A stretch of DNA of 64,000 bases, taken from positions 62,001-126,000 of the forward strand of contig NZ_SJPQ01000001.1 of NCBI RefSeq assembly GCF_007859945.1, given 5' to 3'. Positions 1 through 64,000 of the stretch are shown piece by piece; the first letter of the stretch is position 1, and every line of letters starts with the position of its first letter. This DNA comes from Pseudobythopirellula maris (GTDB lineage Bacteria > Planctomycetota > Planctomycetia > Pirellulales > Lacipirellulaceae). Under the pieces are notes generated by a model that was given only the letters and a program-made list of their open reading frames with translations, did not search any database and was not told where the DNA came from. The position numbers and the translations under genes are program-made.

Positions 1-467
1 AGGTCGAAGACGCCATGCGGCCGCTCGACGAGTGCCGCGTGGCGAGCGAGACCCAATCGGTGCGCGAGGTGATCGTCGAGTGCGGCCGCCCCGGCCGCCG
101 CACCGGCGCCGTGATGCTCACCGACGCCGAAGGAAAACTCACCGGGCTGTTCACCGACAGCGACTTGGCGCGTCTGTTCGAACGCCGCGCCGAGAACGCA
201 CTCGACGGACCCGTCAGCGAGCTGATGGTTCGCGAGCCGACCACCGTGAGCATCGGCGCCCGCGTGGCCGAGGCGGTGCGGCTGCTGGCCGATCGCAAGT
301 TCAGCGAGTTGCCCGTGGTCGACAACGAGGGCCGCCCACTGGGGCTCGTCGACGTGACCGACATCGTGGGCTGGCAAGGCGAGGTGTCCGCCCAACCCGC
401 GGCCAAGCCGGCCGGGGAGTCCCGCGTTAGGATCTTTCCCGGCGAAGACGTCTTCGCCGCCGGTTAA
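1..467 (+). CDS. kdsD: Arabinose-5-phosphate isomerase (KdsD/KpsF type), C-terminal CBS part
   Basis: The reading frame is open from base 3, so the gene begins upstream of the window and only its C-terminal part is here. What remains is a pair of CBS motifs: one around the LTGLFTDSDLARL segment, the other around SELPVVDNEGRPLGLVDVTDI. A tandem CBS module at the C terminus is the arrangement of KdsD/KpsF/GutQ isomerases, which convert ribulose 5-phosphate to arabinose 5-phosphate for Kdo synthesis. The catalytic SIS domain is not visible, so the call depends on the CBS pair and on the KdsC-type phosphatase 69 bp downstream, which acts later in the same pathway. A stand-alone CBS protein is the alternative. 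Confidence 0.75.
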   Translation, partial: VEDAMRPLDECRVASETQSVREVIVECGRPGRRTGAVMLTDAEGKLTGLFTDSDLARLFERRAENALDGPVSELMVREPTTVSIGARVAEAVRLLADRKFSELPVVDNEGRPLGLVDVTDIVGWQGEVSAQPAAKPAGESRVRIFPGEDVFAAG

Positions 468-536
468 AGCTGCCCGAAGAACTAGCGAGCTCAGCGCGGA
501 TTCGATTCCCTCCCCAACCACGCTCTAGACACGCCG

Positions 537-1067
537 ATGCAACACGACCCCACCTGCGAGCGGATCAAGCTGCTGCTGTCCGACGTGGACGGCGTGATGA
601 CCAGCGGCGGCGTGACCTACAGCGACAGGTCGACGGGGGCGGGCAGCATCGAGTCGAAGACGTTCAACATCAAGGACGGCCTCGGGATACGGCTGTGGAT
701 CGAGTCGGGAGGCAAGTTTGGCGTCGTCACCGGCCGGGCGTCGGCTATCGTCGAGCGCCGGGCCGAGGAACTGGGGATCGAGATCGTCCGCCAGGGCGTG
801 TCGGACAAGGCGCCCGTGGTGCGCGAGACAGCCGAATCGCTCGGCCTGGCGATGGACGAGGTGGCCTACCTGGGCGACGACCTGCCCGACCTGGCGCCGA
901 TCCGTGAAGCTGGTTTCGGCGTCGCCGTGGCCGACGCCGTCGACGAGGTCCGCCGCTCGGCCGACTGGGTAACCACCGCGCCCGGTGGCGCCGGCGCGGT
1001 CCGCGAACTGGTCGAACACCTGCTCAAGCACAGCGGCCGCTGGGGCGACGCTTTGGCTAAGTACTAG
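537..1067 (+). CDS. kdsC: 3-deoxy-D-manno-octulosonate 8-phosphate phosphatase (KdsC-type HAD)
   Basis: This 176-residue protein has the family's usual short length. The HAD nucleophile motif LLLSDVDGVMT lies at about residues 13-23, GVVTGRAS supplies motif II, and YLGDDLPDLAPI supplies the metal-binding motif IV. There is no large cap domain, as in the tetrameric C0-type HAD phosphatases. The reaction is removal of phosphate from Kdo-8-phosphate, giving free Kdo for the LPS inner core in the cytoplasm. The upstream CBS-containing isomerase and the downstream LptC-like gene repeat the enterobacterial order kdsD-kdsC-lptC. Related phosphatases for other nonulosonic acids share the motifs, so substrate rests partly on context. 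Confidence 0.85.
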   Translation: MQHDPTCERIKLLLSDVDGVMTSGGVTYSDRSTGAGSIESKTFNIKDGLGIRLWIESGGKFGVVTGRASAIVERRAEELGIEIVRQGVSDKAPVVRETAESLGLAMDEVAYLGDDLPDLAPIREAGFGVAVADAVDEVRRSADWVTTAPGGAGAVRELVEHLLKHSGRWGDALAKY

Positions 1068-1120
1068 GAATTGAAACCACGCCTCGCACGGATAGACACA
1101 GATCGAGCGACGAGAGGATT

Positions 1121-1256
1121 GCCACGAAAAGGCACGAAGAAGATTGCTAAGCGGCGGAATCGCTCGAAGTAGTCGTGCATGGATTCGCACTCGAAGGATC
1201 ACCCATCTAAGTCGGCTCGCCACTTTCCTTCTAGTTTTTTCGTGCCTTTTCGTGGC
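1121..1256. repeat. Inverted repeat, gccacgaaaaggcacgaa family
   Basis: The arms 1121-1138 (gccacgaaaaggcacgaa) and 1239-1256 are exact reverse complements of 18 bp, separated by 100 bp. The element fills the gap between the kdsC-type gene and the LptC-like gene. The motif resembles the arms of the repeat at 19366-19429 (ccacgaagg...). It may act as an RNA hairpin or be a small repeated element. Confidence 0.8.
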
Positions 1257-1308
1257 CATCCCGATCCCTTGAACACCGTGGTTAAGTAAGCAGCACGTCG
1301 GAATCAGC

Positions 1309-4300
1309 ATGCGTCGTCAAATCCTCAGCGCGGTAATCATGTTCGTGGCGGTGATCGTCGCTTACAACGTTTACGCGCTGATGGCCACGCCGCTCCTCGA
1401 GCCGACCATCGTCCGCCGTGAGACCCGCGCCACCGGCGCCGAGTTCGACGCCGCCCGCAATGCGGTGGCGCGATACCAGCAGGTGCTGGCGCATTATTTC
1501 CCGGCCGACCATTGGTCGCTTGTCGGCACGCCGAAGGTAGTCGAGACCGACACCGGCTCGCTGATGTTCGTGCTGGAGGATTTCAGCAGCGACGCCACGG
1601 GCGCGGTGACACTCACCCGCTGCGCGGCGGTCGTGTTCCCCACGCCCCGGGTCGAGGGACGCACCCCGCCGCGCGACGCGGTCGTCATCGAGGCGGCCGG
1701 CGGGGCCCGGTTGCAGTTCTCCGAGCCGCTCGACCTGGGCCGCGGCAAGATCGGCAAGCCGGTGTGGGGCGCCTTCCCGGGTGAGTTGGTCATCCGCAGC
1801 GACATGCACGAGCCGGGTCCCCAAGACGACTTGCGTGTCGTCACCCGCGACCTGCAATTGAACGAGTCGATGCAGCTCGTTTCGCAACACGCGGTCCGGT
1901 TCCGGCTTGGCCAGTCCCAAGGCGCCGGCCGCAATCTAGCGATCCAGCTGCTGCGTGACGCCGGCCCCGCTTCGGTCGACCAAGCCCGTCCCGCCGGCAT
2001 CGAGTGGCTCGAGCTGCGTGAGGAAGTGCGGATCAACCTGCGTGGCGAGCTGGCCGGCGGCCCGCTCGCGCCCAAGAATTTTGCGCCCGGCAACGCCGCC
2101 CCCAATCCCCAGCCGCTCGACCGCCGGGTCGATCGGTCGGGCCGCTTTGGCGAGAGCCGTGTGAGGCTCGCCGCGGCGCAGCAGCCCGTCGCCCCGCAGC
2201 CCGTCGCCCCGCAACAGGCGCCCCGCGATCAGCCGATCATGCTCGAGAGCAAGGGCCCGCTGCGGATCGACTTCTTGCGGTTCTTCGCCAGCCTGGAGCG
2301 CGAGGTGCGAGTGACGCAGGTGAATCCGATCGGCCAGAGCGATCAGCTCACTTGCGAGCAACTGCGTCTTCACTTCGGCGACGGCGACGGCAAGGCCCAC
2401 GCGATCTCGGCCATCGACGAGCCGGAGGTCGCCAAGAAGCAGCAGCAAGCGATCGGCCGGCTCGAGCCGTACTTGGTCGAGGCGAGCGGCGACCCGGTTC
2501 GTTTCGACTCGCCCGCGCGGCGACTCGAGGCGTGGGGCCGTGAGTTCCGCTACGTGGCGCCGACGCGCCGGCTGACGCTCGCCGGCGGCCGCGCGGCGAT
2601 CCGCTACGGGGCGAGCGAGATCCAGGCGCCGCGCATCGAGTACCGCCACCCCCTCGACGGCGAGCCGCGTGCGATCGGCGACTTGGCGATCGCCGGGCCG
2701 GGCTCGTTGCGGGCCGTGCCGCGCGAGGACGACCCCGGCCGCGTGATCGAGGCCCGCTGGGGCGCCGGTAAAAACGATAAACCGCCGGTGCGGATCGAAC
2801 GCGATCCCGATGGCCGCCCCGCGCTCGTCTTGGACAGCCAGCCCGAGATCGCCGCCAGCAGCGTCGGCAGGATCAAGGCCCAGCAACTGCGGGTGGCGAT
2901 GTTCGAGGTCCCGGCCGACGGCGCCGATGGGCCCGCGATCGAACTGGGTGGCCAGGACGGACTCGCTTTGTTGGTCGAACGGATCGACGCGCTCGGCGCG
3001 GTCGACCTCCGCTCGCCGCAGCTCAGCGGCCAAACGAGCCGGCTCACCGCCTGGTTCCGCCGGGCGACCGGCGCCGAAACCGCCGCGTTGGCTCGCAAGC
3101 AATCGCAAGGCGGCGTGGGCGGCGGATTGGCTTCAGCGCGTGCCGACGAAACGAAGGCGCCGCCGCAGGTTTACGAGCTCAGCTCCCACGAGATGCGGCT
3201 TGACGTCGGCATGTTCGGCCGCCGTGTCGAGCCGATGTCGTTGCTCTGCAGCGGCGACGTGCGATTCCTCGAGAGCCGCGTCGCACGCACGGGCGAGCAG
3301 CCGCTGTTGGTCACCGGCCAGCAGTTGCGGGTCGACGACCTGCACATGGGCGACGTGACCATCGCCGTCGAGGGCGCCGGCCCCAAAGCGGCCGAGAGCA
3401 AACGGTTCGCCACGGTCGAGGCCCGCGGCGTGCAGCTGTGGGGCGCCGCGCTCAAGGTCGACCAGGCCGCCAACCGCGTTTGGATCGACGGCGAGGGCAA
3501 CGCCCGCGTGCGGCTCAAGCAAGAACTCTTTGCCGGCTCGAAGCCGCAGCAAGGCTCCGGACCTACGAACCTCGCGCTCCGCTGGCAGGGAGGACTGGCG
3601 TTCGACGGCCAGCAGATCGTGATCCGCGACGACGTGCTCGCCGAGACCGCCGGCGACTGGCTGCGCTGCGACACGCTCACCGCCACGCTGAGCGAGGCGG
3701 TCCGCTTCGGCCAGAGCGGCGGGGCGCCGGTCGACGTGGCGGCGATCGACTGCGCGGGGGGCGTGACCCTCGACCACCGCACCCAAGACGCCCAGGGCCA
3801 GCAGTCGCACGAGAGCGCGCGGCTCAGCACGCTCAGGATCGACCGCACCACGGGCGACATCAGCGGCCAAGGCCCCGGTTGGGTCCGCTCGGTCCACTTG
3901 GCCAGCAGCACGGCGAAGATCCTCGCCACCCCCGGCGCGGCGCCCCAGGCGCCGCAGCCCACACGGCACGGCTTGTCGTACTTGCGCGTGAACTTCCAAC
4001 GCGGCGTGTCGGGCAACCTCGACCAGCGCGTGCTGCGGTTCCACGAGCGGGTGCGGGCCGTTTACGGCCCGGTGCTCGCCTGGGAGCAGGAGCTGCCGAT
4101 CGACAGCCCGCAAGGCGTGCCGCCCGGCGTGGCGGCGCTCGGCTGCGAGCAGCTCATCGTGGCCGAAGACCCGGCGGGTCGCTACGCGACGGCTGCTGCC
4201 GGCAGGGGCCGCCCGGCTTCGAATCAATCGATCGGCCCGCTCGAGCTGCGCGCCTTGGGCGACGTTCGCCTGGAGGGAACCTCCGACGACGGCGCCCGCT

Positions 4301-4557
4301 TCAACGCCGAGGCGTACACCGCCAGCTACGCGCAGCTCAAAGACGTGTTCGTCTTGGAGGGCAACGGCGCGATGAACGCGACGATCTGGGTCCGCCAGAA
4401 CCCCGCCGACCCCCCCGCCACGAGCGTCGCCCGCAAAATCACCTACGAACGCGGCACCGGCCGCGTGCGGGTCGAAGACCTCCGCGACATGGAGTACACC
4501 CCCACCAACCAACCGCCCCGAACCGCGGCGCCACGCGGGGCGCCGGGGCTGCGATAA
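1309..4557 (+). CDS. Giant LptC/LptA (OstA)-like periplasmic protein, single N-terminal anchor
   Basis: This is a 1082-residue protein with one hydrophobic segment at about residues 5-27 and no other membrane span, so most of it should be periplasmic. The body has many short alternating hydrophobic and polar stretches, such as LEAWGREFRYVAPTRRLTL and VKVDQAANRVWIDGEGNARV, like the stacked beta-jellyroll strands of LptC/LptA/OstA. E. coli LptC and LptA are each under 200 residues, so this is about five times larger. A Q/P-rich linker lies at about residues 285-305. It follows kdsC directly, matching the kdsD-kdsC-lptC order, but no lptA or lptB follows. I infer a role in LPS transport; homology was not tested. 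Confidence 0.6.
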   Translation: MRRQILSAVIMFVAVIVAYNVYALMATPLLEPTIVRRETRATGAEFDAARNAVARYQQVLAHYFPADHWSLVGTPKVVETDTGSLMFVLEDFSSDATGAVTLTRCAAVVFPTPRVEGRTPPRDAVVIEAAGGARLQFSEPLDLGRGKIGKPVWGAFPGELVIRSDMHEPGPQDDLRVVTRDLQLNESMQLVSQHAVRFRLGQSQGAGRNLAIQLLRDAGPASVDQARPAGIEWLELREEVRINLRGELAGGPLAPKNFAPGNAAPNPQPLDRRVDRSGRFGESRVRLAAAQQPVAPQPVAPQQAPRDQPIMLESKGPLRIDFLRFFASLEREVRVTQVNPIGQSDQLTCEQLRLHFGDGDGKAHAISAIDEPEVAKKQQQAIGRLEPYLVEASGDPVRFDSPARRLEAWGREFRYVAPTRRLTLAGGRAAIRYGASEIQAPRIEYRHPLDGEPRAIGDLAIAGPGSLRAVPREDDPGRVIEARWGAGKNDKPPVRIERDPDGRPALVLDSQPEIAASSVGRIKAQQLRVAMFEVPADGADGPAIELGGQDGLALLVERIDALGAVDLRSPQLSGQTSRLTAWFRRATGAETAALARKQSQGGVGGGLASARADETKAPPQVYELSSHEMRLDVGMFGRRVEPMSLLCSGDVRFLESRVARTGEQPLLVTGQQLRVDDLHMGDVTIAVEGAGPKAAESKRFATVEARGVQLWGAALKVDQAANRVWIDGEGNARVRLKQELFAGSKPQQGSGPTNLALRWQGGLAFDGQQIVIRDDVLAETAGDWLRCDTLTATLSEAVRFGQSGGAPVDVAAIDCAGGVTLDHRTQDAQGQQSHESARLSTLRIDRTTGDISGQGPGWVRSVHLASSTAKILATPGAAPQAPQPTRHGLSYLRVNFQRGVSGNLDQRVLRFHERVRAVYGPVLAWEQELPIDSPQGVPPGVAALGCEQLIVAEDPAGRYATAAAGRGRPASNQSIGPLELRALGDVRLEGTSDDGARFNAEAYTASYAQLKDVFVLEGNGAMNATIWVRQNPADPPATSVARKITYERGTGRVRVEDLRDMEYTPTNQPPRTAAPRGAPGLR

Positions 4558-4562
4558 AAAAA

Positions 4563-4645
4563 GGCGAGCCGCAAGCGTCAGCGCCCGGAGTTGCTAACGC
4601 GCCAATGAGGCCCGCCGCTCCGGGCGCTGACGCTTACGGCTCGCC
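4563..4645. repeat. Inverted repeat, ggcgagccg.aagcgtcagcgcccgga family
   Basis: Arm 4563-4589 pairs with arm 4619-4645 over 27 bp with one mismatch; the loop is 29 bp. It lies between two convergent genes (LptC-like and cyclophilin), so it could serve as a bidirectional terminator hairpin. The sequence differs from the other inverted repeats in the window. Confidence 0.85.
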
Positions 4646-4663
4646 CAAGCCTTGGATTCAGCG

Positions 4664-5101
4664 TCACTCCTCGCCGACGCTGACCTTCTCCATCACGTCG
4701 CCCTGCTTGATCGCGTCGACCACCTCTTGGCCTTCGCCCAGCACCTTGCCGAAGACCGAGTGCTTGCCGTCGAGCCACGACGTTTCGACGTGGGTGATGA
4801 AGAACTGCGAGCCGTTCGTGTTCGGGCCGGCGTTCGCCATCGACAGCACGCCGGGGCCGTCGTGCTTCAGGTCGGGGTGGAACTCGTCGTCGAACTTGTA
4901 GCCGGCGTCGCCCGTGCCGGTGCCGTGCGGGCAGCCGGTTTGGACCATGAAGTCGTCGATCACGCGGTGGAACTTCAGGCCGTCGTAGAAGCCGTCGCCG
5001 GCGAGTTTCTCGAAGTTGGCCACCGTCTTGGGGACCTTGTCCTCGAACAACTCGACCCGGATATCCCCGCGGTTGGTCTTGATCGTCGCGACTTTCATCA
5101 T
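4664..5101 (-). CDS. Peptidyl-prolyl cis-trans isomerase, cyclophilin type
   Basis: This 145-residue single-domain cyclophilin catalyses proline isomerisation during protein folding. The diagnostic segments are [15 protein letters not shown] (catalytic Arg and Gln), [17 protein letters not shown], and [19 protein letters not shown]. There is no signal peptide, so it is probably cytoplasmic, like PpiB. It runs leftward, convergent with the LptC-like gene. Translation starts MMKVATIKT; the second Met is equally possible. The [12 protein letters not shown] insertion after the active-site strand occurs in many bacterial PpiB proteins. Confidence 0.95.
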
Positions 5102-5182
5102 GGCTCCTGAATCAGAGAGATTTTATTGGCTGGCTTGCATTCTAAAGGACCCGGTAGGGAGCCGCCAAGACGCCAAGAGGCC

Positions 5183-5314
5183 CTGTAGGGAACGCCCTCC
5201 GCGGCGTTCCAGAAGTGGGTACACGCTCACTACCTGGATTGCGCACAGCGATACGATGCGTGGGCGCCTTCTTGTCCGCCGGAGCCGGATCGCCGCGGAG
5301 GGCGATCCCTACAG
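5183..5314. repeat. Nested inverted repeat with compensating changes
   Basis: The 28-bp arms at 5183-5210 and 5287-5314 are reverse complements except at two positions. Each arm is itself a hairpin with an 8-bp stem: ggaacgcc/ggcgttcc in the left arm and ggatcgcc/ggcgatcc in the right. The two differences fall on opposite sides of the same local base pair, so both local stems stay intact. The element sits between the cyclophilin start and the end of the cytochrome peroxidase gene. Confidence 0.8.
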
Positions 5315-5320
5315 CTTTTA

Positions 5321-6676
5321 TTATTCCGGCAGACGCCGCGTTTCGACGGGCGGCAGTGCTCCGGTGAGCGAGCGGAGAAAGGCGACCAGGTCGGCCTGTT
5401 CGGCGGTGTCGAGGTCGAGCGGCTCGATCTTGGCGTCGAGCCACGGGTTGTCATGGCCACCTTGCATGTAGAGGCCGATGACCGCTTCGAGCGTCGCCGC
5501 CGAGCCGTCGTGCAGGTAGGGCGCCGTTTGAGCGACGTTTCTTAGCGTGGGCGTCTTGAAGGCGCCGCGGTCGGCTTCGGCGCCGGTGACGGCGTAGCGG
5601 CCCCAATCGACGCTTTGCGGGTCCGATACGTGACGCTCGAGGCCGACGCCGAGGTTGTGGAACTGCTCGTCTGTCAGGTTGGCGCCCACGTGGCAACGCG
5701 AGCAGCCTCCGCGCTCGCCGAAGAACAGCGCGGCGCCGCGCGCGGCCGATTCGCTCAGCGGGTTCTGCTGCGCAGCCGCGGCGAGCGATTCGTGCTCGGC
5801 GAGCAGTTCGGGGTCGTCGTCGGCCAGCGCAGCGGGGTCTTCGAGCTCCGCAGCGAAGGCCTCTTCGAACGCCGTCAGCCGGGCGTTGTGGTCCCACGGC
5901 GAGGGGCCGGTCACCAGCGTCCGCTCGAAGGAGGCGATCGCAAGGGCGGCGTTCTCGACCGTCACGCCGTCGGCGAAGACGCGTTCGAACGCGAGCCTGT
6001 AGCCCCGCGACCGGCGCAACGCGTCGAGCACGAGCTCGTGCGTCGAGCCCATCTCCACGGCGTTCATCATCGGGCCGAGCGCCTGCTCTTCGAGCGACGC
6101 CGCGCGGCCGTCGTGGAACTGCGCCTCGCTCAGCAGGCGGTTGAGGGCGGCGGGGGCGTTGCGCGTGCCGAGCAGGCCGTCGACCCCCTCGCCCACTCGC
6201 GTCGGCGCCGCGTAGCCGTGCTCGGGCCGGTGGCACGTGGCGCAGCTCACCGCGCCGTCGCTCGAGAGCCGCGGGTCGAAGAACAGCTGACGGCCCAGTT
6301 CGATCTTCGCCCGCGTGAGCGGGTTGCGGTCAACGCCGGCGGTGTCGTTGCGGGCGGCGTCGAGCCCCAGCGGCAGCTCGATCGCGAGCTGGCGGTGGTT
6401 CTCCAGCCGGTCGAGCCACGCGCGCAGCTCGGCGAGCGAGACCGTCTCGTCGGACGAGTGCGCCGAGCGCGGCACGCCGAGCAGCAGGTCGCCGCCACCG
6501 AGCCGCACCTTATCTTGGGCCTCTAAGCCGGCCGCCTGAGCCTGCAAACAGGACGCCGCTGCGGCAACGAGGACCGCAGCGCAGCAGACGCCGGCGCGTA
6601 AACGCGATAGCGCGAACAACAGAAGCGACGGCGGAGCAGGCAGCGGACGGTGCATATTCTTAGCGTAGCCCGCCAC
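5321..6676 (-). CDS. Di-haem cytochrome c peroxidase / MauG-family protein
   Basis: This 451-residue exported protein has two c-type haem sites: CATCH near residue 145 and CSRCH near residue 325. FKTPTLRNVAQTAPYLHDGS, the family's C-terminal signature, follows near 370-390. A hydrophobic signal segment at about residues 15-45 places it in the periplasm. Family members reduce hydrogen peroxide with electrons from small cytochromes, or oxidise protein or organic substrates (MauG). Many planctomycete genomes carry several paralogues, so the substrate is not assigned. The first Met is used; MHRPLP, eight codons in, would also leave a signal peptide. It lies next to a thiol peroxidase gene, which fits an oxidative-stress grouping. 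Confidence 0.9.
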   Translation of the reverse strand: MAGYAKNMHRPLPAPPSLLLFALSRLRAGVCCAAVLVAAAASCLQAQAAGLEAQDKVRLGGGDLLLGVPRSAHSSDETVSLAELRAWLDRLENHRQLAIELPLGLDAARNDTAGVDRNPLTRAKIELGRQLFFDPRLSSDGAVSCATCHRPEHGYAAPTRVGEGVDGLLGTRNAPAALNRLLSEAQFHDGRAASLEEQALGPMMNAVEMGSTHELVLDALRRSRGYRLAFERVFADGVTVENAALAIASFERTLVTGPSPWDHNARLTAFEEAFAAELEDPAALADDDPELLAEHESLAAAAQQNPLSESAARGAALFFGERGGCSRCHVGANLTDEQFHNLGVGLERHVSDPQSVDWGRYAVTGAEADRGAFKTPTLRNVAQTAPYLHDGSAATLEAVIGLYMQGGHDNPWLDAKIEPLDLDTAEQADLVAFLRSLTGALPPVETRRLPE

Positions 6677-6738
6677 AGGGCCGTGGGAAGGCGCGACCGA
6701 TCGTCGCGGCCTTCCCCCCCACCCGAAGGCGTCCCGTC

Positions 6739-7257
6739 TCAGCCGGCCGACTTGAGCGCAGCGAGGGCGGCGTCGTAGTCGGGCTCGCTGGTCACCTCGG
6801 GCACGTACTCGGCGTACGTCACCTTGCCGTCGGCGTCGAGGACGAAGACCGCCCGGCAGAGGATTTTCAGCTCTTCGATCAGCGTGCCGAAGGCGTTGCC
6901 GAAGCTGCGATCCTGGTAGTCGCTGGCGGTGCGGATGCTCTCGATGCCCTCGGCGCCGCAGAAGCGGTTTTGGGCGAACGGCAGGTCGAGACTCACGGTG
7001 ACGGCGTTCACGGCGTCGCCCATGCCGCCGAGCTGCTCGTTGAACTTCTTGGTCTGCGTGGCGCAGACGCCCGTGTCGAGCGACGGCACGACCGACAGCA
7101 GAGTCGGCTTGCCCTTCAGGTCGGCGAGCGACAGGGACTGCATGCCGTCCTTGAAGAAGTGCAGCGTGAAGTCGGGCGCGCCCTGACCGGCGGCGACCGC
7201 CTCACCGGCGAGGGTCATCGGGTTGCCTTTGAACGTGACGGCTCCGGAGCGGGACAT
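6739..7257 (-). CDS. tpx: Thiol peroxidase (atypical 2-Cys peroxiredoxin)
   Basis: This 172-residue protein starts at MSRSGAVTFKGNP. The peroxidatic cysteine is C65 in the PSLDTGVCATQTKKFNE motif, and the resolving cysteine is C100 in NRFCGAEG. That pairing defines Tpx, which reduces alkyl hydroperoxides and H2O2 using thioredoxin. The frame stays open upstream to 7524, but that extension is the reverse translation of a 155-bp repeat and would add about 89 residues unlike Tpx. The start at 7257 also gives the normal Tpx length of about 165-170 residues. Confidence 0.95.
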   Translation of the reverse strand: MSRSGAVTFKGNPMTLAGEAVAAGQGAPDFTLHFFKDGMQSLSLADLKGKPTLLSVVPSLDTGVCATQTKKFNEQLGGMGDAVNAVTVSLDLPFAQNRFCGAEGIESIRTASDYQDRSFGNAFGTLIEELKILCRAVFVLDADGKVTYAEYVPEVTSEPDYDAALAALKSAG

Positions 7258-7377
7258 GGGGCGCCTTCGGTTGAGCGGGTAAATGGGTGGGGGGCACGAC
7301 TGCCAGTGCGATAATCTACGGCAGCGCGAGCCATCGGCCAAGGATCCCCCCCCGCCCGGTCTACCCTGCCCCGGTCT

Positions 7378-7532
7378 AGAGCGTTTTTCGAATTGGTGTG
7401 GACGAGGGGGGAAGCGATTGGCGGCGTGGCGAGGAAGCCGAAGCAGGCAATGCGGTGCATTGTCGATGCAGGCTGACGAAGCCATGACGCCGATCGCGAG
7501 CCGAGCGTCTACAGCAATGAGCAAACCGCTCT
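7378..7532 (-). mobile_element. MITE-like foldback element, copy 1
   Basis: This 155-bp element is reversed relative to copies 2 and 3 and differs from copy 2 at only four positions. Its ends are inverted repeats of the form agagcggttt....attggtgt.gac. The left edge has the TA dinucleotide seen around the other copies (7377-7378), while the right edge reads TG, suggesting decay of the target duplication. It begins 11 bp past the stop codon of the 164-residue gene. It contains no transposase gene; the short frames inside it are artefacts. Confidence 0.85.
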
Positions 7533-7543
7533 GGCGGCGCGCC

Positions 7544-8038
7544 TCACGCGACGGCTTGCTCGTAGCACCAGTCGAACAGCTCCTCCCACTCGGCCTGCTG
7601 CGTTGCGCTGCAGGCGGCGTGCTGCGGCTTGTCGCCGCTGTTAATGGCGTCTTCGACTTGGTCGACGAAACCGGCCGGGTCCTCGACCGCCTCGACGAGC
7701 GAGCCCCCCGCGCGGCGGAACCAATACTTGGCGTTCCCGAAATCGCCTTCGCGGCGGTGCATCACGCCGTGCCAGTAGCTGCCCGCCGGGGTGTCGACCC
7801 CCTGGCTGATGGCGTGCGACGCCTCCAGGTCATCGGCCAGCAGCCACAACGCCGCCAGGCAGCAGCGGGCCATCGCCGGGTCGGCCAGCTTGGCGTGGGC
7901 GAACGCCTCGTCGAGCCCCACGTCGGAGAGCTTCGCCCCGAGCCGCTCGTCCGGCTCGCCGGCGTCGATCGGCCGGGCGCGGTCGACGTTCTTGAGGAGA
8001 TCGGCGATCACCGGGCCGTAGGCGTTGGGGTCGAACAT
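7544..8038 (-). CDS. Conserved hypothetical, helical-repeat-like cytoplasmic protein
   Basis: This 164-residue protein has no signal peptide or membrane span. It looks mainly helical. The stretch [39 protein letters not shown] reads like a tetratricopeptide-type pair of helices, with the small-residue and aromatic spacing of TPR/Sel1 repeats. I do not recognise a named family. It starts 11 bp after the ResB-CcsA stop codon on the same strand, so the two are probably cotranscribed. A planctomycete-conserved protein of unknown role is the safest description. Confidence 0.7.
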
Positions 8039-8049
8039 GCTCAGGGCCT

Positions 8050-11000
8050 TTAGGAGGCGAAGCGGCGTTTGAGCCGCAGTTTGTCAAAGGGCGCGACGCC
8101 CAAGGCGGCGAGCGCCAGCTGGCTCACGGCGAACGCGAGGATCCAGCTGCTCGTGGTGTTGGAGAAGCCGCCGTAGGCGTGCAGGCCGACGCCCAGCTCG
8201 TTCACGCCGAACCAGCTCCAGGTGGTGACGATGTTGCCGCCGACCATCAGCATGGCGAGGCCGGTCGGCCCGACCATCTTGCCCCAGCGCGCGTGCAGCA
8301 CCAGGGCGTTCCACAGCACGATGATCAAGGCGCCGTTTTCTTTGGGGTCCCAGCCCCAGAACCGGCCCCACGAGTCGTCGGCCCACAGGCCGCCGAGCAC
8401 CGTGCCGACAAAGCTGAAGAAGATCGCGAAGCAGAGCGTGCCGTAGGCCATGGCGATGACCTGATTGCGTTGCTGCTTGTCGAAGACGCCCAGCGCATGG
8501 CCGGCAACAAGGTAAACCGCGCCGATCGCCCCGGCGACGAACGTAGCGGCGTAGCCCAGGGTGATGCAGACCACGTGCGTGGCGAGCCAGAACTGGGTGT
8601 CGAGCACCGCCTGCAAGACGGTGAACGTGTCGCCGTCGAGCGACAGGAAGTAGGCCACCAACAGCGACGTGAAGCCCAGCAGCGAGGAGAGCACCGTGCC
8701 GATGCCCATCTTGTGGATCGCCTCGAACGCCAAGCCGAACACGACCGCCGCCCAGGCGATGAACACGGCCGACGAGTAGAGATTCGTCACGGGCGGGCGG
8801 CCCGAGATGTAGATCCGGCCCACCAGCGCCAGGGTGTGGACGATGAGCGTGACGGCCACCACGGCCGTCGCGGCGCGGCCCAGCGGCCGGCTCCAGCCGA
8901 GCCACGAGAGCGTGGTGAGCAGGAACGCCACGAGGTAAGTCACCGCGCAGTAGTAGAACGGGCTGAAGGCGTTGAAGCGGGTTTCGAACACGAGCTTGTC
9001 GGGGCGCAGCCGCTCGGCGGCGGCCAGTTCCGCGCCCGCACCGTCGCTCGCCTCGATGTAGTCGTTAAGAGCGAGCTGCAGCTCGGCGAGCTCGGTGTTG
9101 AAGCGGGTCGCGTCGTCGCGAGCGTAGGCGCCGAGCAACGCCGACCAGTGGGCCGTGATGGGATCGCCCTGCCGTCTCTGCACGCGATTGAAGAGGTCCG
9201 TCAGCTCCGCCTCGAAGAGGGTGAGCCACTCGCCCGGCTTGTCGCTCGAGGGCGCCACACGCGGCGCCCCGGCGCGGGCGAGCGCGGCGGCTTGGCTGCG
9301 GGCGGCGGCCACGTCAGTGCGGATCGATTCGGGGTCCATGCCGATCTGAGGAGAACCGAAGGCGTTCAGCGTGCGGTGGTACAGGCTCAGCTTCGTGGCG
9401 AGCTGAAGCGTGCGGACCTGCACCAACGAGCGCTCGGCTTCCGGCAGCTGATCCGCCAGCTGCACCTGCCGGCTGAGCTCGTCGCGATTCTGAGTGACCT
9501 CGCCGTAGGTGTAGCGGAACGAGCCGGGGCGCGACTCGAGGCCGAGCATCTGCAGCACCTCGGGGTGCTCGATGCGGAAAACGCGGTGGGTCTTGAGATT
9601 GTCGGAGCCGGTCGCCGCGTCGAGCAGCCACTCGGTCGCCGGCGTGTCGCCCCGGTCGCTCTTGACCACTTGCCGGCCGGAGAGGATCTGCAGCGTGTTG
9701 CGCGCCAGCGTGTCGAGCGGCTTGACGCGTCCGCCGTCGACCACGGGCAAAGCGCCGGCCGTCACGAGGCGCATGGCGCCGGGCGGGTCGGCGGGCGGGC
9801 GCGCCTTGCCCGCGAGGTAGCCGCCCCAAACAACCGCCATCAGCAACGGGAACCAAACCTCCGGCCTCCGCCACGCGCCTGGGGCGAGCCAGCCGCTCGC
9901 TCCGCGATCGGCCGAGGCCTTGGCCTCCTCGCGCGCGAGTCGCTCCTGCCGGCGGCGGACAAACCTCGCGAGCGTCAGGCCGAAGTGCGCGAGCATGCCG
10001 AGCATCAGCAGCATGCAGGCGACGTAGGGGATCATCCAGCCGGTGTTCGACACGACCTGCAGCACGGTGGCGCGCTCCGTGGCGTTGTCGAAGCCCGACT
10101 GGTAGTAGGTGTCGCCGCGGTAGCGCAGCGGGTTGTTCATCCAGATCTTGACCTCACGGTCGACGCCGCGCTGGGGGTCGTCGAGCACCACGTCCGAAGA
10201 GTAATTCTTCGGCGTGTTGGTGCCGACGTAGCGGTCGAACCGGAAGTCGGTGAGTGTGAGCGAGTACGGTTTGTAGTGGCGCACGAAACGCAGAGCGAGT
10301 TCGCGCGGCCCCGCCGTGGTTTCGACGGTCTGGTCGGTGAGCCCCACCTCGCCGCCGGCCGGCAGCTTGTAGAACGACGCCGAAACTAGCCGCACGCCGA
10401 GCGACTCGCCCGACTCGTTGTCGATGAGCTCGATGTAGGCCGAAGGCAGGTTGATGCCGGCGCCATCGCCCACGCCCGAGGCCGAGCCGACCGGCGTCGA
10501 GCCGACGGTGAGGCCGGCCCCGGCGGTCGCGGGGTTGGCGGCGGTCCCCGCCACGTCGGCCGTCACACCGCCGAGCACCGAGTTCTTGTCGAAACGGACC
10601 ACACGGACCGCGAACGGCAAATCGGGGTGCGTGATCGGTTCTTCGGATTGAGCCGCCTTGGCGAGCATCCACTCGGGGACGACCGTCACGCGGTCCCGCT
10701 CGCCATTTTCCGCACCGCTGAGGCGTTCGACGACCGCCAATTCGGTCGAGCGGATGTCGTAGGCGTAGTTGACCGTCTCGCCCTCGGCGATCCGCATCTG
10801 GGCCTCGTCGGCCGTCAGGCCGGTGACCAGTTCGCCCGCCATCAGCAGCGCCACGCCGGCGTGCAGCAGCACGATGCCGGCCCGCTTATGGAAAACCAGC
10901 CAGCAGCCCCACAGCAAGATCGCCCCGGCCGCGGCGCCCTTGGTTAATTGCCAAAGGATCCGCAGGCCGGCGTCGTCGATCTTCGCCTCGGGGTTGGCGA

Positions 11001-11676
11001 AGAGCCAAGCGGCGAGCGCAAGCACCACGGCGTCGGCGATCGTGGCGAGCCACCATTCGGCGCGCGGCGTTTTATCGAAGTTGTGCACCGACCAGAAGGC
11101 GCCCGCCAGGGCGAGCCCCGCTAGGGAGGCCCGCAGGCCGTGCCACAGCAGCGTGCACATGGTGGGCGAGAGCTGGCTCTCGAGCGCGTCGTCCATGCCG
11201 CTGATCACCACCCCGGCGGTGGCGGCGACGCCGATGGCGAGCACGCCCAGTCCGAGCCGCAAGGGCCAGCCGCGGGCGGTCGCCTTGAACCGCACGGCGT
11301 GGGCGGTCAGTAGGTTCACGGCCATCAGCGTGCCGATCAGCTTGCCGCCCGGGAACAGGAACCCGCCGGTGATCGGCTGGGGCTCCGCCTTGGTGAACAT
11401 CTCGATGAGCCGGGCGAAGGCCTGCCACTCGAAGTGGGCAAACCAAACGCGGAAGTAGCCGTGGTTGACCACGTACCACACGTCGTGATCGACCTGCGCC
11501 AGAGTGCCCATGAAGACCAGGAAGATCGTCGCCGCGAACAACGCGACCGTCAGCCGCAACGACGAGAGGGCGCCGAGCAGCGAAGCCAGCGCCCCGGCCT
11601 GCTGCACGCGCCGTTCGGCGCGGGCGGCGGCCGACGCGGGGGTCGGTTCGGACTCGGACAATTCGGCGGTCGCCAT
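8050..11676 (-). CDS. Fused ResB-CcsA cytochrome c maturation protein (system II)
   Basis: In this 1208-residue polytopic protein, about residues 20-620 match ResB/CcsB: an N-terminal span ending in [12 protein letters not shown], four membrane segments, and a large periplasmic domain. The C-terminal part is CcsA/ResC, with the haem-handling WWD motif [11 protein letters not shown] at about residues 1100-1112 and conserved periplasmic segments ([10 protein letters not shown]). System II exports haem and attaches it to CXXCH motifs of c-type cytochromes. Separate CcsB and CcsA are usual, and natural fusions are known in some epsilonproteobacteria and Bacteroidetes. A long insert with its own helices lies between the halves (about residues 640-880). 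The di-haem peroxidase encoded nearby is a plausible client. Confidence 0.92.
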
Positions 11677-11787
11677 AAATGAGACTCTTGGTAGATCACT
11701 CCCTCCCGTTCATCGAGAGGGCCGGAGTGGGGGTGAGCGGGTGCGGTGTGTCGCACCACCCTTGTTCTCCCCACGTGGGAGGAGACG

Positions 11788-12912
11788 CTATTCGAACCGG
11801 ATCGACTCGAGCCACTCGCGGAACCGTTCGCGCTCGGCGTCGGCAGTCGCGTTCGGGCCGCGGAGCTTAAAGAACCAGACGCTCTCGCCGCGCTGGGTCA
11901 TCGCGGCGAGGGTCGTTTGGTCTGGCCCCACCAGTTGGGCGTACGTCGCCGGGCTGCCGGCGATCTCGATCGCTTCGGTCTCGGTGTCCAAGTCTTCTTG
12001 TGTCGTCGCGGCGAGACCCACTTCGCCGCGCCAGCGGTTGATGTTCTCTAACGGGTCGCCCATCGCTCCGGTCGCCGGGAAGACGAAAGCGGTCACCTCG
12101 GCGTCGCCCGCGGCCAGCGAGGCTTTGCGCATCGCGCTGCCCGGCTTGTCGGCCCACGCCTCGGGACGGTCGAAGGCGAGTGTCTCACCCGCCGATTGCG
12201 CGGCGAAAATCGGTCGCGTTGCGGAGATCGGCGGCGCCTTGGCGGCGGCCGACGCGAACGGCGGCGTCATGCCGCCCGCATCGAAGCTGCCGTTTGCTTC
12301 AACGAGAACAGCCCGTTCGGCAGCCCCGCCAAGCGGCACGGCGACCTCGTCGAGCGCGGAGGGGACCACCGGGGCGAGGCCCAGCTGACCGAGCCAACGG
12401 TTCGTGTTGCCGAGCACTTGGACCGGCCAATCGTCCACCAGCGGCAGGCCGATGACGCTTATCTCGATAGGATCGCCCTCGCCCGATTCGCTCGGGCTGG
12501 GGACGCGGAGCGTGGCCAAACGCATCTGGCCGCCCGGTTCCTCGGTCCATCCGGCGGGCAGCTCCCACTGGGGGCGGCCGTTTTCCACGGTGACCGATCG
12601 GTAGAAGTTGCGGATCGCGTCGGCCGCCCCGTCGACGGCTTCAATCGGGGCCACGGCTTTGAGGAACCACGCCTTGCTCTCGCCGGGCAGCATGGCCGCC
12701 AGCATGCGGTGCGTCGGCTCGCCGGTCGACTGCGAGACGCCGGCAGGCGAGTCCGTGCTCGGCTCCGCGCCCGTCTGAGCAGCCGGTGGCTGCTCGGGGC
12801 GGTCGACCGTGTAGGTGCGGATCTCTTCTTGCGGCCGGCAACCAACAAAAGGCAAGACGCAAGCGAGTGCGAACATCGTTCGCACAGCCAAACGGACAAT
12901 GGAGGAACGCAT
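11788..12912 (-). CDS. Lipoprotein with two similar domains, function unknown
   Basis: The 374-residue product begins with a signal peptide ending in LPFVGC (Cys25), a lipobox for lipid attachment. Two regions look like repeats of one fold: about 65-215 (NRWLGQLGLAPVV core) and about 245-370 (NRWRGEVGLAATT core). Each contains an aromatic helix near KAWFLK or VWFFKL. The gene lies 111 bp upstream of the ResB-CcsA fusion on the same strand. This suggests a shared transcript and a possible role at the cell envelope near cytochrome maturation, but that is inference. I do not recognise a characterised family. Confidence 0.75.
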   Translation of the reverse strand: MRSSIVRLAVRTMFALACVLPFVGCRPQEEIRTYTVDRPEQPPAAQTGAEPSTDSPAGVSQSTGEPTHRMLAAMLPGESKAWFLKAVAPIEAVDGAADAIRNFYRSVTVENGRPQWELPAGWTEEPGGQMRLATLRVPSPSESGEGDPIEISVIGLPLVDDWPVQVLGNTNRWLGQLGLAPVVPSALDEVAVPLGGAAERAVLVEANGSFDAGGMTPPFASAAAKAPPISATRPIFAAQSAGETLAFDRPEAWADKPGSAMRKASLAAGDAEVTAFVFPATGAMGDPLENINRWRGEVGLAATTQEDLDTETEAIEIAGSPATYAQLVGPDQTTLAAMTQRGESVWFFKLRGPNATADAERERFREWLESIRFE

Positions 12913-13081
12913 ATAGTCGGTCGAGGCACTCGGGGAGGATCGGCGTAACGGCGCCCCCCCGTACGGGCGGCGCCTGAAGAGCCCCCGATTATACGGCTTC
13001 GTACCATGGCGGGCCTAGCCGAGACCCGCAGCGTCAGATTGACACACCCCGACCCCGATTGGAGTGCCCGATTGGAGTGAC

Positions 13082-13093
13082 AGCCTATAGGCT
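13082..13093. promoter_or_regulatory. 12-bp perfect palindrome (possible operator)
   Basis: The sequence agcctataggct is a perfect palindrome in the 249-bp gap between the membrane-anchored HTH gene and the lipoprotein gene. Just upstream, ccgattggagtg occurs twice in a row at about 13056-13080. These could be binding sites for the lipoprotein-ResB promoter, but no promoter elements are convincing. Confidence 0.3.
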
Positions 13094-13161
13094 TTGTCGT
13101 CGGACGCGCAGAACGCCGTCACTTCGACCGATCGGCAGCCCTCACCCCCCCGGCGGCCGGC

Positions 13162-14625
13162 TCAGCCGCCGCCCAGGCTCCGCAGGCCTTCCATCAACGA
13201 GCTGTTGAGCGAATACGGTTCGTCAAAGCTCCAGATACTCTGCAGCAGGTCGATCGCCATGATGCCGCACAGACACATCATCAAGAAAGTGCAGCCCATG
13301 AAGATCATAATCCACAGCGGGAAGTGGATCTCTTGGGTGGCGTAGGCCGCTGGTGCGGCGCCAGCCGAGAGGCCTCCGGCAGCGGCGTCGGAGACGCCAA
13401 AGCCTTCTTCGCTCAAGCCTGTGTCTTCTCCGAGCGGCTCTTCGGCTAGCGGTGCGTCTTCGAACACCACCGAGGCGGAAGATGCGCTGGCGAAAGACTC
13501 CGACGCTCCCAACCCCGAAGCGGCCGCCAGGTCGACCCCCGACAAGCCGGAGCCCGAGTCGGGCGAGAGGGCGTCGCCCAGGTCGAGCGACGAGCCAACG
13601 GCGGACCCGCCCAGCTCGATCGGCGGGGCGTCGAGGGCGATGCCCGAGTCCGAGGGGCTCAGGTTGATGCCGCTGTCGCCGGGAGACAACGAGAGGTCGC
13701 TGTCCGTGTCGCCCAAGACAACGTCGTCTTGCTCGTCGTCGGCGAGCTCCAGCGAATCGATGCCCGACAGGCCCGAGACGCTGCCGATGCCCGATAGCGA
13801 GGGGAGCTCGCCGGTGCGCGACGCCATTTCGTCCGGCAAGATATCGCTGCCCGAACCGGAGCCGTCGTCCGCGTCGAGCTCGAGACTCGACAGCGCGTCG
13901 CCGGAGGACTTGGCGGGAATGCTTGCGCTCGATTCGCCTTCGAGATCGAGTTCCAACTCCTCGACGTCCTTGAACGCCTCGGCCGGGCTGGCGTTGTCCG
14001 AGGAGCCGCCGAGCACTTCCGAGCCGCCCAGTTCCGCGTCGAGCACGTCGGAAACACTGGAGGCGAGCTTCACGTCGCTCGTGCCCGCCCCGTTGTCGTC
14101 TTCGATCGTCAGATCGAGGTCGAGGTCGCCGTCGCCCAGGTCGTCTTTGCCCAATGCGGCGTCGCTGAGGTCCGCCTTGCCGATGATCGTGCTGGGCGAG
14201 TGGGGGATCGATTCGCCGAGCTCTTCCTCGCTGAGCAGGATCGACTCGGCGTCGTCGCCGTCGGCCAGCGGCTCGATGTCGAGCACGTCGTCGTCCTCGT
14301 CGGCGGGGGCCTTGGACTCGGCCTTCTTATCGTCCTTGTCCTCGTCGCCGAGCGAGAAGTCGAGCGACGACAGCTCGTCGGAACCAACCAACTCGAGGTC
14401 GCTCGGTTCGGCGAGGCCGAATTCGCTCAGGCCACCCGACGGCTCGGGCTCGTCGCCCGGCAGGCCTTTCTCGGCGAAGGATTCAATGTCTTCGGTGCGG
14501 AACTTCCAGCTCGCTCCGTCGCGGTAAGCGCGGAGGTCGCCCTTCTCGCGCAGGGCGTTGAGCTTTTCCTTGTCGACGCCGAGCTTCGTGGCGGCGTCGT
14601 CCAGTCCGATGAATTTCTGAGACAT
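13162..14625 (-). CDS. Excisionase-type HTH protein with acidic linker and C-terminal membrane anchor
   Basis: This 487-residue protein has three parts. Residues 1-55 form a MerR/excisionase-like helix-turn-helix (GLDDAATKLGVDKEKLNALREKGDLRAYRDG followed by WKFRTEDIESF). Residues 56-415 are strongly acidic and rich in Ser, Asp, Leu and Gly, with recurring short motifs such as SDISLS-like and LELD repeats. Residues about 430-455 form a membrane segment (LWIMIFMGCTFLMMCLCGI). A DNA-binding head tethered to the membrane by a disordered linker is unusual; I know the architecture from planctomycete genomes but not its function. The gene follows a small secreted protein gene on the same strand. Confidence 0.8.
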   Translation of the reverse strand: MSQKFIGLDDAATKLGVDKEKLNALREKGDLRAYRDGASWKFRTEDIESFAEKGLPGDEPEPSGGLSEFGLAEPSDLELVGSDELSSLDFSLGDEDKDDKKAESKAPADEDDDVLDIEPLADGDDAESILLSEEELGESIPHSPSTIIGKADLSDAALGKDDLGDGDLDLDLTIEDDNGAGTSDVKLASSVSDVLDAELGGSEVLGGSSDNASPAEAFKDVEELELDLEGESSASIPAKSSGDALSSLELDADDGSGSGSDILPDEMASRTGELPSLSGIGSVSGLSGIDSLELADDEQDDVVLGDTDSDLSLSPGDSGINLSPSDSGIALDAPPIELGGSAVGSSLDLGDALSPDSGSGLSGVDLAAASGLGASESFASASSASVVFEDAPLAEEPLGEDTGLSEEGFGVSDAAAGGLSAGAAPAAYATQEIHFPLWIMIFMGCTFLMMCLCGIMAIDLLQSIWSFDEPYSLNSSLMEGLRSLGGG

Positions 14626-14700
14626 CGCGTTTCGCGTAGGAGTTGGGTGTGCGGGCGACCTCCTGTCACGACGCGGCGGGTTGGTGTTTCTCTGTTCGAA

Positions 14701-14729
14701 TCACACGCCTATGAGCGGTTGGCGTGTGA
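14701..14729 (-). terminator. Hairpin between the small secreted protein gene and the HTH gene
   Basis: The arms tcacacgcc (14701-14709) and ggcgtgtga (14721-14729) pair perfectly over 9 bp with an 11-nt loop. It lies directly after the TAA stop (14733-14735) of the leftward gene. No U-run follows on that strand, so it may be Rho-type or a processing hairpin rather than a classic intrinsic terminator. Confidence 0.5.
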
Positions 14730-14732
14730 CTC

Positions 14733-15098
14733 TTAACGATTCAGGCCGGCTCGCACATCCTGCGGGGTCGGCTTCTCGGTGTTGTATTCCGTCATCTTCA
14801 GGTCCCAGCTGACGGGACGCACGCTCATGAGTTTGATTTTTCCGGTCTGCGGATCGATGTGGTACACGCCGATCGCGCGCTCGACCGTGTCGACAAGCAC
14901 CAGCGTGTGCGGGGCGCCCTGGCTGGTGATCACGTGCGAGACCACGCCCGGCGCTGCGCCCCCCTGAGCCTCGCCCGCCTGGGCGGCCAACGCAGGGGCG
15001 CCGGTTGGGTCGAGCGGGCTAAACTGCGCGGGGGCAAGCCCCGCCAAGCACCCGACCAAAACCAACGCTAGCCAAAGCCTCTTCGTGATGCGTCTCAT
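14733..15098 (-). CDS. Small secreted protein of unknown function
   Basis: Starting at MRRITKRLW (15098) gives 121 residues with a signal peptide whose probable cleavage is after the APA in GLAPAQF. An AAGGAAGG stretch 8-15 bases upstream supports this start over an earlier Met at 15146. The C-terminal half (THVITSQGAPHTLVLVDT, ERAIGVYHIDPQTGKIKLMS) contains a predicted beta-hairpin and resembles planctomycete proteins that follow bound-metal or metabolite readouts, but I cannot name a family. It lies directly upstream of the HTH-anchor gene. Confidence 0.65.
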   Translation of the reverse strand: MRRITKRLWLALVLVGCLAGLAPAQFSPLDPTGAPALAAQAGEAQGGAAPGVVSHVITSQGAPHTLVLVDTVERAIGVYHIDPQTGKIKLMSVRPVSWDLKMTEYNTEKPTPQDVRAGLNR

Positions 15099-15381
15099 GG
15101 GTCCGCCTTCCTTGGTTCCACGGATTGGAGGCGGGAAGGCCGCCATGCGACGCTTCCCTCATTCTAAAAGCGGGGCATCGGGGATCAAGCTAAATTGCCT
15201 ATCCCCCAGAGTTTAGGGCGACCGGGCCAACCCGCTCAACCCGCCCAAACCCCACGGGCGTCACCGTATCAGGCCGCAGCAAAGGTCGGCAAGCTCGGTC
15301 GCCTTGCCGATGGGCCCCCGATCGGCGGCGGAAGTGGGCCAGCCGGCTTGCACACGACACCCGCCGCGTTAGGCTCACCGC

Positions 15382-16257
15382 ATGCCCCAAGACACTCCCA
15401 AGACCGCCCCCCCCGCGGCGCCCGCCCCCGAGGCCGCCGAGCGGCTCGATTTCGCTCGACAAATCGCCCTGGAGGCCGGAGCGGTCACGCTCCAGCATTT
15501 CCGCAGCAAATCGCTCAGCGTCGACCGCAAGAGCGATGATTCGCCGGTCACGATCGCCGACCGCGACGCCGAGGAACTGCTCCGCAAGCGGATCTCCGAG
15601 CGGTTTCCCGATGACGCGATCCTCGGAGAGGAGTTCGGAGAGAAGCCGGGTGTCAGCGGTCTGCGATGGGTCCTCGATCCGATCGACGGCACCAAGTCGT
15701 TCATCCACGGTGCGCCGCTCTACACCACGCTGATCGCTGTGCTCGACGAGCGGGAAGCCGAATCCGCTGCCGGCGAGCCGCTGCTGGGCGTCATCAATGC
15801 GCCCGCCACGGGTGAGACGGTCTGGGCCGCAGTGGGCGGGGGCTGCTGGTCGGAAGACCGCGGCGTTGGTGGTCGCGACGCCGAGGCGCCGACCCGTTGC
15901 CGCGTCTCTTCGACCGAGGCACTGGCAGAGGGCCTGCTGCTCACCACCGCAGCGCGGACCTTCCGCCGACGCGAGCCCGACGCCTTCGACGTTTACACGT
16001 CGCTGCAGGACAAGTCTCGGCTCACACGCACCTGGGGCGACGCCTACGGCTACCTGATGGTCGCGACCGGCAGAGCCGAGGTGATGATCGACGCCGAAAT
16101 GAGCCTGTGGGACGCCGCCGCCCTTAAGCCGATCATCGAAGAGGCGGGGGGCCGCTTCTGCGACTGGAGCGGCGAGGCGACGGTCCACTCGGGCGAGGCG
16201 ATCGCCACGAATGGCCTCGTGGCGGATGAGGTGCTGGCCCACACCCGGGGGAGATAG
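15382..16257 (+). CDS. Inositol-monophosphatase-family phosphatase (probable HisN-type histidinol phosphatase)
   Basis: This 291-residue protein has the family's metal-binding motifs: GEEFGE (Glu ligands), WVLDPIDGTKSFIHG (the DPIDGT signature) and the C-terminal WDAAALKPIIEEAGG. The linking segments (YTTLIAVLD, TWGDAYGYLMVATGRAEVMID) read most like the HisN-type histidinol-phosphate phosphatases of the inositol monophosphatase superfamily. The enzyme would dephosphorylate L-histidinol phosphate, or a sugar or inositol phosphate, using Mg2+. No his genes adjoin it, so the substrate is uncertain. The ATG at 15382 follows a gcgttaggctcaccgc leader with no strong ribosome-binding site. Confidence 0.85.
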   Translation: MPQDTPKTAPPAAPAPEAAERLDFARQIALEAGAVTLQHFRSKSLSVDRKSDDSPVTIADRDAEELLRKRISERFPDDAILGEEFGEKPGVSGLRWVLDPIDGTKSFIHGAPLYTTLIAVLDEREAESAAGEPLLGVINAPATGETVWAAVGGGCWSEDRGVGGRDAEAPTRCRVSSTEALAEGLLLTTAARTFRRREPDAFDVYTSLQDKSRLTRTWGDAYGYLMVATGRAEVMIDAEMSLWDAAALKPIIEEAGGRFCDWSGEATVHSGEAIATNGLVADEVLAHTRGR

Positions 16258-16296
16258 CTCTAGTATTGCTTCTGCCGCCGGGACGATGAGGCTTTA

Positions 16297-16596
16297 TCAA
16301 TCGAAGGATTGCTCGCCGGTTTCCCGGCTGGGGTGCAGCACTCGGCTGATGCGTACAACGCCCTCATTGGCGGCAAATCGATAGAAGATTGCGTACGTCC
16401 GATGTGAAAAGAGCCGGAAGCTTGGCGCGATATTGTCTCGTTGCGTCCCCATCTGCGGGTAAACGCGGAGCAACTCGCAAGTCGCCATCAGCCCCTCGAC
16501 GAATCGCACGGCCGTTCCGGGAGAGCGCTCGGCGAGGTAATCGAGGATATCGAGTGGGTCGTCGCGGCTGCGCTTGCTGTAGATCAGCCGCGTCAT
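16297..16596 (-). CDS. RelE/ParE-family toxin
   Basis: This 99-residue protein shows the ParE-type pattern: an N-terminal strand and helices (KRSRDDPLDILDYLAERSPGTAVRFVEGL), a hinge LLRVYPQMGTQRDN, and the strand pair FRLFSHRTYAIFYRF ending in VVRISRVLHPSRE. ParE toxins poison DNA gyrase and related RelE toxins cleave mRNA, so the exact target is open. The start overlaps the stop of the upstream antitoxin frame by 4 bp, the usual arrangement for a cotranscribed pair. Confidence 0.9.
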   Translation of the reverse strand: MTRLIYSKRSRDDPLDILDYLAERSPGTAVRFVEGLMATCELLRVYPQMGTQRDNIAPSFRLFSHRTYAIFYRFAANEGVVRISRVLHPSRETGEQSFD

Positions 16597-16871
16597 GCCG
16601 AGCGAGCGTCGATCTGCTGAGCACGCTTGAGAAGATCGGCGTGGACTCTGTCCGCTTCGAGATCGTCGGCCGCGTCGCCTTCGGCCACGAGAGATCGGAG
16701 GCGCCCGAGCGTAGCTTCGCTTTCCTCGCCGGCGACTGCCTCCAGGTGCGACAGCCGGGCCTCGGGCACGAGGAAGAAGCTAGCCTGCCCCTTCTCATCG
16801 ACCACGGGCACCGCTTCACCCGGGTGGGCGGCGGTCTCAATTCTCATTTCGTCGGTCATTCTTGCGGCCAT
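16593..16871 (-). CDS. Antitoxin partner of the ParE-like toxin
   Basis: This short acidic protein (up to 92 residues) ends with a 4-bp overlap into the toxin start. The segment SFFLVPEARLSHLEAV resembles a strand-helix dimerisation and DNA-binding start, and the acidic helical tail (DAADDLEADRVHADLLKRAQQID) is the type that wraps the toxin. The first Met is used; M6 or M9 (MRIETA) is also possible and there is no clear ribosome-binding site. Autoregulation of the pair is likely by analogy with other systems. Confidence 0.8.
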   Translation of the reverse strand: MAARMTDEMRIETAAHPGEAVPVVDEKGQASFFLVPEARLSHLEAVAGEESEATLGRLRSLVAEGDAADDLEADRVHADLLKRAQQIDARSA

Positions 16872-17145
16872 AGCGATATTTTAGCATGGGCTTGCGGCTC
16901 GAATTGTCGATTCGAGAGGAACGGCCGCGTGCGGTGTGAGGGGGGAGTGAATACAGCCGGCGAGCGACGAATATCCTCGTATTTTTGCCCTTCGCAGTGC
17001 TTTGGGAGCCATTGTGGCCCCCGAAAACTTCGTTATACTCGCAGTTTCGCGCTGACCGCCCCCGCCTAGCTATGGGGAAGTCGGTCTCAGGAAATGGACT
17101 CCTAGCGCCCAATACACCACCTATTTGACAGCGGATAACAGAGCC

Positions 17146-17418
17146 ATGGCCCGAAAGTGCGAAACCTGTGGTAAGCAGGCCCAGATGGGCAACCAGGTCA
17201 CCACGCGTGGTAAGAAGAAGTACCTCGGCGGTGTCGGCACGAAGATCACCGGCATCACCCGCCGGCAGTTCAAGCCGAACCTGCAGCGTGTGAAGGTCAA
17301 CGGCGAAGATGGCGCCGCCAAGCACATGCTCGTTTGCGTGCAATGCATCCGCAGCGGCGCGGTCGTCAAGAAGGTCCGCAGCGCCCCGTTCGTGTTGCCG
17401 ACCGCTTCGAAGTCTTAA
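17146..17418 (+). CDS. rpmB: 50S ribosomal protein L28
   Basis: The start ATG at 17146 gives MARKCETCGKQAQMG, 90 residues; an upstream in-frame start at 17125 would add only an unrelated leader. L28 is part of the large ribosomal subunit. This copy is the zinc-ribbon (C+) form: pairs C5/C8 and C64/C67 (CVQC) would hold one zinc. Many bacteria keep a C- paralogue used when zinc is scarce. It is 50 bp upstream of gatC, giving a translation-related cluster. Confidence 0.97.
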   Translation: MARKCETCGKQAQMGNQVTTRGKKKYLGGVGTKITGITRRQFKPNLQRVKVNGEDGAAKHMLVCVQCIRSGAVVKKVRSAPFVLPTASKS

Positions 17419-17428
17419 ACGTTCTTTA

Positions 17429-17442
17429 CCCCGATAGCGGGG
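17429..17442 (+). terminator. Short hairpin after rpmB
   Basis: The sequence ccccgatagcgggg can form a 5-bp stem with a 4-nt loop, and is followed after a few bases by the pyrimidine-rich tctctttgtt. It sits 11 bp past the rpmB stop and 27 bp before the gatC start, so it could attenuate read-through into gatCAB. Confidence 0.4.
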
Positions 17443-17468
17443 GCCCCTCTCTTTGTTAGGGTAGCGTT

Positions 17469-17759
17469 TTGGCGATCTCGCGCGCCGACGTCGAAAAAGC
17501 CTCGCTCCTGGGACGCCTGATTCTCAGCGATCAGGAGCTCGACGAGCTCGCGCCGCAGCTGGCCGAAGTCGTCGCTTACGTCGATCAGCTCTCGGAGGTC
17601 GACACCGAGGGCGTTGAGCCGATGGCCCACGCCGTTGAGCTCGTCAACGTGCTCCGTGATGACGAGCCCCGCGAGGGCCTCTCGCGTGAGGCGGCTTTGG
17701 CGAACGCTCCCAAGCACAACGGCGTGGGATTCTTGGTCCCGGCCGTGTTGGGCGACTGA
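17469..17759 (+). CDS. gatC: Asp-tRNA(Asn)/Glu-tRNA(Gln) amidotransferase subunit C
   Basis: This 96-residue protein contains the GatC core: helices with VEKASLLGRLILSDQELDELAPQL and the central VDQLSEVDTEGVEPMAH. GatC links GatA and GatB in the heterotrimer that amidates misacylated Glu-tRNA(Gln) or Asp-tRNA(Asn). It starts with TTG at 17469; no in-frame ATG upstream gives a better fit. A complete Gat enzyme suggests tRNA-dependent synthesis of Gln-tRNA or Asn-tRNA. Confidence 0.95.
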   Translation: MAISRADVEKASLLGRLILSDQELDELAPQLAEVVAYVDQLSEVDTEGVEPMAHAVELVNVLRDDEPREGLSREAALANAPKHNGVGFLVPAVLGD

Positions 17760-17819
17760 CTCGCTCGTTCTTTCCCTCGCACTCTCCGCAAGCTACCCCC
17801 TTAGGCCGAGACACCCCAG

Positions 17820-19361
<1,542 letters not shown>

Positions 19362-19365
19362 TTCT

Positions 19366-19429
19366 CCGTTGTTCCTTAATTCCTTCGTGGTTCCATTTTT
19401 CGAACCACGAAGGAATTAAGGAACAACGG
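19366..19429. repeat. Perfect inverted repeat between gatA and gatB
   Basis: Arms 19366-19393 and 19402-19429 are exact reverse complements over 28 bp, with an 8-nt T-rich loop (cattttt then c). The stem would place a very stable hairpin on the transcript directly before the GGGAGGA ribosome-binding site of gatB at 19428-19434. It could act as a terminator, an mRNA stabiliser or a small mobile repeat. The core ccacgaaggaatt resembles the 1121-1256 repeat. Confidence 0.95.
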
Positions 19430-19440
19430 GAGGATAGGCC

Positions 19441-20928
19441 ATGACAGCCGACTACACGACCATCATCGGCCTCGAAGTCCACGTGCAGCTCGCCACGCGG
19501 AGCAAGCTGTTCTGCGCGTGCAGCACGACCTACGGCGCCGAGCCGAACACGCAGGTCTGCCCGGTTTGCCTCGGGCTCCCCGGGGCGTTGCCGGTATTGA
19601 ACCGCGAGGCGGTGCGACTGGCGATCGAGACCGGCGTCGCGCTGAACCTGGAGATCCCCGAGTTCACCAAGTGGGATCGCAAGCAGTACTTTTACCCCGA
19701 CCTGCCGAAGGGCTACCAAACCAGCCAGTTCGATCTGCCGATCACGCAGCACGGCTACCTGGAGATCGCCGACCCCGGCGGCGCGTTCGAGCCGAAGCGG
19801 ATCAGGATCCTCCGCGCCCACCTCGAAGAAGACGCCGGCAAGAGCACGCACGACGAGTCCAAGGCGGGGGGCGACAGCCTGATCGACCTGAACCGCACCG
19901 GCACGCCGCTGCTGGAGATCGTCTCGGAGCCCGATCTGCGCAGCGCGGCCGAGGCGAAGGCTTACCTCAGCGAGCTCAAGCTGCTGCTCACCTACCTCGG
20001 CGTTTCCGATTGCAACATGCAGGAAGGGAGCCTGCGGGTCGACGCGAACGTGAACCTGCACATCGATGAGGGGACTGCTGCAGTAGACGGGGCAAAGCCG
20101 ACCGCCACGCCGATCGTCGAGGTCAAGAACCTCAACAGCTTCCGCGGCGTCGAGCGGGCGATCGAGTACGAGGCCCAGCGGCAGTGGCGCGAATGGCAAG
20201 AGACGCGGCGAAAGATCGGCGACTTCCCCAAGCAGACCCGCGGCTGGGACGACGCGGCGGGCGTCACCCGCGCCCAGCGTCACAAGGAAGAGTCGAGCGA
20301 CTACCGCTACTTCCCCTGCCCCGATCTGGAGCCGGTGACCATCACCCCCGAGCGCGTCGACGAGGTCCGCGCCCAGATGGCAGAGCTGCCCGCCGCGCTC
20401 CGCACGCGGCTCGAGAGCGACTTCGGTCTGCCGCTGTACGACGCCGACGTGATTGTGAACCAGGGCCGCGGCGTGGCCGACTATTTCCTTTCCGTCGCTG
20501 CCGCGACCGGTGACGGCAAGCAAACCGCCAACTGGATCACGCAGCACGTGCTGCGCACGATGAACGCCCAGGAGGTGTCGCTCGACGAGTTGGGCCTGCC
20601 CGCCGATCGCTTGGCGGGGCTGATCAAGAAGATCGCCGACGGCGAGCTCCCCAGCGCCCGCAGCCGCGAGACGTTCGACCTGATGGTCGAAAAGAACCTC
20701 TCGGTCGACGGGGCGATGGCCGAGCTCGGCATCGAGGCGGTCGACGAGTCGGAGCTCGAGGGCCTCTGCCAAGAGCTGCTTGCCGCGAACCCGAAGATCG
20801 TCGCCGACGTGCAAGGAGGCAACGACAAAGCCGTCGGCGCGCTGATCGGCCAGGCGAAGAAAAAGAACCCCAACGCCGACCCGGGCAAGGTGCGGGCGAT
20901 CTGCCTCGGCTTGATCGCCAAGATGTAG
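19441..20928 (+). CDS. gatB: Asp-tRNA(Asn)/Glu-tRNA(Gln) amidotransferase subunit B
   Basis: The 495-residue protein shows GatB signatures: GLEVHVQLATRSKLFC at the start, CPVCLGLPGALPVLN, KWDRKQYFYPDLPKGYQTSQFD and ESSDYRYFPCPDLEP. The last 150 residues form the helical and YqeY tRNA-recognition tail (GLIKKIADGELPSARSR and NPNADPGKVRAICLGLI). GatB phosphorylates and amidates the misacylated tRNA with ammonia from GatA. The cysteine pairs near residues 22-24 and 40-43 fit the zinc site of some GatB proteins. A GGGAGGA motif precedes the ATG. Confidence 0.97.
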   Translation: MTADYTTIIGLEVHVQLATRSKLFCACSTTYGAEPNTQVCPVCLGLPGALPVLNREAVRLAIETGVALNLEIPEFTKWDRKQYFYPDLPKGYQTSQFDLPITQHGYLEIADPGGAFEPKRIRILRAHLEEDAGKSTHDESKAGGDSLIDLNRTGTPLLEIVSEPDLRSAAEAKAYLSELKLLLTYLGVSDCNMQEGSLRVDANVNLHIDEGTAAVDGAKPTATPIVEVKNLNSFRGVERAIEYEAQRQWREWQETRRKIGDFPKQTRGWDDAAGVTRAQRHKEESSDYRYFPCPDLEPVTITPERVDEVRAQMAELPAALRTRLESDFGLPLYDADVIVNQGRGVADYFLSVAAATGDGKQTANWITQHVLRTMNAQEVSLDELGLPADRLAGLIKKIADGELPSARSRETFDLMVEKNLSVDGAMAELGIEAVDESELEGLCQELLAANPKIVADVQGGNDKAVGALIGQAKKKNPNADPGKVRAICLGLIAKM

Positions 20929-20956
20929 CCTCCGAGCCAGCTGTTATTCTAAGAAT

Positions 20957-21050
20957 GGGACGCGGATGAACGCGGATCCAGCGGATCCGCGCGGATTGCT
21001 TGAGGTATTTATCCGCGTATATCTTTTTATTCCGCGTTCATCCGCGTTCC
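20957..21050. repeat. Inverted repeat with cgcggatgaacgcgga core
   Basis: The arms 20957-20996 and 21011-21050 are imperfect reverse complements of about 40 bp. The outer 16 bp (20961-20976 with 21031-21046) pair exactly. The element fills the gap between gatB and the DUF62 gene and ends 21 bp before that gene's start. Confidence 0.9.
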
Positions 21051-21071
21051 TTTCTTCTCCGTGGTGACCCC

Positions 21072-21893
21072 ATGCCGCTGATCACGCTGACGACCGATTT
21101 CGGCGCCGGCGGGCGGTATGTGGCCCAGATGAAGGGGGTGATTTGCTCCCTCTGCCCCGAGGCGACGGTGGTCGACCTGTCGCACGCCATGCCGCCGCAG
21201 GGCGTCGCCGCGGCGGCTCGGTTTCTCGAAGAGACGACCCTCTGGTTCCCAGCGGGCGCGGTCCATTTGGCGGTGGTCGACCCCGGCGTGGGGACCGACC
21301 GGGCGATCGTCGCCGTGGAGACGGCCGACGGCACGCGGTACGTCGCCCCCGACAACGGCCTCTTGGCGTGGTTGGCTAAAACCGGCGGGCCGCTTACGAT
21401 GGTTCGCATTGAAGAGGCGGAGTATCGTAGACCCCGGGTGAGCGCGACCTTCCACGGACGCGACATCATGGCGCCCGCGGCGGCCCACCTGGCGGGCGGC
21501 TTGGCGATCGCCAAGCTCGGCCCCGTGGCCGACGGGCTCGCGCCTCTTTCCGAGCAGCTCACTCAAGGCGAGGCAGGCGTGGCGGAGCGGCATGAAAACC
21601 CCCAGGGGGGCGGCATGATCACCGGCCAGGTGGTCGAGATCGACTCGTTCGGCAACCTGATCACCGACATCGGCGCCGAGCTGCTCGGCGGCCTGCCCGA
21701 GGGCGAGGCGCTCACCATCGAGTGCGACGAGCACAAGACCTTCGGCCTGCAGAAGACTTACGGCGACCAGCCGCCGATGACGCTGGTGGCCCTGGTCGGC
21801 TCGGGCGACAAGCTCGAGCTTGCGATCGTCGACGACAGCGCCCAGATCATGCTCGGCGTGAAGCCGGGGGCGCCGGTCACGCTCAAATGGTGA
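21072..21893 (+). CDS. S-adenosylmethionine hydroxide adenosyltransferase (DUF62 family)
   Basis: Starting at MPLITLTTDFG (21072) gives 273 residues. LTTDFGAGGRYVAQMKGV, DLSHAMPPQGV, VVDPGVGTDRAIVAVE and APDNGLL are the family signature; conserved aspartates in LTTDFG and DPGVGT and the later EIDSFGNLITDIG bind the substrate. Family members hydrolyse S-adenosylmethionine to adenosine and methionine, and relatives install fluorine or chlorine on SAM. Here the sequence fits the hydrolase branch, though a halogenase branch can be excluded only by residue-level comparison. It is followed by a BioA gene after an inverted repeat. Confidence 0.88.
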   Translation: MPLITLTTDFGAGGRYVAQMKGVICSLCPEATVVDLSHAMPPQGVAAAARFLEETTLWFPAGAVHLAVVDPGVGTDRAIVAVETADGTRYVAPDNGLLAWLAKTGGPLTMVRIEEAEYRRPRVSATFHGRDIMAPAAAHLAGGLAIAKLGPVADGLAPLSEQLTQGEAGVAERHENPQGGGMITGQVVEIDSFGNLITDIGAELLGGLPEGEALTIECDEHKTFGLQKTYGDQPPMTLVALVGSGDKLELAIVDDSAQIMLGVKPGAPVTLKW

Positions 21894-21918
21894 GCACTCC
21901 ATTGGTGAGCACAAGTGT

Positions 21919-21990
21919 GCCCACGAATACGCGCGAATCGCAGCGAATGCACCGTGCCGTATTCGTTCTTATTCGCGAGCATTCGTGGGC
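21919..21990. repeat. Inverted repeat with gcccacgaat ends
   Basis: The terminal 10 bp (21919-21928 with 21981-21990) are exact reverse complements, and pairing continues imperfectly inward over about 30 bp of cgaat-rich sequence. It separates the DUF62 gene from bioA. It shares the general style, but not the sequence, of the neighbouring repeats. Confidence 0.85.
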
Positions 21991-22014
21991 GGCTTTCTTC
22001 GCCATGAAAGAACT

Positions 22015-23394
22015 ATGACCGAACCGCAGATAGATCAACTCCACGAGTGGGACCGCCGCCATTACTGGCACTCTTTCTCGCCGATGGCCGACTACGAGCC
22101 GCTGGTGATCGAGCGCGCCGAGGGAGTGTGGCTGCACACGGCCGAGGGGCAAAAGCTGATGGACGCGGCGAGCAGCATGTGGTGCATGGCGCTGGGCCAC
22201 AACCACCCACGCGTCACCGCCGCGATCCACGCGCAGGTCGATCGGCTCGCGCATTGCACGTCCCTGGGCATGGGCGCCGACGTGACGGTGCGGCTCGCCA
22301 AGCGGCTGGCCGATCTCGCGCCGGGCGATCTGGAGAAGGTCTTCTTCTCGAGCGACGGCTCGTCGGCGGTCGAGATCGCCATGAAGCTCGCCGTGCAATA
22401 CTGGCGGCAGTGCGACGACCCCAAGCCAGCACGGACTAAGTTCTTGTCGTTCGGCCACGCCTACCACGGCGACACGCTCGGCGCGACGGCGCTGAGCGGC
22501 ATCGGCCGCTACTACGAGCCGTTCGAGCCGCTCTTGTGCGAGGTGGTGCGCGTGGCGCCCCCCGACGCCCGCAGCGTGACCGACACGAACCCCGCCGAGG
22601 CGGTCGCTGGCGAAGCGCTCGCGCGGGTCGACCGTGTGCTCGGCGACTTCGCCGACGAGATCGCCGCCGTGATCATCGAGCCGCGGGTGCAGATGGCCGC
22701 CGGCGTGCTGATGCACCCGGAAGGTTTTTTGCGAGGCTTGCGCGCGTTGTGCGACAAGCACGGCGTGCTGCTGATCGCCGACGAGATCGCCGTGGGCCTC
22801 GGCCGCTGCGGCAAGAAGTTCGCGTGCGACCACGAGGGCGTGCGGCCCGACCTCATGTGCCTGGGCAAGCACCTCACGGCTGGCTACGCCCCAATGGCGG
22901 CGACGCTTGCGACGCCTGCGATCTGGGACGCGTTTCTCAACTCGCCGGACCGCCCCCAAGAGGACCGCACCTTCTACCACGGCCACACGTTCAGCGGCAG
23001 CCCGCTGGCGTCGGCCGCCGCGATGGCGTTCTTCGACGAGGTCGACGACGGCCTGCTGGAGAAGATCAAGCCCGCCGTGGACCGCTTGGGCGAGCGGCTC
23101 GGCCGCTTGGCGGAGCGCGACGCCGTCGTGCACCCGCGCCAGTTGGGCATGGTGGCGGCGTTCGACCTCGAACTGCCCGGGGCGGATTCGAGCTTCGCCG
23201 ACCCCAACTCGATCGGCCGCCAGATGGCCCGCCACTGCCGGGAGCGCGGCGTGTGGCTCAGGCCGCGACCCGACATGATCTACGTCGCCCCGCCGCTCAC
23301 CACCAGCGTCGAAGAGATCGACTTCCTCATGGACGTGGTCGAGGAGAGCGTCGAGGTGGCGCAGGAGGCGCTCGCGGGGGGATCGCTGAGCTAG
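22015..23394 (+). CDS. bioA: Adenosylmethionine-8-amino-7-oxononanoate aminotransferase
   Basis: ATG at 22015 gives 459 residues (MTEPQIDQLHEWDRRHYWHSF). The motif SSMWCMALGHNHP, the aminotransferase aspartate in LIADEIAVGLGRCG and the PLP-binding lysine K285 in LGKHLTAGY fit class III aminotransferases of the BioA type. BioA makes 7,8-diaminopelargonate in biotin synthesis, using SAM as amino donor. The upstream SAM-consuming gene is a neighbour but not part of a biotin operon, and no other bio gene is in view. The fabI gene follows after 156 bp. Confidence 0.93.
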   Translation: MTEPQIDQLHEWDRRHYWHSFSPMADYEPLVIERAEGVWLHTAEGQKLMDAASSMWCMALGHNHPRVTAAIHAQVDRLAHCTSLGMGADVTVRLAKRLADLAPGDLEKVFFSSDGSSAVEIAMKLAVQYWRQCDDPKPARTKFLSFGHAYHGDTLGATALSGIGRYYEPFEPLLCEVVRVAPPDARSVTDTNPAEAVAGEALARVDRVLGDFADEIAAVIIEPRVQMAAGVLMHPEGFLRGLRALCDKHGVLLIADEIAVGLGRCGKKFACDHEGVRPDLMCLGKHLTAGYAPMAATLATPAIWDAFLNSPDRPQEDRTFYHGHTFSGSPLASAAAMAFFDEVDDGLLEKIKPAVDRLGERLGRLAERDAVVHPRQLGMVAAFDLELPGADSSFADPNSIGRQMARHCRERGVWLRPRPDMIYVAPPLTTSVEEIDFLMDVVEESVEVAQEALAGGSLS

Positions 23395-23414
23395 GGGGAA
23401 TGATCAAAGGCCAG

Positions 23415-23478
23415 GCCCCAGTGACCAAGATGGGTAAAAAACAAGATCCATTGCTTATTGGGGCTTGGTCGTTGGGGC
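23415..23478. repeat. Short inverted repeat upstream of fabI
   Basis: Arms 23415-23429 (gccccagtgaccaag) and 23464-23478 pair over 15 bp with two mismatches; the loop contains an A-rich run (taaaaaacaag). It lies between bioA and fabI and could end the bioA transcript. Confidence 0.55.
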
Positions 23479-23550
23479 TTCCCGATCGGGTCGCCCGGCG
23501 GTTACGATTCAACGCTTTACGACAGTTCAAAAGAGTGAGGACGAAGCGCC

Positions 23551-24372
23551 ATGCCGGGCATGTTTGAGGGCAAGAAGGGCCTGATCACGGGGGTGTTCAA
23601 CAAGCAGTCGATCGCCTGGTCGATCGCTGACCGCATCATGTCCGAAGGGGGCGAGTGCGGCTTCACCTACATGCCGGACAAGCCGGACGACGAGCGGAAG
23701 AAGAACCTCGGCCGCGTGAAGAAACTGACCGACGGCAACCCGCGGTGCAAGTTCCTGCAGCCGATGGACGCCACGCAGGACGACCACATCGCCACGGTGA
23801 TGGACAAGGTCTCCGGCGAGATGGGTAAGATCGACTTCCTGCTGCACTCGATCGCGTTCGCCCCGCCCGAGGACCTCAAGAAGGACACGGTCGACACGAG
23901 CCGCGAGGGCTTCAAGACCGCCATGGCGATCAGCGTCCACAGCCTGATGGCTCTCGCCTCGGGCGCCAAGGACCTGATGAACCCCGGCGGCAGCATCCTC
24001 ACGCTCACCTATTACGGCGGCGAGAAGGCCGTGCCGGGCTACAACGTGATGGGTGTCTGCAAGGCGGCCCTCGACTCGACGGTGAAGTACCTGGCCTACG
24101 ACCTGGGCCCCCGCGACCTACGTGTGAACGCCCTGAGCGCCGGCCCGCTGCAAACGATCTCCGGCCGTGGCGCCGGCGTCGACGAGATGCTCGGCCTGTA
24201 CGAGGCGATGGCGCCCCTGGGGCGGAACATCACGCACGACGAGGCGGGCAAGTGCGGCTCGTTCCTGCTGAGCGACATGTCGTCGGGCGTCACGGGTGAG
24301 ATCCTGCACCTCGATGGCGGCTACAACGCGATGGGCTCGCCGGGCCGGTTGCTCGAGAAGATCAAGGGCTGA
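23551..24372 (+). CDS. fabI: Enoyl-[acyl-carrier-protein] reductase (NADH)
   Basis: This 273-residue short-chain dehydrogenase completes each elongation cycle of fatty acid synthesis by reducing trans-2-enoyl-ACP. FabI catalytic residues are visible as Y154 and Y164 with K171 (TLTYYGGEKAVPGYNVMGVCK). The nucleotide-binding start GKKGLITGVFNKQSIAWSIA and the substrate-loop segment GPLQTISGRGAGVDEML are also FabI-like. LLHSIAFAPPEDL is the conserved post-strand motif. A stretch of GAGGACGAAGC precedes the ATG. Confidence 0.97.
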   Translation: MPGMFEGKKGLITGVFNKQSIAWSIADRIMSEGGECGFTYMPDKPDDERKKNLGRVKKLTDGNPRCKFLQPMDATQDDHIATVMDKVSGEMGKIDFLLHSIAFAPPEDLKKDTVDTSREGFKTAMAISVHSLMALASGAKDLMNPGGSILTLTYYGGEKAVPGYNVMGVCKAALDSTVKYLAYDLGPRDLRVNALSAGPLQTISGRGAGVDEMLGLYEAMAPLGRNITHDEAGKCGSFLLSDMSSGVTGEILHLDGGYNAMGSPGRLLEKIKG

Positions 24373-24384
24373 AGCCAACCGTCT

Positions 24385-25806
24385 TTAGGACTGCCGGCGA
24401 CGCACCGCCGCGAGCAAGGCGCCGGCTATCGCCGCCAGAATCGCCGCGGCGGGCTCGGGGACGCTGATCGCGGCGGGGGTCGCGCCCCGTCCGAAATTCG
24501 TCACCCACGTGGCGTAGTCGGCGTTGTCGACCACTCCGTTGCCGTTGGCGTCGGCCCGCAGGTCGATGGTCGAGTCGAGCGTGTCGCGCCACACGGTGAA
24601 GTCGGCCGCGTCGACCGCGCCGTCGGCGTTGTAGTCGCCCGGCACGAGCACTTCGACCCTTAGCGTCGCCTGAGTCGAGAAGAAGGGGCCGCTCAAAGAT
24701 GGCGTCGGGTTGAGCGTGAAGCTGAACGGCGAGCCGTCCGCCAAGACGCCGCTGAGCACCGAGCCGCGTTCGGCCACCACGCCGCTCTGGCCGGGCTGCA
24801 AGTCGATTTGCCCTGAGGTCGACGCCGCTTGTTTGACGACGAGCGTCAGCTCGCTCGCGGGGGCGAGGAAGACCAAGTCATCGAACCGCCCGCCGTAGAT
24901 GCGGGTCGCCTCGGTCGTGGCGAAGGCGGCCTGGGCGTTGAAATCGCCGCCGCGCACCTCGCCGCCGACCTCGCCATGCAGCAGGAACGCGTCGTTGAAC
25001 CACCCGCCGCTGACCGCGACATCGGCGCCACTCAGCGACACCGCGCCGCTGAAGCCGCCGCCCGACAGCTTGATGTCGCCGACCGATTCGGCAGTCAGGT
25101 CGGAGAACGCCCCGCCGGCAATGCTGAGCGACGCCGCCCCGGTCGCTTGAAAGTTCGATCCGAACGCGCCGCCGAGGGCCGAAACCCGACTGCCGGTGTC
25201 GGCCAGGAAGTTGGCGCCGATCTGGCCGGCGTGGACGGTGATTTCGGCGTCTCCGAGAGCCTCCATGCCGTCGCCGATCACCCCGCCCGACACGGTCACG
25301 CGGCTGCCGGTGTAGGCGCTGAAGAAGCTGTCGACCACGCCCCCAGAGACATTGATCTCACTCCCTGAGCCGGCCGAGAGCGAGCTGTTGACCGAGCCGC
25401 CCAAAACATTGACCACGCTGCCGACGCCGGCGTAGAGCAGGCTGCCGACCTCGCCGCTGCGGATGTTGACCGTGGCGCCCGATCCGGCGGTGAAGAGGGC
25501 CTGCACCTCGCCGCCGTCAACGTTGACCTCGATATTGGTCGAGCCGGCGTCGCCCGCTTGGAAACCCGTGGCAAGCACGCCGCCCATGCCCAGGTTGAGT
25601 TGCGTGTCGGAGCCGACCGAAGCGGGGGCCGGTTGCGGCGGCACGTTGATCACCTGCTCAAACGCAGCCGACGTGGGCGGGGCAACCAACGCGAGTGATG
25701 CGGCGGCCACTGTCTGCAGCAGCCACGCGGCTTGGCGGCGGCGCCGTCCCCGCGGCAGGAAGGCGTCTTCAGCGGGTCGATCGGTGAAACGCCAGACGAT
25801 GGACAT
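24385..25806 (-). CDS. PEP-CTERM secreted protein with beta-solenoid repeats and a dockerin-like segment
   Basis: In this 473-residue protein, a twin-Arg-rich N terminus precedes a signal segment ending near PTSAAFEQ. Residues about 85-330 contain imperfect repeats of roughly 20 residues around GSxVNVxGGxV, expected to form a right-handed beta-solenoid. Near 395-445 is a dockerin-like region (GDYNADGAVDAADFTVWRD and DANGNGVVDNADYATW), which holds calcium in other proteins. The C terminus is VPEPAAAILAAIAGALLAAVRRR: PEP motif, membrane helix and basic tail, the sorting signal read by exosortase. No exosortase gene is in the window. A surface role is inferred. Confidence 0.9.
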   Translation of the reverse strand: MSIVWRFTDRPAEDAFLPRGRRRRQAAWLLQTVAAASLALVAPPTSAAFEQVINVPPQPAPASVGSDTQLNLGMGGVLATGFQAGDAGSTNIEVNVDGGEVQALFTAGSGATVNIRSGEVGSLLYAGVGSVVNVLGGSVNSSLSAGSGSEINVSGGVVDSFFSAYTGSRVTVSGGVIGDGMEALGDAEITVHAGQIGANFLADTGSRVSALGGAFGSNFQATGAASLSIAGGAFSDLTAESVGDIKLSGGGFSGAVSLSGADVAVSGGWFNDAFLLHGEVGGEVRGGDFNAQAAFATTEATRIYGGRFDDLVFLAPASELTLVVKQAASTSGQIDLQPGQSGVVAERGSVLSGVLADGSPFSFTLNPTPSLSGPFFSTQATLRVEVLVPGDYNADGAVDAADFTVWRDTLDSTIDLRADANGNGVVDNADYATWVTNFGRGATPAAISVPEPAAAILAAIAGALLAAVRRRQS

Positions 25807-26275
25807 GCCCCGTGGTCCTGTGCGGAACGATCCTTAGGCAGGAGCGTTGTGTTGCGATCGGCGCGAGGCTTCTAAAAAACGCGGCGCGACTGCGGACTAG
25901 GAAAAGCAGATTTATCGTACTTACGGAAATCCTCGTAAGCAACAAGCCGCTCAACTTCGGTGAAGCCTCGCTTGAGGGGAGACTCGCGCTATCGGTTCGG
26001 TCCGTTCTTTCGCGGAGCGAACACCTCAAGGAGAAGCGTTTGCCGGATCGTTGCTTGAGATCGTGGCCTCGGCGTCCACCGAGACGATCCGCAAGAGCGG
26101 AGTGCTAGCGGCCGGAAGAAATCGGTATGGGTCGACTCGCGGGGCCCGTGATAAACTCCGCCCCCCGCAGCAATGACAAGACGGTCGATCCCGCCCGTGC
26201 AAGACGCACCAACTCGTGGGATCGCCGGCTTGTCGGAGCAAAAACCCCTTTCGACCCTAACGAACGGAGTCGAGC
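25807..26275. other. Gene-free 469 bp between the PEP-CTERM and HExxH peptidase genes
   Basis: This region holds the upstream sequences of two divergent genes. There is a near-palindrome at 25920-25939 (cttacggaa atcctcgtaag) and an AT-richer patch at 25890-25930. No clear -10/-35 pair, RNA gene or long reading frame with coding character was found. Confidence 0.4.
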
Positions 26276-27310
26276 ATGGATGCTCGCCCGCGTCGGACCG
26301 CCGCTCGCAGGACGCGATCAGCGGCGGTCCTCTTTCTTGTCTTGGCAACGCTCGCCTCGGGCGGGGTGCTCCAGACCGCGGCTCACGCCGCCGTGCACCG
26401 CACGAAGAACTTCGTGGTCAATGCGCCGACACCGCAGCTGGCGCGCGAGATCGCCGACTCGGCCGAGGCGTGGCGCGAGCGGCTGGCGATCGAGTGGATC
26501 GGCGAGCCGATGCCCGATTGGACCGAGCCGTGCAAAACCGTGGTGCGGGTGTCGCCCAACCTGGGCGCCGGCGGGGCGACGACCTTCGTCTTTGACCGCG
26601 GCGAGGTGTTTGGCTGGGAGATGACGATCCAAGGCTCGAAAGAGCGGATCCTCGATTCGGTCCTGCCGCACGAGATCACGCACACGGTGTTCGCTTGTTA
26701 CTTCCGCCGCCCCCTGCCCCGCTGGGCCGACGAGGGCGCCTGCACCACCGTGGAGCACAAGAGCGAGGTCGGCAAGCAGGAGCGGCTGTTGATCCGCTTC
26801 CTGAAGAACGGTCAGGGGATCGACTTCCGCGAGATGTTCGGCATGAAGGAGTACCCGGCCGACGTGCTGCCGCTTTACGCCCAGGGGCACTCGCTCACGC
26901 AGTTCCTGATCGAGCGTCGCGGCAAGCCGGCATTCTTGGCGTTCCTGGCGGACGGCATGGTCGACGAAGACTGGCGTCGGGCGGTCGCCAAGCACTACGG
27001 CCACGAGAACGAGTACGCCCTGCAAGAGATTTGGCTCGAATGGGTCAAGGCGGGCCGCCCGCGGCTCGAACTCGAGCCGGATGTCGCGGTCGCCGCGGCG
27101 ACGCCCACGACGCCGCAGAGCGGTTTTCCGGTGCGGCAGGTCTCTGCGCAAACCGACGAGCGTCTGGCGGCGAACCGGTCGAAATCGGTCTACATGAGCT
27201 ACGACCAGGTCGAGCCGCCCGAAGCAGCCGACGCACCGCGCGAGCCCGTCCGTGGCTGGGCGCATGGGAACGACGCGGCGGTCAACGGCGGAGCAACCTA
27301 CTGGCGCTGA
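26276..27310 (+). CDS. Exported metallopeptidase-like protein with HExxH motif
   Basis: The 344-residue product begins with a twin-Arg-containing signal segment (about residues 10-38). The gluzincin-like motif HEITH is at residues 132-136, with the Glu in WADEGACTTVEH near residue 152 as likely third zinc ligand. This matches the catalytic arrangement of MA-clan peptidases (DUF1570-like planctomycete proteins). The C-terminal 70 residues are proline- and alanine-rich and less ordered. The substrate is unknown. It is divergent from the PEP-CTERM gene across a 469-bp gap. Confidence 0.8.
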   Translation: MDARPRRTAARRTRSAAVLFLVLATLASGGVLQTAAHAAVHRTKNFVVNAPTPQLAREIADSAEAWRERLAIEWIGEPMPDWTEPCKTVVRVSPNLGAGGATTFVFDRGEVFGWEMTIQGSKERILDSVLPHEITHTVFACYFRRPLPRWADEGACTTVEHKSEVGKQERLLIRFLKNGQGIDFREMFGMKEYPADVLPLYAQGHSLTQFLIERRGKPAFLAFLADGMVDEDWRRAVAKHYGHENEYALQEIWLEWVKAGRPRLELEPDVAVAAATPTTPQSGFPVRQVSAQTDERLAANRSKSVYMSYDQVEPPEAADAPREPVRGWAHGNDAAVNGGATYWR

Positions 27311-27365
27311 CGAGCTGCTCCGGTCGCTCACGCTCACGGTTCGCTCAAGCGGCGGAACGCCGTTT

Positions 27366-28319
27366 TCAAGTCTGCAGCAACGCCCTGGTGGTGTAGTAGA
27401 ACACCGGCGCTGCAAAGCAGAGGGCATCGATGCGGTCGAGCACGCCGCCGTGGCCTTCGATCAGGGTGCCGTAGTCTTTCACGCGGCGGTCGCGTTTCAC
27501 CGCCGAGAGCGTCATCGCTCCTGCGAAGCCCATCACGGCGATCAGCATCGACACGAGCGCGGCGTGCCAGAACACGGTGAACGGCGTCGCGCCGATCTCG
27601 TAGAGCGTCACGCCTATCAGCGCGGTTGTCACGGCCGAGCCGAGGAACCCCTCCCAGGTGCGGCTCTGGTTGATCTCCGGAGCGATCACGTGCGAGCCGT
27701 AGAGCCGGCTCCAGGCAAACTGGATCGCCTCGCTCAGCAGCGACAGGGTCACCAGAAAAAACAGCAGCCGGGCGTTGTCGCTGCGGGTGAGCCCGGCGCC
27801 GCGGGGGTTGAGGTACAGAAGTGCGGGGGCGTAGCTCAGGCAGTAAACGCAGACTAAGAGCCCGGCTTGGATCTTCGAGGCCCGTTCCAAGAACCGTTTC
27901 GGGTCGCCGGCGATCGCGATCCGCATCGGGATGAACAGGAACGCGAACACCGGGATCAAGATGCTGAACCACTCGTGGGCGTTCTGCCCCACGAGGACGT
28001 ACTGCAAGGGCGTGAAGAAGAAAAAGACCCAGAACAGCGCGCGGTGGTCGCTCAATCGCGTTGGGGTGAGCGTGATGAACTCACGCAGCGCCCAAAAGCT
28101 GATAAAGCCGAACAACGCGACCGTGGCGCCGCGGCTGAAGAACGCCACGGCGAGCAGGCAGCAGATGATCCACCAGCTGCGCACGCGGCTGTTGTAGGCC
28201 TCGATGGCCGCCGGGTTGAGTCCCAGCTGCGTCTGCCGGCTCAGCACCTTGCCGACCAGCGTCGCGATGAACAGCACCCCCACGACCGTGGCGGCGAGCA
28301 CGGTGTTTTGCTCACCCAT
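27366..28319 (-). CDS. cdsA: Phosphatidate cytidylyltransferase
   Basis: This 317-residue polytopic membrane enzyme makes CDP-diacylglycerol from CTP and phosphatidic acid, the branch point of phospholipid synthesis. The C-terminal signature SAVKRDRRVKDYGTLIEGHGGVLDRIDAL matches the CdsA family pattern (S-x2-K-R-x4-K-D-x5-I-x-G-H-G-G-x2-D-R-x-D). About eight membrane segments are visible. The plsC-like gene ends 45 bp upstream of its start, so the two lipid genes are probably cotranscribed. Confidence 0.95.
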   Translation of the reverse strand: MGEQNTVLAATVVGVLFIATLVGKVLSRQTQLGLNPAAIEAYNSRVRSWWIICCLLAVAFFSRGATVALFGFISFWALREFITLTPTRLSDHRALFWVFFFFTPLQYVLVGQNAHEWFSILIPVFAFLFIPMRIAIAGDPKRFLERASKIQAGLLVCVYCLSYAPALLYLNPRGAGLTRSDNARLLFFLVTLSLLSEAIQFAWSRLYGSHVIAPEINQSRTWEGFLGSAVTTALIGVTLYEIGATPFTVFWHAALVSMLIAVMGFAGAMTLSAVKRDRRVKDYGTLIEGHGGVLDRIDALCFAAPVFYYTTRALLQT

Positions 28320-28364
28320 GGCGTGGCGGCCTCGTGGCGGTACTGGTGCGGCGGGGTCTCATGT

Positions 28365-28976
28365 TCATTCCTCGTAGGGCGCGGCGAGTCGCAGGATCGA
28401 TTGGCGGGCGCGGGCCAGGAAGTCGGTTTTCGACTCGCCTTGCTCGAGCCATATCGGCGGGCCGAACGTGATCGACGAGAGCAGCGGCACCGGCAGGTAC
28501 TCGTCGCGCGGCAGCACGCGTCCCATGTTGTGCAGGTAAACGGGCACGAGCTCGATCTCGGGGCGTTTCTTGCTCAGATAGTACAGTCCGCTCTTGAACT
28601 CGCCCACCTGCTCGCCGTCGGTCCGTCCCCCCTCGGGGAACAGAATGACGGAGTGCTCGTCGCCCATCTCGCGGAGCATCAGGTCGATTGGGCTCTGGTG
28701 CACCTTGATGCTGCGGCGGTCGATCAGCATGGCGTTGTAGGTGCGGGCCATGTGGGGCCGCAGCCAGCCCTTGCTCCAATAATCCTTCGCCGCCACCGGG
28801 CGGGTCACCCGACGCACGTCGCGCGGCAACGCCGACCAGACCAGCACCACATCGATGTGGCTCGTGTGATTGGCGAAGTAAACGCGTTGGCACGTGTCGG
28901 GTTGGCAATCGACCCACCGCACGGTGGCGCCGCTCATGAAGCGCGCCAGGGTGGTGAGGAGCAACTCGGTGAACAT
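28365..28976 (-). CDS. 1-acyl-glycerol-3-phosphate acyltransferase (PlsC-like)
   Basis: The 203-residue protein has the glycerolipid acyltransferase motifs: H37-x4-D42 (NHTSHIDVV) and FPEGGRT near residues 113-119, the catalytic HxxxxD and phosphate-binding FPEGxR motifs. PlsC enzymes add the second acyl chain, forming phosphatidic acid for CdsA encoded immediately downstream. The N terminus is a short hydrophobic anchor (MFTELLLTTLARF). Similar acyltransferases act on other lipids, for example in ornithine lipid synthesis. Confidence 0.9.
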   Translation of the reverse strand: MFTELLLTTLARFMSGATVRWVDCQPDTCQRVYFANHTSHIDVVLVWSALPRDVRRVTRPVAAKDYWSKGWLRPHMARTYNAMLIDRRSIKVHQSPIDLMLREMGDEHSVILFPEGGRTDGEQVGEFKSGLYYLSKKRPEIELVPVYLHNMGRVLPRDEYLPVPLLSSITFGPPIWLEQGESKTDFLARARQSILRLAAPYEE

Positions 28977-29077
28977 CTAGCGGGGCCGCTGCGGGGGCTA
29001 GCGGGCGTGGGCGAGCGGACGGCGTCGGTGGAGGGCGAGCGTAGCCGCTCGTGAGCCGCTTCGGTCGAACCTCACTA

Positions 29078-30316
29078 TTATGCCTGCGGCGCCGGCTCGG
29101 CACGAGTGGCCGTCGCGGAGGCTTTTTGAGGCAGTTTGCGGCCTGTCTTCGATTCGTAGAGCTCGCCCAGCAGCCGCTCGTAGCCTCGCACCATCACGCC
29201 CAGCGACGCCCGCGAAGCGACATGACGCCGCCCCGCGGCGCCCATCTGGCGGGCCAGGACCGGGTCGAGCAGCAATTCGACAAGCCGCTTGGCGAGCCCG
29301 CACTCGTCTCCCGGCGCAACGAGCCAGCCTGTTTGGCCGTCGATCACCGAGCGGTGAACCGAACCAACGTCGGTCGCCACCACGGGCTTGCCGGTGCTCA
29401 TCGCCTCGAGAATCGACACCGGGTTCGCCTCGTTGTGCGAGGTCAAGGCGACGACCTCCAGAGCGGCGAGCACTTCCGGCACATCGGAGCGATTGCCCAG
29501 AAAGCGCACCGCGTGCTCGACGCCGATCTCGCGGGCGTAGCGCTCGAGCGCCTCGCGCCGCGGGCCGTCGCCGATTACCAGGAACACCGCCTCGGGGATC
29601 TCGGCGAGCACACGGCGGGCCGCGTCGAGGTACAGCTCGTGGTTCTTCTCCGGCCGCAACGCGGCGAGGATGCCAACCAGCGGCGCGGTGGGCGCGACGC
29701 CGATCTCCTGCCGGATCGCCATCGAGCCTTCCAGCGGAGCGAACCGACCGGTGTCGACGCCGTTGGGGATCACCCGCACCTTGCGCTGCGGGAAACGTTC
29801 TTTCTCGACCATGTGTCGCCCATGCGGTTCGGCGACGGCGATAAAGGCGTCGGTGATCGGCGTGAGCAGACGGTTGAGGCGACCGACGCCGTCGGGCCAG
29901 CCCGTGCTGTGCAGCGCCGAGGCGACGACCGGCGTGCCGGCGATCTTGGCGGCAAGCCGCCCCCAAAACATCTTGTCGCCGGCGCCCACCGTGACGACCG
30001 CTCCGATGCGCCGCTCGCGCAGCAGCCGCACGAGTCGCGGCAGCACCCGCAGGTCCCATTTGCTGCGGAGCAAATGGCTGTGCACGGTGTAGCCGCCAGC
30101 CGCGAGCTCCTCGCCCAGCGGGCCGGGCTCCTTGAGGCACACCACCTCCGGGGCAAACCGTTGGCGGTCCATCCCGCGGACCAGGTTCACCAAGAGCGTC
30201 TCGGCGCCACCGACCGGCATGCTGGTCTGGACGAACAGCACCGGCAGCGGCGCCGCAGGCGGCTCGGGCATGGTGGAAGCGGCGGCGTTCAATGGATTAG
30301 TGGGTTGTGCGGGCAT
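29078..30316 (-). CDS. GT4-family glycosyltransferase
   Basis: From MPAQPTNPLNAA (30316) the protein has 412 residues. The N-terminal half carries VLFVQTSMPVGGAETLLVNLVRGM, and the C-terminal Rossmann domain has GILAALRPEKNHELYLDAA and the nucleotide-sugar motif E-x7-E (SHNEANPVSILEAMSTGKP). It would transfer a sugar from a nucleotide donor during exopolysaccharide assembly in the cytoplasm. It overlaps the flippase stop by 20 bp, supporting one operon. A start at 30271 (MPEPPAAP) would avoid the overlap. Confidence 0.92.
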   Translation of the reverse strand: MPAQPTNPLNAAASTMPEPPAAPLPVLFVQTSMPVGGAETLLVNLVRGMDRQRFAPEVVCLKEPGPLGEELAAGGYTVHSHLLRSKWDLRVLPRLVRLLRERRIGAVVTVGAGDKMFWGRLAAKIAGTPVVASALHSTGWPDGVGRLNRLLTPITDAFIAVAEPHGRHMVEKERFPQRKVRVIPNGVDTGRFAPLEGSMAIRQEIGVAPTAPLVGILAALRPEKNHELYLDAARRVLAEIPEAVFLVIGDGPRREALERYAREIGVEHAVRFLGNRSDVPEVLAALEVVALTSHNEANPVSILEAMSTGKPVVATDVGSVHRSVIDGQTGWLVAPGDECGLAKRLVELLLDPVLARQMGAAGRRHVASRASLGVMVRGYERLLGELYESKTGRKLPQKASATATRAEPAPQA

Positions 30317-31907
30317 GGGAGTGCGTGAGGGACGCGGTGGGCCACAAGCGGCCCAGCCGGTTTTGGATGGCGGTTGTGAGACGTTTGGTTTGACGCGGTG
30401 AGAGCAGGACGCCGCGCAGCGCGGCGACCGAGAGAACAATCGAGCCGGCGGCGATGGCGCCGTCGGCCCCGAGCACCAGCAGCGCGGGGGCGAGCACCAT
30501 CAGCAGCGTCGTGCGGCCCAGGGGCATGCCGCAGCGGCGGTTCACTTCGAGCTGGGCGAGCAGCGCGATCAGGGTCGAGATGGCCGTGGCGGCCACGGCG
30601 CCCTTGAGTCCCCAGGCGGGCAGCAAGGCGAGGTTGAGAGCCACGTTCGTCGTCAGACCGATCGCCAGCGGCAACGCCGCCCGCCGCGACTTCTCGGCGC
30701 ACCACAGGTACGTTTGGGCAACCAGGAGCAACGCGAACCACACGCACGCCGTGACGGTCCAAGGCAGAACGGCGAGGCCCGTGTCGTACTTGCCCTCGAA
30801 AGCCAGGCGGAACAGCGTCGGGCAAACCAGCAGCACGCCGCAGCCGGCGGCGATCATCGCGGCAGACGCCAGTCTGATCGTGGTGCTGAGTTGCACGCCT
30901 ACCGCCCGCCGTCGTCCCGACTCCCAGTCGTGGCTGAAGTGCGGCGTGAGCGTGCCGACCAGCAGGTTGGCGATCGAGATCAGCAGCGCCGGCACGATCA
31001 TGCTCGTGTGGTAGTGCCCCACCTGCTCGAGCGCCTCGGTCGGGGTGAACCTGCCGCAATGCAGGATCATGTAGCGGTCCACGATCGCGAACAGGTTGGT
31101 GAGCAGGTTACTGACCCAAATCCAAATGGCGAACCGCATCAGCGGCGACCAGAAGTCGCGTTGCGAGGGTCGCTCGGCGGCGATCGCTTGGGCCACGTCG
31201 TCGCCGTCGCGGAATCGCCACGCCGACCAAGCCAGCACGCCGACCGACGCCACCAAGCAACCGCCGGCATAGCCAGCCACCACACCCACGGCCGACGGGC
31301 TCCAGAACGATAGCAAGGTGAGCGCCAAGGCAGCGAAAGTCATGCTGTGGGCGAACTGCTGCGCGGAGACCACGCGGAACAATCGCAGCCCCGAGAAAAC
31401 GGCTTCGAGGAAATGGTGCAAGATGACCACCGCCAGGCAGGCGATCGCCGCCAGCGCGAGACCGGTTTGCGAGCTATCGCCAAACACCACCCGCGCCACA
31501 AGATCACGACGCCACACGAGCACGCCGATGGCTGATGTGGCCAGCAGCGTGGTCCACAGGCCGGTCCTCCAGAGGAACAGCCGCAGTTGGCCGCGTTGGC
31601 GGTATCGGTCCAGGTAACGCCCGAACGAGCCGGGCAAGCCGAGCACCGCCACCGGCGCCGCCAGCAGGAGGAAGCCGTAGGCCATCTCCCAATGGCCGAG
31701 CTCCTCAGGGTCGAGCCAGCGACAGAACAGCACGCCCCGGCCAAAACCGACGGTGCGCTGCACCACGGTCACCATCAGCACCACCGCAAGGCTCGAAAGG
31801 AGCGTCTCGGAATGGGGGCTGCGGCGAGCGGCGGGCTGGGCGGCGGCAGACGGTTTATTGTCGAGGGCTTTAATCGCTCCGTCCCCCTTCGACCATCGAC
31901 GCCACAT
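30297..31907 (-). CDS. Polysaccharide flippase (Wzx/MurJ-type, MOP superfamily)
   Basis: This 536-residue protein contains about 14 membrane spans. Its start (SSLAVVLMVTVVQRTVGFGRGVLFCRWLDPEELGHW) is characteristic of polysaccharide biosynthesis transporters, which flip lipid-linked oligosaccharides across the inner membrane. It overlaps the upstream polysaccharide deacetylase gene by 38 bp and the downstream GT gene by 20 bp, which argues for tight translational coupling. Confidence 0.9.
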   Translation of the reverse strand: MWRRWSKGDGAIKALDNKPSAAAQPAARRSPHSETLLSSLAVVLMVTVVQRTVGFGRGVLFCRWLDPEELGHWEMAYGFLLLAAPVAVLGLPGSFGRYLDRYRQRGQLRLFLWRTGLWTTLLATSAIGVLVWRRDLVARVVFGDSSQTGLALAAIACLAVVILHHFLEAVFSGLRLFRVVSAQQFAHSMTFAALALTLLSFWSPSAVGVVAGYAGGCLVASVGVLAWSAWRFRDGDDVAQAIAAERPSQRDFWSPLMRFAIWIWVSNLLTNLFAIVDRYMILHCGRFTPTEALEQVGHYHTSMIVPALLISIANLLVGTLTPHFSHDWESGRRRAVGVQLSTTIRLASAAMIAAGCGVLLVCPTLFRLAFEGKYDTGLAVLPWTVTACVWFALLLVAQTYLWCAEKSRRAALPLAIGLTTNVALNLALLPAWGLKGAVAATAISTLIALLAQLEVNRRCGMPLGRTTLLMVLAPALLVLGADGAIAAGSIVLSVAALRGVLLSPRQTKRLTTAIQNRLGRLWPTASLTHSHARTTH

Positions 31908-32793
31908 CGGGGCCGTGGATCGGCGGCACGCTCAGCTCGCTCGGCGAGTCGTTCGCAGCGGGAGGCGTCTCGGGGGCGGCGATCGACAGCTTGCGCGGAT
32001 CGATCGTCATCCAATTCCAGAAACGGGCCCATTCGGGATCGGCGTGGATGCGTTGGATCAGGAAGGCGTCGTCGCACTCTCCTGGCAAGTTGTACCCGCC
32101 GTACGCCGCACACGCGCCGTGGAATCCCGCCTCGCGGGCCACTGAGAGCGCCGCGCTCGTCAAGGTGTCGGGCGTGCCGTACGGGAACGCGAAGTAACGC
32201 ACCTCGCTCTCGAGCCGTGTCTCGAGATCGCACTTCGACCCGGCGATCTCTTCGACAAGCCAGTCGTGGTCACGCGACCGGCCGAGGTGGGCGTGGCTGC
32301 GTGTGTGGGCGCCGATCTCGACGCCAGCCGACGCCATCGCCCGCAACTCTTCGATCGTGTTCGGTCTCAGCGGCTCGCCGCGGGCCTCGTCGTGCGAGAA
32401 CGGGAGCCCGTGGATCATGTTCTCTGTGGAGACGAAGTAGGTGAACGGCACACGGTTGCGCAGCAAAAGCGGGATCGCGTAGTCGCAGTTGTCGGCGTAG
32501 CCGTCGTCGAACGTGATGCAGGCGGTCGGCCGGGGGCAGTCGCCGGCGGCCAGGCGCCGCTGCGCTTCGGCCAGACTCACCAGATCGAAACGCTTGCTGA
32601 GCCAGTTGATCTGACGGCGGAACGCCCGGCGGCCGATCGTCCAGTCGTTGGGCCGGTCGTCGGCCACGCGGTGGTAGAACAGCACGGAAACCGGCCACCG
32701 CCTCTCGGCGCCGAAAGTGCGCGCGAGCGCGCGCCGTTGCGGCCAAGTGGCGGCGCCGTAGGCGCGCAGTGCGAGTTGTCGCCAGGGGCTCAC
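31870..32793 (-). CDS. Polysaccharide deacetylase (CE4 family)
   Basis: This 307-residue protein contains the CE4 NodB-homology motifs: TACITFDDGYADNCDYAIPLL (catalytic Asp plus metal-binding Asp) and GVEIGAHTRSHAHLG (the H-x3-H metal pair). It would remove acetyl groups from a polysaccharide N-acetyl sugar. The PFTYFVSTENM segment after motif 1 also fits the family. It starts with GTG overlapping the previous gene's stop by 4 bp. No N-terminal signal is obvious, so it may act on precursors in the cytoplasm. Confidence 0.9.
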   Translation of the reverse strand: MSPWRQLALRAYGAATWPQRRALARTFGAERRWPVSVLFYHRVADDRPNDWTIGRRAFRRQINWLSKRFDLVSLAEAQRRLAAGDCPRPTACITFDDGYADNCDYAIPLLLRNRVPFTYFVSTENMIHGLPFSHDEARGEPLRPNTIEELRAMASAGVEIGAHTRSHAHLGRSRDHDWLVEEIAGSKCDLETRLESEVRYFAFPYGTPDTLTSAALSVAREAGFHGACAAYGGYNLPGECDDAFLIQRIHADPEWARFWNWMTIDPRKLSIAAPETPPAANDSPSELSVPPIHGPDVASMVEGGRSD

Positions 32794-33968
32794 GAGGTCG
32801 CGTCCTCCGTCGGCGGGGCCGCAGGGGCGGGAGTTCCGTTCCAGGCCCCCAGGCCATTCTTGAGCACCCCACGCAGCCCCTCGGCGACGCCCGTCGCGCC
32901 GGCGCGCAGGCGGGCTGAACGGCGAGGCGGAACGACGCGGTGCGAGACCGTCGCGTGCGGCTCGGCGCGCCAGTGCGGCTTGTAAGCCTCGTCGCCCCGC
33001 AGGAAATCCATTCGCGGCCGGCCCTCTTCGATGGCCGAGCGGATCGTGTAGATCATCGCCAAGCGGCCGGGTTCGTCGTCGAGGCGATCGGGATCGACAC
33101 CACCCTGGTAGGCGTAAACGGCGCCGGCAGAGCCATCAATCTCGTCTCCCAGATACTGGTACTCCACGGCGGCCGGCTCGCCGGCCAGCTCTAGCCAGCC
33201 GAGCCGCAGGCGGCCGGCGCGAAGCAGGTCGCGGGCGACGCGCTCGTGAAAGCACGCGAAACGCTCCGACGCAAAGCAACCCGGCTCTCCAAGGCTCAGC
33301 CGGCGGCGTTGGTGCAAGTCGACGAAGATCGGCCAAGCGCTGTCGAGATCGGCTTCGTTCTCTACACGCCGCCAAACGGGGCTGAGCTCGGCGTCGGCTC
33401 GGCGTTCCGCTTTGCGGAGCTGCTTGCGGTGGCTCTTGGATTGCATCGCCAGGAAATCGTCCCACGATTCGGGCAGTTCGAGCGCCCAGCAGGAGCCAGC
33501 CGTGCGGCTCGTCGATTCACAGCCCCGAGCCCCGAGGGCGTCTAACAAGGCGGCGATCGCCACGTCGTCGGCGTCGGCGTCGGTCAGCTCGAGGCGGTCC
33601 CACCCACGCTGGTTGAGCGTCAAGTATTCGGCAAAGCCGTTGGCGACGCGCGACGCGTTGGCGTCGTCGCAGAGCAACGAGAGGTGATCGGTGCAGATTT
33701 CGCCGTCGCCTAGCGGGCGGATCACGCGGCCGCGTGCGACCGAGGTTTCCAGTCGCCAGGGTGCGACTCCAAGGAGCTGCTCGCCATGGGCGGTTGTTTC
33801 GTAAGCGGCTAGCACCCACGGCGTTTGTCGGGCTTCGCCTGACAGGTAGACACGCGCCCAGCCGGCGAGCCACTCGTGACGCCGAAACGGCGCGCCGCAC
33901 GTCAGCTGGTTCCACTCGGGGGCGAGCGCGTCGAGTTCATCGGCGATGGTTAGCAGGCGGACTTGCAC
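32790..33968 (-). CDS. GNAT/FemAB-like acetyltransferase (CelD/BcsL type)
   Basis: Using the GTG at 33968 (MQVRLLTIADELDAL) gives 392 residues; the frame continues upstream into a probable leader that does not look like protein. LCDDANASRVANGFAEYL, SKSHRKQLRKAERRADAEL and MDFLRGDEAYKPHWRAEPH fit the acetyltransferases encoded in cellulose and exopolysaccharide loci (Acetyltransf_6 type). It probably modifies a polysaccharide or its precursor. It overlaps the deacetylase start by 4 bp, so acetyl addition and removal functions are adjacent. Confidence 0.8.
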   Translation of the reverse strand: MQVRLLTIADELDALAPEWNQLTCGAPFRRHEWLAGWARVYLSGEARQTPWVLAAYETTAHGEQLLGVAPWRLETSVARGRVIRPLGDGEICTDHLSLLCDDANASRVANGFAEYLTLNQRGWDRLELTDADADDVAIAALLDALGARGCESTSRTAGSCWALELPESWDDFLAMQSKSHRKQLRKAERRADAELSPVWRRVENEADLDSAWPIFVDLHQRRRLSLGEPGCFASERFACFHERVARDLLRAGRLRLGWLELAGEPAAVEYQYLGDEIDGSAGAVYAYQGGVDPDRLDDEPGRLAMIYTIRSAIEEGRPRMDFLRGDEAYKPHWRAEPHATVSHRVVPPRRSARLRAGATGVAEGLRGVLKNGLGAWNGTPAPAAPPTEDATS

Positions 33969-34348
33969 GGTGTTGATGTTCCTCGGTCGCGGCTTCGGGG
34001 AGGGGGAGTTGCAGCTCGCCCCCGTTCGGGAAAGCGAGCCCACAGTTCCACGCTCAAATCTTGCCCGCGGATGGGGCAATTCAACTGAAATCTCTAAGCG
34101 ATTCTGTGTTGCGACAAAGCCACGTGTGGCGGTTTCGCAACGTCCCAGCGGTTATCCACGTGACCTCTGATGAGGGGCGCCGGAAATCCGCCAACAGACC
34201 TCGGGGGTCGGTCGTTTAAGGGGGTTGGCGTCGCACGCCGAGTTTGCAGCGGGGGGCTGGGCATGGCGATTGCTTTGGGTGGCGTCAGCGAGCGGCCGCT
34301 GGCGTGCTCGCTCCCAGCCAATTCCCTCCTGACCGGGAGAAACCTCCG
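33969..34348. promoter_or_regulatory. Divergent promoter region of the exopolysaccharide locus
   Basis: These 380 bp separate the leftward acetyltransferase-deacetylase-flippase-GT operon from the rightward Wzz-Wzy-WecG operon. The inner part (34080-34250) contains ccacgtgtgg at 34129-34138 and other short dyads. It is the likely site of coordinated control. No riboswitch matching a known consensus could be recognised. Confidence 0.5.
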
Positions 34349-35890
34349 ATGCCGACCGACCCCGTTAGCCTGACGCCGCAAGCCGTCTACGAGACCCTCC
34401 GCGCCCGCCGCGCTTGGGTAGTGGGCCCCGCGATCGCTGGTTTTGTCGTCGCCGCGTTGATGAGTGTGGTCACGCCGCGCGATTGGAAGGCCGAGCAGGG
34501 GCTGATCATCCGCAGCGAGGCGGCCGGGTTTGTCGAGCAGCGGCTCGGCAAGTTCACCGACCTGTCGGAGATGAAGACCGTTCAAGAGACGCTCCTCGAA
34601 GTGGCTCGCAGCCAGAGCGTGATCGAGGCGGTGCTCCGCCAAGTCGGCCCCGCCACGTGCCACGCGAAGCCGGATTGGCCCTCGCCGCGCGACGTGGTCG
34701 ATTTCCGTGACAACCTGCGCATCACGCCCCCGGGGGGCGCCGAGTTCGGCAAGACCGAGGTCTTTTACATCGGCCTGCTCGACACCGACGCCGACCGCGC
34801 TGTGCGGCTCGTCGAGGCCTTGACCGACCAACTCGAAACCCGCCTCCAGCAGCTGCGAGACGTGCAGGCGAGCAGCCTGGTAGCCGAGCTGGAACGGAGC
34901 GTCGGCTCGGCCCAAGCGACGCTCGACACCGAAGTCGCCCGCCTCACCGACTTCGAGCGATCTGTCGGCGCCGACCTCGCGGCCCTGCGTCAGATCGAGT
35001 CGCCCGGCGGCGGGCAGAGCGACATCGGCCAGCAAGCCTTGGCGATCGACGCCGAGATCATGCGGGCCGCGGCCGAGCGTCGCCGTTTCGAGAAGCTCGT
35101 CCAGCTCTTGGGAGCGATTTCCCAGAACCCCGGCGCCATCACTTCACTTCCCGACACGCTGCTCGCCGGCCAGCCGGCCCTCGTGCAACTCAAGACCGGG
35201 GTCGCCCAGGCGCAGCTCAACTTCGCGAACCTGCAAGGAAAGCGGACCGCCACGCACCCGTTTGTGGTCGCCGCTCGCAACGCTCAACGTCAGGTCGAGG
35301 AGCAGCTACGCCAGGAGCTGCCCGAGGCGATCGCGGGCGTCGAGATCGAGGCGGCCATCGCCGCGGAGCGTGAACTCTCGCTCATCGAACGCCGCGCGAG
35401 CCTCGACCGCCGAGCCGCCGGCCTGGCCGCCAAGCGGTCGGAGTACTCGCAGCTAGTCGCGAGCGTGGAGAGCCGCAAGCAAGTGGTCGAAACCGGCCGC
35501 CGTCAGCTGGCCGACGCGAACGCCCTGCGGGCGGGCGCCGGCTCAGGGAGTGTGCTCGCTCGCATCGACGGAGTGGAACGGGGCGCCAGGCCGGTCGGAC
35601 CCGGCCGCACCACGGTCGCCGCCTCGGGCGGTTTGGCCGGTTTGATCCTGGGCGTTGGCGTGGTGTTCTTTGGAATCAGCGTCCCGGCAACGACCTCGCC
35701 CGTGAGCCCAAGCGGCCAGCACCACGAGAGCCCGCGGCCGAACTCGACGCCCGCTGAGGCCGCCGCCACGGCGCCGCACAGCGGCCGTTTCGGTGAGGAT
35801 TGGATCGCTGCGACGCCCGAGCCCACGCCGTACGACGACTCGGTTCAGTACAGCGAAGCCAGCACCGGTTTGCGGACCGTTTCGATCTGA
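34349..35890 (+). CDS. Polysaccharide chain-length determinant (Wzz/GumC-like) without kinase domain
   Basis: Starting at ATG 34349 (MPTDPVSLTPQ), 513 residues. GGGAGA lies about 9 bases upstream. A membrane segment at about 26-45 (WVVGPAIAGFVVAALMSVV) and another at about 430-452 (GGLAGLILGVGVVFFGISVP) flank a long periplasmic region with coiled-coil sequence around 220-400. That is the PCP topology of Wzz and GumC, which set polysaccharide length. No Walker motifs, so a tyrosine kinase partner would be a separate protein. Confidence 0.85.
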   Translation: MPTDPVSLTPQAVYETLRARRAWVVGPAIAGFVVAALMSVVTPRDWKAEQGLIIRSEAAGFVEQRLGKFTDLSEMKTVQETLLEVARSQSVIEAVLRQVGPATCHAKPDWPSPRDVVDFRDNLRITPPGGAEFGKTEVFYIGLLDTDADRAVRLVEALTDQLETRLQQLRDVQASSLVAELERSVGSAQATLDTEVARLTDFERSVGADLAALRQIESPGGGQSDIGQQALAIDAEIMRAAAERRRFEKLVQLLGAISQNPGAITSLPDTLLAGQPALVQLKTGVAQAQLNFANLQGKRTATHPFVVAARNAQRQVEEQLRQELPEAIAGVEIEAAIAAERELSLIERRASLDRRAAGLAAKRSEYSQLVASVESRKQVVETGRRQLADANALRAGAGSGSVLARIDGVERGARPVGPGRTTVAASGGLAGLILGVGVVFFGISVPATTSPVSPSGQHHESPRPNSTPAEAAATAPHSGRFGEDWIAATPEPTPYDDSVQYSEASTGLRTVSI

Positions 35891-36055
35891 TTCGGTTTGA
35901 CCGGCACGACCGGAGCAACCGCTCGGAGGGGGCGTCGATTCCCGGCCTCGTCGCTGGGCTGGCGTGGCCGCTTGTCTGGCGGCACGTAGGTTTGCGTAGA
36001 ACCAACGCCGCGGCGTCTTGGTCGCTCCCGGTCCCTACCTGCGATTCCCATTGGC

Positions 36056-37471
36056 ATGCCGGCAATCCTCGCCATCTTGGCTCTCGCCGCCATCGTGTGG
36101 GGGGCGTTGGTCGTACGACGGACTCCGGTTGTCGTGCTGGTCTTCGGCACGCTGGTGGTCGGCTACGTGCTAGGCCACTCGTTCTGGAACGCCCACCTGG
36201 GGCCGTTGCCGCTCACGCTCGACCGTTTGCTGTTAGCGGCCGTGGTCGCCGCGTTTGCGGTGAAGCAGTGGCGCCGGCAAACAACACCCACGCCGTGGGG
36301 CGTGGTCGATTGGGCCTTGGGCTTGTTGCTCGTGTGGCTCACGGTGAGCTGCTACGTCAGCCAACCGGGCGAGGGGGTGCGTCTGCCAACCTCCCCTTGG
36401 TTCCGTTTGCTGGCCAGCTTCTGGATACCGGCGACTCTCTACCTCGCGGTGCGCGGCGAGCGGCTCGACGCGTCGGGCGTACGCTGGTTGCTGGGCGCCT
36501 TGGTCGCTCTGGGCGTATACCTAGGCGTGACCGCATTGCTCGAGACGGCCGGCGTGTGGTCGCTCGTCTTCCCTCGTTACATCGCCGACCCCGAGCTCGG
36601 GCTTCACTACGGTCGCGCACGCGGCCCGGGGCTCAACTCGGTGAGCCTGGGCGTGTACCTCAGTGTGTGCGCCGGCGCCGCTTGGCTGATGATTCCAAGG
36701 TCACCGCGTTGGGCGCAAGCCTGCCTGCTCGCGGCGGTGGGGCTGATGGCTTCGGGCGTGTTCCTCACGGCGACCCGATCGACGTGGATTGGTCTAGCTG
36801 CCGGCGGTGGCCTTGTCGTTCTGCTGCAGATCCCGCGGGCCTGGCGACTCACGGCGACACTCGGCTCGGCGGTGCTGATGGGGCTGGTGCTGACGGTGGG
36901 GTGGAGCGCGATCGTTAACCTCGAACGCGAGGACTCCGGCGGCGTCTCGGCCCACTCCGTGCAGCAACGCGAGGCGTTCGCCTATGTTTCGGCGCAGATG
37001 GTCCGTGATTATCCGCTCGTGGGTGTGGGCTTCGGTCGGTTCTATGACAAGAAACTCCCGTACCTCTCCGATCGCCGGCAATCATTCGAGCTCGAATCGC
37101 TCCGCGAATTGCACCACCACAATACTTTCCTCAGCCTGCTGACCGAGACCGGCATGCTCGGCTTGGCGCTGTACTTGTCCGTGTTGGCCGGGGCCCTTGT
37201 GGCGGCGTGGCGGCTGGTTCACTCGCCATTGGCGAGCGACGCCGAGCGGACGTTGGGTTATTTGCTTGTAGCCACGGTGGCGATCTACGCCCCGTCGGCT
37301 TTGTTTCATGACTTGTCGCTCGTGCACAGCGACCAATGGCTGGTGTTTGTCATCACGGGGCTGGGAGTCGGCGCCGAGCGACGGCTTGCCCTGCGGACGG
37401 CGTCAGCCTCGGCCCGATCGGCTTTACCTCAAGCAACCGCAACCGCCCGCCCCACGGGGGCGGCGATTTGA
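36056..37471 (+). CDS. O-antigen polymerase / ligase (Wzy/WaaL-like)
   Basis: The 471-residue membrane protein has about 11-12 spans. The long periplasmic loop with VRDYPLVGVGFGRFY and LHHHNTFLSLLTETGMLGL is the Wzy_C motif shared by O-antigen ligases and polymerases. It would link polysaccharide chains, or attach them to an acceptor, in the periplasm. It is 3 bp upstream of the WecG-like gene and about 165 bp after the Wzz-like gene. Confidence 0.9.
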   Translation: MPAILAILALAAIVWGALVVRRTPVVVLVFGTLVVGYVLGHSFWNAHLGPLPLTLDRLLLAAVVAAFAVKQWRRQTTPTPWGVVDWALGLLLVWLTVSCYVSQPGEGVRLPTSPWFRLLASFWIPATLYLAVRGERLDASGVRWLLGALVALGVYLGVTALLETAGVWSLVFPRYIADPELGLHYGRARGPGLNSVSLGVYLSVCAGAAWLMIPRSPRWAQACLLAAVGLMASGVFLTATRSTWIGLAAGGGLVVLLQIPRAWRLTATLGSAVLMGLVLTVGWSAIVNLEREDSGGVSAHSVQQREAFAYVSAQMVRDYPLVGVGFGRFYDKKLPYLSDRRQSFELESLRELHHHNTFLSLLTETGMLGLALYLSVLAGALVAAWRLVHSPLASDAERTLGYLLVATVAIYAPSALFHDLSLVHSDQWLVFVITGLGVGAERRLALRTASASARSALPQATATARPTGAAI

Positions 37472-37474
37472 TGG

Positions 37475-38389
37475 ATGATCGATATGACGAATAGCGAATC
37501 TTGCGTGGCGGCGCCCGAACTAGCGGCGGTGATCCCGGCGCCGCAGCGAGGCGACCGCCAAGAGACGCCGCAGCACGAGACGCCCCTGCCGATCGTGGAA
37601 CTGTTTGGCATGCGGATCGCCCGCACGGATCTCGACGGCGCGGCGCAGCGCGTTCTCGACTGGTCTCGCGGCGAGCGGGCTGGGAGCTGTCGCTATGTGG
37701 TCACTCCCAATGTTGATCAGGTGGTGCTGCACCGCGAGCGGGCCGACTTGCGCGCCGCGTACGACGGCGCCGCGATGGTGACCGCCGACGGGGCGCCGCT
37801 AGTAGCGGTCGCCCGGCTGCTGGGGAGTCGCTTGCCCGAGCGCGTCGCGGGGAGCGATCTGGTCCCGCGGCTGCTGACCTTAGCGAGCATCGAGCAGGGC
37901 AAGAGCGAACCTTTGAGGGTGTTTCTGCTCGGCGCCGGTCCCGGGGTGGCCGAGCGTGCGGCGAACGAGATCCACGCCCGTTGGCCCGGCGTGAGTGTGG
38001 TCGGCACGCACTGCCCGCCGCTCGGTTTTGAGCATGACGACGAAGAGAACGAACGGATCCTCGCCGCCATCACCGCGGCGGACGTCGACCTGCTGGTGGT
38101 TGGCCTCGGCGCCCCCAAGCAGGAACTCTGGGTTCACCGCTTCGCCGAGCGACTCGAAGCCAAGGCGGCGCTGTGCGTCGGCGCCACGATCGATTTTCTT
38201 GCCGGCGAGAAATCTCGTGCGCCGGTCTGGATGCGTCGCACGGGGCTTGAATGGCTCCACCGGCTCGCGACCGAGCCGCGCCGCCTCGCCCGCCGCTACG
38301 CCCGCGACGCTTGGGTTTTCCCACGGATCGTGTGGGACGAACTCCGCTCTTCTCGGCGGCAACGGCGAGTTGATGTGGGTGCGGGCTGA
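37475..38389 (+). CDS. WecG/TagA/CpsF-family glycosyltransferase (GT26)
   Basis: This 304-residue protein contains the family's signatures: YVVTPNVDQVVLH (near residue 75), TADGAPLV, FLLGAGPGVAERA, and LLVVGLGAPKQELWVHRF. Family enzymes transfer ManNAc- or GlcNAc-type sugars onto lipid-linked intermediates in wall polymers, enterobacterial common antigen and exopolysaccharide. It is a membrane-associated enzyme acting after an initiating phosphosugar transferase, which was not found in the window. Start is ATG 37475 (MIDMTNSES); ATG 37484 is three codons later. Confidence 0.95.
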   Translation: MIDMTNSESCVAAPELAAVIPAPQRGDRQETPQHETPLPIVELFGMRIARTDLDGAAQRVLDWSRGERAGSCRYVVTPNVDQVVLHRERADLRAAYDGAAMVTADGAPLVAVARLLGSRLPERVAGSDLVPRLLTLASIEQGKSEPLRVFLLGAGPGVAERAANEIHARWPGVSVVGTHCPPLGFEHDDEENERILAAITAADVDLLVVGLGAPKQELWVHRFAERLEAKAALCVGATIDFLAGEKSRAPVWMRRTGLEWLHRLATEPRRLARRYARDAWVFPRIVWDELRSSRRQRRVDVGAG

Positions 38390-38421
38390 ACGCCAACGGC
38401 GTGCGCTAGTACACTGGCGGG

Positions 38422-39591
38422 ATGCCCCCAACTCCCGCGAACCTGATCGTATTGCTCGTCGACGGACTCCGCGCCTCGGCGTTGGGCGCCTACGGCAACA
38501 CCACGTTCGGCACACCCGCGCTCGACCGCTTGGCGGCGCAGTCGGAACTTTGTGAGTGGTGTTACGCCGACACGCCAGATCACGAGACGCTGCTCGGCGC
38601 CCTTTGGGGAGGAGCCAAGGGGGAGAGCCTCGCCGCCGTTGCCCACCGTATGGGCCTCAAGTCGATGTATGTGACCGACGACAGGCCGGCCGCTACGATC
38701 GCCGACCAATGCGGCTTTGGCTCGGTCGAGTGGATCGAGCCCGCGTCGCCCAGCCGTCCCGCCGACTCGATCGCCGGATGCTGGCAGGCCGAGTTCTGGC
38801 GGGCTTGCGCCGAGCGGCTCGAACACGCCGCCCCCAAAACTCCTAGCGACACGCCATTGATGTTGATCGCTCACACGGCGGGTCTCTACGGTGCTTGGGA
38901 CGCCCCGGCGGAATTGGTCGAATCGCTGGTCGACGAAGAAGACCCGCCGGTCGAAGTCTCTGTCGACCGCCCCGACCAGCAAGCTGATGGGGAGGACGCC
39001 GACGCCGCTGCCGACGCCCGTTTCGCCGCCTCTTGCCGCTACGCAGCCCAGGTAATGGCGCTCGACGCATGCATCGAGGGTTTTTTGGAGGTGGTCGATC
39101 GGCTGCTAGCAGGGAGTGATGCCACCGTGGCGATCGTCGGCTTGCGCGGCTTCCCGCTAGGCGAGCACGGCATTATCGGAGGGGTCGACGAGCGGCTCTT
39201 CGGCGAGCAGCAGCACGTGCCGGTGTTGCTGCGCCGCTCGGGGGCTAATGCTCGCGGGCTGCTCAGGGACGACAAACCAAGCACATTGTCCGATTTGGGC
39301 GCCTCGTTGCTAGCGAGCGGAGTGGACGCCACGGCGGGGGGGGTCGCTCGACTCTCATCGCCCTCGGGCGCCGTGGCGATCCGCACCGACGAATGGTACT
39401 TCCGTCATCCCGGCGGTGAGGTTGGCCAGGCGGGCGAGGAGGTTTGCGAGCTGTACGTAAAACCGGACGACCGCTGGGAAGCGAACGACATCGCTAGCCT
39501 CCGCGGCGAGGTCGTCGAGGACTTCGTTGAGTCGCTCGCATCGGGGGCCGCAGTGGGACCACGGAAAGCTTCTCCTGTGGAACCGGCGTAG
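38422..39591 (+). CDS. Alkaline-phosphatase-superfamily protein, catalytically degenerate sulfatase fold
   Basis: This 389-residue protein begins like a sulfatase (NLIVLLVDGLRASALGAYGN). The usual second Asp of the DD pair is Gly15, and the C/S-x-P-S-R nucleophile region reads TPDHETLLGALW. The C-terminal motif normally SDHGEMLGEHG is GLRGFPLGEHG, so the metal-binding Asp-His is lost. The protein should therefore not act as a sulfatase. It may bind a carbohydrate or be a structural protein. An acidic insert (DEEDPPVEVSV..QADGEDADAAAD) lies near 170-195. It lies in the exopolysaccharide cluster, 33 bp after the WecG-like gene. Confidence 0.8.
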   Translation: MPPTPANLIVLLVDGLRASALGAYGNTTFGTPALDRLAAQSELCEWCYADTPDHETLLGALWGGAKGESLAAVAHRMGLKSMYVTDDRPAATIADQCGFGSVEWIEPASPSRPADSIAGCWQAEFWRACAERLEHAAPKTPSDTPLMLIAHTAGLYGAWDAPAELVESLVDEEDPPVEVSVDRPDQQADGEDADAAADARFAASCRYAAQVMALDACIEGFLEVVDRLLAGSDATVAIVGLRGFPLGEHGIIGGVDERLFGEQQHVPVLLRRSGANARGLLRDDKPSTLSDLGASLLASGVDATAGGVARLSSPSGAVAIRTDEWYFRHPGGEVGQAGEEVCELYVKPDDRWEANDIASLRGEVVEDFVESLASGAAVGPRKASPVEPA

Positions 39592-39651
39592 CCTTGCTGG
39601 CGTGAAACAAGTAGCTTGTGGGTCAAGACTTAACGCGGCTCGGCGTTCCCC

Positions 39652-39708
39652 TAGGGGGAGAGTCGGCCGCGCTGGCCACCAAGCCGGCAAGAAGCCGGTC
39701 TCCCCCTA
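39652..39708. repeat. Short inverted repeat before the 1305-residue protein
   Basis: The arms tagggggaga (39652-39661) and tctcccccta (39699-39708) are perfect reverse complements of 10 bp, and the loop contains further GC-rich partial dyads (ggccgcgctggcc). It lies in the 158-bp gap upstream of the following large gene and could terminate the preceding operon. Confidence 0.6.
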
Positions 39709-39749
39709 CAACACGCCCCATTGATGGGGCGCTTCGGACACGAGGTCCG

Positions 39750-42700
39750 ATGCGTTTGATGGCGCCCGCCCCCCAGCACAGCCACTGGAAACGGATTACA
39801 CAGATCGCCTTATGGGTGATCGTTGTGTGGGGCGTTGCGCCGTTGGCGAGGGCCCAATCCGCGGCCGAAGCCGCCGATCCGATGACCACGCGGCTGCGCG
39901 TGGCGTGGGGCGGCGGTGAGCCGACGGAATGGCGTGGCCGGCTCTACACACCCAGCGGCGAACTCACGCGATTGCAGCCGCTCGGCGCCGAACGCGACTC
40001 ACCCGGGGCGGTTTGGCTCGAAGGGGGCGAGGTCCGCATCGAGTCTCCATCGCCGCGCGGCCGCGATGCGCTCGACATCACGGTCGCTGGTCCGCCCGAC
40101 ACGCGACTCGTGCTCGAGCTCACCCCTCCCGGCGGCAAGACGCGCGTAGTCGAATCGACTGTAGGCCGACTTCGTAGCGGCTCGTTGTTCGAGCAACTCG
40201 ACGACTTGGGCAACCGGGCGCTCATCCATCGCGCCGCCGACGATAAGTTGCGCATTAAGACCGATCGAGAGAGCCTGGTGTTCAACCCGGGCGAGGATTT
40301 CCGTTTCGAGTTAATCGCAGCAATCGACGGCTTGGCGCCCGGTGGGGCGACCGACGTTGAGGCCTCGCTTGGTCGCGGTCGAGCGGGGCCTTCGGTCTGG
40401 ACACAACCCGCCAGCCGGCTCGAAACCCCCACCGATGGCGGCCCGCCACGGCTCGAGCTGAGCGTGCCGCTCCCTAGCGAAGAGGGGGTCTACCGCTTGG
40501 AGCTGCGGGCGACCCGCCCGGCCGGCTTTACCGATCGGTTCCGACCAAACGCCGCGTCGCGTGTGCTCGCCGCGCGCGTGATCCAATTGGTTGTTTTTGA
40601 TCGCGCGCGTCGACCGGCGCCGCCGAGCGACTGGCGTCAGGTTTACGCGTTCCATCCCGGCTCGCCCCGCTGGCGTGACAGGCTGCCCGACTGGGTAGGC
40701 TGGCGACGCCTGCCGTGGTTCTCCGACCAGCCGATCGGCAGCGGCCCGGCCGCCTTTGCCGCGGGAGGTGAGGGCGAGCGTTTCGCGCTGCTACCGCCGA
40801 CCGACAAGCGAGGCCAGGCCCATTGGCAGGCGTACCCGCTGCCGGTTGCCCGCCCCAACACGCCCCACGTCGTCGAGGTGGACTATCCAACCGATCGCCG
40901 CCAACGGCTCACGATCTCGGTCGCCGATCTCGACGCGGGCGGCCGTGTCTCATCGCTCACCGCCGGCGCCACGATCGAAATCGACCGCTGGTCGGTCCGG
41001 CCAGGAATCGAGACCGCCCGATACTTGTTCTGGCCACGGACGAGCTCGCCTTTGCTGGTTGTCAGCAACGGGGCCGAGGGCGACGCCCGCTACAGCTCGG
41101 TGCGGTTGCTAGAAGGCGTTCCCGGCGAGGCGTTGGACGAGACGCCCGCGAGCGACAGGCTCATCGCCTTGCACGCGGCCGACGCCGATCTTCCCCGCCT
41201 GCTTGGCGCCTCGCTCGCAATGGCCGCCGATGGCGGGTATCTGGTCGAAGACACGCAAACTTGGTTCGAGGCGGCGGAGCGGCTCGCCGACCGTGTGCAG
41301 CTTGCGGGCGCGAATGGCGCCGTGGTCGCCGTGGCCGGCGACGGCGGATCGCTTTACAAGAGCCGCGTATTCGGCGCCGCCCCACGTTACGACCGCCGCG
41401 CATGGGAGTCGGGCGTCGACGACGCACGCCGGGTCGAGCCGCTCGATCTGCTGCTGAACGCTTTCGACCGGCGTGGGCTACGGCTTGTACCCGAAATCGC
41501 CTTCGACGGGGTGCTGCCTCGCCTCGAGCGAATGCGACGCGAAGCGGGCGGCGACGACCGCGTGGCGACGGTCACGGACCCCGTCACGGGCGCTAATGTT
41601 TACGACGCGACGAGCGACGCCGTCGCCAAAGAGATGCTGGCCGCCGTTGAGGAAGTAGCGAGCCGCTTTGCCGGCCGCACGCCGCTCACCGGCGTGGCGG
41701 TACGTCTGGGCGACCGGGGGCACGCTGTTCTGGCGAGCGAGGCGTGTGGCTTGGGGCGGGAGTCGGTCGATCGCTTCCTGGCGGAGCACGGCTTGGCTTG
41801 GCCCGAAGGCGCGCCCCGCACACAGGCCTCCCATGCCGAGCTGATCTTCCGTTCGCAGCGTCAGCCGTGGCTCGCATGGCGCGTCAAACAAATCGATCGG
41901 CTCTACGCCGCGATGGCGGATCGTCTCGCGGAACAAAACGAACAAGCCAGCTTGATCCTTGTGGGCGACGGACTGCTCGACCGGCCGAGGTTGCGCGCCG
42001 CGCTCAGGCCGCGATTGGGGCAGGCCGCTAGTCCGGGCGGTGCGCTTGAGGCGTATGGAATCCAGGGGGAACGGCTCGCCGAACGTGCGATGGTTGCAAG
42101 CCCAGCGCTGATCGCCTCACACGAGGCCGCGGCGGAGCGGGCGATCGCCTCGGCGTGGTTGGCGAGCGACGAGTCCTCCGCCGGCTTCAACGCCGCGTGC
42201 CTGGCTGGGCGCCGACAGACGCAAACGCTCAAGAACGCGTCGGACCTGCCCCGCTTTGGCGCCGGCGGCGACGTGACCGTCGAATGCGTCGAGGCGACTC
42301 CGCACGCCCGACGCGGGTTCTACGCCGACCGGCTCCTCGGCGGCGCCGATGGCTGCTTGATCGATGGCGGGGCCGCGATCGAGCCTCTGTTGGACGCCGA
42401 AACGATCCGTCTCCGTCGTCTGCTCGCCAGTTCGCCGCCCGGCTCGGCCGACGCCCGGGCGGTGATGACGCAGCAACCCCTTAGCGCTGTCGCGCTAGCG
42501 AGCAAGGATGGGCAAGCGACTACACTCTGCGTCATCAACGAATCGCCTTGGCCTTGCGAGGCCGGAGTGACGATTGAAGCTCCGCGTCCCTGCCGGGCAA
42601 ACTCGCCCAGTGGCGATTCCCTGTACGACGCGTTCTACGACGCCGGCCGCCATGCGTTGTCGCTCACGCTGCCAGCCTACGGGACGCACACCTACCGCTT

Positions 42701-43667
42701 TACCACGGCCGGGGTCAAGCCGATTGGCGTGCGGGCAAAGCCCGATCCCCGGGGGCGTGAAACACTCGTAGCGGCGCTCGCCGATCTGCAGTCCCGCGAC
42801 CAGCGGGCGCGTTCATCGTTCGACGCGATCCCCGACCCTTCGTTCGAGTCGCCCGGCCCGGCCGAGGGGGCTTGGCCTGTGGCCCTTTCTCGTGAGAATC
42901 ACTCCGCCGGTGTTAGCGATATCGACGCCACCGATGGCGACCGCTGCCTGCGGCTGATGGCGGCGCCTTCGGCGGCGAACGCAGGCGCCGCGGCGGTCGT
43001 GGTCGGTCCGCATTTCCCCACGCCCGCGACGGGGCAATTGGCGATCGTGTTCCAGGCAAAGCCGCGGAGCTTTTCTCCCGACAGCGAGCTGGTCGTCAGC
43101 TTCGAGCGACCCGGCGGCGGGTACCGCAGCGAGACGGTGTTAGGCGCCGCTCAGCTTGCTCCCGGTCCGAGCAGCCAACTCCACCAGCCCCAAGGGGTGG
43201 CGCCGAGCGACGAGGCCGTCTGGCGGCCGTTTGTCTTTGCGGTCGACGACCTGCCGCTTGATGGTGGGCCGCTGCGGTTGAGGTTCGAGCTGCGCGGCAC
43301 GGGCGACGTCTGCATCGACGATTTGCAGGCGGACCAGTTGATTCTGCCCTTGGAGTTTTACGCCGAAGACCTCAAGCCTCAAAAGCTGGCGCTGGTCCGC
43401 GCGTTCCACGCCGCCGAAGCGGCCCTCGAAGAGGGACGCTTGGTCGATTGCCTGCGTGTGCTCGACAGCTATTGGCCGCAATTCGTTGTGCGGCACTTTC
43501 CCCCCGCTGGCGGTGTCAGCGGCGTCGCCAGCCGTCCGCCCGTGGCCCCGGGGCCGGTCGATGGCGACCCGGCGGTCGACGACTCGGAAAACGCCGAAGC
43601 CGAGGAAGCCGAGACGCCGAGCATCGGCGAACGGCTGTGGCGTTATCTGCCCGGCTTTGTCCGCTAA
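39750..43667 (+). CDS. Very large exported protein, possibly with a glycoside-hydrolase-like TIM barrel
   Basis: From ATG 39750 (MRLMAPAPQHSH) the protein has 1305 residues. The signal peptide ends near PLARAQS. Residues about 40-400 look beta-rich. The middle (GLRLVPEIAFDGVLPRLERMRREAGG to GVAVRLGDRGHA and LILVGDGLL, about 560-770) shows alternating strand-helix segments compatible with a family-10-like glycoside hydrolase barrel. The C-terminal 250 residues contain two beta-sandwich-like segments (IPDPSFESPG and ELRGTGDVCIDDLQ). No catalytic residues could be placed with confidence. Its position suggests work on the exopolysaccharide outside the cell. Confidence 0.6.
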   Translation: MRLMAPAPQHSHWKRITQIALWVIVVWGVAPLARAQSAAEAADPMTTRLRVAWGGGEPTEWRGRLYTPSGELTRLQPLGAERDSPGAVWLEGGEVRIESPSPRGRDALDITVAGPPDTRLVLELTPPGGKTRVVESTVGRLRSGSLFEQLDDLGNRALIHRAADDKLRIKTDRESLVFNPGEDFRFELIAAIDGLAPGGATDVEASLGRGRAGPSVWTQPASRLETPTDGGPPRLELSVPLPSEEGVYRLELRATRPAGFTDRFRPNAASRVLAARVIQLVVFDRARRPAPPSDWRQVYAFHPGSPRWRDRLPDWVGWRRLPWFSDQPIGSGPAAFAAGGEGERFALLPPTDKRGQAHWQAYPLPVARPNTPHVVEVDYPTDRRQRLTISVADLDAGGRVSSLTAGATIEIDRWSVRPGIETARYLFWPRTSSPLLVVSNGAEGDARYSSVRLLEGVPGEALDETPASDRLIALHAADADLPRLLGASLAMAADGGYLVEDTQTWFEAAERLADRVQLAGANGAVVAVAGDGGSLYKSRVFGAAPRYDRRAWESGVDDARRVEPLDLLLNAFDRRGLRLVPEIAFDGVLPRLERMRREAGGDDRVATVTDPVTGANVYDATSDAVAKEMLAAVEEVASRFAGRTPLTGVAVRLGDRGHAVLASEACGLGRESVDRFLAEHGLAWPEGAPRTQASHAELIFRSQRQPWLAWRVKQIDRLYAAMADRLAEQNEQASLILVGDGLLDRPRLRAALRPRLGQAASPGGALEAYGIQGERLAERAMVASPALIASHEAAAERAIASAWLASDESSAGFNAACLAGRRQTQTLKNASDLPRFGAGGDVTVECVEATPHARRGFYADRLLGGADGCLIDGGAAIEPLLDAETIRLRRLLASSPPGSADARAVMTQQPLSAVALASKDGQATTLCVINESPWPCEAGVTIEAPRPCRANSPSGDSLYDAFYDAGRHALSLTLPAYGTHTYRFTTAGVKPIGVRAKPDPRGRETLVAALADLQSRDQRARSSFDAIPDPSFESPGPAEGAWPVALSRENHSAGVSDIDATDGDRCLRLMAAPSAANAGAAAVVVGPHFPTPATGQLAIVFQAKPRSFSPDSELVVSFERPGGGYRSETVLGAAQLAPGPSSQLHQPQGVAPSDEAVWRPFVFAVDDLPLDGGPLRLRFELRGTGDVCIDDLQADQLILPLEFYAEDLKPQKLALVRAFHAAEAALEEGRLVDCLRVLDSYWPQFVVRHFPPAGGVSGVASRPPVAPGPVDGDPAVDDSENAEAEEAETPSIGERLWRYLPGFVR

Positions 43668-43701
43668 CGGGGGGAGACGGCGCCCGCCGTGGGAGCGCCA
43701 A

Positions 43702-45282
43702 TCACGGGGCGACGTCCCACCACCAATGGGTGTTGTCGGCGGGGCAGCGGCCGGGGCAAGGGCACGCCTTCTCGTTGCTCGGTTGCTGGGCTTCAACGTG
43801 GGCGCCGGTTTTGACCATGACCCCGCCGCTCACGCCGGCGACAAAGTTGCGGCGGTTCACCACGCGATGGCTGACGACGGTGTCGACCTCTCGCGGCGTG
43901 GGCCCGACCGGCAACCGCAGCCGGTCGCGGCTCATCAGGAGCGAAGGGCTCCAGCCGGCTTGGTCGGCGAGGCCGCGGTCGTGGATGATCGCGGCGACCA
44001 TCGCCAAGTCGAACACGTTGCGGAGCTCGGTGTAGATCGGGTAGGCCGCGCACAGCTCGGCGTAGTGCTCGGTGAAGCTGCGGGCGAAGCCGGCGGTCAG
44101 CCGATCGGCGCGGCCGGTGTGGACACGCTCGCCCTGCTCGGTCAGCAACTCGTTCTCGCTGAGCACTCGGGCGCCGTGGCCAACGAGTTCGTAGGCGTCG
44201 CCCTCGGGCGAGACGCGCACCTCTTCGTAGTCGAGTGTGAACCACCAGCGGAGCACGGCCATGTCGGCCGGCGGGTTGCGTTCGCGACGCAGCGCGTCGA
44301 GGTAACTCTCGACGCCGTCGACCCCTTTCTCGAGCCCCATGCCGATGAGCTTCATGTGGTGGTCCGCCTCGAAGAGCACCCAGCCAACGCGGCTCGTGGG
44401 CTCGACGCCGAAGAACTCGACGTCTTGACGGCCAACGGTCTCACGCAGGCCCTTGAGCCAGCGGCGTCGCCAACTCTTGGGGATCTCTACCCCGGCCGAG
44501 CGGTTGATGTATTGCTGGGCGTTGGCGAGTGATTGGCGACGCGGCGTGATCGAACAGCCGAACGCGCTGCCCGGGTCCTTGCGTTCACGACGCAGCAGCG
44601 TGATCAGGTCGTCGAGGCGGACAACCGGTCGGTCGTCGTCTGTCGAGACGATGTGCCCCGCCTCGTCGCGCCGCCAGTCGCCGGCGGCGCCGGCGACGAC
44701 CAAGTCGCCCGGCTTGTCGGGGCCCTCGGCGCCGTAGACGAACACGTATTGCACGCGACGGATGCCGGCCAGCGTGAGCATCGCCTCGTCGAGTTCCAAG
44801 CCTTTCGCCTGGCGACGAGCGATCTCACGCTCCAACCGCGGCAGCGACACGCAGCGCAGCTCCGAGGCTTTGCTCGGGTCGCAGGCCGAGGCGCCGTGGC
44901 GCCGGGGACGCTCGACAACTGGTCCGGTAGGGGAAGTCTTCGCGCGGTGAAGCGTTTCGCCCGGGTCGACGTAGACGCCGTTCGTGAGCGGGCGGATCTC
45001 ACCGTTCCCGCCGCCGTTCTCGGCCCAAGAGTCCACACCGACGGTCGATTGGATGAGGTCGATGAGCGTGTCGAAGTCAGCCGACGCGGCGCCGCCGGCG
45101 CCGCCCTGGCCCCCTTGTCCGCCCTGCCCGCCAGTCCCACCGCCCCCGCCTCCGCCAAAGCCGCCGCCACCTCCGCCGCCACGACCCCCCTGCCCCGCTG
45201 CGGGGCCCGCGGCGCAGATCATCGCCGCCACCAAGATGGCTGTGAGCGCGCACTCCGTGCGCCAAAACTTGTGCTTCGTCAT
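43702..45282 (-). CDS. Glycine-rich secreted protein of the planctomycete DUF1598 type
   Basis: This 526-residue protein begins with a signal peptide ending near AAGPAAGQ, then a glycine-run region of about 40 residues (GG repeated with single Arg, Gln, Phe, Thr). The body (LRCVSLPRLEREIARRQAKG, VVRLDDLITLLRRERKDPGSAFGCSITP, GLRETVGRQDVEFFGVEPTSRVGWVLFEADHHMKLIGMGLE) matches my memory of the DUF1598 planctomycete family. Function is unknown. It is transcribed leftward, convergent with the 1305-residue gene. Confidence 0.7.
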   Translation of the reverse strand: MTKHKFWRTECALTAILVAAMICAAGPAAGQGGRGGGGGGGFGGGGGGGTGGQGGQGGQGGAGGAASADFDTLIDLIQSTVGVDSWAENGGGNGEIRPLTNGVYVDPGETLHRAKTSPTGPVVERPRRHGASACDPSKASELRCVSLPRLEREIARRQAKGLELDEAMLTLAGIRRVQYVFVYGAEGPDKPGDLVVAGAAGDWRRDEAGHIVSTDDDRPVVRLDDLITLLRRERKDPGSAFGCSITPRRQSLANAQQYINRSAGVEIPKSWRRRWLKGLRETVGRQDVEFFGVEPTSRVGWVLFEADHHMKLIGMGLEKGVDGVESYLDALRRERNPPADMAVLRWWFTLDYEEVRVSPEGDAYELVGHGARVLSENELLTEQGERVHTGRADRLTAGFARSFTEHYAELCAAYPIYTELRNVFDLAMVAAIIHDRGLADQAGWSPSLLMSRDRLRLPVGPTPREVDTVVSHRVVNRRNFVAGVSGGVMVKTGAHVEAQQPSNEKACPCPGRCPADNTHWWWDVAP

Positions 45283-45333
45283 CGGTGCCTCTGCCCTTCT
45301 CTGTCGTTCCGTGAGAGTGGCGGCCCGTTCCGA

Positions 45334-46473
45334 TTAGGCCACCACGCCATGAGGGGCGTTTGCAAGAGAACCGTTGGTCGTCGACCGCTCGATCTCTTGA
45401 GGGGCGTCGCCCGAGGGCGTCGCATCCGATGAGAATGGGTTGGGTTCTTCGACCGTCGGGTGAACGCCCGGCGAATCGCTAGCATACCAGCGATCGAGCA
45501 CTTGCCGCCAACTTCCGGGCTTTTTTACCGAACATAGATCGGCTCGCACGCTCTCGTGCTCGGGGTGAAGTTTGGAGTACTTGATTGCGAACTTCCGCAT
45601 GCACGGCAAGCAACGGTCGGGCCCATACACCTCTTCGGCCAAGCGGTAATGCTCGGCGATCACCTCGCGCTGCTCGAGCAGCGTAGGCGGATCGGGCAGC
45701 GGGCGCCCTTCGGCCAGGGCCTTTGCCTGGGAGAAGATCCACGGGTTCCCGATCGCCCCGCGGGCCGCCGTAACGCCATCCACTCCGGTGTAGCGGATCA
45801 TGTCGATGCACGCCTGGGCGTTGAACAGATCGCCGCTCCCCAGCACGGTGCGCTCTCCCGCGTGCCGCTTGAGTTCGCGCAAGAACTCCCACCGCGACGG
45901 GCCGTCGTAGCGTTGTCGGACGGTGCGGCCGTGCACGGTGATCGCCGTAACGCCGTGATCGAACGCCGCGTCGAAGATGCGATAGAAATTGTCGTGGCTC
46001 TCGGCGGTGTCGTCGATGCCGCGACGCATCTTCACCGTGACGGGCACGTGGTCGGGCACGCTGTCGCGCACCCGGGAGATAATCTCGATCGCCACGTCCG
46101 GCTGGCCCAAGTGAAAACCGCCTCGGCAGCGGCCTAGCACCTTCTTGACCGGGCAGCCGAAGTTGATGTCGATCACGTCAAAACCCGCTTCGACGAGCTT
46201 CACCGCCGCGGGGCCAAACACCTCGGGGTCGGCGCCCATCAACTGACCACCCACCGGGTGCTCTTCGGGCGAGATGTGCAGCAGGTGGCTGGTGCGGCGG
46301 CGTGGTTTGAAATCGACCAGGAACTTGTCGAGCATTACCTCGCAGAGCGTGTAGGGCGCACCGAGGCGACGCGCGATCACTCGCATGGGCGAGTCGCTGT
46401 AGCCGCTCAGCGCGGCCTGGACCACCGGGAAGCCGATCTCCAGGGGGCCGATTTTAAGGGGTTTTAGTTCCAT
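45334..46473 (-). CDS. tRNA-dihydrouridine synthase
   Basis: The 379-residue protein has Dus features: FPVVQAALSGYSDSPMRVIARRLGA at the FMN-binding start, VIDINFGCPVKKVLGRCRGG with the catalytic Cys in the GRCRGG loop, the phosphate-binding ITVHGRTVRQRYDG and DGVTAARGAIGNPWIF. Dus enzymes reduce uridine to dihydrouridine in tRNA using FMN and NADPH. The extended KKVLGRCRGGFHLG loop is close to DusB. The end (after about residue 340) is an unstructured acidic and Ser/Thr-rich tail. Confidence 0.93.
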   Translation of the reverse strand: MELKPLKIGPLEIGFPVVQAALSGYSDSPMRVIARRLGAPYTLCEVMLDKFLVDFKPRRRTSHLLHISPEEHPVGGQLMGADPEVFGPAAVKLVEAGFDVIDINFGCPVKKVLGRCRGGFHLGQPDVAIEIISRVRDSVPDHVPVTVKMRRGIDDTAESHDNFYRIFDAAFDHGVTAITVHGRTVRQRYDGPSRWEFLRELKRHAGERTVLGSGDLFNAQACIDMIRYTGVDGVTAARGAIGNPWIFSQAKALAEGRPLPDPPTLLEQREVIAEHYRLAEEVYGPDRCLPCMRKFAIKYSKLHPEHESVRADLCSVKKPGSWRQVLDRWYASDSPGVHPTVEEPNPFSSDATPSGDAPQEIERSTTNGSLANAPHGVVA

Positions 46474-46626
46474 TCGAACGATTGTAGCTGACGGACTCGC
46501 GGGGGCGTCAAGGCTTAATGGGGGACGCTCGATTTACTAGCAGGCCGCCCGTTCACTAGAGGTCAGTCGTTCGGCGAAGCGATCGGACCGCAACAGCCGC
46601 AGTGCGTTGTGCGACGTGCGGCGGGG

Positions 46627-47748
46627 CTACGTCGATCGTGCGTTGGCGAGCTCTTCGAGCACGATCGGGTCCTCTTCGATGCAGGACTGACGCTCCAACG
46701 CCTTGGCGGCCGATTCCGTACCGTAGCGGCCTAGCGCCCAGGCGCAAGCCGCTCGGACCAACGGCTCGGCGTCGGACAGGCCACGCACCAGGCCCGGCTC
46801 AGCGGTTGGTGCGGGGGCGTTCCCTAGGGCGATCGCCGCGTTGCGGAGCAAACCACGCCGCTTGGGGCGCCACAACGCCGTCTTTCGGAACCTCTGTCGG
46901 AAGGCCGCGTCGTCGAGCTCGAAGAGCTCGGCCAAATCGAGTGGGTCGCTCGCGGCGAGCGGGGAGAAAGTCGGCTCTTCGGTGGCGGGCGCCTTGCGGT
47001 TCCACGGGCACACGTCTTGGCATACGTCGCAGCCGAACACCCACTCGCCCATCGCGTCGCGCAGATCGGGGCTGGGCAGTCCACGCTGCTCGATCGTCAG
47101 GTAGCTGATGCACCGCCGGGCGTCGAGCACTCCCGGCTCGGGGAACGCTTGTGTGGGGCAGGCGTCGAGACACGCCGTGCACGTGCCGCAGTGATCGGTT
47201 TTGAACGGCTCGTCAGGAGCGAGTTCGGCGTTGGTCAGCACCGCCGACAAGAAGAACCAGCTGCCTTGCCGTGGGTGGATCAGCATCGTGTTCTTGCCCT
47301 GCCAGCCGAGGCCGGCGAGACGAGCGAATTCGCGCTCGAGCAGCGGCGCGGTGTCGATGACGCACCGCGACTCCGATCCCGGCGCCAACGCACGAAGCGT
47401 GTCGGCGAGTTGATGGAGTCGCGGTCGAACGTAATCGTGGTAATCGGTGGGGCCCCAAGCGTACCGCGAGACACGGCCCTGGCCCGGCTCCGGGGACTGA
47501 GGTTCGAGCGTCCTGTAGGGCGTGGCCAGCACGAGCAGGCTTTTCGCCCCGGGCAACACCCCCTCGGGGTGGTCGTAGGCTGGGCGGCGGTCAGCCAAGT
47601 AGGTCATCTCGCCGGCGAAACCGGCGTCGAGCCACGCCTGCAACTGTTCGACGCCACTCGGCGTTGCGGCCGGTGTGACACCGGCAAGCGAGAAACCCAG
47701 CTCCAGGGCCGCTTTCTTGAGCCGTTCGGCAAGCTGCAGGGGGGACAT
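46627..47748 (-). CDS. queG: Epoxyqueuosine reductase
   Basis: Starting at MSPLQLAERLK (47748) gives 373 residues. The two ferredoxin-like clusters are C187, C190, C193, C197 (CGTCTACLDACPTQAFP) and C240, C243, C247 with C213 (CDVCQDVCPWN), the usual two [4Fe-4S] sites. D132 (CVIDTAPLLER) is at the expected catalytic acid position. QueG is cobalamin dependent and reduces epoxyqueuosine to queuosine in tRNA anticodons. The frame extends about 170 residues upstream, but that part has no QueG similarity and is rejected. The last 60 residues look like the HEAT-repeat extension seen in some QueG proteins. Confidence 0.95.
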   Translation of the reverse strand: MSPLQLAERLKKAALELGFSLAGVTPAATPSGVEQLQAWLDAGFAGEMTYLADRRPAYDHPEGVLPGAKSLLVLATPYRTLEPQSPEPGQGRVSRYAWGPTDYHDYVRPRLHQLADTLRALAPGSESRCVIDTAPLLEREFARLAGLGWQGKNTMLIHPRQGSWFFLSAVLTNAELAPDEPFKTDHCGTCTACLDACPTQAFPEPGVLDARRCISYLTIEQRGLPSPDLRDAMGEWVFGCDVCQDVCPWNRKAPATEEPTFSPLAASDPLDLAELFELDDAAFRQRFRKTALWRPKRRGLLRNAAIALGNAPAPTAEPGLVRGLSDAEPLVRAACAWALGRYGTESAAKALERQSCIEEDPIVLEELANARST

Positions 47749-47910
47749 ACGGCGAGGGATTGACCGGGAAAAACTGACAAAACGGCGGCTGCGGGCGCCT
47801 GGGAGGGCTGAAAAGCTTGTGGCCCAGGAGACCCTGATTAGGGTGGAAAGAGACGCTCGAGACAATGCCGAGCCCCCCGCAACCCGACTCGCCCGCCTTG
47901 AGACCCTACC

Positions 47911-48345
47911 ATGCGCACGCTCACACTCGCTCTTTTCGCCCTGGCCGCTGCCGGGCTCGCCGCTCCCGAAGCCCAAGCCTACGACGGCTGCGGCGGCTAC
48001 GGATACGGCTACGGCATCGGGGGCGTTTACCGTTCTCTCGACTATCCAACCGAGCGTCGCGTGCCCTACTTCGCCGCCCACCCGCCGGTTTACTACAGCC
48101 AGCCGGTCCCGCGTACTTACGGTCACTCGCCGTTCGCGTACCCGCCTCATTTCCGCACGCCGGAAATCGAAGCCCCCGCGGTCAAGCCGCTGCAGATCAG
48201 CAACCCGTACGTCACGGGTGATTCGGAAGCGAAGCCCGAATCCAAGCAGCTCATTCGCCACCAGTCGACCACCGCTCCCACGCCGCTGGTGATCGTTAAT
48301 CCTTACGTCTCATCGTCGGCATCGCTGGTGAGCACCGAACTCTGA
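47911..48345 (+). CDS. Small secreted tyrosine- and glycine-rich protein of unknown function
   Basis: The 144-residue protein has a signal peptide (MRTLTLALFALAAAGLAAPEAQA) and a mature region rich in Tyr, Gly and Pro (YDGCGGYGYGYGIGG, YYSQPVP, YPPHFRTPE). Short recurring pieces such as ISNPYV and IVNPYV appear twice. It resembles planctomycete exported proteins of low complexity, but no family is assignable. A 10-bp hairpin 28 bp downstream may end its transcript. Confidence 0.75.
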   Translation: MRTLTLALFALAAAGLAAPEAQAYDGCGGYGYGYGIGGVYRSLDYPTERRVPYFAAHPPVYYSQPVPRTYGHSPFAYPPHFRTPEIEAPAVKPLQISNPYVTGDSEAKPESKQLIRHQSTTAPTPLVIVNPYVSSSASLVSTEL

Positions 48346-48372
48346 GAGCTTGGTGTTGTGGGCGCACAAAGA

Positions 48373-48405
48373 CGCCCGCACTCCCAGGGGCTAGAAGTGC
48401 GGGCG
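48373..48405 (+). terminator. GC-rich hairpin after the small secreted protein gene
   Basis: Arms cgcccgcact (48373-48382) and agtgcgggcg (48396-48405) pair perfectly over 10 bp with a 13-nt loop. It sits between two convergent genes. No T-run follows, so Rho-type termination or simple transcript stabilisation is equally likely. Confidence 0.55.
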
Positions 48406-48444
48406 GAGAGCTAGGCCGGACCTAGCGCAATTCGCTGACTGCCT

Positions 48445-49164
48445 TTAGCAATGAGAGTGGGCGATTTCATTCGAGCGATGCGCCGACTCCCGCTGCGGCG
48501 CGCGAGGCGTCCAGGGGCTGCTGCTGCCGCGAGCCCCAGCCACGCCGCCCCGACGCTGCTTCTCGAGCAGGTCGTGCTCGGTCACCATCGAGGCCAATTC
48601 GGTCGCCGTGGCGGCGTTGAACTTCTTGAGGATCTTGGCGCGATCCCCTTCGACCGTGCGGACCGAGACGTCCAGTTCGCGTGCGATCGATTTGTTCAAC
48701 CGCCCGTGAACGACTTGGTCGAGCACACGCTGCTCGCGGCTGGTGAGCGTTCCGACGTGTTCCGACAACTCTTGGAACCGTGCGGCTTCTTTTTGCTGCT
48801 TCTGGTCGCGTTGCAGGCCCTCGCGGATCGCCCGCTCCAAACGCCGTGGGTCGGACGGCTTCTCGATGAGAGTGACGGCGCCCGCCTCCATGCATTGCAC
48901 GGCCACAGAGACGTCGGCGTACCCGCTCATCATGATCACGGGGATCGAGTTGTACTCCTGCGCCAAACGCGACTGCAGATCGATCCCACTCATGCCCTCC
49001 AGCATGATGTCCAGCACTAAACAGCCCGGGCGTTTGAGGGTGGGCGCCCGCAACAGGGCGTCCGCCGAGTCGAAGGCTTGGCAGGTGAGGCCCATGCTCT
49101 CGCCGAGGCCTACCACGCTATCGCGCGAGTAGCGGTCATCATCAACAACGTATAGGTAAGACAT
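48445..49164 (-). CDS. FixJ/NarL-type response regulator
   Basis: The 239-residue protein has a receiver domain: acidic pocket D8-D10, phosphoacceptor D52 (LVLDIMLEG), and K102 (LIEKPSD). The C-terminal LuxR-type HTH (LTSREQRVLDQVVHGRLNKSIARELDVSVRTVEGDRAKILKK) fits the FixJ subfamily. It should be a transcriptional activator phosphorylated by the sensor kinase encoded 84 bp upstream in the direction of transcription. The tail after about residue 200 (GGVAGARGSSSPW...) is unusual, low-complexity and absent from typical FixJ. Confidence 0.92.
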   Translation of the reverse strand: MSYLYVVDDDRYSRDSVVGLGESMGLTCQAFDSADALLRAPTLKRPGCLVLDIMLEGMSGIDLQSRLAQEYNSIPVIMMSGYADVSVAVQCMEAGAVTLIEKPSDPRRLERAIREGLQRDQKQQKEAARFQELSEHVGTLTSREQRVLDQVVHGRLNKSIARELDVSVRTVEGDRAKILKKFNAATATELASMVTEHDLLEKQRRGGVAGARGSSSPWTPRAPQRESAHRSNEIAHSHC

Positions 49165-49248
49165 AGCTTTGCTCTCTCTCCGTTAACATGCCGACCGTTC
49201 GGATTGCCCGCGGGAAATACCGCTATGGCGTTCCGCGGATTAATGTCG

Positions 49249-50406
49249 CTAGTCATGCGATGGGTCGAGCGTGAAGTGAAACCTCGCTCCGTGAGGCTGA
49301 TTCGTCGTGTGCCAAAGGCGCCCGCCGTGGGCGCGGACAATCGTTGCACAGATTGACAGTCCAAGACCCATTCCCCGCGAAGCGGGCTTCGCAAGTGGGG
49401 TCGGAGCGGCCGCGAGGCCGGGACCGTTGTCGGCCACTACGACCTCGACCCGATCGCCGACCAATGCGGCGTCGATCGCGATTCGCAGCCGACTCGCCTG
49501 ATTACTCTGTACGTTCTGAACGGCGTTTCGGATCAGGTTATCGAGGACTTGGCCCAACCGATCCCTGTCGGCCTCGACCCGTTTGCAGCCCGGACCTACG
49601 CTGCGTGTGATCTTGACGCCGGTTTGTTTGACGAAATCGGAGCATCGCTGGATCGAGGCGTCGATCATGCTCACCAGCGATACCGAGACGAGCGGGCGGT
49701 GGCGGCCGTGGAACATGTCGCGGTAAACGCGGATCAGCTCGGCGGCGCGATCACCCGAAGCGGCCGCACTGCCAATCGAAGAAGACAGGTCTTCGACCGC
49801 GCTCGCACCAAAGGCTAGGCGGTTCTCGGCGATCGCCAAGTGGTTTTGAATTGCAAAAAGTGGCTGGCTCAGCTCGTGGATGAGCTCCGCGTTGCCCGCA
49901 GAGGCGAGGGTGGGGATTTCCCACCGGCCGTCGGTAGGCGCGCCGCTCTCGATGAGTTCGCTCGCGCGAGAGGCTGCCTCGACCGCTCGCTGGCGAGCCG
50001 TCACATCGCGGGCGAAGCCCACGTTCTCAACCACGCGGCCATGCTCATCGGTCCGCCCCGTTGTCTTCAGGGCGAAGTACCTCACACATCCGTCGGCGTC
50101 ACGCACCGGAGCTATGTATTCGTGCGCGCCGTCGCCGCTGAAACGTTTGGCGGTACGCTCCGGGAGGTCTTGATGGAGCGGGTGTTGGAGGTCGAGGAAG
50201 TCGTGGTATCGCTGGCCAATAACTTGGCTGGGTTCGAAGCCGATCAACTCTTCTGCCGAAGGGCTCAGGTAGGTGATCCGCCCCTGTCGGTCGTTGGCGA
50301 AAACTAGAGTGTCACTCGTCAACTGCTCGACCAAGAACCTCATCCGAGCCGCCCCGTCATCGGCGACAGCGCGATCACGAATCGTATTTGAGAGGTGGCC
50401 TAGCAT
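49249..50406 (-). CDS. PAS-domain sensor histidine kinase (FixL-like)
   Basis: The 385-residue kinase has a PAS domain at about residues 25-140 (VFANDRQGRITYLSPSAEELIGF and the PAC-like FALKTTGRTDEHGRVVENV). The dimerisation-phosphotransfer helix with H177 (AELIHELSQPLFAI) follows. The HATPase has N-box LDNLIRNAVQNV, G1 VVVADNGPGL and G2 GMGLGLSICATIV. No membrane spans, so it is a soluble sensor. The PAS ligand cannot be told from sequence, although FixL binds haem. It is cotranscribed with the response regulator. Confidence 0.93.
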   Translation of the reverse strand: MLGHLSNTIRDRAVADDGAARMRFLVEQLTSDTLVFANDRQGRITYLSPSAEELIGFEPSQVIGQRYHDFLDLQHPLHQDLPERTAKRFSGDGAHEYIAPVRDADGCVRYFALKTTGRTDEHGRVVENVGFARDVTARQRAVEAASRASELIESGAPTDGRWEIPTLASAGNAELIHELSQPLFAIQNHLAIAENRLAFGASAVEDLSSSIGSAAASGDRAAELIRVYRDMFHGRHRPLVSVSLVSMIDASIQRCSDFVKQTGVKITRSVGPGCKRVEADRDRLGQVLDNLIRNAVQNVQSNQASRLRIAIDAALVGDRVEVVVADNGPGLAAAPTPLAKPASRGMGLGLSICATIVRAHGGRLWHTTNQPHGARFHFTLDPSHD

Positions 50407-50843
50407 GACGTCGTAGAGAAGTCCGCACGAGAATCGATGGCCATTAGGGGGGTTTTAGGCCATGCGAGGGGCATAGGAAGACGAAGTAGCGGCAAATCGC
50501 ATTGCTTAAGACTTTCGAACTCAGCGCTAGCTCCAAACCGCCTATAGAGTCAGAAGCACATCCGGTCCCGTTTCGATTACGCCTGCCCGTACATTATCGG
50601 GATAAAAAAATGATCGCGGACGTGTTGCGATTTTCCTAAGTCATTTGATGGTAAGCGTATGCGTGCTTTTTTGCGGCAGCTGGTCTGTTGAGGATAGAGG
50701 CTGATATTGTTGACGGCTTGCCGAGAAAGTTTGGGTGATAGCATCAGGGCGGGTGGCTAGGCTTGCTCCCGATTGATCGCCTGGAAAACAATCCGAGCCG
50801 TTCTCAACTATTCGATGTCGGGCTTCACTGAAAGCGTTCGAAG
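50407..50843. promoter_or_regulatory. 437-bp divergent intergenic region
   Basis: It separates the leftward sensor kinase from the rightward Ser/Thr kinase and is AT-richer than flanking coding DNA (ataaaaaaatga near 50600, gcttttttgcgg near 50668). These would be the promoters of both transcripts. No clear operator repeats or RNA genes were found. Confidence 0.45.
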
Positions 50844-52652
50844 GTGACGAAAGAAACCACTTACGATGTTCAAGACGACCCCGAGGGATCCGAGCACCCC
50901 GATGAAATCAAGCTGGTGGAATGGGTTGGCGGGGCGCTCTCGGAAGATGAGCTGGCGAGGATTGACCAGCACCTGGAGAGCTGTGAGCAATGCGCGGCGC
51001 GGCTCGACGCGATCGAATCCGAAGACCCCTTCGTCCGCCATCTTCGCGGGCAGGTCTCGGACACAGAGCCTACAGCTGCGGTTGCCGATGAGGGTCTCAA
51101 AGTCGCCTCGGAGGCGTTGCAACGTGGGCTCATCACTTCCGATCAATTGGCGACGGCCTGCCTGGCTTGGCGGTTGCGGCCTCAGGTGGATCTCGCGCAG
51201 TTGCTCGTCGACCGTGGATGGCTCGATCCATCCACTCGAACCGAGTTGGTTGGCGAGGTTCGTTCGGCGGAATTGGGCGCCGTGGGGGACGGCTCCCATG
51301 TCTTCCTATTGCATGGGATCGATCTGAAGCGGGTCCACTCGACCGGCGGCATCGGCCGGGTGTGGCTCGCTCGCGACCGAGTGCTGGGGCGTCGCATCGC
51401 GCTCAAAGAGTTGCTCCCCGAGAACGCTCGGTCGGCGAGCAAACGCGAGCGGTTCTTTCGCGAGGCGCGCATCGCCGCCCAGATGAACCACCCCGGCATG
51501 GTGCCGGTGCACGGCTATCACGATGCTGGCGGGCGTTGTTACTACACGATGCAGTTTGTCGGCGGGGCGACGCTCACCGAAGTGATCGCCGATTACCACG
51601 CCGGACTCGACCGCACCGCCGACCCCGACTACGCCGCGCTGCTGACGTTGCTAGACCATTTTTGCTTCGTGTGCGACACGATCGCCTACGCCCATTCGCG
51701 TGGCGTGATCCACCGTGACCTGAAGGGCGACAACGTGCTGGTGGGCGACTTCGGCGAGGTGCGCGTGCTCGATTGGGGGCTGGCTAAAAAGTTAGAGCGT
51801 GGCGTACCCGGGCGCGAAACGCCAAGCGGGGCGGATCCCACCGAGGAGGAAGACCTCCAGAGCGATCAAGAGCCGGCGGGTGGAGAGGTCGATGAGGCGC
51901 TGCTCGACGCTACGATCTCAGCCTCCGGGAGGGCCACGATGCAAGGAGAACGCCTGGGCACCCCCGCCTACATGGCGCCCGAGCAGGCCTCCGGTGAAGT
52001 GGAGGAGGTCGACTCACGCACCGACGTGTACGGTTTGGCGGCGTTGCTGTACGAGGTGCTGGCCGGCCGTCCCCCTTTTCAAGGGGATCGCTTGAACGAG
52101 TTGCTGCACCGCGTGATCCACGAGAACCCCAAGCCGCCGAGCGACCTCGCTCCGCACGTGCCGGTCGAGCTGGAGCGCGTGTGTCTCAAAGGGTTAGCGA
52201 AGCGGCGTGGCGACCGTCAGCAGAGCGTGCGGGAGCTGCGGCAAGAAGTACGCAGTTGGGTCGTTGACCGGACCGAGCGGAAGCGAACCGAGCAAGAACG
52301 CGAGCGTTTCTTCGCTATCTCGCACGACTTGTTGGCGATTGTCGACGCCAGGGGCCGCATCCGGCAGGCGAACCCCGCCTGGGAGAAGACGCTCGGCTGG
52401 CGCGTGGACGAGGTCCTCGGCAAACGCGTGATCGACGTCGTCCACCCGGAAGACCACGCCCACGTGCTGCGCAACCACAAAACCCTTCGCGGTGGGACAC
52501 CGACCCTCAGCTCGGAACACCGCCACGTATGTAAAGATGGAACGGTTAAGTGGTTGTTGTGGAACACGACCCCCATTCCGGGTGAGGCGTTCGCCTACGC
52601 CGTGGGGCGTGACATCACCGAGCTGAAGCGGGCCGCCGGCCTCATCGGATGA
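50844..52652 (+). CDS. Ser/Thr protein kinase with N-terminal zinc finger and C-terminal PAS domain
   Basis: This 602-residue protein starts at GTG. Residues 25-60 form an anti-sigma-like zinc finger (HLESCEQC: H-x3-C-x2-C). A helical linker (about 75-135) precedes the Hanks kinase domain (about 165-475): glycine loop GGIGRVW, catalytic Lys IALKEL near residue 187, HRDLKGDNVLV near 289, and DWG in place of DFG near 309. The activation region contains an acidic insertion of about 45 residues (TEEEDLQSDQEPAG). A PAS domain follows (about 487-600, LLAIVDARGRIRQANPAWEKTLGW). It should phosphorylate partners in response to a signal; DWG is tolerated in other active kinases. Confidence 0.9.
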   Translation: MTKETTYDVQDDPEGSEHPDEIKLVEWVGGALSEDELARIDQHLESCEQCAARLDAIESEDPFVRHLRGQVSDTEPTAAVADEGLKVASEALQRGLITSDQLATACLAWRLRPQVDLAQLLVDRGWLDPSTRTELVGEVRSAELGAVGDGSHVFLLHGIDLKRVHSTGGIGRVWLARDRVLGRRIALKELLPENARSASKRERFFREARIAAQMNHPGMVPVHGYHDAGGRCYYTMQFVGGATLTEVIADYHAGLDRTADPDYAALLTLLDHFCFVCDTIAYAHSRGVIHRDLKGDNVLVGDFGEVRVLDWGLAKKLERGVPGRETPSGADPTEEEDLQSDQEPAGGEVDEALLDATISASGRATMQGERLGTPAYMAPEQASGEVEEVDSRTDVYGLAALLYEVLAGRPPFQGDRLNELLHRVIHENPKPPSDLAPHVPVELERVCLKGLAKRRGDRQQSVRELRQEVRSWVVDRTERKRTEQERERFFAISHDLLAIVDARGRIRQANPAWEKTLGWRVDEVLGKRVIDVVHPEDHAHVLRNHKTLRGGTPTLSSEHRHVCKDGTVKWLLWNTTPIPGEAFAYAVGRDITELKRAAGLIG

Positions 52653-52805
52653 TTTCTTGGGTGGCGATGTGCGGATTGACGCTTTCCTTTGCGGCCTCCG
52701 CTGGTTAATCTCGTCACATCCTCTCCGTGCTAGCGGCCTTGCCGCCACGGGGTCTTATCAGGCGGAACCCCTTCTCAGCGGTATCTCTCTCGGGAGCCCC
52801 CCAAT

Positions 52806-54566
52806 ATGGAAACGCTCGACTGGATCGTCATCGGCGGCTACTTCGGCCTGCTGGCCCTCGTTGCGGCCTGGGTCATCAGGAAGAAGAACGACACCTCCGA
52901 AGACTACTTCCTTGCCGGGCACAGCCTGGGGTGGTTCATCGTTGGAGCCTCGATTTTTGCGTCGAACATCGGTTCGGAGCACTTGGTCGGGCTGGCCGGC
53001 AGCGGCGCCACCGACGGCGTGGCCTTGGCCCATTACGAGCTGCACGCCTGGTGCCTGCTGGTATTGGGATGGTTGCTGGTGCCGTTCTACGTGCGCAGCG
53101 GCGTGTTCACGATGCCGCAGTTCCTGGAGCGTCGCTTTTCGCCCGCAGCCCGCTACACGCTGAGCATCATCTCGCTCGTCGCTTATGTCGTGACCAAGGT
53201 GGCGGTGGGCATCTACGCCGGCGGCGTGGTCTTCTCGGTCTTGCTGCCGGAGTTGGCGATTGGCCAGCTCGACAGTTTCTGGGTCGGCTCCTTGCTGGTG
53301 CTCGTCTTCACGGGTCTCTACACCGTCCTCGGCGGCTTCCGCGCGGTAGCTTACACCGAGGCGATCCAAACGGTTGTGCTGGTGGCCGGTTCGGCGATGG
53401 TGACCTACTTCGGCCTTCAGGCGATCGGCGGTTGGGGCGAGCTGCGCGAGGTGCTTGGCAGCGAGATGTTCAACCTCTGGAAGCCGATCGTGCCGGAAGG
53501 GCTCGCCGTGGAATGGGCCCCGGTCGAGGAGGTGAACGAGGCCGGCGAAGTGACCCGCCAAGCGTGGTACTTCAACGGCGCCTATCCGTGGCCCGGCATG
53601 CTGCTCTGTGCCCCGATCATCGGTCTGTGGTACTGGTGTACGGACCAGTACATCGTGCAGCGTGCGCTCGGCGCTGAGAACGAGACCGCCGCCCGCCGCG
53701 GCACGATCTTCGCGGCCTTCCTCAAGCTTCTGCCGGTGTTCATCTTCATCGTTCCCGGCATGATCTGCCTGGGACTCGCCAAGAGCGGCACGTTCGAGGG
53801 GCTCGACTCGATGGTCGACGCCAACGGCGAGGTTGTCAGCAGCGAGGCCCAGGCGGCCTTCCCGTTGATGGTCAAAGAGGTGCTGCCGGTGGGCATACGC
53901 GGCATCGTGGTCGCCGGCCTGTTGTCTGCCTTGATGAGCTCGCTGGCCGGTGTGTTCAACGCCAGTTCGACGCTGTTCACGATCGACCTCTACCAGAAGT
54001 TCTACCCCGAGGCGTCTGAGAAGCGGCTCGTGCGGGTCGGCCGCTACGCCACCGCGGTGATGGTGGTGATCGGCATGCTGTGGATCCCGATCATCAAAGG
54101 CTCTGATGGGCTCTACTACTACCTCCAGAGTGTGCAGGGCTATCTAGCCCCGCCGATCTTTGTGGCGTTCTTTGTCGGCATCTTTTGGAAGCGCGCCAAC
54201 GCTGCCGGTTGCCTGGCGGCGCTAATCGTCGGCTTCGCGATCGGTGTCCTCCGCTTGGCTGTCGACACGCGGCTGACGCTCGACCCTGATTTCGCTTACG
54301 CCGACGGCTCGTTCTTGTGGATCGTCAACAAGATCTACTTCCAGTACTTCAGCCTGATCATCACCGTGATCAGCGCCGCGACGATGGTGCTCGTGAGCTT
54401 GGCGACCAAGGCCCCCGACTACGAACGGATCTCGGGCATGACCTACGGCGTGGTCACGGCCGAAGACAAGGCCAAGTCGCGAGCCAGCTGGAGCGGCCTC
54501 GACATCGCCACCTCGGCGGTAGTCATGGCCCTGATCGTGGCGGCTTACGTGTACTTCAGCGGCTGA
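52806..54566 (+). CDS. Sodium/solute symporter (SSS family)
   Basis: The 586-residue membrane protein has about 14 spans and SSS motifs (YFLAGHSLGWFIVGASIFASNIGSEHLVGLAGSGA near residues 35-70; VLGGFRAVAYTEAIQTVVLVAG near 170-190; YWCTDQYIVQRALGA). SSS carriers import sugars, myo-inositol, sialic acid or other solutes with Na+. The SGLT-like GSGATDGVA pattern suggests a sugar. It follows the Ser/Thr kinase by about 150 bp and precedes a convergent LacI-type regulator, which suggests carbohydrate control, but the substrate is unknown. Confidence 0.92.
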   Translation: METLDWIVIGGYFGLLALVAAWVIRKKNDTSEDYFLAGHSLGWFIVGASIFASNIGSEHLVGLAGSGATDGVALAHYELHAWCLLVLGWLLVPFYVRSGVFTMPQFLERRFSPAARYTLSIISLVAYVVTKVAVGIYAGGVVFSVLLPELAIGQLDSFWVGSLLVLVFTGLYTVLGGFRAVAYTEAIQTVVLVAGSAMVTYFGLQAIGGWGELREVLGSEMFNLWKPIVPEGLAVEWAPVEEVNEAGEVTRQAWYFNGAYPWPGMLLCAPIIGLWYWCTDQYIVQRALGAENETAARRGTIFAAFLKLLPVFIFIVPGMICLGLAKSGTFEGLDSMVDANGEVVSSEAQAAFPLMVKEVLPVGIRGIVVAGLLSALMSSLAGVFNASSTLFTIDLYQKFYPEASEKRLVRVGRYATAVMVVIGMLWIPIIKGSDGLYYYLQSVQGYLAPPIFVAFFVGIFWKRANAAGCLAALIVGFAIGVLRLAVDTRLTLDPDFAYADGSFLWIVNKIYFQYFSLIITVISAATMVLVSLATKAPDYERISGMTYGVVTAEDKAKSRASWSGLDIATSAVVMALIVAAYVYFSG

Positions 54567-54593
54567 TCGTGCGACGGAGCACAAAAGCAGGCG

Positions 54594-54617
54594 GGCTCGC
54601 CCCTGATGGGGCGAGCC
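54594..54617. terminator. Hairpin between convergent symporter and LacI genes
   Basis: Arms ggctcgcccc (54594-54603) and ggggcgagcc (54608-54617) form a perfect 10-bp stem with a TGAT loop. It is placed between genes facing each other, so it can serve as a bidirectional terminator although only a weak T-rich stretch follows. Confidence 0.75.
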
Positions 54618-54708
54618 TTCGGTCAACGCCTCGATTGCACTGACATAATCGTGGCGTGTCTTTCGCCGACTCATGCTGACACGAAGGCTTCCCACCGTGC
54701 GATACGCA

Positions 54709-55773
54709 CTAGGCGCGATCTTTAGCGGGGCCGGTTGACTCCCTAACCACAAGGTCGGCGTCGATCTTCGATGTGCTGAAGTCGCTGACGGCTTCGCCCG
54801 TTTCGATGCGTGAGAGCACGAGACTCGCCGTCTCGACGCCGATCTCGTAAGGCCGTTGACGCACTGTCGTGAGCGGTGGGCTCATCTGCGCGGCGAAGTC
54901 GAGGTCTGCGAAGCCGATGACCGAAATGTCCTCGGGGATCTTCAGCCCCAGCTTGTGGGCCGCTTCGTAGACGAAAGCCGCCTCATGGTCGGTCACGGCG
55001 AACACGGCGGAAGGCTTGAGGCTGTCGGTGAGCAGCTCGTACGCCACCTCGGCGCCGTTGCTGCCGGTCTCGTTGAGCCGCCAGCTCTTCATCTCGACGT
55101 CGCCGCAGGCCGTGACCGCCTCTTCGAAGCTGGTGCGTCGTTCTAGCGCCCAGCTCTGCGCCAACGTCTCGCGGCTCGAGATGCATGCCACCCGGCGGTG
55201 GCCCAAATCGAGGATATGCTTGGCGATCGCTTTCGCCGCTTTGGCCTCGTTAGTCACCACGGTGTCGGCTACGGGATTCTCGGTGCGGTGGTCGATCACC
55301 ACCACGGGGACGCGGCGTTCACGGAGCTCCGGAAAGTGGTCGTGATACGCCAGACTGAAGGGGGGCCACATAATGATGCCGTCCACTCGACGGTCGAGCA
55401 GCCGCGTGATCGTGCGGAACCCCTCCTGATTGTCCGCCTCGAAGTGCGGCATGTGCTTCAAGTCGCCCGACCAAACGGTGATCGGCAGGTAGTCGGCCGA
55501 GCTGAGCCGGGTGTGGATGCCGGATAAAATACTGACCCAGAACGAGTCGTACGGCGGGATCAACACGCCAACGGTCTGTGTGCGTCCTGTCTGGATCCCG
55601 TTGACCAGCAGGTTGCGGCGCCAACCGAGCTCGCGCGCCGCCTCGAGAACGCGGTCGCAGGTGTCCTGAGCAAAGCGGTCTTGGTCGCCGCGCAAGATGC
55701 GCGACGCGGCGCCCACCGAGACCTTCGCCTTCTCGGCGACGTCCTTCAAACGAGGTACGGAAGAAGACGCCAT
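54709..55773 (-). CDS. LacI-family transcriptional regulator
   Basis: The 354-residue protein has the LacI HTH at the N terminus (PRLKDVAEKAKVSVGAASRILRGDQDRFAQDTCDRVLEAARELGW) followed by the periplasmic-binding-protein-like effector domain (TQTVGVLIPPYDSFWVSILSGI, CISSRETLAQSW, VSIGFADLDFAAQMSPPLTTV). It binds an operator until a sugar or related effector is present. The neighbouring symporter is the likely target, by position. It is transcribed leftward from a 308-bp upstream region. Confidence 0.93.
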   Translation of the reverse strand: MASSSVPRLKDVAEKAKVSVGAASRILRGDQDRFAQDTCDRVLEAARELGWRRNLLVNGIQTGRTQTVGVLIPPYDSFWVSILSGIHTRLSSADYLPITVWSGDLKHMPHFEADNQEGFRTITRLLDRRVDGIIMWPPFSLAYHDHFPELRERRVPVVVIDHRTENPVADTVVTNEAKAAKAIAKHILDLGHRRVACISSRETLAQSWALERRTSFEEAVTACGDVEMKSWRLNETGSNGAEVAYELLTDSLKPSAVFAVTDHEAAFVYEAAHKLGLKIPEDISVIGFADLDFAAQMSPPLTTVRQRPYEIGVETASLVLSRIETGEAVSDFSTSKIDADLVVRESTGPAKDRA

Positions 55774-56081
55774 GCGTTTGCCGGGGTGGGATGTCTTGCG
55801 GTGAGGTGCGCGGTTCGCGGTATCTGCGGGAGTTGGAGTCGCAATATGCTAACTCCGTCGGCAGGAAACAACTGTATCTTGACTCTCCCCTACATAGTCA
55901 CCAAGGTAAACTACTTGCACTCAGCAGGCGATGCTTTTCGCTTTTCCGTTGCGTGATTTTTTCAACGTTTGAGGATCAGCATCCTAAAAGTCGCGCGGCG
56001 AGGCCGCGGGGGCAGTTGGGCGTCACGCACCCCCCTCTTCAATCGCTCTGCCGCTTTGTGTTGTGCAGGAAGCGGGACCTT
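55774..56081. other. Gene-free 308 bp upstream of the LacI regulator
   Basis: It contains the probable promoter of the LacI gene and AT-rich stretches near 55910-55970 (gcttttccgttgcgtgattttttc). No reading frame with coding character and no known RNA motif were found. Copy 2 of the 155-bp foldback element begins at its right end. Confidence 0.4.
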
Positions 56082-56236
56082 AGAGCGGTTTGCTCATTGG
56101 TGTAGACGCTCGGCTCGCGATCGGCGTCATGGCTTCGTCAGCCTGCATCGACAATGCACCGCATTGCCTGCTTCGGCTTCCTCGCCACGCCACCAATCGC
56201 TTCCCCGCTCGTCCACACCAATTCGAAAACCGCTCT
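56082..56236 (+). mobile_element. MITE-like foldback element, copy 2
   Basis: This 155-bp element begins with agagcggtttgctcattgg and ends with the reverse complement motif ccaattcgaaaaccgctct. Both ends are bordered by TA. Almost the whole element can fold back on itself, with caatgc-acc-gcattg at the centre. The short reading frames inside (translated starting MLIGVDARLAIGV) are artefacts of the repeat. No transposase gene is nearby. Confidence 0.9.
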
Positions 56237-56511
56237 AATTCTCCCCGGCCCACCTGCCGACAAGGAGAAAACTCTTCCCTCTGAAAGTGAGTTTGGCGTC
56301 AAACAGAGTGCGCTTCGAAGCTGTAGATCAGCAACCGGCCATGCTCTACAAACGGGGGGACTCGCTCATGGCGATGCGACGGCAACGTTCGTCTTGTTTC
56401 CACTGGAAGTCACGGCGACAATCCACCCGCGACGTATGCTTTCGATAGGGCGGGATCGGACGCGATGGGCCCCATGCCGGTTTTCGTACCGAGAGGCGGG
56501 AGGAGCGAAGG
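56237..56511. other. Sequence between MITE copy 2 and the small membrane gene
   Basis: These 275 bp carry no gene I can support. A GGGAGGAG ribosome-binding site lies near its right end (56498-56505), serving the GTG start at 56512. It could contain the promoter for that gene. Confidence 0.35.
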
Positions 56512-56790
56512 GTGAATCACATCGCACTCTTAGCGAATCTCATCGTTGGCGCAGGCGCCACCGCCAGCGATTCTTGGTGGGGCGCCACGCTCTGGTCGAC
56601 GGCTGCCATCGCAGCATTTTTCGTGGGCATGGGGATCGGGGACCGCAGTCGGCTGCAATTTTGCCGCACTCTGCAGCGTGCGAATCGTCTGCTTGGGGAT
56701 CAGAACGCCGATCTCTGCGAAGAGAATCTTCGTCTTCTCAAGCGTATTGAAGGCTTCAAGAGAGCCGGTAGCGACATCGACCCCGAGTAA
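56512..56790 (+). CDS. Small membrane protein with C-terminal coiled-coil, flanked by MITEs
   Basis: GTG start at 56512 with GGGAGGAG 7 bases upstream gives 92 residues. One hydrophobic span at about residues 25-42 (WSTAAIAAFFVGMGIG) is followed by a charged, heptad-like helix (CRTLQRANRLLGDQNADLCEENLRLLKRIEG). That resembles small membrane-anchored coiled-coil proteins of unknown role. It lies alone between foldback elements at 56082-56236 and 56805-56959, so it may have been transposed with them or the elements may have inserted around it. Coding status is likely but not certain. Confidence 0.55.
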   Translation: MNHIALLANLIVGAGATASDSWWGATLWSTAAIAAFFVGMGIGDRSRLQFCRTLQRANRLLGDQNADLCEENLRLLKRIEGFKRAGSDIDPE

Positions 56791-56804
56791 TCCATTGAGC
56801 TTCT

Positions 56805-56959
56805 AGAGCGGTTTGCTCATAGGTGTAGACGCTCGGCTCGCGATCGGCGTCATGGCTTCGTCAGCCTGCATCGACAATGCACCGCATTGCCTGCTTCGGC
56901 TTCCTCGCCACGCCGCCAATCACTTCCCCCCTCGTCCACACCAATTCGAAAACCGCTCT
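56805..56959 (+). mobile_element. MITE-like foldback element, copy 3
   Basis: 155 bp, same orientation as copy 2 and differing from it at four positions. The ends are agagcggttt...aaaccgctct with TA at both borders (56804-56805 and 56959-56960). The interval between copies 2 and 3 is 568 bp and holds a small gene. Confidence 0.9.
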
Positions 56960-57066
56960 AGCCACGTTCCGATCGCCGCAACGGCGTTTGCCGGCTCCAG
57001 TCGAAGCGAACGCAGAGTGTGTGTGCGATTCAAAGTGGCTACCCGCGCACATCGAAGACAGTCGCG

Positions 57067-57831
57067 TCAGGCGACGAGGTGCATGTCCTTGTCGGCGTCT
57101 GCAGGGCTTTCTTGCTTCGCTGATCGCTTCTCGGCTTGAGCGGCGATCTCCTCGAAGTATTCACGGTCGTGCTTACTGAGTCCGCACGGCTCCAAGACTT
57201 CCGCGGGGATCGGGTGATCGAAGTACCAACGCCAGGTTTCGCCGTCGATCGCTGGGTTTTGCAGGTCGAGCTTCAAAGCGATTGCCGGGTTGCCCAGAAC
57301 GCAAGGATATTCCTGCAGGCCGCCAACCCGAGAGAATCCTAGCCGGCGCTCGTAGAGGGCGGCGTGGCGGGGGTGGCACGCGATCCAGATCTCGTCGACC
57401 CCTTCCTGCAGACCGAACTGCGCCATCACGCGGCTCATTTCGGAGAAGAGTTGAAAGAACCGCTTAGGCGACGAGCGCCGGTCCGCCAGGCACGTGACCT
57501 CGGCCAGCTTCACCCCAGCGGCCCTTCGCTCATCGATCTCGCGTGCGTAAACCGACTCGAGGGGAAGCCCGAGTTCGCCGTCGCAAACGAGTGTCTGTGT
57601 GTTGACGACCTGCCCGTCGAGTGTCGCCACGAACACCTGGGAGGTGTCGAGCAACTGGTGCGGGGTGATGCGCAGGTCGAACTCGTTCTCTAGGCAGAGA
57701 CCCGCGCGACTGTAGGAGTGCTGGACGAGACGAAACGCACCCTCGAGATGCTCCCGAGAGTGGGCCAGCTGAAGTTTCACTTCACTGGCGGACGTAAAGT
57801 CGATGTACCGCTGGTGGTTCACCTGGGTCAT
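57067..57831 (-). CDS. FeeM-like N-acyltransferase (N-acyl amino acid synthase type)
   Basis: With the ATG at 57831 (MTQVNHQRYIDFTSA) the protein has 254 residues. The pattern QLAHSREHLEGAFRLVQHSYSRAGLCLENEFDLRITPHQLL, followed by DEIWIACHPRHAALYERRLGFSRVGG, resembles the GNAT-fold long-chain N-acyl amino acid synthases (FeeM and the exosortase-associated acyltransferases). These join a fatty acyl group from acyl carrier protein to an amino acid such as tyrosine. The C-terminal tail (EKRSAKQESPADADKDMHLVA) is charged. Downstream of a TolC-type gene in a cluster with an ABC exporter, it may make the exported molecule. Confidence 0.75.
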   Translation of the reverse strand: MTQVNHQRYIDFTSASEVKLQLAHSREHLEGAFRLVQHSYSRAGLCLENEFDLRITPHQLLDTSQVFVATLDGQVVNTQTLVCDGELGLPLESVYAREIDERRAAGVKLAEVTCLADRRSSPKRFFQLFSEMSRVMAQFGLQEGVDEIWIACHPRHAALYERRLGFSRVGGLQEYPCVLGNPAIALKLDLQNPAIDGETWRWYFDHPIPAEVLEPCGLSKHDREYFEEIAAQAEKRSAKQESPADADKDMHLVA

Positions 57832-58101
57832 TACGGACTCGTGTTGAATTTGGGCGATCGCGCGGGGACTCCAGCCGCGGCCCGACAAATGCGGAGCCGA
57901 GGCGATCACCACGGGGGGATCACTCCGTGAATAAGGAAAAGGCGGGAAGATGAGGGGTAGCGTGAGGAGGGGGTGATCGCCGGTAGCGGCGTCACATCTA
58001 AAAAGTAGCTCACGATCCCCAGGGAGGCCCCGCCGCAACACCAGGGTGCGGGGACACGACACGGCGAAACGCCGGTCGTGTCGGTCGGTGGGGTTGTGCG
58101 A

Positions 58102-59436
58102 CTATTGCCGCCCGCACAATCGTCGACACTCGTCCCGCAGCAGCCCCGAGACAAACCTCAGCCGAAGCTGTGAGAGAGCCCGCTCGGTTTGAGCAATCAC
58201 GAAGCGCGCCTCGGCTTCGGCCATCTCCGCATGAGCGGCCGTGGCTTCCGAGGCGAGAGTGACCCCCTGCTCCTGGCGTCGGAGCGCCTGGTCGTGCCGC
58301 ACCCCCGTGTAGTCGAGCGACTCGCGTGCGGCGTTTTCCTCGGCGAGCGCCTCGCTGCGCAGGTTCCACGCCTGGTGCACCTCGATAGCGATCTGCTCCA
58401 GCAGATAGCGATACTGGGCCCGCAACGCAGCCGCACGGGCGGTCGAAGCCAGGGCGCTCTGGTGCTTCTTACCGCCGTCGAGTGCCTGCCAATCGAGGTA
58501 AAGCCCCGCCAGGGCGACCCCCTCGGGCGATTGGTAGCGGTTCTCTTCGTAATCGAAGCCGACCTCGACACGGAGTTCGGGATACCTGGCGGCGAGCCAC
58601 GCCGACGACTCGTGCAGGCTGGCGTCGACCCGTTGATGCAATTCGTTCACGTCGGGCCGCGTCTGCTTGGCGGTCTTGGTCAGATAGTCTAAGCAGTGCG
58701 GCATCAGCGGGATCGCGAGCTCGGAAAGCTCGACGTGACAGTCGAGCCTGCGGCCGAGCACGAGGTTGTAGTTGGCGGCCGCCTGATTGTGAGCGCTCTG
58801 GGCCTTGAGCAAATCGCGTTCGGCGTGGGCCACAGAAACCCTCGCGGCCTGAGCTTGCTGTTGCGTGGCTTGCTGCTGCTGTGCTTGCTGCGTGGTCTCG
58901 TGGGCGCGTACCCTCGCCACTTCAAGCAGCCGATCGGCAGCGCGGAGCGTTTGGGTCGTCTGGAGCACCGCGACATAAGCCTCAGCGACCGCCATCAATA
59001 GTTGCGATTCGGTCCATTCGGAAGACTCCACGCTCGCGAACGATCGCAGTTCCGCCGCGCGTACGGTGCTGTTGATACGCCCCGCGTTCCACAGCGGCTT
59101 GGAGGCGTGGGCCGAAAAACCCGCCGCGTTCTGCTGGGCGAAGGGCTGTCGGAACGTACCGAACCCTGGAAAAGTCGAGACGAAGCTTGGAGTGTCCGAG
59201 CGAGCGGTGTAGCCCTGGCGGGTGCTGAGCGTGGTAGCTCGTTCGGCCGCCGCCGCCAACGCCTCGTGACGAGCCGCTTCAGCAGAATAGTGCGAAGCCT
59301 CGAGGCTCTGGTTTTTGGCGATCGCCTCGCTCCAAGCGCTGACAAGCGACTCCGCGCCAAGGCATTCCAGCCCAACGCCCCAACATAGAGCGATGGCCAA
59401 CAGGGCGGATAGCGGTGCTAGCGGGCGGGCGGGCAT
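58102..59436 (-). CDS. Outer-membrane efflux protein (TolC family)
   Basis: From MPARPLAPLSALL (59436) the protein has 444 residues with a signal peptide ending near GLECLGA. The body contains two long helical halves of the TolC type: LVSAWSEAIAKNQSLEASHYSAEAARHEALAAAAERA, then later PDVNELHQRVDASLHESSAWLAARYPELRVEVGF. A Q/A-rich coiled coil lies near 195-215 (QQAQQQQATQQQAQAA). TolC-type proteins form the outer-membrane channel for tripartite export. The inner-membrane ABC transporter and fusion protein encoded divergently upstream would complete such a pump. Confidence 0.9.
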   Translation of the reverse strand: MPARPLAPLSALLAIALCWGVGLECLGAESLVSAWSEAIAKNQSLEASHYSAEAARHEALAAAAERATTLSTRQGYTARSDTPSFVSTFPGFGTFRQPFAQQNAAGFSAHASKPLWNAGRINSTVRAAELRSFASVESSEWTESQLLMAVAEAYVAVLQTTQTLRAADRLLEVARVRAHETTQQAQQQQATQQQAQAARVSVAHAERDLLKAQSAHNQAAANYNLVLGRRLDCHVELSELAIPLMPHCLDYLTKTAKQTRPDVNELHQRVDASLHESSAWLAARYPELRVEVGFDYEENRYQSPEGVALAGLYLDWQALDGGKKHQSALASTARAAALRAQYRYLLEQIAIEVHQAWNLRSEALAEENAARESLDYTGVRHDQALRRQEQGVTLASEATAAHAEMAEAEARFVIAQTERALSQLRLRFVSGLLRDECRRLCGRQ

Positions 59437-59648
59437 CGTTGGGCGGCAGGGACCTCGATAAGCTCTTGAGTGGCGGCGTTTGCTACCTACTTCATCGGCC
59501 ACACTCCGCAGCGCCCCCGCTTTAGGTCGTGCGGATGACAAGAAACTCTTCCGAAGTGTCACGGTCCTTCTACCGCCAGCCGCCTCTTCTACCCCGTCGC
59601 GAGTGCTACGGGTGCATTTGCAGCGACGGTCACCTAAGTGCCGCTCGA

Positions 59649-60227
59649 CTAGGCGGCGTCACGCCGCCAGGCTTTTTCTTCGCGGGCTGCTAGCAACCCG
59701 ATGTCGCCTGTCGATGCCATTGAAGCGAGGCTCGGCATGGGGATCGTGGCCGGAATAACTTCCTCTTCCGTGTCCGCCTCAGCCCTAATTCTCAGTTTCC
59801 GATCGGAGCGAATTCGCCAGGCACGCATAGCCTCGGAGAGCGACCATGCTATCGGCCACAACCCCCAAGCTACCATCCATGGGATCGCCATCACGCCGTA
59901 AACCGTGGCTAGCAGCATGCCGATCGACCACCGCGTGGATAGGCTCCAGCAGATGCGCCTGCCCGATTCTTGTAGTGCGGCCTCCAGTTGGCTATTCGCC
60001 ACCCCTTCCAATCGGCCTAAAAACCACCAAGGCGCCAGCGGGTTTTCCGCGTGCTCGAGCACGGCTCGCAAGTGAATCGCGTGTCCTTGTTTAGTGAGCG
60101 CCACCAAATGCCAGGGCCACACGCTGTGGGTGGTGCTGAGCGCCACCAGGCGGTTCACTCTCCCCCGCAAGGCCAGGTAGGCCACAAGGAAGTAGCAGTT
60201 TCCCCATTGCAGGCGAGGCAAATGCAT
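59649..60227 (-). CDS. Membrane protein of unknown function
   Basis: The 192-residue frame has hydrophobic segments at about residues 10-25, 98-125 and 119-135 (STRWSIGMLLATVYGVMAIPWMVAWGLWPIAWSL) and a charged C-terminal third (IRSDRKLRIRAEADTEEEV). It does not resemble a family I know. It precedes the TolC-type gene on the same strand by 212 bp, so it may share a promoter with the N-acyltransferase group. No clear ribosome-binding site lies before the ATG at 60227. Confidence 0.55.
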   Translation of the reverse strand: MHLPRLQWGNCYFLVAYLALRGRVNRLVALSTTHSVWPWHLVALTKQGHAIHLRAVLEHAENPLAPWWFLGRLEGVANSQLEAALQESGRRICWSLSTRWSIGMLLATVYGVMAIPWMVAWGLWPIAWSLSEAMRAWRIRSDRKLRIRAEADTEEEVIPATIPMPSLASMASTGDIGLLAAREEKAWRRDAA

Positions 60228-60583
60228 GGCGGTAAATGCAGCGAAACGAGACGACGGGACTGTTGATTAGCAGTGTTGGGAACCGCATCTCTCATCGTCC
60301 GCGCAGCAGTTCGGTCGCCATGAGGATCGTGTGATGTTGCGCAATATCGCAATCCGTAAAGCATTACTAGCACTCGCTTTACCGCTTTCGGGGGGGCGGT
60401 AGTTGCAAGCAGTTCAGGCTGCCGCATAGCCGTAGTAGGCGAAGCTTTGACTCGATGTCCTAGACTCCCTTAGTCGAAGTAAGGATTAGGCAAACCGTAA
60501 AAGGTTGGCCCAATGTGCCGGCCACCCGGAGCACGCTTTTGCCAAATTGGGCGCCTCGCGGCCCCAGAACCTGACAAAGAGAT
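60228..60583. promoter_or_regulatory. Divergent promoter region of the export cluster
   Basis: These 356 bp separate the leftward membrane-TolC-acyltransferase genes from the rightward ABC exporter genes. A short dyad ttgcg-caatat-cgcaa at 60337-60352 could be an operator. The AT-richer area around 60330-60400 is a plausible promoter zone, but no standard sigma-70 pair is convincing. Confidence 0.4.
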
Positions 60584-61705
60584 ATGGACGAAGTCGCGGT
60601 CAAAATGTTGTTCGCCGATCGCGGCAAGTTGTTCACCGCTTTGGTCGGTGTGGTCTTCGCTGTCGTGTTGGTAAACGTTCAAGGCGGCCTGTTCATCGGC
60701 CTCATCCGCAAAGCAAGTCTGCTGGTGGATCAGGGATCGGCGGATATCTGGGTCGGCCACCGGCGGATGAACAACGTCGACTTCCCGCACGATATCCCAC
60801 GGCAGTGGATCCACCGCGTGCGTTCGATCGAAGGGGTGGAGCGCGCCGAGCCCTACGTCGTGGGGCATTCCGTGATGACGCTTCCCAGCGGAGGATTCGA
60901 GCAGGTGCTGGTGGTCGGAAGCGACAGCGCGTCGCTGTTGGGGGGCGTCAGCCAACTGGCTGTTGGCGACCCCCAGAGCATCCGGGAGCCCGACGCGATC
61001 TTCCTCGACACGGGAGATCTGGACAAAGTCGAGAATCCACAGATCGGTGAGGTTCGCGAGATCGGGCGTCGCCGTGCGCGCATCGCCGGGTACACCGAGG
61101 GCATCCTGGGCTTTCTCGTTACCCCCTACGTGTTTACCACGCTCGACCGAGCCTCCGACTACCTCCGCAAGCCGACCGATCGCGTTTCCTATTTTCTCGT
61201 TGAGCTAAGCCCCGGCGCCGACACGGACCAGGTTCAAGGTCTTATCAGGCAGCGGCTCCCCGACGCCGAAACCATGACATGCAATGAGTACGCCTGGGTA
61301 TCGATCGATTACTGGCTGCGGCGCACCGGCATCGGACTGAGCTTTGGCGCTGCTACCGGCTTGGGGCTGATCGTGGGGCTGATCGTTGTCGGGCAGACGC
61401 TCTACGCCTCGGTGCTCGACCGCATGAATGAGTTCGCCACGCTCAAGGCGATCGGCGCAAACGAATCGCAGATCCGTGCGGTGGTCTTGTGTCAGGCGTT
61501 GCTGCTCGCGCTGGTCGGCTCTGCGATAGGCCTCGTGGTTACGGGCGTTCTGCAAACGCTCCTCGACAACCCGCGGGCGCCGATCTCGATCCCCTGGTTG
61601 GTGAGCGTAGGGAGCTGCGTCATGGTGACGGCCATCTGCCTCGTCGCATCGCTTGCGCCTTACCTCCGGTTGCGCAGGATCGATCCAGCGCTCGTTTTGC
61701 ATTAA
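60584..61705 (+). CDS. ABC transporter permease, DevC/MacB-type
   Basis: This 373-residue protein has one N-terminal span (LFTALVGVVFAVVLVNVQGGLF), a periplasmic domain of about 200 residues (SADIWVGHRRMNNVDFPHDIPRQW), and three C-terminal spans. The conserved VLDRMNEFATLKAIGANESQIRAVV element is the FtsX/MacB coupling loop. DevC-type permeases act with a DevA ATPase and DevB fusion protein to export glycolipids or peptides across both membranes. The ATPase and fusion-protein genes follow, 24 and 17 bp apart. Confidence 0.92.
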   Translation: MDEVAVKMLFADRGKLFTALVGVVFAVVLVNVQGGLFIGLIRKASLLVDQGSADIWVGHRRMNNVDFPHDIPRQWIHRVRSIEGVERAEPYVVGHSVMTLPSGGFEQVLVVGSDSASLLGGVSQLAVGDPQSIREPDAIFLDTGDLDKVENPQIGEVREIGRRRARIAGYTEGILGFLVTPYVFTTLDRASDYLRKPTDRVSYFLVELSPGADTDQVQGLIRQRLPDAETMTCNEYAWVSIDYWLRRTGIGLSFGAATGLGLIVGLIVVGQTLYASVLDRMNEFATLKAIGANESQIRAVVLCQALLLALVGSAIGLVVTGVLQTLLDNPRAPISIPWLVSVGSCVMVTAICLVASLAPYLRLRRIDPALVLH

Positions 61706-61729
61706 CCACCTTGGCACAAACGATCCGCG

Positions 61730-62497
61730 ATGACGCCTCTCACCCAGCACGACGCGAGCCTAAGCGACGCCAACGGCGTTGCGCCCGCCCTCGACTTGCG
61801 CGGCTTGTCGAAGTCTTACAGCCGTGGCGGCGCCGTCACCCAGGTGTTGCACGAGGTGTCGCTCGAGATCCAACGCGGCGAGTGCGTTTTCTTGCTGGGA
61901 CCGTCGGGCAGCGGCAAGAGCACCCTGCTGTCAATCATCGGCTGCTTGCTGAGCCCCGACGCCGGCGAGGTGCGGGTGCTTGGTCAGGACGTCACTCGAC
62001 TCGACCTCGAGCAACGAGCGATCCTGCGCCGCCGAATGATCGGGTTCGTCTTCCAAAGGTTTCACCTTATCCGCGGCCTTTCGGCCGTTGAGAACGTGGC
62101 GGTGCCGTTACGGCTCGATGGCGTCGACGCCTCGCGGGCAATCGAGCGGTCGCTCGAGTTGCTCGACCGCGTTGGGTTAGCCGACAAGGCGCGACAGCCC
62201 CCCAGCCGGCTTAGCGTGGGCCAGTGCCAGCGGGTGGCGATCGCCCGCGCCCTGGTGGCCGATCCCCATATCGTGCTCGCAGATGAGCCGACCGCGTCGC
62301 TCGACGCCGAGTCGGGTCAGCAGGCTATGGCGTTATTGCGGGAATTAACGGTTGAGACCGGCAGGACCCTGATCGTAGTTACCCACGACCAGCGGATCGT
62401 ACCGAAGGGCCCCACCAACGATCGTACGTTTGAGGTAGACAGCGGACGCCTCCGTTTAAAAACGCCCCAAGGAGCAGCAGGCGCCCAATCGCTCTAG
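61730..62497 (+). CDS. ABC transporter ATPase, LolD/MacB/DevA type
   Basis: In this 255-residue ATPase, Walker A is GPSGSGKST at residues 57-65, the ABC signature reads LSVGQCQRV near 165, and Walker B is IVLADEPTASLDAESG near 182-195. The sequence is the LolD/MacB/DevA branch, whose members power mechanotransmission-type exporters. It would energise the neighbouring DevC-like permease. The signature Cys in VGQCQR replaces the usual Gln/Gln pattern but is expected to be tolerated. Confidence 0.93.
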   Translation: MTPLTQHDASLSDANGVAPALDLRGLSKSYSRGGAVTQVLHEVSLEIQRGECVFLLGPSGSGKSTLLSIIGCLLSPDAGEVRVLGQDVTRLDLEQRAILRRRMIGFVFQRFHLIRGLSAVENVAVPLRLDGVDASRAIERSLELLDRVGLADKARQPPSRLSVGQCQRVAIARALVADPHIVLADEPTASLDAESGQQAMALLRELTVETGRTLIVVTHDQRIVPKGPTNDRTFEVDSGRLRLKTPQGAAGAQSL

Positions 62498-62514
62498 GGA
62501 TAGCAGCACACGAA

Positions 62515-63573
62515 ATGACGCGTTTCATATTCCTCACAACAGTCCTTGCCGCCATCGGTTCGACGGCTTGGTTTATCGACTTCCAGTCGGCGGCTGTAGA
62601 GCCCGCCCCGGCGTCGCACGCCCCTTCCGAGGAGATCTGCGCACCCGGAATAGTCGAAGGCGCCACCGAATCGATTGCTCTGAGGCCCGAGTTGAGTGGC
62701 GTGGTCGTCGAGCGGCTAGTGGCCGTCGGCGATTGGGTTCAATCGGGACAAACGCTTGTGAGGTTCGACGACCGCTCGGCGCGACTCGAACTGGCGGAAG
62801 CGCAAGCTCAGCTCGCACTCTCTCAGGCGAGGTTGGAGCGCATACTCAATGGCGCAAGAAACCACGAGCGCGACGAGGCTCGCGCGCTAGAAGGGGCGGC
62901 CGAGTCTAGGCTCTCGCAAGCGATCACAGCTCTCGGCCGTATCGAGCAGCTCGAACGCAAGAACGCTCTGCCCGCCCAAGAAGCCGACGACGCTCGCTCG
63001 AAGGTCGAGACGCTACGCGCCGAATTGGCCGCCTCACGAGCACGGCTCGCGCTGCTCGAGGCGCCGGCCCGTGAAGACGAAGTGCGACTGGCTCGCGCCC
63101 AAGTCTCCGCGGCCGAGGCCTCGGTGGGTCTCGCGCAGGTGATGCTCGAGAAGCGGCTGATCCGCGCCCCCTGCGACGCGCGTGTGCTCGACATCGACGC
63201 CGAGCTGGGCGAACTGATCGGCCCCGCCGACCAGAATCCGGTCGTCGTGCTAGCCGACACCCGCCAACTGCGGGTGCGGGCGTTCATCGAGGAGCTCGAC
63301 GCGCCGCACACCCCAATCGGCGCCGCCACAACGATCACCGCCGATGGCTTGCCGGGCGAAACATTCCACGGCGTGATCACCTCGATCAGCCCGCGTATGG
63401 CGGCGAAGGAGTTCTTCACCAATCGCCCCAACGAGATGTACGACGCCAAGACACGCGAGGCGATCGTCGAAGTGCAAGAAGGCTCCGGTCTGATTGTCGG
63501 CCTGCGGGTCGATCTGCGGATCGACAGCACTCAGGCGACAATGCTCTCAGCCGAGGGAAGGAGCCTGCGATGA
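62515..63573 (+). CDS. Membrane fusion protein (HlyD/DevB type)
   Basis: The 352-residue protein has an N-terminal span (FIFLTTVLAAIGSTAWFI), a lipoyl half-motif (ALRPELSGVVVERLVAVGDWVQSGQTLVRFDDRSA), a long coiled coil (about 85-215), and the second lipoyl and beta-barrel region (IRAPCDARVLDIDAELGELIGP). Such proteins bridge the inner-membrane ABC transporter and an outer-membrane TolC channel. Its stop overlaps the next start by 4 bp (ATGA), so the downstream nitroreductase-like gene is translated with it. Confidence 0.92.
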   Translation: MTRFIFLTTVLAAIGSTAWFIDFQSAAVEPAPASHAPSEEICAPGIVEGATESIALRPELSGVVVERLVAVGDWVQSGQTLVRFDDRSARLELAEAQAQLALSQARLERILNGARNHERDEARALEGAAESRLSQAITALGRIEQLERKNALPAQEADDARSKVETLRAELAASRARLALLEAPAREDEVRLARAQVSAAEASVGLAQVMLEKRLIRAPCDARVLDIDAELGELIGPADQNPVVVLADTRQLRVRAFIEELDAPHTPIGAATTITADGLPGETFHGVITSISPRMAAKEFFTNRPNEMYDAKTREAIVEVQEGSGLIVGLRVDLRIDSTQATMLSAEGRSLR

Positions 63574-64000
63574 CGGTCGCTTGCGAGCCGATCGGCTCGA
63601 CCGTGCTGCGCGACATCGTCGCCGCGGCCACGCGTGCTCCCTCGGCAGAAAACACGCAGCCATGGCGGTTGCAGTGGATCGGCGACAGACTCCGAGTGCT
63701 GCACGACCGTTCGCGCGCGATGTCCTCTGACATCGACTCGATGCTCGACCTTACCGGCATTGGAACGCTCATCGAGTCGCTCGTGATCGCGGCCTCAAGT
63801 CACGGCTTGCAGGCAGAAGTCGAGGCACTTGAGGGCTTGGCAAGCTATGGCCAGTTGCGGCCCGTGACTGACTTGCTGTTCGAAGCGTGCAGCGACACGC
63901 CCGACCCTTTAACCGACACCCTCGAGTCACGTTGCACTACGCGTCGTATGGACGCGAACCGACCGCTCACCCCCGAGCAGCAGCAAGCGTTGCTGGATGC
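63570..64000 (+). CDS. Nitroreductase-like protein (partial, runs off the window)
   Basis: The gene begins at ATG 63570 and continues past the right edge. The start (ACEPIGSTVLRDIVAAATRAPSAENTQPWRLQW) matches the FMN-binding entry of nitroreductase-superfamily proteins, in particular Acg-like forms (APSAxNTQPWR). It overlaps the membrane fusion protein stop by 4 bp, so it is part of the same operon. In this setting it may modify the exported compound by flavin-dependent oxidation or reduction. Length, partner domains and substrate are outside the window. Confidence 0.7.
   Translation, partial: MTVACEPIGSTVLRDIVAAATRAPSAENTQPWRLQWIGDRLRVLHDRSRAMSSDIDSMLDLTGIGTLIESLVIAASSHGLQAEVEALEGLASYGQLRPVTDLLFEACSDTPDPLTDTLESRCTTRRMDANRPLTPEQQQALLD

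Follow-up and report, generated by a model that had tools for sequence, protein, structure and literature searches.

A planctomycete gene cluster that probably couples synthesis of N-acylated amino acid derivatives to a DevCAB-like exporter beside an exosortase locus

We analyzed a stretch of 64,000 nucleotides from Pseudobythopirellula maris (contig NZ_SJPQ01000001.1, positions 62,001 to 126,000; referred to here as the window), of which positions 57067-64000 carry seven open reading frames, all present where they had been predicted (Table 1). The two divergent transcripts of the original prediction are indeed separated by exactly 356 bp, and the ATG of the nitroreductase gene at 63570 overlaps the end of the fusion-protein (adaptor) gene at 63573 by 4 bp, as had also been stated. 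However, the operon does not end in the nitroreductase gene but runs on beyond 64000, where another 4-bp overlap (64682-64685) joins the nitroreductase gene to a ThiF gene. The cluster thus contains a third enzyme just past the window end, and the proposed count of only one acylating and one redox enzyme was too low. The genes are genuine, and chance does not account for their grouping.

The start codons given for NAS (the FeeM-type N-acyltransferase; ATG instead of the GTG at 58062) and TolC are the probable ones, judging from homologue length and a signal-peptide-like stretch. No sigma-70-like promoter was detected in a scan of 57000-60700, which includes the divergent region, and Rfam gave nothing at gathering scores over 54000-64000. 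Comparison of the divergent region with that of genome G015 at the DNA level yielded one 10-bp chance match only. The small membrane protein matched no Pfam or NCBIfam family; its single homologue among the stretches fetched lies in G015 (52% over 128 aa), and its single-sequence structure model was poor (pLDDT 60.6).

Table 1. Features of the locus, in window coordinates
Feature	Position	Strand	Remarks
NAS (FeeM-type N-acyltransferase)	57067..58062	-	Likely true start ATG 57831, 254 aa; Pfam FeeM
TolC-family outer-membrane channel	58102..59562	-	Likely true start ATG 59436; Pfam OEP
Small membrane protein, family-less	59649..60227	-	One hydrophobic segment, about residues 101-123 (hydropathy)
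Divergent intergenic region, 356 bp	60228..60583	.	Gap between open reading frames
DevC-like ABC permease, NAS-linked subfamily	60584..61705	+	Pfam FtsX and MacB_PCD; subfamily from linkage and tree
DevA-like ABC ATPase	61730..62497	+	Pfam ABC_tran; best NCBIfam model heterocyst_DevA
DevB/HlyD-like periplasmic adaptor	62515..63573	+	Pfam HlyD_3 and HlyD_D23; DevB model
Acg-like FMN nitroreductase/desaturase, 5' part	63570..64000	+	Gene runs on to 64685, 371 aa
ThiF-family cyclase, 306 aa	64682-65602 (L002:8183-9103), beyond the window		Downstream of the nitroreductase gene

The predicted FeeM-like character of the acyltransferase was borne out by sequence, with Pfam FeeM (PF21926) matching at E 5e-41 and FeeM (2g0b) as the sole PDB sequence match, and by predicted structure, since FeeM was the top structural match (Z 22.3) of the AlphaFold model (pLDDT 88.1). 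The genome holds no second NAS match at E<=0.001. The nitroreductase matched Pfam Nitroreductase (cut-off 23.5 bits) with 31 bits for the part within the window and 40.7 bits at full length, which places it in this flavoenzyme superfamily. Its best NCBIfam models were PRK14851 (E 1e-56) and the Rv1355c family (E 2e-56), both under the full-length fusion cut-offs; it scored 144.4 bits against the Acg family NF047509 (cut-off 199), and a profile of its alignment retrieved Acg (2ymv) at E 5e-20. The ThiF protein matched Pfam ThiF at E 5e-41 and NCBIfam PRK08223 with 394.5 bits (cut-off 266), and its GxGGVGG motif, Asp136 and Asp140 were invariant across 22 chosen homologues. The locus thus encodes a FeeM/TyzA-type N-acyltransferase and has a ThiF-like cyclase gene beside a desaturase gene, features of the N-acyl dehydro-amino-acid/acyl-oxazolone pathway. 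Moreover, a single NCBIfam family, PRK14852, matches NAS, ThiF and nitroreductase; since it fuses the three in one protein, the nitroreductase belongs with NAS, as proposed.

The permease (FtsX/MacB_PCD), the ATPase (ABC_tran, E 4e-34), the HlyD adaptor and the TolC channel (OEP, E 5e-34) together form, by architecture, a tripartite ABC exporter of the MacB/DevC type, so that Pfam matches cover each part of the predicted combination of acylating enzyme, redox enzyme and complete exporter. The label "DevC-type/DevCAB" was right in architecture but not in family membership. Against the curated score cut-offs of the NCBIfam Dev families (TIGR01185, TIGR02982 and TIGR02971), the permease reached 105.7 of the required 290.35 bits (TIGR01185 devC), the ATPase 215.5 of 295.8 (heterocyst_DevA) and the adaptor 87.1 of 129 (DevB). 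With all three subunits below the cut-offs, assignment to the true cyanobacterial DevBCA family was rejected, and "DevCAB-like" is the right name. A TolC homologue adjoins a NAS in four other loci as well (L113, L127, L137 and L154).

We then compared the distribution of the permease with that of NAS. Among 396 genomes of the order, 36 carried the DevC subfamily and all 36 had NAS, 11 had NAS only and 349 had neither; these counts ignore shared ancestry, as do the two-way tables, and assume that the ThiF, DevC and NAS scans drew on one set of 396 genomes, as their equal size and shared handles suggest, with the best 5-8 candidates scored per genome. The subfamily was defined as 487 bits or more, a border placed after seeing the gap from 487 to 446 bits, and the profile derives from ThiF-linked loci, of which 10 belong to order genomes; its fit there is therefore partly circular. 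Of the 36 genomes, 21 had no ThiF match and had contributed to neither the DevC nor the NAS profile; NAS was present in 21/21. In a tree, one branch (96/93) separated the 37 subfamily rows from the remainder. Of the 37 subfamily DevC genes, 28 had a NAS within 10 kb (one of them, in G631, by a partial 76-bit NAS match) and 15 within 2 kb; four lay 42-73 kb from one and five shared no contig with a NAS. At locus L139, neither DevA nor DevB was found beside DevC. By comparison, NAS occurred in 1 of 30 genomes with other DevC permeases only, hand-picked from 93 with lower-scoring DevC matches only, and in 0 of 7 lower-scoring DevC loci inspected (6.8-20 kb). The 11 genomes with NAS only, out of 47 NAS-positive ones, lacked the subfamily among the candidates scored.

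The ThiF/desaturase module is an optional part of the cluster: NAS was present in each of the 16 order genomes with ThiF, and no OxzB-like ThiF was found in 31 of the 47 NAS-positive ones. When only NAS-positive genomes were considered, ThiF showed no clear association with the DevC subfamily (p 0.07), which indicates that the pump follows NAS. ThiF as the exporter's partner was rejected, since the 21 genomes without a ThiF match keep the same DevC subfamily and NAS.

Across planctomycetes, where conservation of gene order was of interest, the neighborhood is kept in parts of the phylum. The exporter need not be present: outside Planctomycetota, the ThiF scan supplied 28 loci (several on short contigs), none with DevC nearby, and of 11 ThiF-bearing planctomycetes outside the order, 4 had no matching DevC in the genome. 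The loci were surveyed after removal of L033, L034, L036 and L038 (duplicates of G632, G447, G695 and G145) and some short loci. In another phylum, plasmid pDVUL01 of Nitratidesulfovibrio vulgaris (NC_008741.1; the one examined of three N. vulgaris plasmids matched) encodes a 989-aa PRK14852 protein in which NAS, ThiF and nitroreductase are fused. Like the locus described here, it combines these enzymes with PEP-CTERM and DevCAB: it has three PEP-CTERM genes alongside genes of the XrtA system, and a DevCAB operon lies about 7.7 kb from the fused gene. It differs in that the enzyme is a single protein and the exporter forms an operon of its own, preceded by a sigma-54 regulator gene. In a tree, DevC of N. 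vulgaris clusters together with six NAS- and ThiF-linked planctomycete DevC proteins (99/96). On a Bdellovibrio plasmid, a ThiF locus also includes an ABC set; its permease gave a weak match to the DevC profile (24 bits), and none of the 8 proteins tested matched NAS.

Downstream of ThiF, PEP-CTERM-like, exosortase and Wzc-like genes follow within 0.2-7 kb. The exosortase (L002:12430-13371) matched Exosortase_EpsH at E 2e-60, and the product of L002:9318-10256, for which no family model matched, has a C terminus that we take, by eye, to be PEP-CTERM-like. An exosortase and a PEP-CTERM-like gene near NAS mark this as an exosortase/PEP-CTERM-associated NAS locus. In a profile search, PEP-CTERM genes recurred in NAS-positive genomes, although 9 of the 10 matching ThiF-positive order genomes had themselves supplied profile rows. 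No conserved Lys or Cys acceptor was seen in 10 PEP-CTERM family sequences inspected.

Since the pump travels with NAS through related genomes, it probably exports what the enzymes of the cluster make. We thus favor, as the probable reading, a biosynthesis-plus-export cluster for an N-acylated amino acid and its dehydro/oxazolone derivatives, with a dedicated exporter beside an exosortase locus. The exported N-acyl molecule originally envisaged would most likely be an N-acyl amino acid derivative. We infer the reactions, amino acid, chain length, cargo and transport direction as follows. NAS would join a fatty-acyl thioester to an amino acid, probably an aromatic one; ThiF would adenylate the carboxylate and close the oxazolone ring, and the Acg-like flavoenzyme would install the alpha,beta double bond. 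The outcome would be an N-acyl dehydro-amino acid or the corresponding acyl-oxazolone, as in stieleriacine/tyrazolone chemistry. The DevC-DevA-DevB pump and TolC of the divergent operon would then move this product, or the hydrolyzed free acid, across the envelope next to the exosortase/PEP-CTERM/exopolysaccharide locus. Oxazolone rings can be opened by water and alcohols. It is conceivable, if improbable, that the oxazolone itself is exported and acts outside as an activated acyl donor, opening on hydroxyls or amines of the exopolysaccharide or of the PEP-CTERM protein repeatedly seen next to such genes; if so, the cluster would provide surface lipidation for the exosortase matrix, with stieleriacine free acids arising as hydrolysis products.

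The exosortase neighborhood could also mean that the pump exports other cargo of that locus (a glycolipid, lipoprotein or polymer part), the acyl-amino-acid genes being mere neighbors, and in L128 DevCAB indeed lies near an exosortase with NAS 42 kb off. However, exosortases do not discriminate: they occurred in 36/36 genomes with the DevC subfamily and in 27/30 comparison genomes, nearly as commonly without the exporter, whereas NAS was present in all 36 of the former but in one of the latter. Assignment of the exporter to the exosortase system was thus rejected as the main reading, and we regard it as rather unlikely. Self-protective or detoxifying efflux of a toxic, surface-active product or intermediate, instead of delivery, would fit the resemblance of adaptor and ATPase to multidrug pump parts (NCBIfam) and the surfactant and, for some, moderately antimicrobial nature of N-acyl amino acids noted in excerpts of PMC12479983 and PMC7293339; the recurring PEP-CTERM genes speak mildly for delivery, and we consider efflux unlikely. 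A third alternative assigns the ThiF-nitroreductase pair to another substrate and leaves the cluster with an ordinary saturated N-acyl amino acid, a signal or lipid, as its product. It draws on the many NAS-positive genomes in which no OxzB-like ThiF was found, so that NAS must have its own use, and on the predicted NAS fold, which after FeeM next resembles acyl-homoserine-lactone synthases. It appears very improbable given that NAS accompanies ThiF in every ThiF-positive order genome, that both partners are fused to NAS in N. vulgaris, and that ThiF and nitroreductase are biochemically tied to N-acyl amino acids in the Tyz and Trz systems, according to parts of PMC10404671 and PMC12856293.

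Coupled synthesis and export, our preferred reading, bears on how N-acyl dehydrotyrosines and acyl-oxazolones exit cells and on their purpose, and the PEP-CTERM/exosortase company links these molecules to the extracellular matrix. The DevC subfamily, found among the 396 genomes only alongside NAS, points to a specific transporter gene for deletion in a tractable planctomycete (Stieleria neptunia, for example). It also offers a way of assigning cargo to orphan DevC exporters and a marker with which to find such clusters, including the fused Nitratidesulfovibrio plasmid version.

The original prediction knew of no described system with this combination, but the enzyme set is not new: it is the published one for N-acyl dehydrotyrosines (stieleriacines) and acyl-oxazolones. 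In the sections covered, the three proteins are named for producers of stieleriacine, thalassotalic acid and kyonggic acid (PMC12479983; see also PMC7293339) and for the TyzABC and TrzAS oxazolones (PMC10404671, PMC12856293). For its link to a DevC-DevA-DevB exporter we found no description in the open-licence literature searched, which likewise gave nothing relevant on an oxazolone acylating exopolysaccharide or on PEP-CTERM of the Desulfovibrio vulgaris megaplasmid; the word "exporter" does not occur in the available part of a planctomycete metabolite review (PMC12078418). The Stieleria maiorica cluster paper, as excerpted, raises putative transporters and possible export without evidence (PMC7293339). 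Proximity can mislead: the main stieleriacine synthase of S. neptunia is not the NAS located in its predicted cluster (excerpt of PMC12479983).

TyzA/TyzB/TyzC and TrzA/TrzS of mycobacteria and OxzAB of Pseudoalteromonas rubra share the N-acyltransferase, ThiF cyclase and flavin-dependent desaturase with our locus, but the sections covered (PMC10404671, PMC12856293) mention no DevCAB, in contrast to the DevCAB-like pump here. These sections note mmpL9 beside tyz (PMC10404671) and, in partial accounts, tryptazolones and Mycobacterium tuberculosis tyrazolone were located mainly or only in cell pellets, which counts against export. The stieleriacine set of S. maiorica and S. neptunia (MIBiG BGC0002080; PMC7293339 and PMC12479983, in part) shares NAS, the ThiF-family protein and the nitroreductase, with PEP-CTERM and exopolysaccharide genes near. 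It has several NAS genes, whereas the locus described here has one, and its exporter lies within a compact pair of divergent operons. In G670 (9.89 Mb, single contig; presumably S. maiorica), a DevCAB set begins about 4 kb past the fourth NAS. Two gene pairs, each consisting of an adaptor-like gene and one similar in size to an RND-pump gene, sit among the NAS genes. Finally, DevBCA-TolC of cyanobacterial heterocysts, held to deposit the heterocyst glycolipid, shares the subunit architecture and is the best NCBIfam match for ATPase and permease; the subunits described here score under its curated cut-offs, and their gene company is that of acyl-amino-acid synthesis.

The window covers bases 62001-126000 of contig C1 in a 5.07-Mb genome. 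The original prediction had described two divergent transcripts sharing a 356-bp gap and a 4-bp overlap between the adaptor and nitroreductase genes, and both observations were confirmed. Once the sequence past the window end was included, the nitroreductase gene measured 371 codons and was found to overlap, by a further 4 bp, a 306-codon ThiF-family gene. Beyond the latter lay a gene whose product ends in a PEP-CTERM-like sequence, together with another small gene on the opposite strand; genes for an antiterminator of the NusG/UpxY type, an exosortase and a Wzc-like protein follow. A symporter-like gene and a convergent regulator gene ahead of the cluster, both read by eye, are not part of it. 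Between this regulator gene and the acyltransferase gene sits a 157-bp repeat (97% identity, copies 723 bp apart), for which Rfam gave no match. In the small membrane protein, as in the only homologue found among the fetched stretches (genome G015), a G-N-C motif precedes the motifs H-L-V-A-L-T and G-H-A-I-H, and all of them stand before a single hydrophobic segment. These motifs might mark a Cys-His enzyme domain; the protein is without a family assignment, and its structure model was poor.

Coordinates and loci of the features discussed (window positions unless an accession is given)
Feature	Position	Strand	Remark
Sodium:solute-symporter-like gene and convergent LacI-type regulator gene	52806-55773		ahead of cluster
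157-bp repeat, copy 1	56081-56237		
157-bp repeat, copy 2	56804-56960		
FeeM-type synthase gene	57067-58062	-	likely start ATG 57831
Small membrane protein gene	59649-60227	-	
Nitratidesulfovibrio plasmid pDVUL01 locus (L162)	NC_008741.1 152387-177268		
Bdellovibrio plasmid locus (L163)	AP029178.1 1-13474	reversed	
Nitroreductase subtype 1 loci			L066, L035, L113, L119, L120, L097, L101, L124
Nitroreductase subtype 2 loci			L002 (this cluster), L067, L114, L116-L118, L121, L122, L090

The exporter follows the synthase. Searching 396 genomes of the order with a 20-row DevC permease profile (A1) gave 37 matches of at least 487 bits in 36 genomes, the next scores being 446, 436 and 429 and all others 364 or lower; a 26-row synthase profile (A3) found 47 positive genomes in what was taken to be the same set. 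All 36 DevC-subfamily genomes were also synthase positive, the synthase occurred alone in 11 and neither was present in 349 (Fisher p about 1e-41, a value that ignores shared ancestry). The strongest part of this evidence comes from the 21 DevC-subfamily genomes lacking a ThiF match, which contributed no row to either profile and carried a synthase in every case (21/21), inside the fetched stretch in 17 and directly upstream on the same strand in 11. The synthase nearest to the 37 subfamily DevC genes lay within 2 kb in 15 cases and within 10 kb in 28, including one partial synthase match (G631); it was 42-73 kb away in 4 and had no contig in common with DevC in 5. Among genomes with lower-scoring DevC only, which were hand-picked, a synthase was found in 1 of 30, and in none of the seven such loci that were read. 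Exosortase genes do not discriminate between the two groups, being present in 36/36 DevC-subfamily versus 27/30 comparison genomes. ThiF and the DevC subfamily were not clearly associated within the 47 synthase-positive genomes (p 0.07).

A maximum-likelihood tree was built from 55 DevC sequences; one side of one of its branches (96/93) holds the 37 subfamily members of the order. Next to this subfamily stand synthase- and ThiF-linked DevC of other planctomycete families, as well as two DevC that have intermediate scores and no such linkage. In two genomes of family f31, ThiF and synthases that match weakly (66-92 bits) go with a DevC of another lineage. In another phylum, plasmid pDVUL01 of Nitratidesulfovibrio vulgaris DP4 encodes a 989-aa protein with synthase, ThiF and nitroreductase domains, in the company of three PEP-CTERM genes, XrtA-system genes and a sigma-54 regulator, with a DevC-DevA-DevB operon about 7.7 kb downstream. 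Its DevC scored 405 bits on the DevC profile, and in a tree it falls into one group (99/96) with six planctomycete DevC that are linked to synthase and ThiF. The plasmid also bears nif genes a few kb beyond this cluster. On a Bdellovibrio plasmid, an OxzB-like ThiF gene adjoins genes for an ABC ATPase and for a different kind of permease; the synthase profile matched none of the eight proteins tested there.

OxzB-like ThiF (E<=1e-40) was found in 12/392 genomes of the phylum and 16/396 of the order, the window's own genome being counted in both tallies. In 10 of the 16 order genomes the distance from ThiF to DevC was at most 20 kb. In two others DevC was on the same contig, 41 and 69 kb off, and in three it was on a different contig, two of these ThiF contigs being shorter than 6.2 kb; the remaining genome (G695) had no DevC. 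The fetched stretch held DevC in 7 of the 11 other ThiF-positive phylum genomes, the other 4 giving no DevC match at E<=1e-20. Among 28 named ThiF-scan loci outside Planctomycetota, none had DevC close to ThiF. A PEP-CTERM protein family present in ten of these stretches matched somewhere in the genome in 23/47 synthase-positive versus 0/20 synthase-negative genomes, and in 10 of the 16 ThiF-positive order genomes, 9 of which supplied profile rows. This agrees with the earlier link of N-acyl amino acid synthases with exosortase loci (Craig et al. 2011, via PMC7293339). The family has no conserved Lys or Cys in the ten sequences compared.

The sole PDB relative of the synthase in a sequence search was FeeM, which was also the best structural match (Z 22.3, 184 residues, 2.3 A) of its model (254 aa from the likely start, pLDDT 88.1, pTM 0.84); LasI, an acyl-homoserine-lactone synthase, scored lower (Z 17.0). 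The ThiF profile matched best tRNA threonylcarbamoyladenosine dehydratase and ThiF, and Asp136, Asp140 and the nucleotide-binding glycines were invariant in 22 chosen homologues. The top match of the nitroreductase profile was Acg (2ymv). Two nitroreductase subtypes occupy the same position in otherwise alike clusters and may have different substrates; the window's enzyme is 33-47% identical to the subtype 2 set and 22-26% to the subtype 1 set.

In the mechanism we propose, the synthase would acylate, ThiF would cyclise and the flavoenzyme would desaturate, as suggested by studied relatives, to give either an oxazolone or an open dehydro acid, and DevCAB with TolC would then carry out export, to which the genomic evidence points. 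Since oxazolones are reactive towards water and alcohols (PMC12856293), an oxazolone that leaves the cell could transfer its acyl group to components of the matrix, the boldest reading and a very improbable one.

A related arrangement occurs in an order genome (G670; single contig, 9,894,293 bases) that has ThiF, a nitroreductase and four synthase genes spaced similarly to Mal15_37340, 37370, 37380 and 37430; from this layout and the size we infer that it is S. maiorica. Interspersed with the synthases are two gene pairs, each made up of an adaptor-like gene and one the size of an RND-pump gene, and a DevCAB set begins about 4 kb beyond the fourth synthase. The 2020 description of the S. maiorica cluster raises export of the product by the cluster's transporters as a possibility, without a clear indication of it (PMC7293339), and in the main text of the 2025 paper on stieleriacine producers (PMC12479983) no word starts with export, transporter, efflux or TolC. 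The NCBIfam model PRK14852, for a 989-aa protein, matches the synthase near its N-terminal end, ThiF centrally and the nitroreductase at the C-terminal end. The original prediction, an acylating and a redox enzyme joined to a tripartite exporter, was right in outline, but its claim that no relative had been described was wrong: the synthase, ThiF and nitroreductase set is of a known kind, since ThiF cyclisation and flavin desaturation have been biochemically described for the mycobacterial acyl-oxazolone enzymes TyzABC and TrzAS (PMC10404671, PMC12856293).
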